DNA of 25,813 nucleotides, taken from positions 1-25,813 of the IMG/VR virus record IMGVR_UViG_3300007520_000071; one strand, given 5' to 3'. The notes below the pieces were generated by a model. The model did not search any database and was not told the DNA's origin. It saw only the letters and a list, made by a program, of their open reading frames with translations. Origin of the DNA: a virus. The translations under genes were made by a program, and so were the position numbers. Below are positions 1-25,813 of the stretch, one piece after another (position 1 is the stretch's first letter; the number at the start of each line of letters is the position of its first letter).

Positions 1-72
1 ACCATAAACAATACCATCATCACCAAATTGGAAGGATTTAATTACCTCACCATTTATATTTTTACACTCCAT
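1..72 (-). CDS. 5' end of an unrecognised gene, cut by the left window edge
   Basis: A minus-strand frame opens with ATG at 72-70 and stays open for 24 codons to base 1, so only the N-terminus is visible (starts MECKNINGEV, ends near FGDDGIVYG). It begins 8 bases after the stop of the 81-1853 gene and probably belongs to the same tail operon. The pattern of an early Cys followed by an Asp-rich turn and 'DGIVYG' resembles the start of the Cys-rich repeats in the preceding protein (Cys, then DDSGLVLF or DNDGYVLF). It may therefore be another protein built from that module. This rests on very few residues. Confidence 0.5.
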   Translation of the reverse strand, partial: MECKNINGEVIKSFQFGDDGIVYG

Positions 73-80
73 ACCATTAA

Positions 81-1853
81 TTAATTACACGCATTAGCTT
101 CGAAATCACCAATGGTTATATTATTATATTTAATATCTAAAATAGCACTAACAGGAACGCAAACATCTCCAACACCGTTAGTGTTGTTAGCGCACACAGT
201 CCAAACAATAACGAAATAACCATTTGATGGAATTATGAAACTTCTATAAGTTGAGATACTTTCACTTTGTGAAACACCATTTATCGTTATTACATTAGTT
301 AAACCTGAAAGACCATTGTTACTAATAATAGTTTTAAATTCAACCTTAGAACCAACATCACCAGTAACCCTTATTCTTTGAGTATCACAACCTTCAATCT
401 CGAAACCTGTGTTAGGTTCAAGTGTGGCTCTAACAGTGTTATTTGGACCACAAACAATAGTGTTACTAAAAATATACTCAACCCTACTAGGGTCATCACC
501 AATTATCACCAGCGAACTTTCTTTAACACACCTTTCAATTTGTAAATTAGTTAGAGTACCTGCATCTGGGGAAAGTTCACTTGATAAAGTACGAGTAAAA
601 TTTTCACCATCACAATATTCACCAGACACTGATATCGAATTGTCAGTTTGGTTTACATTACCAGGTACTATTGATATAACAGATAAGTGACGGCAAATAT
701 CAATTGATGGGTTTGGTCTACAAGCATAACCACTTCTAGTTAAAATGGCGGTTGTCTTAGTCGGACAACACTCACTAGTTGGGACATATATTGTACGTGA
801 ACCAGATATTTTATCAAAAATTAAAAAACCATTATCATCAAGTTCTTCAGTTGGTGTGAAAATAGAACACTCATCAAAAAATATGTTTTTACATTTGGTT
901 ACAACAGTCGCACCAAAAGGTTTTGAGATATCTTGTGAGTTAGGTTGTGACCCACTTTGTACAGTTACTGGAACTGGTGAAGTTAATGTCGGACAACAAT
1001 TACCACTTGGTACCGCTTCAAATGTTTCCCCGTTGTAATCAACAAAGACCGCTATTCCCAAAGAATTAAATTCGTAACTATCGTAACTTTTACATGGTGA
1101 ACAATATATCAAACCATTCAATTGAATAGGTTTATAGTCGAATATCGAACAACACTCGATAGACGGTACTGTTGATGATGTTGTATCTTCATCTATATAA
1201 TAGAACAGAACGTAACCATCATTATCAAGTGAACCAGATGGTGTGTAATCTGAACATGAATCATTTTCCTTGATAATCAAACAACGATAACCAAAATTAC
1301 TTACCTCAGGAACACTATTAGTTGGGCAACACTCGATAGACGGTACATAAGTCGTGCTTGAACCATCCGAGGTTTGAAAATGAACAAACCCATCAGATTC
1401 ACCTAAAACCACGAAACCACTACATGGGTCAATTTCAATTTCTTGCCACCTACATTGGGATAAACCATTACTAGAATTTATTTCTGATGTGAAACCTAAA
1501 GACTCACAACATTCTGGTGCTGTGAAAAAGGTGTTATTACTGTTAACAACAAAAAGAACTAAACCACTATCATCTAAAGTAAATTCACTAATTTCACATT
1601 TTGGACCTTCAGGTTCAATTTTCTTAATCGTAATTCTAAGGGAACCTTTTTGACAAACATTAATAGGGCAACCACAATCATCAAAATACTTGATTGGTGG
1701 GTTAGTTTTGATGACCTCAGTGGTAACTAAGGTGCATTCTGATATATCTAAATTGTCAGAATCAACAACAACCAAATTAATAGCCGTTGTAGAACCAGAG
1801 ACTTCAAAAGTGTCGGTAGTTATTATAGTATTATTTATATTACCCGTAATCAT
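81..1853 (-). CDS. Putative tail/virion protein with five tandem Cys-rich 'ECC' repeats
   Basis: This 590-residue protein matches no enzyme family I recognise. Residues about 85-375 hold five degenerate repeats of roughly 50-75 residues. Each has a Cys, a short acidic or polar stretch, an aromatic/hydrophobic strand ending in 'DxGxVLF'-like residues, a 'VPS/VPT/AP' turn, and a Cys pair: CC at 115-116, 175-176, 234-235, 286-287 and 362-363. Four of the five are followed by Pro-Thr or a similar polar turn, and a further single Cys usually follows 15-25 residues later. The region after about 380 looks like one or two beta-rich domains with scattered Cys. There is no signal peptide or membrane segment. 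The gene follows 1881-4379 by 27 bases, and that protein ends in one copy of the same module. A distal tail or fibre role is inferred from position and composition. The paired Cys could form disulfides or bind metal. Confidence 0.7.
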   Translation of the reverse strand: MITGNINNTIITTDTFEVSGSTTAINLVVVDSDNLDISECTLVTTEVIKTNPPIKYFDDCGCPINVCQKGSLRITIKKIEPEGPKCEISEFTLDDSGLVLFVVNSNNTFFTAPECCESLGFTSEINSSNGLSQCRWQEIEIDPCSGFVVLGESDGFVHFQTSDGSSTTYVPSIECCPTNSVPEVSNFGYRCLIIKENDSCSDYTPSGSLDNDGYVLFYYIDEDTTSSTVPSIECCSIFDYKPIQLNGLIYCSPCKSYDSYEFNSLGIAVFVDYNGETFEAVPSGNCCPTLTSPVPVTVQSGSQPNSQDISKPFGATVVTKCKNIFFDECSIFTPTEELDDNGFLIFDKISGSRTIYVPTSECCPTKTTAILTRSGYACRPNPSIDICRHLSVISIVPGNVNQTDNSISVSGEYCDGENFTRTLSSELSPDAGTLTNLQIERCVKESSLVIIGDDPSRVEYIFSNTIVCGPNNTVRATLEPNTGFEIEGCDTQRIRVTGDVGSKVEFKTIISNNGLSGLTNVITINGVSQSESISTYRSFIIPSNGYFVIVWTVCANNTNGVGDVCVPVSAILDIKYNNITIGDFEANACN

Positions 1854-1880
1854 ATTAATTATTTAATTTATCTACCAATG

Positions 1881-4379
1881 TTATTGTAAACTACCTATCG
1901 TTGCGTAACAATTAAAACCACCTTGTACCGCTTTAACTTGATAACCTAAGTTGGTACAACATTCGCTATCAATTAAAATATTATCAACTAAACCACTAAA
2001 TGTAACCAACCCACAATAAAAATACAAAACCCCATTAATCATTTCACTAACTGGACATATAAATGTAGGTTCAACGCTAATAACTGGTTTACAATCGTTA
2101 CAAGAATAGTCTAAGTTTAATTTTAATTCAACCCTAATCACTTTACCCAAATAATAAGGCGTGTAGACCTCACATTGACCACTTTCCTCAACAAGACTAT
2201 AACTCAAATTACTCACTTCTGACGTTATCGGTGCGTAATTACTATTTAACTCATTATAAAACACATTTAAAGCACCCAGATATTGAGACGCTAAGTTATT
2301 ATAGTTAACCAACACACCATTTAATAGTGAATCACCACCTAATAAAGTTGATGATGTAACTAACTCATTATCTAGGTAACAATCTAAAACCCAAGTTGTT
2401 GTCCCAGAACAACCACTTAATTCTGGTTGTATTTCATAACCTTGCAAACTTTCAACTATTTGTGTATTTACAATACCACTAAAATTAACATTTAAATCAA
2501 TGTTAGAAACAATGTTGCTATCATATATCGAATCAAAAGTACCATTATCATAATTAATGAATAAATTAGTAGTTTCATCTCTAGTCTTCTCACTAATTAA
2601 AGTAACTGGCTCAAAATCAGGTATAAGACAATTAAATTGGTTCATGTATTCTTGACCACCATCGTATGGTCCAATATGTGGGTTATTACCCACTAAGATA
2701 TCAACATTTGAGTTAACACCTCCAGTTTCTCTATACCACAAACCAGCTTTTTGGAAATACATCTCACTATTATTCCTATTGACAACTGGAAAACCATCAT
2801 CATCAACATTTAAATCTTGCAAGTTATCAGTACCATTACTCTCACTTAATATAGTTCTAAATGAGTTCATATCCAAAGAATTGTTAGCAACGTAGATGTA
2901 TTCATTAAAAGAAATTAACCCATCTGGCGTTCCAATAAATTTAAATAAAAATTCAATCGATTTCCTAGTACCTTTAGATTTCCATAACCATGGGGTATTC
3001 ATTATTAACCTGCGATATAATTCAACTTCCTTCTCAACTGGTGATAAACCTCTAGAATGACCAACATAAGTGCTATCGCCAACCGATAAGTAGTTTTTTA
3101 ATAAATCAACTTCTAAAATTGATGAAATTAAATCCCAACCTAACACTTTGGCTAAATTCTTTATTAGTAAATTTGGTACGTTATCATTACCATCATAAGT
3201 TACAACATTAGCAAATCCAATACCGTCAATATATTTTTTAACCTCATCAAATTCTCTACCATATATTTTTAAAGTACTATTAACTTTTTGACCACTCGTT
3301 AAATCATCAAAATTAAGATTAGGTAGTGTATCAAATTCCGATATTGATTCACTAACAAAAAATCTATTAACTAAATTTGTGCTAGTTAAATCACTATTAT
3401 CTGACATTTCTATTAACTGAGAAACAAAGTTAACATAGCTTTCACTTTGAAAGTCAATGTTATAACCATCCGATATAGGCCAAGTTATAGTTTTACTACC
3501 TAAGATAATATTACCACTATCAGCCTCATAATTGAAATTATAACTTGAAGTGTATATTGGTGATGAAAACCTATTTAACACATTATTTTCAAAATCACTT
3601 AATTCAATAAAGAATTTCTCAATTAACGAATCATTTGGTCTAATATGGTAGTTTATCTTAAAATTAGTTAAACCATTAAATAAATTACCCTTAACCTTAA
3701 CCTCAATGTAATCATTAATATTTGAATTGGAACCTGTAAAATCAACTACTGGTACTGAAACACCGTTGTAGACAATAACGTAACTACTGTAATTAACAGT
3801 TAAGTTCCTTAAATCATTACCCTCAGAATATGAGTTTAACGTTTCACCATTTTTTAAGAAATTAATATCAAAATTATTATTTAACCTATTAACATTAACC
3901 TTGAAACTACTAATATCAGATATGTCATCATATACATAATCTTCAACAGTATTTTCATTAACTAAAACATTATCGTCATTTAAAGGAGATGCAAATAAAG
4001 ACGCTGGCCATTTAATTATAATATTCTCAAGTGACACTCTAATATATTCCCTTAACGACCCGAAATAAGCGTAATTACTTAACTTATGCTTATTTAAGTT
4101 AAGAGTCATCTTCTTCTCATTAAGTGTTAAGTTTATACTTTCACCATTTTTAAGGTCTGATAACGTAAGAAAGCTACTAAAATTATTAGTATTGAAAATC
4201 TTACTAATCTTACTATCCAAATTAGTCGTAATATCAAAGTTACCAATAGTGAATAGTGCGCTATTATTAGAGTTAGTTAGTTGATTACCAACTAAATTAC
4301 TTGAAAAATTTCTATACTCAATACCATCATTATAAAATACTTTCTGAGCATAACCAGCTACCTTTATTTTCCCAGCCAT
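1881..4379 (-). CDS. Large putative tail/baseplate structural protein with a C-terminal ECC module
   Basis: This 832-residue protein is rich in Asn, Ser and Asp and looks beta-rich and structural. Its most distinctive segment, around residues 450-490, is predicted helical (LYRRLIMNTPWLWKSKGTRK, then a hydrophobic helix and 'GTPDG'). I have the impression that such 'LLKSKGTRKSI' segments occur in other phage tail proteins, but I cannot confirm it here. The last 70 or so residues are Cys-rich and end in one copy of the repeat found in the 81-1853 protein, with Cys807-Cys808 in 'SECCTN' and a closing 'FNCYA'. The start ATG overlaps the stop of the upstream gene by one base (TAATG), which suggests coupled translation. 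No signal peptide, membrane segment or catalytic motif is visible. Confidence 0.7.
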   Translation of the reverse strand: MAGKIKVAGYAQKVFYNDGIEYRNFSSNLVGNQLTNSNNSALFTIGNFDITTNLDSKISKIFNTNNFSSFLTLSDLKNGESINLTLNEKKMTLNLNKHKLSNYAYFGSLREYIRVSLENIIIKWPASLFASPLNDDNVLVNENTVEDYVYDDISDISSFKVNVNRLNNNFDINFLKNGETLNSYSEGNDLRNLTVNYSSYVIVYNGVSVPVVDFTGSNSNINDYIEVKVKGNLFNGLTNFKINYHIRPNDSLIEKFFIELSDFENNVLNRFSSPIYTSSYNFNYEADSGNIILGSKTITWPISDGYNIDFQSESYVNFVSQLIEMSDNSDLTSTNLVNRFFVSESISEFDTLPNLNFDDLTSGQKVNSTLKIYGREFDEVKKYIDGIGFANVVTYDGNDNVPNLLIKNLAKVLGWDLISSILEVDLLKNYLSVGDSTYVGHSRGLSPVEKEVELYRRLIMNTPWLWKSKGTRKSIEFLFKFIGTPDGLISFNEYIYVANNSLDMNSFRTILSESNGTDNLQDLNVDDDGFPVVNRNNSEMYFQKAGLWYRETGGVNSNVDILVGNNPHIGPYDGGQEYMNQFNCLIPDFEPVTLISEKTRDETTNLFINYDNGTFDSIYDSNIVSNIDLNVNFSGIVNTQIVESLQGYEIQPELSGCSGTTTWVLDCYLDNELVTSSTLLGGDSLLNGVLVNYNNLASQYLGALNVFYNELNSNYAPITSEVSNLSYSLVEESGQCEVYTPYYLGKVIRVELKLNLDYSCNDCKPVISVEPTFICPVSEMINGVLYFYCGLVTFSGLVDNILIDSECCTNLGYQVKAVQGGFNCYATIGSLQ

Positions 4380-5290
4380 TATATTGTAGTTATATTTTCA
4401 AAACTTTTTGTGAAATCAATACTATTTCTAATCTCTCTAACCTCAAACAGTGGTTTACCAGAAAACTCATCTTTAATCTCATATAGATTAAATTGTTTGA
4501 ATATCTCATTTTCGAAATTATAAATTGTGTATATCCCATCTTCAATCGATTTAGTTTGCCCACCGAATAAACCTATCGCTAACGATTCAGTGTCATATTC
4601 AACCATTTCAACCTCCAACATGATTGGATTGAAAAAAGTATTAGTTAGAATCACATCTTGATTTGATTCACCTATGTATGGTAATACGTTTGGCTTTACA
4701 TTACTGGGTGAACTAGGTGTTACAGTGCAAAAAACTAAATTTGAGTTATCATTAAATCGATATCTAATAGCTTTTTGACTAGTATTATTTAAGTTTTGCG
4801 TGATTGGCTCAGCCTTATTATTTGAGGTAATGATTCTAAAGAAATTATTAATCTTAGAATTAGTGGTTGTTGGTGTTGAACTCAAATATTCAATTCTATA
4901 ACCTATCAAACCATTATTTTGGAATTTACTAATCAAATCACTTGTAAGATTTGACGTATCAAATAATAAACCCTTTATATTTGGTTGTGATGATAAAACA
5001 CCACTATCAATAATTTTAGTTCTAATCTCAATAGGTTTAATCGCAATTGTGTAGATACCTTTAAGACCAAAAATAGTGGCTGGTAATTTAAGTGTGTATA
5101 AACCACCAAATATTTCAAATGTATTTTTATTATTAGGGTTTGAAATCCTCTGTAAAACATCGTTGGTGTTTAATTTAGTTAACCCAACATCACCCAAAGA
5201 ACCCCTACTTGGTGAGAAATGTAAGAAAACCTCAACATCATCAAGTGATACATCCGCTGGTCTCACTGTACCGTAAACTCCGTTAGCCAT
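4379..5290 (-). CDS. Unrecognised structural protein in the tail operon
   Basis: This 303-residue protein begins MANGVYGTVRPADVSLDDVE. The 'M(A)xGxYGxxRPA' opening followed by beta-rich sequence suggests a virion component, but I do not recognise the family. It has no Cys clusters, membrane segment or enzyme motif. It is the first gene after the hairpin at 5331-5358, so it may have its own transcript start or depend on read-through. The leader 5291-5310 is A-rich and contains TATAAATA. It is coupled to the next gene by a one-base TAATG overlap at 4379. Confidence 0.7.
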   Translation of the reverse strand: MANGVYGTVRPADVSLDDVEVFLHFSPSRGSLGDVGLTKLNTNDVLQRISNPNNKNTFEIFGGLYTLKLPATIFGLKGIYTIAIKPIEIRTKIIDSGVLSSQPNIKGLLFDTSNLTSDLISKFQNNGLIGYRIEYLSSTPTTTNSKINNFFRIITSNNKAEPITQNLNNTSQKAIRYRFNDNSNLVFCTVTPSSPSNVKPNVLPYIGESNQDVILTNTFFNPIMLEVEMVEYDTESLAIGLFGGQTKSIEDGIYTIYNFENEIFKQFNLYEIKDEFSGKPLFEVREIRNSIDFTKSFENITTI

Positions 5291-5310
5291 TTATATTGTA
5301 TTTATATTTA
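5291..5310 (-). promoter_or_regulatory. A-rich leader with TATAAATA just before the 5290 start
   Basis: On the minus strand the 20 bases before the ATG are nearly all A/T and include TATAAATA (plus-strand 5299-5306). The octamer matches the T4 late-promoter consensus, but it lies only 8 bases from the ATG, so a transcript would be nearly leaderless. An SD-less, A-rich translation-start region of the Bacteroidota kind explains it equally well. The octamer is also expected by chance in DNA this AT-rich. Confidence 0.25.
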
Positions 5311-5330
5311 TTATCATTATTATCATAAAA

Positions 5331-5358
5331 ATTAACCCTGCTTATGAACAGGGTTAAT
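5331..5358 (-). terminator. Rho-independent-type hairpin after the 5416-6138 gene
   Basis: A perfect 10-bp stem (ATTAACCCTG paired with CAGGGTTAAT) encloses an 8-base loop. In the minus-strand direction it is followed directly by a run of five U. It sits in the 125-base gap between the stop at 5416 and the start at 5290. This splits the tail genes into two transcriptional segments unless there is read-through. Confidence 0.7.
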
Positions 5359-5415
5359 GGTGTTACTAGAATATATTAAAAAAAAATAATAAGTAAGTAC
5401 TAAAATTAAAAATTA

Positions 5416-6138
5416 TTAATATTTTATTATATTAAAAAACCTATTGTTATAATTAACTAAGTGGTTTAAATTTTCTATTTCAGACATTCTTAAATGTTTT
5501 TCCATTACATTAACATTACCTCTATCTATAAATACATCGTTTTTAACTTCTGGACTAAAAATAATACCCATTAGGTATTCTTCTTTGTATAATGCTGATA
5601 AAGAAGTATTTGTTTGATTCCATCCTTCACCATAAAACCTAACATTTGTAGGTGTTTCACTAAAATTATCTGGGAATGGTTCAGAATAAAAAATACCAGA
5701 AGTTTGGGCTTCAGTTCCTATTAAATTATCAAGTTTAGCGTTTATTGTGTAATCTATCTCACCATCACCAATCCTAGTAACTCTATTAACACCGTCAACA
5801 CCAACACCTTTAAAATTAACATAACTCTCATTTTCAACATTAAAACCAGCGATAAAAGGACTTAAAATATTGTAATTCCTAACCTCCTCTAATTTAGAAT
5901 CAGTAAAACTTCTAACCAAACCAGATTCGACATACCACTTATTAACACCAACACCCTCAATTCTGAAAAACTTATCTAGCGTTGATAACTCCCTATTTAC
6001 AATTTCTTTAGGTGTGAAATTTAATTCACTAAAATCACCTATATTATCAAAACTTTGTGTTAAGAAAATTTTAAAATACACATATCTATTAGTCTTATTA
6101 AAATATTTTAGACTTATTTTTTTCTTAATTATTTCCAT
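5416..6138 (-). CDS. Unrecognised structural protein in the tail/baseplate operon
   Basis: This 240-residue protein starts MEIIKKKISLKYFNKTNRYV. Its ATG overlaps the upstream stop by one base (TAATG at 6138), and it is followed by the hairpin at 5331-5358, so it closes this coupled run of genes. The sequence is mixed alpha/beta with many Asn, no Cys clusters and no transmembrane segment. The short 'YFKIFL' near the N-terminus may correspond to the 'YIKIPL' element in the two upstream proteins, but this is weak. A virion role is inferred from position only. Confidence 0.65.
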   Translation of the reverse strand: MEIIKKKISLKYFNKTNRYVYFKIFLTQSFDNIGDFSELNFTPKEIVNRELSTLDKFFRIEGVGVNKWYVESGLVRSFTDSKLEEVRNYNILSPFIAGFNVENESYVNFKGVGVDGVNRVTRIGDGEIDYTINAKLDNLIGTEAQTSGIFYSEPFPDNFSETPTNVRFYGEGWNQTNTSLSALYKEEYLMGIIFSPEVKNDVFIDRGNVNVMEKHLRMSEIENLNHLVNYNNRFFNIIKY

Positions 6139-6989
6139 TATATCACATTCATTTCATATAGTTTTATTACACAATCATCATTAATAACACCGTTATTAGT
6201 AAAACTACTGTATGTTATATTATTAGAATATGTACTATCCACATTATAATAATACCCATCATTGTTTCTAACTAAAACATATTTAGTGTATAGCATGCTA
6301 TTTAAGTTACTAATATCTTGCGCCACATTTCCAGTCATAAATGGTATTGTCTCACCATTTTTAGCGTTGTTAAACTCAGCTTTCATGTATAACACCTTTG
6401 GTAACCCAAAGTTCACCTCATCCTTATAATGGTAAATGTAATAACCCTCGGAAAAACCATCTGGGTATTTTACTGGGTTATTAAGTATAAAATTTACCTT
6501 AAAAGCGTTGGCTGGTAATGGTAAATTAATACCGAAACCAGAATTCACAATATCCCTCTTACTTACCCTAGAAAATATACTTAAAAATGATATTAACCTT
6601 TGGTTAGTTGCAACGTCATTATCATAAAAACTTAACTTTAAGAATGATTTTGTGAAATTATTTTTCCTAAATTTTAAATCTGAATTAATAAAACCTAAAT
6701 CAGAGTAATATGAGTTTGGGTTATATGTATTGGTGTCATTTAAAAAATTTAATTCATATTTTATATTTTCCAAATCATCACCTGAATTATTTATTGGTAT
6801 GAATCTTAACTTTTCGTAATCGATAATTGGGTTAATAAGTTTATCAACCTCCTTACTTATAAAGTCTCTAGACACAACCTCATATTGGTCAAAATGAGCA
6901 AACTCTAAATTTAATGGTATTTTAATATATGAATTGGGGTCTAACCCATTCAAATCCTTAATATTCACTTTAATTTTATTAACACTCAT
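6138..6989 (-). CDS. Unrecognised structural protein sharing an N-terminal motif with its upstream neighbours
   Basis: The open frame extends to 7070, but that would put 92 bases inside the preceding gene. The better start is the ATG at 6989 (MSVNKIKVNIKDLNG), the last of three consecutive ATGs that begin at 6995. It overlaps the upstream stop by 11 bases. The protein is then 283 residues. Its opening, 'NKIKVNI...DPNSYIKIPLNL', resembles that of the 8667 protein ('NVKIILN...DSFIKVPF') and the 12422 protein ('NIRIKTD...VDKYLKVNL'). This suggests a shared N-terminal element, perhaps for docking to the same baseplate part. No enzymatic or membrane features are seen. Confidence 0.65.
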   Translation of the reverse strand: MSVNKIKVNIKDLNGLDPNSYIKIPLNLEFAHFDQYEVVSRDFISKEVDKLINPIIDYEKLRFIPINNSGDDLENIKYELNFLNDTNTYNPNSYYSDLGFINSDLKFRKNNFTKSFLKLSFYDNDVATNQRLISFLSIFSRVSKRDIVNSGFGINLPLPANAFKVNFILNNPVKYPDGFSEGYYIYHYKDEVNFGLPKVLYMKAEFNNAKNGETIPFMTGNVAQDISNLNSMLYTKYVLVRNNDGYYYNVDSTYSNNITYSSFTNNGVINDDCVIKLYEMNVI

Positions 6990-8667
6990 CATCATTCGTT
7001 TTAAAAGTAGTCTTGTCATTAACGCCATTACCAAAAGGGTCTCTAGGTGCTTTTTCATAATATAACCCATACTCAGAAAAAGGGTCTTGTCTTTTTAATT
7101 GAAAATTAAATAAATCATGCATGTAGTGAACACCATTAACAAATGGGTAGTCTAAGGTATTTTCATTAATACCGTTAACGCCAATATCTAGTAAATCCCG
7201 CCAAATAATTCTCCCATCCTCTAAATCCTCAGCGTAATCTGGTATACCAACAACAGAAGAATCACCTTGTTCTACATAACTTGAGAAATCTCTAATTTTA
7301 ATCAAGTGGTGAGGTTTATACATATAACCCTCATATCTTTTACCTAAATCTAAAACATAATTAGTAATACTGTTAACAACACTACCACCAGCATCTCTAT
7401 TATTAGTGTTGAACCTGTGCCAAACATCGGCTAAGATATTCTCCCTAACCTCATACTTATTATATTCCACCAAATCACCAATGAAATCATCATTACCAAT
7501 CATAACATTACCCTCTAAATGTTCATGTGTAATGAGGCTATTTGATATTCGTCTAATATCTGGAATTTTTAAATCCAAATCAATACCACTAATATTCGCC
7601 ATTGATAAACCAGATTTTACCTTAGAGAAAGTATTTTCAGAATCAGTCTTTATGAAAGTTAGGTAAACCTCTGATAATGGTCTACCTAAATTATCAAGTA
7701 AACCATTAACATCAATATCCTCATTCATGTTAAATTGCGATATAATATCATTGTAAATATTTTTACTAAATGCTAAAGGGTATATTTCATAATCATTATT
7801 ACCAATAACGAAAGTGTTCTTAGTTTTAATTTTACTAAAAACTCTATAGTAATATTTTGACTCTTGACCACCAAAAACCCTAACCATTCTACTATCATTA
7901 GAAATGGTAACTAAATTTGGGTTTAAATCAATTATAAAATAATATTCACTATCATCACCATTAGATAAACCCAAACTAAGAACATTATAATCATCATTAA
8001 AATTAATTTGGGGTAAACCCTTAATCCTAACTGTTGAACCAACGGATAAACCATGCTTTACTGGGACCCCAAATATAGTCATTTCCCTACCATTAAAAAT
8101 GATAGTATCTTTATATATAATCTTTAAACCACCATTAGTTAAATCACTATCAATGGTACTTTTAGGGTATACAATCGTTATATCCCAATTTTTAACACCA
8201 TTATTAGGTGTTAAAGTGAATAAATCTCTAGATGGTGACATATCGTAAAATAAGCAATTACTAACTTTAGAAATATCTGGGTCGTAATAACCAAACCAAC
8301 CATGTTTTTCAACTAAGTGGGTTTGAATTGACTCCCCATATTTTAAATCCTCTTCCTCATCTAAATCAATACCATTAGGTGGGTAACTCCTATCTCTAAA
8401 TATAGGACCCATAAATGTTGCGTAACTATTTTCACCAGTAACATTAAACAAAGCGTTAGTGAAGATAGGGTTAATCGTAAAATTGAAACGATATAATTTA
8501 GACTTTTGTCTCTCCTTATTGAATACATCCCCAACATTAACAATTTCATTTATATCACCAATAGGTAATAACCTACTAGTACTCTTAAAAGGTACTTTTA
8601 TGAAAGAATCAATATTAACCCTATTAACACCCTTACCATTATTTAAAATTATTTTCACATTGTCCAT
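6979..8667 (-). CDS. Unrecognised structural protein, probably baseplate/tail
   Basis: This 562-residue protein starts MDNVKIILNNGKGVNRVNID at an ATG overlapping the upstream stop by one base (TAATG at 8667). It is beta-rich and Asn/Asp-rich without Cys clusters, membrane helices or recognisable catalytic motifs. The first 25 residues share the '(V/I)K(I/V)...D(S/Y)(F/Y)IK(V/I)P' pattern with both neighbours. The stretch 'GLSVGSTVRIKGLPQINFND' (about residues 208-227) looks like a small beta-barrel turn of the kind found in virion proteins. Lying downstream of the gp25- and gp6-like genes and the giant SprB-repeat protein, it is most simply a baseplate or proximal tail component. Confidence 0.65.
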   Translation of the reverse strand: MDNVKIILNNGKGVNRVNIDSFIKVPFKSTSRLLPIGDINEIVNVGDVFNKERQKSKLYRFNFTINPIFTNALFNVTGENSYATFMGPIFRDRSYPPNGIDLDEEEDLKYGESIQTHLVEKHGWFGYYDPDISKVSNCLFYDMSPSRDLFTLTPNNGVKNWDITIVYPKSTIDSDLTNGGLKIIYKDTIIFNGREMTIFGVPVKHGLSVGSTVRIKGLPQINFNDDYNVLSLGLSNGDDSEYYFIIDLNPNLVTISNDSRMVRVFGGQESKYYYRVFSKIKTKNTFVIGNNDYEIYPLAFSKNIYNDIISQFNMNEDIDVNGLLDNLGRPLSEVYLTFIKTDSENTFSKVKSGLSMANISGIDLDLKIPDIRRISNSLITHEHLEGNVMIGNDDFIGDLVEYNKYEVRENILADVWHRFNTNNRDAGGSVVNSITNYVLDLGKRYEGYMYKPHHLIKIRDFSSYVEQGDSSVVGIPDYAEDLEDGRIIWRDLLDIGVNGINENTLDYPFVNGVHYMHDLFNFQLKRQDPFSEYGLYYEKAPRDPFGNGVNDKTTFKTNDDEC

Positions 8668-11600
8668 TAGTAAATTGTTATTTCATTTGATTCACACCCA
8701 TCCCTATGACTCACAAGGTATGCTTTATCACCAGCGGTTAGACCATTCGGTGGGAATGAATATACCCGTAGGAAAGAATTAGTGTCAAAATTATATACAA
8801 TACCTATCGTAAACTCATAGAGTTTAACACTTGAACCGACCTTAAATACATCAAATTTCTCGCCATCCCCAAACCCATTAAGTTGCCCAGCACGGGGTGA
8901 GGTAATACTGATTCTCCTCTTATCTATAATAAAATTTGATTGTTCATTAGTTGCTATAGTTTCAAAATTAGATTCATCGAAATTTAACCCATTACCACCA
9001 CACACACCATACCCACTAACCGAATTTGGTATGAATTTGTGGAAAGCATGTCCCATTCCGCTTAGAACCCCACCAGGAAAATAACTATATCTGAAATAAT
9101 AATCTATATGTTGATTACTTAAATCATGTACAGAATTTTGAGCATTTAAAAAGTTAGCTAATGCATTACTTGACATAATAGAAATTCGAGATGGTAGAGT
9201 TATTACCTTAATCTCATAAAACCTAATTTTTAAAGCTGTTGGCATTACTATAGCTCCAGAACCAGTAACCACTTGACCAAATAAATCTGTTATAGTGATA
9301 GAAAAGGTGCCACTAGGTAACGAAAGATGGTTCATTAATGTTGATGAATATGTTTCAGTACCACCGCTTTCATTCACAAAAGTTGGTCCAACAGTTTGTA
9401 CTAAATATGGTGGTATCCCACCGTTTATTCGAATATTAATTTCGGCATCATTATCATAATCAGGTGCGTAACATTCTGGCGATGTAAATGTTATGGTGGT
9501 CTCTAATTTAGGCGGTTTTAATATCTCAAAAACACTGTTATAAGTCAAAGGTACGTTACTAGTATCAACGACTGTTAAGGTATATGTACCACTCGCCAAC
9601 CCAGTAAATGTGAAATTGGGTATTGGGTTATTAACTGTTTGTGTAGTTGGGTTATTTGTTGGGCCCACTATTGTTACAAAATAATTACCATTACCACCAA
9701 TAATCGAACTTAAAGTTAATGTACCATCACTACTTAATGGGGTTCTAGTGGTATTTACCACGATTTCAACCTTAATTGGTTTTGGTTGGCTAACTATAAA
9801 CGTCTTTTTAACAACACTACCATTATCATCGGTAACGCTAACGGTGTACTCACCAGCGGTTAAATTAGATACCCCCTCAGTAATCTCACCATTACTCCAA
9901 AGATATGTGAATGGTTCGAAACCATCGATTATTGAGATATTTATACTACCATCATTACCACCTAAATACGTTACATCACTAATCACACCCTCAATTATAA
10001 ACTCATCTTCCACTACTTGTTCACAACTAGTAAAATATTTAGCGTTCATCTTATCAATAGCGCTATTATTTGGTGCTGTACCAAAATACATATAGAACGA
10101 ATTACCCCTAGCTTGCTTTACAGTTCTTTTACCAAAATCTCTATAATTTTTATAATGTGAACCATTAAAACCACTATTTAAACCTGTAGTCGTTAAAGAT
10201 AAAGTATTTGAATTTGAGACAATTAAACAATCCCTAACAAATTGGTTATCAATGTCTTCATCACCAATACTATTATTTTTAGAAACACCATTAGGTTCAT
10301 CATTTCTATCTTCATCTAGACCAACACCAATCTCACATAACCTTCTTATATTACTCATCTGATTATCACTAGCATTAAGCTTAGTACATGAAAATGTAAA
10401 TAACAGGCCTCTATTGGGATTACTATCAGCCAATTTAGATACATTAGGTTCATCTGTATTAGTTAATGGTGGTATCTTATATGATGTAGGTAGTAAGTAT
10501 TCGTGAAAACTAGGTTTACCTTCCCAATCACATTTATTAATAGCACCTAAGCAAGTTATATCGGTTGCGTATAAAATGTAATCTCTATCCTTATCATATG
10601 GGGCGTAAAATAATTCACCCTTAAAACTTTTAATGAACCCCTTATATATTTTTTCACTAGCGTGGTTTTTTAAATTACCATTAATTAAAGTGTCAACAAT
10701 GTAACTATCCTCACTTACATCAACACTACAGAATTTCTCATTATTCTTCTTTTTTTTATATTTTAATAAAAATGAAAATAATGTACCGTTAACCCAATCA
10801 TTATAAAAATCAAACTCAAAAATATTTAAAGCTGAAGCAAGTTGAATTTTATAACACTCTTCTAAAGCATCTTTTGATGTACTTTTAGTACCATCAGGTT
10901 TTGCACGACTACCGCTACAACCTGGTGCGTACTTAACACCATCACAATCTAAAGCTACACACCTAACACGCCCAAACAACCTAACTCTAGTGATAAGACT
11001 AAAAGCTCTGTTTGCTAACTCTAAAATCATTAAAATAATACCCACTATTAAACATATTATTAAGAATAATGGGTTGAAATCACCATCTAACTTATTAAAT
11101 GGGAATGGGTTTTTATTACCAACACAATCATCAACATCTTTAACCCCAATCATTCTTCTGTTATCAGCACAACCACCTGAACAAGCAGATTGTATTCTAG
11201 TTATATGGTTTCTAACTGTGTATATTTTATTCCAAGATAAATCAGTAAAGTTATTACTTTTAGTGTCACTATTAAAATTATAATCAATATCATCAGCAGT
11301 TTTTGGGTTATGAGGGACTAAAAACTTAGCTCTACTTCTAATTCTACCTTCGCCACCAGTATCATCCATACCGATTTTAAATCTAACTTTAGCCCTAGTT
11401 GGTACACCTTTATTGGTGTCCTCACTAGGAATAAGTTCACCAAATTCATCGGTAACAACATAATCTAAGTTCATAGGTATTTGGTAAGCCCAAGCACCGA
11501 ACTCGTCAATTAAATTACCACCAGAAACATCAAATTTTTGAGTATTACCATCAATATCTTTCCTAATCATATTAATAGTACCCGAAGCGGATACCGTCTC

Positions 11601-12422
11601 ACATAATTTACCCAAATCTTTTCTAGGTCTACAATTTTTATTAAGTGAATTTTTCTCATTATCACCGAAAATACTACCGACAAATATTGCTGATGGTACT
11701 AAATTATAATTTAAATCCATATCAATTCTAGTTATACCAATCTCACCCTCTTCACCCCAAAATGGTATTATATTGACACCTGCTTTTTGGTTTTTAAGTT
11801 GAGTTAGGGAATTTAGATTTTTACTACCTAGAAACACGGTAGATGATTTGAATAAATTTTCTGGGTTACCTTGTTCGATAAAATCATAAGGTTTTTGTGA
11901 GAATTGACCAATATCCGATAAATCAACATCAATATTTATAATGTGATTACCAACTGGTACACCAAATAACATAAAATCACCAGCGTTATTAGTTGTTGTC
12001 GTGAATTTATAGTACTTGTCATACACCTCAAAAATAATATTATTATCAAGTACCTCTCTCTTTTTTGGGAACGTACCTACTGGTGTGTGACAATCACCTT
12101 GATAGTCTTTTGGTAGAAGATTATACCTAACACCATCAAAATCTTCATCATTAGCCGTGTTAAATGGATATAAACTTTTAACCTCTTCCGAGTCAGAATC
12201 ATTTAAAGGTATAAATAAGGATACTTTAGCGTTAGGTACACCCAAACCATTGTTTACGATAACTCTACCAACTACAACACCGTAATCAGAGTTAAAACGC
12301 CTATAAACATCTTCTTGGGATAACTTTAATGATAATATCTCAAGAAAATCGAAATCTTGTTCCAAATTAACCTTTAGATATTTATCAACACCTACATCCG
12401 TTTTTATCCTAATATTACTCAT
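8667..12422 (-). CDS. Giant baseplate/tail protein with carboxypeptidase-regulatory-like domain, hydrophobic segment and three SprB-like repeats
   Basis: I place the start at the ATG at 12422 (MSNIRIKTDVG), giving 1251 residues. An ATG at 12428 is possible, and the longest frame opens with TTG at 12431. From the N-terminus I see: the 'YLKVNL' element shared with the downstream proteins; a carboxypeptidase-regulatory-like beta-sandwich start at about residues 48-73 ('VVVGRVIVNNGLGVPNAKV'); a Cys-rich belt; a strongly hydrophobic stretch at about 452-472 ('LFLIICLIVGIILMILELA'); more Cys; and three tandem SprB-type repeats at about 812-1062. The repeats show 'GGNDGSINISI', 'YLWSNGE' and 'LTAGEYTVSVTD', the hallmarks of PF13573. 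SprB repeats are typical of Bacteroidota surface adhesins. The context (after gp25, gp6 and a membrane protein) suggests a baseplate or tail-tip role. Confidence 0.75.
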   Translation of the reverse strand: MSNIRIKTDVGVDKYLKVNLEQDFDFLEILSLKLSQEDVYRRFNSDYGVVVGRVIVNNGLGVPNAKVSLFIPLNDSDSEEVKSLYPFNTANDEDFDGVRYNLLPKDYQGDCHTPVGTFPKKREVLDNNIIFEVYDKYYKFTTTTNNAGDFMLFGVPVGNHIINIDVDLSDIGQFSQKPYDFIEQGNPENLFKSSTVFLGSKNLNSLTQLKNQKAGVNIIPFWGEEGEIGITRIDMDLNYNLVPSAIFVGSIFGDNEKNSLNKNCRPRKDLGKLCETVSASGTINMIRKDIDGNTQKFDVSGGNLIDEFGAWAYQIPMNLDYVVTDEFGELIPSEDTNKGVPTRAKVRFKIGMDDTGGEGRIRSRAKFLVPHNPKTADDIDYNFNSDTKSNNFTDLSWNKIYTVRNHITRIQSACSGGCADNRRMIGVKDVDDCVGNKNPFPFNKLDGDFNPLFLIICLIVGIILMILELANRAFSLITRVRLFGRVRCVALDCDGVKYAPGCSGSRAKPDGTKSTSKDALEECYKIQLASALNIFEFDFYNDWVNGTLFSFLLKYKKKKNNEKFCSVDVSEDSYIVDTLINGNLKNHASEKIYKGFIKSFKGELFYAPYDKDRDYILYATDITCLGAINKCDWEGKPSFHEYLLPTSYKIPPLTNTDEPNVSKLADSNPNRGLLFTFSCTKLNASDNQMSNIRRLCEIGVGLDEDRNDEPNGVSKNNSIGDEDIDNQFVRDCLIVSNSNTLSLTTTGLNSGFNGSHYKNYRDFGKRTVKQARGNSFYMYFGTAPNNSAIDKMNAKYFTSCEQVVEDEFIIEGVISDVTYLGGNDGSINISIIDGFEPFTYLWSNGEITEGVSNLTAGEYTVSVTDDNGSVVKKTFIVSQPKPIKVEIVVNTTRTPLSSDGTLTLSSIIGGNGNYFVTIVGPTNNPTTQTVNNPIPNFTFTGLASGTYTLTVVDTSNVPLTYNSVFEILKPPKLETTITFTSPECYAPDYDNDAEINIRINGGIPPYLVQTVGPTFVNESGGTETYSSTLMNHLSLPSGTFSITITDLFGQVVTGSGAIVMPTALKIRFYEIKVITLPSRISIMSSNALANFLNAQNSVHDLSNQHIDYYFRYSYFPGGVLSGMGHAFHKFIPNSVSGYGVCGGNGLNFDESNFETIATNEQSNFIIDKRRISITSPRAGQLNGFGDGEKFDVFKVGSSVKLYEFTIGIVYNFDTNSFLRVYSFPPNGLTAGDKAYLVSHRDGCESNEITIY

Positions 12423-12744
12423 CGTCATCAACCATTTGATAATCCATTAACTCGTAGTTATCTACATTGTCAATATCAATATCCTCAATTTCATTATCAT
12501 CATTTAAATTTTCTTTATCTTTATTTTTATTAATAATTTTATATAAAAAAATCATGGAAGGTATGATGGTGTTATTCTTATTAAGAATAAAACTATTAAA
12601 TATAAAATAGACCCCAATTAACCAAAAAAATGGTGTTAATATAGTTAGCAAAAATAAGGTAACAATAAAAACAATAACTCTACTTAATATACTTTCTTTT
12701 TCACCATCCAATGGTGAATCCACATTACTTTTACAACAACTCAT
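12415..12744 (-). CDS. Small membrane protein with acidic tail, within the baseplate operon
   Basis: This 109-residue protein has a short N-terminus with Cys3-Cys4. A long hydrophobic stretch follows at about residues 19-54 ('VIVFIVTLFLLTILTPFFWL' and onward), enough for two closely spaced membrane helices with a Pro/Phe turn. A Lys/Asn-rich linker comes next, then a very acidic C-terminal tail ('DDNEIEDIDIDNVDN' to 'DDDE'). It lies between the gp6-like gene and the giant protein and overlaps the latter by 8 bases, so the two are probably co-translated. I know of no T4 baseplate counterpart. It might help assembly at the membrane, act as a chaperone for the hydrophobic segment of the giant protein, or be a tail-tip component. 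Function unknown. Confidence 0.65.
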   Translation of the reverse strand: MSCCKSNVDSPLDGEKESILSRVIVFIVTLFLLTILTPFFWLIGVYFIFNSFILNKNNTIIPSMIFLYKIINKNKDKENLNDDNEIEDIDIDNVDNYELMDYQMVDDDE

Positions 12745-12750
12745 AACTTT

Positions 12751-14589
<1,839 letters not shown>

Positions 14590-14676
14590 TTACATTTTTA
14601 TTAATAAATATAAAAGATTTTATTTATTTGTAAATATTTATCTTTTATTTAAAATGTAAACAGATACATAATATGG

Positions 14677-15060
14677 TTACAATTCTATAGTTATAGAATC
14701 CCTAACCTCAAATATATCATCACTAACCACATAATCCAACTTAACTATTGTTGTGTACTCAGCCTCATTTGATTCCTCAACCGATATTGTAGTGATTTTT
14801 AATTTTGGTATATATTTATTAACAGTCTCGTTAATCTCAGCTTTTACGTCTGAGAAAGTTAAACTATCATTTGGTTCAAAAATGAATTTCCTTAAATTAG
14901 TGCCAAAATCTGGTAGGTATAACCTCTCACCTTTATTAGTTAATAATAGGTGCATCAAATCAGCCTTTATAGCATCAGCATCATTATCATTTAATTTAAT
15001 AAAATCACCATTTATACTATCTCTAAATGGGAAGTCAATGTTAATAGTTTGTAACGACAT
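14677..15060 (-). CDS. Baseplate wedge protein, T4 gp25-like (gpW/gp25 family)
   Basis: With the start at the ATG at 15060 (MSLQTINIDFPF) the protein has 127 residues, close to T4 gp25 (132). The frame extends upstream to an ATG at 15084, but the added 8 residues do not fit the family and the A-rich sequence before 15060 suits an initiation site. The diagnostic block is residues 41-62: 'TNKGERLYLPDFGTNLRKFI' followed by FE. It corresponds to the conserved 'GER.....FG..L....FE' core of the gp25/W family. gp25 belongs to the sheath-initiator part of the baseplate wedge. The gene opens the baseplate block and is separated from nrdA by the terminator at 15114-15144. Confidence 0.9.
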   Translation of the reverse strand: MSLQTINIDFPFRDSINGDFIKLNDNDADAIKADLMHLLLTNKGERLYLPDFGTNLRKFIFEPNDSLTFSDVKAEINETVNKYIPKLKITTISVEESNEAEYTTIVKLDYVVSDDIFEVRDSITIEL

Positions 15061-15113
15061 ATATCTTTTATGATAAATATACATAATATAATTAAAATTT
15101 AAATTATAAGCAT

Positions 15114-15144
15114 AAAAAAAAGGGGTTTAAAACCCCTTTTTTTT
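15114..15144 (-). terminator. Bidirectional A8-GGGG...CCCC-T8 terminator after nrdA
   Basis: The arms 15114-15128 and 15130-15144 are perfect 15-bp inverted repeats around one central base. They comprise eight A/T pairs and four G/C pairs, plus an AT core that opens as the loop. A run of U follows the GC stem in both directions. The hairpin overlaps the nrdA stop codon (15143-15145) and separates the nucleotide-metabolism genes from the gp25-like gene. Confidence 0.85.
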
Positions 15145-17509
15145 ATGAACCACAATTATCACAATCAAATTCCGAATTTTCAGCTGAAAACTCTTTATCC
15201 TCTTTGACGTATTTCGTCTTGTCGATAGTGAATTTAATAGCTTCAACAGCTGGTTTATTTCTAAGGTAATACATACCAGTCTTTAAACCCTTCTTCCAAC
15301 CATGGAAATGCATGTTGGTTAATTTTTGGAAATTTGGGTTATCCATAAATATATTCATAGATTGAGATTGACAAATGAACGCACCTCTATCTGCTGATAA
15401 ATCTATAACATCACGTTGTGAAATTTCCCAAACAGTTTTATAAATATCTCTAACATTTTCAGGGATGTCAGTAAAATTAGCTATCGACCCATTACTAATC
15501 ATTAACCTATCTCTCATTTCGTCATCCCATAAACCTAAATTTATTAATGTCAAAATTAAATGTTTATTTACACAAATAAATTCACCTGATAACACACGTC
15601 TAGTGTAAATATTCGTAGTATAAGGTTCGAATGCTTCGTTATTCCCTAGTATTTGAGAAGTACTAGCAGTCGGCATAGGGGCCATTAAAAGTGAGTTACG
15701 GATACCATTCTCAACAACCTCTTTCTTTAACTTATCCCAATCGTACATACCACTAAAAATAGGTTCATCCCATAAATCAAATTGGAAAGTACCCTTACTA
15801 GTCATTGACCCAACAAATGTCTCATAAGGACCATCTACCTTAGCTAATTCCATGGAAGATTCCATGGCTGCGTGATACATAGTCTCAAAAATAGCAGCAT
15901 TTAAAACTTTAGCTTCCTTAGATGTGAAAGGAATCCCCATTATTTGAAACGCATCAGCTAACCCTTGAACACCCAACCCAATTGGTCTATGTTTTTTATT
16001 TGAATACTCAGCCTCAATAACTGGGTAATAATTCCTATCTATAACCTTATTTAGATTTATAGTTATAAGCTTAACAACCTGATGTAATTTCTTATGGTTG
16101 AACACATATTCAAGTTTTTTAGCTTTCCTATCCTTAACCTCAACAAATTTAGGTAAAGCTACTGATGCTAAATTACAAACAGCAACCTCATCTGGTGAAG
16201 TGTATTCAATAATTTCAGTACACAAATTTGAAGAACGAATCGTACCTAAATTATTCTGATTAGATTTTTTATTTGCAGCATCCTTATATAACATATATGG
16301 TGTACCTGTTTCAATTTGAGATTCAAGAATTTTTAACCAAACTTCTTTAGCTTTCACAGTTCTTTTACCTTTACCAGCTTCTTCGTAAGATTTATATAAA
16401 GCCTCAAAATCATCACCGTAAACATCGGCAAGACCTGGACATTCGTTTGGACACATTAAAGTCCAATCACCATCCTCTTGAACACGTTTCATGAATAAAT
16501 CTGGGGTCCACATTGCGTAGAATAAATCCCTAGCTCTCATATCTTCAACACCATGATTCTTTTTTAAATCTAAGAAACTTAAGATATCAGCATGCCAGGG
16601 TTCTATATAAATGGCGAAACTACCTTTTCTTTTACCACCACCTTGGTCAACGTAACGAGCAGTATTGTTAAACACACGTAACATAGGTGTTAGACCGTTT
16701 GAAACCCCATTAGTCCCAGCAATGTAAGAACCTGTAGCTCTTATGTTATGTATTGCTAAACCAATACCCCCAGCAGATTGTGAAATCAAAGCTGTTTGTT
16801 TTAAAGTATCATAAATACCTTCAATACTATCATTTTTCATCGTTAATAAGAAACAAGATGACATTTGAGGTTTTGGTGTTCCAGCGTTAAACAATGTAGG
16901 TGTTGCGTGTGTAAAATACTTCTCACTCATTAAGTTATACGTTTCTATCGCTGATTCAACATCACCACCATGAATACCTAAAGAAACACGCATTAACATG
17001 TGTTGTGGTCTTTCAACTACTTTCCCATCTATTTTTAAAAGGTATGACTTCTCTAAAGTTTTAAAACCAAAATAATCATAACTAAAATCCCTATCGTTTA
17101 TAATCGCAGAATTTAAAACTTTAGTATTTTTCTTAACAACCTCATATAACTCATCACTAATTAATGGTGAATGTTTACCATTTTTATCATTTATATAGGA
17201 ATATAATTTTTCAATTGTCTTACTGAAAAATTTCTCAGTGCTTTTATGTAATGCGGTTATCTCAATTCTAGAAGCTAGTAAAGAATAATCTGGGTGGTGG
17301 GATACTAAAGCTCCAGCTGTTTCAGATGCAAGTCTATCTAACTCAATAGTTGTAACACCATCATAAAGACCATCTATAACTTTTTTTGAGACTTCATCAT
17401 GGTCAACATATAATGTGTCTAAACCATAACATAATTTTTTAATTCTGGTACTAATTTTATTGAAGTTCACATCTTCTTTAGTAATACCATCTCTTTTTAC
17501 TACTTTCAT
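15143..17509 (-). CDS. nrdA: Ribonucleoside-diphosphate reductase class Ia, large (alpha) subunit
   Basis: This 788-residue protein has full class I NrdA length. Residues 1-90 form an ATP-cone ('[20 protein letters not shown]'), implying allosteric activity control by ATP/dATP. Catalytic residues are in place: Cys219 ('MSSCF') and Cys445 ('VAVCN') as the redox pair, Asn428-Leu-Cys430-Thr-Glu432 as the thiyl-radical centre, and Tyr747-Tyr748 for radical transfer. The C-terminal tail ends 'CDNCGS' (Cys783, Cys786), the thioredoxin/glutaredoxin-accessible pair. The conserved '[20 protein letters not shown]' block starts at 611. The protein reduces ribonucleoside diphosphates with NrdB to supply dNTPs for replication. 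There is no intein or intron, although phage nrd genes often carry them. The gene lies 90 bases downstream of nrdB, with a 34-bp palindrome between. Confidence 0.97.
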
Positions 17510-17526
17510 ATTTTTTTTTATTTATA
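17510..17526 (-). promoter_or_regulatory. A-rich leader of nrdA containing TATAAATA
   Basis: On the minus strand TATAAATA (plus-strand 17519-17526) is followed by a run of A and then the nrdA ATG at 17509. It may be a late-type promoter or simply the A-rich, SD-less translation-start region seen before many genes here. There is no GGAG-type Shine-Dalgarno sequence. Confidence 0.25.
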
Positions 17527-17546
17527 TAATTATCTACTTATAATTA

Positions 17547-17580
17547 ATGTGGTTAGGGTGAATATTCACCCTAACCACAT
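17547..17580 (-). terminator. 34-bp perfect gapless palindrome between nrdB and nrdA
   Basis: Bases 17547-17563 and 17564-17580 are perfect reverse complements with no spacer; the core is 'GGTGAATATTCACC'. As RNA this forms a hairpin of about 15 bp. On the minus strand it is not followed by a U-run (ATTAATTATAAG follows), so a classical intrinsic terminator is doubtful. An RNase processing site or a dyad operator are alternatives. It lies 20 bases past the nrdB stop. Confidence 0.5.
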
Positions 17581-17599
17581 AATTTAATCTAATATTATG

Positions 17600-18589
17600 T
17601 TAAAAATCACCATCTTCACTGTCAAAAGTGATAGACTTACTAGAATCAGTGTTGGTTACACCAGCTTTTTGGTATTCGCCAACTCTCTTCTCGAAGAAGT
17701 TGGTTTTCCCTGGTAGGTTAATCATATCCATAAATGGAAATGGGTTAGTAACGTTGAATTCCTTACCGCAATTTAATGAAACTAATAACCTATCACTAAC
17801 AAATTCAATATATTGTGACATCATATCTGAATTCATACCAATTAACTTTACTGGTAATGCATCTAATATGAACTCTTTTTCAATTTCAACAGCATCTCTA
17901 ACTATTTCAATAATCCTTTCCTTTGGAACCTTATTAACCACATGATGATTATGTAAATGAACCGCAAAATCAGTATGCATACCCTCATCACGAGAAATTA
18001 ACTCATTGGAGAATGTTAGGCCTGGCATTAAACCACGTTTCTTTAACCAATAAATTGAACAAAAAGCACCTGAAAAGAAAATACCCTCCACAACAGCAAA
18101 GGCAATCAATCTTTCAGCAAAAGAATCCGATTCAATCCATTTTAAAGCCCAATCAGCCTTTTTCTTAACACAACTTAGTGTTTCTATCGCATTGAATAGT
18201 TTATGTCTCTCAGCCTCTTCTTTAACGTATGTATCGATAAGTAATGAATATGTTTCACTGTGTATGTTCTCCATCATAATTTGGAAACCATAAAAGAACT
18301 TAGCTTCCGTGTATTGTACCTCACTAAGGAAGTTTTCAGCTAAATTTTCATTTACTATACCATCAGATGCTGCGAAGAACGCTAAAATATGTTTAATGAA
18401 ATGTTTCTCATTATCATTTAACTTTTCACTCCAATCCCTTAGGTCTTGTTGTAAATCAATCTCCTCAGCAGTCCAAATACTAGCTTGCTGTTGTTTATAA
18501 AGTTTCCAAATGTCATCATGTTCAATTGGGAATAAAACGAATCTATTTTGATTTTCAGTTAGAATCGGTTCTTTTTTTAACTCACTCAT
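17600..18589 (-). CDS. nrdB: Ribonucleoside-diphosphate reductase class I, small (beta) subunit
   Basis: This 329-residue protein is of usual length. The di-iron ligands and radical tyrosine can be read off: Asp76 ('[11 protein letters not shown]'), Glu107 and His110 ('[11 protein letters not shown]'), Tyr114 (radical tyrosine), Glu168 ('[10 protein letters not shown]'), and Glu202 and His205 ('[10 protein letters not shown]'). Their spacing is closer to the R2 group that includes eukaryotic enzymes than to E. coli NrdB, which is common in Bacteroidota and in large phages. The C-terminal tail ('FDSEDGDF') is the acidic, Phe-ending peptide that docks on NrdA. The protein generates the tyrosyl radical needed by NrdA. 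The start lies 17 bases after the helicase C-terminal ORF, with an almost pure poly-A leader, so it is probably co-transcribed with the replication genes. Confidence 0.96.
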
Positions 18590-18606
18590 TTTTTTTTCTT
18601 TTTTTT

Positions 18607-19071
18607 TTAACTTTCTTTAATTTTCTTACTAGCATCCATAATCAACTTAACCCTATCTAAATCCCTAGAATTTTTATCAAAAGTATTTTGTAAGAACGTT
18701 TTAGATTCTTGCTCAACAATCTCAATTTGAACTCTTGAATTATCAAAAATGCAATCACTCAACACAATACCATCCTTACCAAATCTAGATTTAAGTATTG
18801 CTAAATTAGCGTGACCACTATCTTTTTGCTCATTACTTCTAGCAACTGAAACTATGAAATGCCCAATTTGCGCTTTCTTAATCGAACCACCCATTTGGTC
18901 TGACTCAACAACCTCAGCTTTAATTGAACTATTATGCGTATAAATATCATTAGCGTAAAACATATGTGTATCATCTACTGTTATATCGATAGTGTCTTCA
19001 TAACCAATTAACTCAATACTTTCAATCTCATCTAAATCAAAATCTTCTAAATTTAATTTATGTTCTTCCAT
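18607..19071 (-). CDS. Replicative helicase (DnaB/gp41-like), C-terminal piece led by the C-half of a split intein
   Basis: This 154-residue protein has two parts. Residues 1-47 are a C-intein ending '[11 protein letters not shown]'. Residues 48-154 are the C-extein, beginning Ser-Ser and continuing '[20 protein letters not shown]', then 'LKSRFGKDG', which fits the last RecA-fold motifs and arginine-finger region of DnaB-family helicases. Alone it cannot be a helicase. It must be joined to the upstream ORF product after Arg710 by protein trans-splicing, restoring 'QGNR-SS'. An in-frame stop lies only 15 bases upstream of the ATG (19087-19089) and the preceding ORF is in another frame, so the break is real as the sequence stands. 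It probably has its own start site; AAAGGG precedes the ATG by about 12 bases. nrdB follows after 17 bases. Confidence 0.88.
18931..19071 (-). other. C-half of a naturally split intein (47 residues)
   Basis: The segment MEEHKLNL... to 'YANDIYTHN' carries the intein C-terminal block: hydrophobic '[15 protein letters not shown]', 'FYAN', and terminal His-Asn followed by Ser(+1). Length, break point and sequence resemble, from memory, the gp41-8 split-intein C-half known from marine viral metagenomes ('DEIASIEYVGVEETIDINV'). Its partner is the N-half at 19121-19390. Confidence 0.88.
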
Positions 19072-19117
19072 ACATACTCTAACCCTTTATTATTAACCAT
19101 TTTAAAACATTATTAAA

Positions 19118-21520
19118 TTATTTTTTAATTAGTAACTTAACACCAATACTTAAACCACTTTCAATTGAACTCAAAACCCCATCTGATGTTGGGAAGAAAT
19201 GTTTTTTACTCACTTTAATTTCCTTACCAGATTTTAATTTTATCTTATACACTGGTTGCTTTTGAATTGGGAAAATATGTGATACCATTTTGTAACCATC
19301 TTTAGTTAAAATTTTATCATTTAACACCACATCTTTTATCTCAATAGTACCTTTACCCTCAATATCCACCTTAGTGTCAAGTGCAACACAACGATTACCT
19401 TGTACTGCTGTCCATCCAGCCATATCAAACTCATTTAACATGGTTTCAAATTCTCTCATTACTCTACCTTCACCAACATTAGTATCATCTACTTTTCTTG
19501 ATGGTTCAACACAGTCGATATAGTCAATTAAAATCATGTCTGGTCTAAAACCGTTAGCTATTAATTTCCTAACCATTAGTTTTATCTTAGCTATCGTGAT
19601 ATTATCACTATTCATTTTTAACAACCTAAGTTCACCACCAGCTTCTAAATTACTAATAACGGTTTTCTTTACTAATTCTTTATGATTAGATAACTCATTT
19701 AACTCTATATTGGTCCAACAAGCGTAGTGTTTACGTTGTATGACCTTCTCATTATCTTCAAAAAATATTTGTAAAACGTTAAAACCTTGATTTAGAGCAC
19801 TGTTAGCTATCTTGGTAATCATAGTTGTGTTATGTGTAACAATAAAATCGTCAGTAACGAATAGTTGTTCCACATTATCAACCATTATACAAGTGGCTTC
19901 TTCTTTATGTGAATATTCAATCGATTTGATAAATTTACCGCTATTATAAATACCCCCAGTAATGAGAAGTTCATTTTTTCTAGCTAATTTAAATGGTTTT
20001 ATTTTATTTTCACTTGGGAATGATATGATTAATACATAAGCTTCCCAACCAACCTTCTTAACACCATCGTAACTGTAGTTAGGTGTTCCGATAGATAATT
20101 CACAAAAACCACCTAAAGATAATACTAACCATTTAACATCATCAATTAATTTTTTTGAAACGCTAACGTACTCGATACTACCATTTTTATTCACATTACC
20201 ATCAGCATCTAACAAACCTCTAAGTATTTCTAACCTATTAGTTTTTGAATTATGAAGATAACTAATAGGTATGAATTTATTATTAGATTTTTTATTATAT
20301 AAACTTAACGATTTTAATTTATCGGTAATACCATGAATAGAAACATGAGATAAACATTCTTTAACTAAGACATCATCTTTATCAATATCTAAACATTTTT
20401 CCTTTATGGATATAACACCACACATTAACCTACTAACCTCATTAACAACTTCTAAATCCTTACTAGTAAACGTAGACGACTTCATATTACCATCACGTAG
20501 CATTACACCTAAAACATATGGGTCAATTGGTAATTCTTGTTCGTTAAACTCAATTGGTTCAACCATTGGGATTTTAAAATTCAAATCTTTTCCAGTCCCG
20601 AAAGTTAAATTATTGATTAGTTCAGAAGTTTTAACTACTTTAAATGAGTTATCAACTTTACAAGATGAGTGATTACGTTGGTCATTAGAATTGACCGCCC
20701 ATAAATGTTCCTCATCACAAAAAGTACTGGTAGTATCATTAAAAGTAATTTTGAATATTGGTCGAATACCTTGTGGGTAGACACCAATAACATTTGTCTC
20801 CTTACCATTTCTACCAAATACTTTATCACCAACATTAATAGACCCCATTAACTTAAACCCTTCTGGTGTGTAAATTTTATTTGAATTAGGTAAAGCTTTA
20901 CCAACACCAAAAGGAGCTAATATAATCCCTAGTTCAGTTTTAGCTAAACCACCATTCATGTATTCATCAAAACCTTTAATACCAGTCGCTATTGGGTTTC
21001 TAAAGTCGTCAGCTAGAACGCCATCAATATCATTATCTAATTGAATACTAAAATCTTTATTTTCCCCAACTGAAAGTGCTTTCTTTAGTATAACCTCACA
21101 CTCATCATACTCCTCATAATCACCTCTTTCTAGTATTACGTTTATTTCAGAAACAGATTTTTTCAAAGCTTGCTGCTTACAGAATTTCATAGCTATTTCT
21201 TGAACCTTGAAGCTATCATTATAGTTAACATCTTTGATTTTATTTAACTGACCTATTGCGAAGTCTCTCTGTATTGTATTACTTAATCTTTCTTTCAATC
21301 TAAACTCTAAACTTTCAAAGTCTGGTATAACTTGATGAGTATTATAAGCATTTTTAATCTCAACAGCTATTAGTTTTAGGTATTCATCACCAAAAAAGTT
21401 AACATCTATAATGTCTAATATATCGTTAGCGAATTTTTTATCAGTTATTAGTTGAGCTATCAGCCTTAACTGATAGTCCTCACCTAAAAAACCTAGATTA
21501 TCTTTTTCTACTCTAGACAT
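19118..21520 (-). CDS. Replicative helicase (DnaB/gp41-like), N-terminal piece with an internal intein and a terminal N-intein half
   Basis: This 800-residue ORF contains, in order: the helicase N-terminal domain and linker (1-190); the Walker A start 'LAPFGVGK' (201-208); a 356-residue intein (209-564); the rest of the RecA-type ATPase domain (565-710) resuming 'TTMITKIANSALNQGFNVLQ', with Walker B 'DMILIDYID' (661-669) and motif 'WTAVQGNR'; and an N-intein half (711-800) that runs to the stop. After both splicing events, with the 107-residue C-extein from the next ORF, the mature helicase would be about 461 residues, near T4 gp41 (475). It should unwind DNA 5'-3' at the phage fork as a hexamer. 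Because Walker A itself is interrupted, the unspliced protein should be inactive as an ATPase. The gene begins 9 bases after the 21530-22024 gene. Confidence 0.93.
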   Translation of the reverse strand: MSRVEKDNLGFLGEDYQLRLIAQLITDKKFANDILDIIDVNFFGDEYLKLIAVEIKNAYNTHQVIPDFESLEFRLKERLSNTIQRDFAIGQLNKIKDVNYNDSFKVQEIAMKFCKQQALKKSVSEINVILERGDYEEYDECEVILKKALSVGENKDFSIQLDNDIDGVLADDFRNPIATGIKGFDEYMNGGLAKTELGIILAPFGVGKALPNSNKIYTPEGFKLMGSINVGDKVFGRNGKETNVIGVYPQGIRPIFKITFNDTTSTFCDEEHLWAVNSNDQRNHSSCKVDNSFKVVKTSELINNLTFGTGKDLNFKIPMVEPIEFNEQELPIDPYVLGVMLRDGNMKSSTFTSKDLEVVNEVSRLMCGVISIKEKCLDIDKDDVLVKECLSHVSIHGITDKLKSLSLYNKKSNNKFIPISYLHNSKTNRLEILRGLLDADGNVNKNGSIEYVSVSKKLIDDVKWLVLSLGGFCELSIGTPNYSYDGVKKVGWEAYVLIISFPSENKIKPFKLARKNELLITGGIYNSGKFIKSIEYSHKEEATCIMVDNVEQLFVTDDFIVTHNTTMITKIANSALNQGFNVLQIFFEDNEKVIQRKHYACWTNIELNELSNHKELVKKTVISNLEAGGELRLLKMNSDNITIAKIKLMVRKLIANGFRPDMILIDYIDCVEPSRKVDDTNVGEGRVMREFETMLNEFDMAGWTAVQGNRCVALDTKVDIEGKGTIEIKDVVLNDKILTKDGYKMVSHIFPIQKQPVYKIKLKSGKEIKVSKKHFFPTSDGVLSSIESGLSIGVKLLIKK
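19121..19390 (-). other. N-half of a naturally split intein (90 residues)
   Basis: Residues 711-800 of the ORF begin with Cys1 ('CVALDTKV') right after the helicase motif 'QGNR'. They carry block A, block B ('QPVYKIKLKSGKEIKV', 'KKHFFPT') and end 'SIGVKLLIKK' at the stop. No C-terminal intein blocks follow in this frame. The resemblance to the gp41-8 N-half ('QPVFEIVLKSGKKIRVS', from memory) is strong. Together with 18931-19071 it makes a 137-residue intein without an endonuclease domain. Confidence 0.88.
19829..20896 (-). other. Full-length LAGLIDADG intein inserted in Walker A of the helicase
   Basis: Residues 209-564 interrupt 'GVGK-TT'. The N-terminal block is 'ALPNSNKIYTPEG' with 'INVGDKVFG', followed by 'RPIFKITFND' and 'FCDEEHLWAV'. 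The C-terminal block is 'LFVTDDFIVTHN' followed by Thr(+1). Position 1 is therefore Ala, not Cys or Ser. Between them sit two dodecapeptide motifs of a LAGLIDADG homing endonuclease: 'LGVMLRDG' (337-344) and 'LRGLLDADG' (433-441). Both keep the catalytic Asp, but the first has Arg where Gly is usual. Splicing by direct attack of the +1 residue, as in other Ala1 inteins, is inferred. Confidence 0.9.
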
Positions 21521-21529
21521 ATGTTAATA

Positions 21530-22024
21530 TTAATTTACTGGTTGTTCGTTATACACTTCACTAATTGCTGTGTATTCTTTCCTAGTCAAAAATTCTCTTA
21601 TCTCACCAATAATATCAAAAATGATTTCTCTGATATTAACTTGGTATCTAACCCTTGGCGGGAATAAATTACCACTAAAGTTAGAGCTGGTTATTAATTT
21701 ACCACCCATTCTCACTTCGAATTGGAAATTATCATCTATCTCAAGTATATCTTGGATAAATATATCTTCCGTTTTTTGATGTATATGTGGGTTGTAATTA
21801 TCCCATAAATAATCATCACTTTTACTTTTTAAGAATTTAGGTATAATACCTAACCTACCTAAATCGTTGTTAACACCAGAAATCTCATTCATCATTTCTT
21901 TTAACTCATAAGAACCTAAGGAGTCCGCATTAAAACCATAGACATCAAAACTTCTTTGACATACAATGTTTTTATTAATAAACAACGAAAACTCAAATAA
22001 CGGCTTTTCAACATTTTTTCTCAT
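21530..22024 (-). CDS. Unrecognised 164-residue protein between the exonuclease and helicase genes
   Basis: The frame is open to 22063, but that start lies inside the exonuclease gene. The ATG at 22024 (MRKNVEKPLFEFSLFINKNI) starts 4 bases after the exonuclease stop and fits the tight spacing of this operon. The protein is a mixed alpha/beta polypeptide with a hydrophobic N-terminal strand, a likely helix at about 40-60, a beta segment 'FQFEVRMGGKLI' and a C-terminal helix 'IREIIFDIIGEIREFL'. It has no membrane segment and no motif I recognise. Its place within a recombination/replication operon (UvsX, exonuclease, helicase) suggests an accessory role in replication. No T4 gp59-type helicase loader is visible in the window, so loader is one guess, but the sequence itself does not show this. 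Confidence 0.7.
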   Translation of the reverse strand: MRKNVEKPLFEFSLFINKNIVCQRSFDVYGFNADSLGSYELKEMMNEISGVNNDLGRLGIIPKFLKSKSDDYLWDNYNPHIHQKTEDIFIQDILEIDDNFQFEVRMGGKLITSSNFSGNLFPPRVRYQVNIREIIFDIIGEIREFLTRKEYTAISEVYNEQPVN

Positions 22025-22028
22025 AACA

Positions 22029-23078
22029 CTAATTTTTGTTAAACATTTTTTTTTCTCTCTCAATCAATCTATTAAATGGTATTAAGTATTCTGAAACATC
22101 AGAAAATTTCTTATCAATACCATCTCTTCTCATTAAATTAATAACGTTCTTAACACCCCTGTTTTGTGGGTCAATAACACCATTTTTTAATATTTCTAAT
22201 TTATTAATACCACTCAAAGTAATTTGAGGCGTGGTTAAATCAACTAGAAGTTTATTAATTTTATAAATATCCTTTCCTTGTATCCCATCTGTAACGCTAT
22301 TGATTAAATTATCAAATACTTTTAATGGTTTCTTTTTCTCCACTAATCTTTGATTCTGTAATTTTTTAGCATCATTAATAATCTCAACTAAGGTGCAACT
22401 TCTTTCAGCTATAAACGGAAAGTACTTTAAAAGTGAAGGTTCTTTAACTCCTTTGATACCTTTAATATTATCACTATTATCACCACTGATGATTTTAACT
22501 AAAGCTGAATTTGTATGGTGATGTTTAAAAAACTCATTATAATTACAAACTGAGACATATCTTTTCTTATCACATAAATAAATCGTAATATCAGTATCTA
22601 TTAATTGACATAAATCTCTATCATTAGTGCATATAGTTATTTTCTCATTTAATCCTTTAGTTTTACAAAAATACGAAATAAAATCATCACTTTCAACTAT
22701 TTCATCCTCTAATTGTCTAATAAATAATTCTTCTAGGTACTCTTGAACTATCAAACGTTGTAATATTTGGTCCTTATCATCTGGTATTGTACCATTTATA
22801 TAATCTTTATTCCGATTACCTTTGTAATCGGAATAAAGATTATATCTTAATTTACCACTAAATTTACCATCCCAAAAGACGAAAACTCTATCATAATACT
22901 TCTCATCGATTAACTTTCTCATGATGACCACAAATTGGTAAATACCCCCTATAGTCCTCCCATCATCGTTATAATCGTTTATAGCACCATGATAACCCGT
23001 TTTAAACAGAGCGTTACCATCTATTAGTAATGTTTTAATTTCTTTCCCAAGATTATCTTTTCTAGGTGCTCTTCTCAT
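22029..23078 (-). CDS. FEN-family 5'-3' exonuclease, T4 RNase H-like
   Basis: This 349-residue protein carries the acidic metal-site motifs of the 5' nuclease superfamily: 'LLIDGNAL' (Asp20), 'VFVFWDG' (Asp70), the arch region 'YSDYKGNRNKDY' (82-93), 'ESDD' (129-132), 'CTNDRDL' (Asp153, Asp155) and the helix-hairpin-helix entry 'SGDNSDNIKGIKGV' (198-211). T4 RNase H (305 residues) removes RNA primers and adjacent DNA from lagging-strand fragments, and the same role is expected here. The C-terminal 100 or so residues are less conserved. The gene starts 5 bases after uvsX and ends 4 bases before the next gene, so it is operonic. A 22-bp perfect inverted repeat lies inside the codons for the arch motif. 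Confidence 0.92.
   Translation of the reverse strand: MRRAPRKDNLGKEIKTLLIDGNALFKTGYHGAINDYNDDGRTIGGIYQFVVIMRKLIDEKYYDRVFVFWDGKFSGKLRYNLYSDYKGNRNKDYINGTIPDDKDQILQRLIVQEYLEELFIRQLEDEIVESDDFISYFCKTKGLNEKITICTNDRDLCQLIDTDITIYLCDKKRYVSVCNYNEFFKHHHTNSALVKIISGDNSDNIKGIKGVKEPSLLKYFPFIAERSCTLVEIINDAKKLQNQRLVEKKKPLKVFDNLINSVTDGIQGKDIYKINKLLVDLTTPQITLSGINKLEILKNGVIDPQNRGVKNVINLMRRDGIDKKFSDVSEYLIPFNRLIEREKKMFNKN
22798..22845 (-). repeat. Perfect 22-bp inverted repeat with 4-base loop inside the exonuclease gene
   Basis: The arms 22798-22819 and 22824-22845 are exact reverse complements, separated by 'CTTT'. The 48 bases encode part of the conserved arch motif ('YNLYSDYKGNRNKDYI'), so the structure is superimposed on functional codons. 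The hairpin would be among the strongest in the window, in DNA or in mRNA. Confidence 0.9.
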
Positions 23079-23083
23079 ATATT

Positions 23084-24190
23084 CTATTCTATAATATCAT
23101 CACCTTCAAGTTGACCGTCCTCACTTAAATACTCAATCACTGTATCGTAATCAACATTTAAAGCGTCATGAATGAATTGTCTATGTTCTTTCTTATACTC
23201 ATCCAATTCATTTGGGTTAATATAACCATGTGGTGTGGAAGCTATCGTACCATTTCTCTCAATACCAGTAACATGATTTTTCTCACATCTAATTTTAGCT
23301 TCAGTTCCATATTGGAAATCTTGATTTAAAGCTTTAGCTGTTAGTTTTTTAGTACCATGTGTTAATATACCACCAACATGGACTATAATCCTAGAATTGA
23401 AGAACATAAACTCACCACCTTTGTGTTTAATCACAGTACCATTCATATTATCTAACCATATTTTCTGAACGCAAATCATTGTATTGATATATAAACTATC
23501 TACTGCTCTACTAGATGGTATTTTAAAGTTGACAATAGCTTGGAAGGCACCCATTGCACCAGCATTCCACATATTATTACTAGAATTAGAACAAGCTGAT
23601 TTGTAGCAATTTAATGTACCAATTGAATCCCAAAGGAATACAATGTTTTTTCTTATTAAACCATCTTCTTGTTTTTGAATCATTTCACTAATAAAAAGTG
23701 AAACATCCTCAATAACTGGCTCACCTCTAGTTGGTTTGGTCATCATCTTACTATCTTGATGATTGTAACATTTATACTTATCGTAAATATCCTTACTTCT
23801 CATAAGAATAAAACCATCTGGTTTTTCAGTTATCTCACCAGTTTTGGCATCAACAAATTCTTTGAATTTAACACCTATTTTCTTAGCATGGTCAACATTC
23901 CAATTACCTTCGGTTTCAATTACTATTGCAAGGTCACCAATTTTTTGAGTACCTGCGATAGCCTCATAAAAAGCGGTTGATTTACCAGTATTTGAGTAGC
24001 CTCTTACAAGACTAACGAATCCTCTTGGGAAACCTGGTAGTTTAATCGCATCATGCCAAGCTTTAGATAGTGGAACCCAAGATAATTCTTTATCTTGTGA
24101 TACAGTTACTATATTTTCAGACTCTAAGAATGCATCTAAATCGAAATCATTTTTATCTATAACATTAGTTTTTTTCGGTGCTTTACCCAT
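23084..24190 (-). CDS. uvsX: UvsX-like (RecA-family) recombinase
   Basis: This 368-residue protein is close to T4 UvsX (391). The Walker A motif 'GYSNTGKST' is at 64-72, the 'IETEG' strand at 91-95 has the catalytic-type Glu, and the Walker B-like strand 'NIVFLWDSIGT' is at 182-192. The core ends with 'KHKGGEFMFFNSRIIVHVGG', typical of the UvsX/RecA central fold, and the tail is acidic ('DGQLEGDDIIE'). It should form filaments on single-stranded DNA for strand exchange, recombination-dependent replication and repair, working with the gp32-like protein encoded just upstream. The leader is A-rich with TATAAATA 4 bases before the ATG. No intein is present although the P-loop fold is a common host. 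Confidence 0.92.
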   Translation of the reverse strand: MGKAPKKTNVIDKNDFDLDAFLESENIVTVSQDKELSWVPLSKAWHDAIKLPGFPRGFVSLVRGYSNTGKSTAFYEAIAGTQKIGDLAIVIETEGNWNVDHAKKIGVKFKEFVDAKTGEITEKPDGFILMRSKDIYDKYKCYNHQDSKMMTKPTRGEPVIEDVSLFISEMIQKQEDGLIRKNIVFLWDSIGTLNCYKSACSNSSNNMWNAGAMGAFQAIVNFKIPSSRAVDSLYINTMICVQKIWLDNMNGTVIKHKGGEFMFFNSRIIVHVGGILTHGTKKLTAKALNQDFQYGTEAKIRCEKNHVTGIERNGTIASTPHGYINPNELDEYKKEHRQFIHDALNVDYDTVIEYLSEDGQLEGDDIIE

Positions 24191-24202
24191 TTTATATTTA
24201 TA
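24191..24202 (-). promoter_or_regulatory. A-rich leader of uvsX with TATAAATA
   Basis: TATAAATA (plus-strand 24195-24202) ends 4 bases before the uvsX ATG, read on the minus strand as TATAAATATAAAATG. This is too close for a conventional promoter with a leader, so a translation-start element is at least as likely. Confidence 0.25.
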
Positions 24203-24234
24203 TTTAAACTTATTATTTTTAAAATTTTAAGATA

Positions 24235-24270
24235 AAATAAGGTAAAACCATATATGGTTTTACCTTATTT
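24235..24270 (-). terminator. 36-bp perfect palindrome between the ssDNA-binding gene and uvsX
   Basis: The arms 24235-24252 and 24253-24270 are exact reverse complements with no spacer (core 'AACCATATATGGTT'). The structure lies 18 bases past the ssb stop and 44 bases before the uvsX start. On the minus strand AT-rich sequence with short U-runs follows the stem. It is probably a terminator or attenuator that lets the ssDNA-binding protein be made in excess over the downstream genes. Confidence 0.65.
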
Positions 24271-24288
24271 ATCATTAAATTACTTACC

Positions 24289-25158
24289 TTAAAACGGTAA
24301 ATCATCTGGTGAGTCATTACTAGATGAACTAGATGAACTAGATGTGTTATTAGTTGCAAAACTTTCTTTAGTAATCGTTAAACCACTACCATAATCAGCG
24401 TCAGATAAATCGTTACCTTCTTTGATATTTTTCTTATCAACATATTTCTTAGCGTCTTTATCATAAAATGGAATACCACCAGACACTATTATAAATAAAT
24501 AATCATAAGATTTAACTGCGTAGATATCTTCCCAAGTTCTTTCGTCTGATAAAAAAGTTTTAGATAACTCTGGGTTAGTTGATAAAGGTGAAATGTCTTT
24601 GTGTATAATTGACGAAACGAATGGCTTTTTCAATTGGTCTCTTGAGATGTTAACTGATAAATCTCTACCAACTTCAGGGTGCATTATTTCCCCAACACCA
24701 GACTTAAGTAAATCTACAATTTTGTCGAAAACACCAGTTTTTCTAAAGTCATGGTTAAATCTCCAGAACTTAGGACCTTCCTCCTCAAATTCTCTATCGA
24801 TTAATTTAACTATGTACATCTTTCTAGCGTTGTATTTTTTAGCTAACTCCTTGTCGCTTTCTTTACCAGATGCTAATAAAAGTTCCCTAGCTTCGCAAAA
24901 TGGACAAGGTTCATTTTTTTGGTGTTTTGGACACATAAATTTTCTCCATGCCCCATCAACTTGAATAGAATGTCCGTAAACTTCTACGAACGGTGATGAG
25001 CCATCTGCCATAGGTAAAATTCTAATCGTTTTAGTTTTTGAATTTTGACCATCAGGTAAATAAGTTGTGAAATAATCTTTTAAATCTGTAACTTTTCTCC
25101 CACTTGATGGTCTCTCGTTTTTTTCGTACTGTGCTAATATAGCATCTAATGAACTCAT
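24289..25158 (-). CDS. Single-stranded-DNA-binding protein, T4 gp32-like
   Basis: This 289-residue protein is close to T4 gp32 (301). The zinc-site residues match the gp32 spacing: His63, Cys76, Cys85 and Cys88 ('HSIQVDG', 'KFMCPKHQKNEPCPFCEA'). The core has the aromatic/basic stretches expected of the ssDNA-binding OB fold. The N-terminus 'MSSLDAILAQYEKNERPSSG' resembles the cooperative-binding segment. A flexible linker with eight consecutive Ser, partly encoded by a 9-base tandem repeat (about 24313-24340), leads to the final 'DSPDDLPF'. That ending is the tip of bacterial SSB rather than of T4 gp32. The protein coats ssDNA at the fork and works with UvsX and the helicase. It follows a terminator and a candidate promoter, and the leader is A-rich. 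Confidence 0.9.
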   Translation of the reverse strand: MSSLDAILAQYEKNERPSSGRKVTDLKDYFTTYLPDGQNSKTKTIRILPMADGSSPFVEVYGHSIQVDGAWRKFMCPKHQKNEPCPFCEARELLLASGKESDKELAKKYNARKMYIVKLIDREFEEEGPKFWRFNHDFRKTGVFDKIVDLLKSGVGEIMHPEVGRDLSVNISRDQLKKPFVSSIIHKDISPLSTNPELSKTFLSDERTWEDIYAVKSYDYLFIIVSGGIPFYDKDAKKYVDKKNIKEGNDLSDADYGSGLTITKESFATNNTSSSSSSSSNDSPDDLPF

Positions 25159-25195
25159 AATGATAATTTTATTTTATTTTATTTATTTATTTATT
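25159..25195 (-). promoter_or_regulatory. A-rich SD-less leader of the ssDNA-binding gene
   Basis: On the minus strand the bases before the ATG are a series of AAAT/AAAAT units without any G, ending 'AAAATTATCATT'. This is the pattern expected of strong translation-start regions in Bacteroidota, where unstructured A-rich leaders replace Shine-Dalgarno pairing. Confidence 0.45.
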
Positions 25196-25245
25196 AAAAT
25201 ATACTTTAAAAGTTTTAAAAGTAAAGTGTTTATTCTAATACTTAA

Positions 25246-25276
25246 CAAATATACCAACTTTTATTTTAAATCACAA
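25246..25276 (-). promoter_or_regulatory. Candidate Bacteroidota-type promoter for the ssDNA-binding gene
   Basis: The minus strand reads TATATTTG (plus-strand 25253-25246), matching the TAnnTTTG -7 element. Twenty bases upstream is CTTG (25277-25274), which supplies the TTG of the -33 element. It lies between the terminator at 25295-25324 and the ssb start, giving a leader of about 80 bases. This is a match to a known consensus only. Confidence 0.45.
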
Positions 25277-25294
25277 GTTAATGAAATAAGATAT

Positions 25295-25324
25295 AAAAAA
25301 AACCGCTATTTAGCGGTTTTTTTT
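25295..25324 (-). terminator. Rho-independent terminator after the 25351-25813 gene
   Basis: The arms 25295-25308 and 25311-25324 are perfect 14-bp inverted repeats: A8 then CCGCTA, and TAGCGG then T8. On the minus strand the GC stem is followed by eight U. It sits 26 bases past the stop at 25351 and before the ssb promoter region, so it ends the upstream transcript. Confidence 0.85.
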
Positions 25325-25350
25325 AATATATGTAGTATTTTTTTTACTTA

Positions 25351-25813
25351 TTAAATATCTTCCTCCTCGAATTCATTATCGTTATTTGAGTTAAATGATG
25401 CCTTTATTTTACCATCACTATAACCAGAATCAACATCGTTTTTAGTTAAGACATACTCTTTAGGTTTATTTTCCTCTTTATTACCCATAACATCGTAAGT
25501 ACCTTCTTTATCAAACCAATAATCAGTAAGTTTTTGATTATAAGGGTAAGAACTTAAAGACCTCATTTCCAATTTTTCTTGGTCAGTAGGTAATCTTTTC
25601 TCCATTTCAGCACTAAGACCTTCAATTCTATTTGATATATTATCTATATTAGATATCTTATTTGTTAATTCATCAAATTGGTTCATTAACATATCAATCT
25701 TTTGATTAGATTGTTGGGCTAACATTTTAACATCCTCAGTACCTTGAACTAATTGGGTGATATCAATTTCCACTTCATCTCCCGTTTCTGGTTCACTAAC
25801 CATTTCATCTTCA
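25351..25813 (-). CDS. Acidic coiled-coil protein, probably cut by the right window edge
   Basis: The frame is open to the edge. Codons 'E-D-E' precede the ATG at 25803 and continue its acidic character, so the gene probably starts beyond the window; 25803 is the alternative start (150 residues). The visible part begins acidic ('SEPETGDEVEIDITQLV'). It then has a likely coiled coil at about residues 30-75 after Met25803 (heptad-like 'SNQKIDMLMNQFDELTNKIS'), the segment 'RSLSSYPYNQKLTDYWFDKE', and an acidic tail 'NDNEFEEEDI'. There is no membrane segment or enzyme motif. I do not recognise the family; a structural or scaffold-like role is possible. A strong terminator follows. Confidence 0.65.
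   Translation of the reverse strand, partial: EDEMVSEPETGDEVEIDITQLVQGTEDVKMLAQQSNQKIDMLMNQFDELTNKISNIDNISNRIEGLSAEMEKRLPTDQEKLEMRSLSSYPYNQKLTDYWFDKEGTYDVMGNKEENKPKEYVLTKNDVDSGYSDGKIKASFNSNNDNEFEEEDI

Follow-up and report, generated by a model that had tools for sequence, protein, structure and literature searches.

The perfect 22-bp inverted repeat located inside a 5'-3' exonuclease gene of an uncultivated phage is probably the footprint of quasipalindrome-templated mutation, i.e., the homogenisation of one arm on the other by template switching. The repeat lies in a 25,813-nt stretch of viral DNA (hereafter the window, positions 1 to 25,813 of IMG/VR record IMGVR_UViG_3300007520_000071), the features of which are listed in Table 1. 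Our analysis suggests that the hairpin is real and statistically extreme, and that it is best read as a mark left by a mutational process that is already known, and not as a conserved control element.

Table 1. Coordinates of the exonuclease hairpin and of other features of the window.
Feature	Position	Strand	Remarks
5'-3' exonuclease / FEN-like nuclease gene	22029..23078	-	349 aa; Pfam PF02739 (5_3_exonuc_N), E 2.3e-26; PHROG 107
Perfect inverted repeat	22798-22845		22-nt arms, 100% complementary, 4-nt loop
Left arm	22798..22819	+	Encodes motif 3' half NRNKDYI; putative source (template) arm
Loop	22820..22823	+	CTTT on + / AAAG in mRNA; Lys86 codon and first base of Gly87 codon
Right arm	22824..22845	+	Encodes motif 5' half YNLYSDY; putative recipient arm
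13-bp perfect inverted repeat in nrdA	17053-17065 and 17112-17124	-	46-nt spacer, coding
Intergenic perfect palindromes/hairpins (four)	24235-24270, 17547-17580, 15111-15147, 25294-25325		15-18 bp
DnaB-like helicase gene	18607-21520		Two apparent intein insertions
Helicase intein one	about 19833-20896		LAGLIDADG domain
Helicase intein two	end of ORF 19118-21520 and start of ORF 18607-19071		Halves in separate ORFs, 46 nt apart; split-intein-like

The hairpin occupies codons 78-94 of the exonuclease gene, where its 48 nt encode YNLYSDYKGNRNKDYI, and in the mRNA sense it reads AUAUAAUCUUUAUUCCGAUUAC-AAAG-GUAAUCGGAAUAAAGAUUAUAU. The sequence-only reading of this DNA had described flawless arms around a 4-base loop, and they are indeed fully complementary. 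The predicted fold reaches -27.7 kcal/mol (z -10.6) as RNA and about -20 kcal/mol as DNA on either strand. Solved relatives of the exonuclease include the 5' nuclease domain of Taq polymerase and a phage-type 5'-exonuclease, and in alignment the segment encoded by the hairpin falls on the FEN-type YKxxR stretch of that polymerase. The claim that the hairpin overlaps a conserved motif is borne out by residues Y82, Y85, K86, R89, K91 and D92, which are invariant in a nine-sequence alignment; by analogy with FEN nucleases in general, this motif would correspond to the "arch".

Chance formation of the stem had been called very unlikely from the sequence, and two calculations agree. The 19 main ORFs of the window were shuffled synonymously 1,000 times, each shuffle keeping the protein and its codon usage; among perfect stems with loops of 3-10 nt, the longest coding stem per shuffle was 7-13 bp and never exceeded 13 bp; the second-longest real stem in these ORFs is 9 bp. 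When the residues were fixed and codons were sampled according to window usage, about 14 of the 22 positions paired on average, so the motif alone yields much of the pairing, but all 22 paired in none of 2 million samples. The exonuclease stem is also the longest perfect hairpin in approximately 602 kb of non-redundant DNA (window and relatives), where five hairpins of at least 14 bp lie inside open frames of at least 150 codons and the runner-up has 15 bp. That codon choice over a self-complementary protein motif arrived at the stem by chance, with no special process involved, is thus extremely improbable. We regard an assembly or amplification artefact as equally implausible. The contig is metagenomic and fold-back artefacts exist, but the same 48 bases occur unchanged in a second IMG/VR contig of 76 kb (L001, possibly from the same sample), which differs from the window at 2 of 25,756 bases, neither of them at the hairpin. 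Moreover, the reading frame stays open across the hairpin and a quasi-palindromic version is present in a relative, L002. The hairpin therefore looks real.

L002 is the only relative between 61% and 100% amino-acid identity that the IMG/VR scans returned, with no intermediates found; relatives in named phage genomes reach only ~24-30% identity, and a scan of genome contigs found no relative. Its exonuclease gene is 89% identical to that of the window in amino acids and 85% in DNA. At the hairpin site L002 carries a quasi-palindrome with 18 of 22 Watson-Crick pairs, three G-U pairs and one mismatch, which is predicted to fold at -18.9 kcal/mol as RNA (21/22 pairs counting G-U). Four bases in the arms separate the two sequences, three of them in the right arm (window versus L002 codons AAT/GAT, CTT/ATT and TCC/TCT) and one in the left (AAA versus AAG), and none is a compensatory change between the arms. 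All three window states in the right arm are complementary to the left arm. In the direction from L002 to the window, two of these changes alter residues (D->N and I->L) and the third, TCT to TCC, gives a rare codon.

Polarity was read from present-day outgroup states at single sites. L003 and L004, the nearest outgroups after L002 in the tree, both read GAA ATT where the two nonsynonymous changes lie and so share G and A with L002; among 119 distant homologues, G is found in 83 and A in 91, while AAT and CTT occur in 22 and 10, respectively. The window states at these two sites thus look derived, as polarised by distant outgroups (tree distance >1), a comparison by which Ser83 cannot be polarised. 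At the fourth site, AAA is the commoner state (91/119), so the AAG of L002 probably arose in L002 itself. Codon usage was compared as well. TCC and CTT, both uncommon in the window (3.2% of Ser and 11% of Leu codons), lie in the putative recipient arm and are the exact complement of the other arm, and the CGG codon of the left arm (1.1% of window Arg codons), to which the TCC is complementary, is common to L002 and therefore predates the split of the two phages.

Quasipalindrome template switching was first proposed by Ripley in 1982 from phage T4 rII (PMC8604942; PMC7202029). The growing strand folds on itself and takes the newly made arm as its template, and several differences vanish together, leaving the repeat perfect (PMC7202029; PMC8604942; PMC8794818). 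In the exonuclease gene, the motif YxxYxDYKxNRNKDY would already have rendered the flanks of the loop partly complementary, giving a quasi-palindrome of the kind that L002 still carries. The nascent strand, for which the geometry fits the window + strand, would have copied the left arm during replication and folded back, and this arm would have replaced the true template for synthesis of the right arm before a switch back. With the + strand nascent, the left arm would be made first and could template the changed right arm. One such event may have changed the three bases, two of them with residue replacement, and left the perfect 22-bp repeat; copying between sister molecules would give an identical product. 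As the family varies at the two replaced residues, these replacements could have been tolerated. We infer a single event, its strand and its timing, as well as the absence of a function. The sequence-only reading had closed its list of options with a recent templated mutation in which one arm served as the model for the other, and this option fits best.

The case resembles the quasipalindrome mutations of T4 rII, E. coli thyA, yeast (PMC8604942) and reporter constructs (PMC7202029) in that an imperfect repeat in a relative, here L002, stands beside a perfect one, and in that the changes are concentrated in one arm (three of the four differences, each creating complementarity) and copy the other arm, within coding sequence and with amino-acid replacements. 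In yeast, significant arm homogenisation was found in 30 genes, with arms of 16 bp at most (PMC8604942), whereas the window arm is longer at 22 bp. Unlike those systems, the comparison here is between natural metagenomic phages with no known parent-offspring pair, from which one event is deduced. Template switching in RNA stems can likewise generate a perfect hairpin by a single event or mend an existing stem (PMC8794818), but those stems belong to functional RNA genes, while no conserved RNA structure is seen in the exonuclease family. The palindromes of Nematomorpha mitochondria are also perfect repeats and also lie within the coding sequence of functional proteins; species differ in their gain and loss, for which template switching was proposed. 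They are numerous and reach 284 bp, whereas the exonuclease hairpin is a single repeat of 22 bp (PMC6649704).

Several inverted repeats other than the exonuclease hairpin were noted in the window. In the nrdA repeat, all five differences from L002 fall in one arm and none in the other, which makes this repeat another, though weaker, candidate for a templated origin; the pattern may also be due to chance. Of the four intergenic palindromes, three were called terminator-like. All four differ from L002 in both arms, unlike the mostly one-sided exonuclease hairpin.

The pairing retained by L002 bears on when the hairpin arose and whether it is selected. It exceeds the expectation from protein and codon usage (P 0.003 for 18 Watson-Crick pairs, P 0.0001 for 21 with G-U), so the hairpin may predate the split or be weakly selected, and the three transitions of L002 are all G-U-pairable in the mRNA sense, which would occur by chance roughly 1 in 8 times. 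The templated event could have preceded the split, with the perfect hairpin ancestral and lost from L002 by ordinary substitution, as four changes in 44 arm bases are compatible with ordinary divergence (15% for the gene); we consider this order of events rather unlikely, since L002 would have had to regain the G and A found in both L003 and L004 and in the majority of homologues. A selected RNA (or DNA) hairpin confined to the lineage of the window, L001 and L002, serving for instance as a translational pause before the remaining nuclease domain or in mRNA protection or processing, would account for the stability of the L002 fold, but it is also unlikely. The pairing is absent from the 119 more distant homologues, although these share the motif, pairing in the family is no higher than at shifted registers, the four differences include two nonsynonymous and no compensatory ones, and synonymous divergence between the window and L002 is not reduced at the hairpin (17% of 16-codon stretches have two or fewer synonymous changes). 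It is more doubtful still that a lineage-specific mRNA hairpin, kept by repeated template switching together with weak selection, regulates the translation or stability of the exonuclease message.

Specific functional elements were searched for as well. An intrinsic terminator was rejected, as the coding strand reads AAATGGTACAA after the stem with no U-tract and the terminator scan calls the + strand alone, which is not the strand of the gene. Rfam matches were all sub-threshold and mostly miRNA-like, which discards a known RNA family. The arms are unique, without copies elsewhere in the window at up to 3 mismatches and without exact copies in IMG/VR outside the near-identical contig L001, so a mobile repeat or multi-copy binding site was dismissed. 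The suggested roles in RNA processing, attenuation, pausing, protein binding or as an origin gained no support, given the missing U-tract, the unique arms, the lack of an Rfam match above threshold and the unpaired homologues.

These 119 homologues (<80% identity; about 45-59% in amino acids) retain the YKxxR motif, and their hairpin positions pair at a mean of 9.3 of 22 and a maximum of 16. The mean excess over the expectation from their own residues and codon usage is 0.30 +- 0.12 sd and falls inside the range of 24 controls shifted by 1-12 bases (-0.80 to +0.48 sd), which indicates no clear family-wide structure; a structure of this kind was accordingly rejected, and pairing with compensatory change is not kept in this set. 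Relatives with the same motif and no pairing are one of the two observations that the sequence-only reading had named as evidence against its proposal, and these 119 homologues provide it. One distant homologue, L176, has a quasi-palindrome of its own in the codons homologous to the hairpin (16 Watson-Crick and 4 G-U pairs, using CCC and CGG), with a P of 0.002 that is unremarkable among 94 tested.

In the DnaB-like helicase gene, both apparent intein stretches are skipped in the alignment of L002 with the window.

As a footprint of apparent templated mutation in protein-coding DNA of an uncultivated phage, the exonuclease hairpin is unusually long and clean. If this reading is true, templated events can replace amino acids beside the invariant residues of a replication and repair nuclease, and a striking hairpin in coding sequence need not be a regulatory element.
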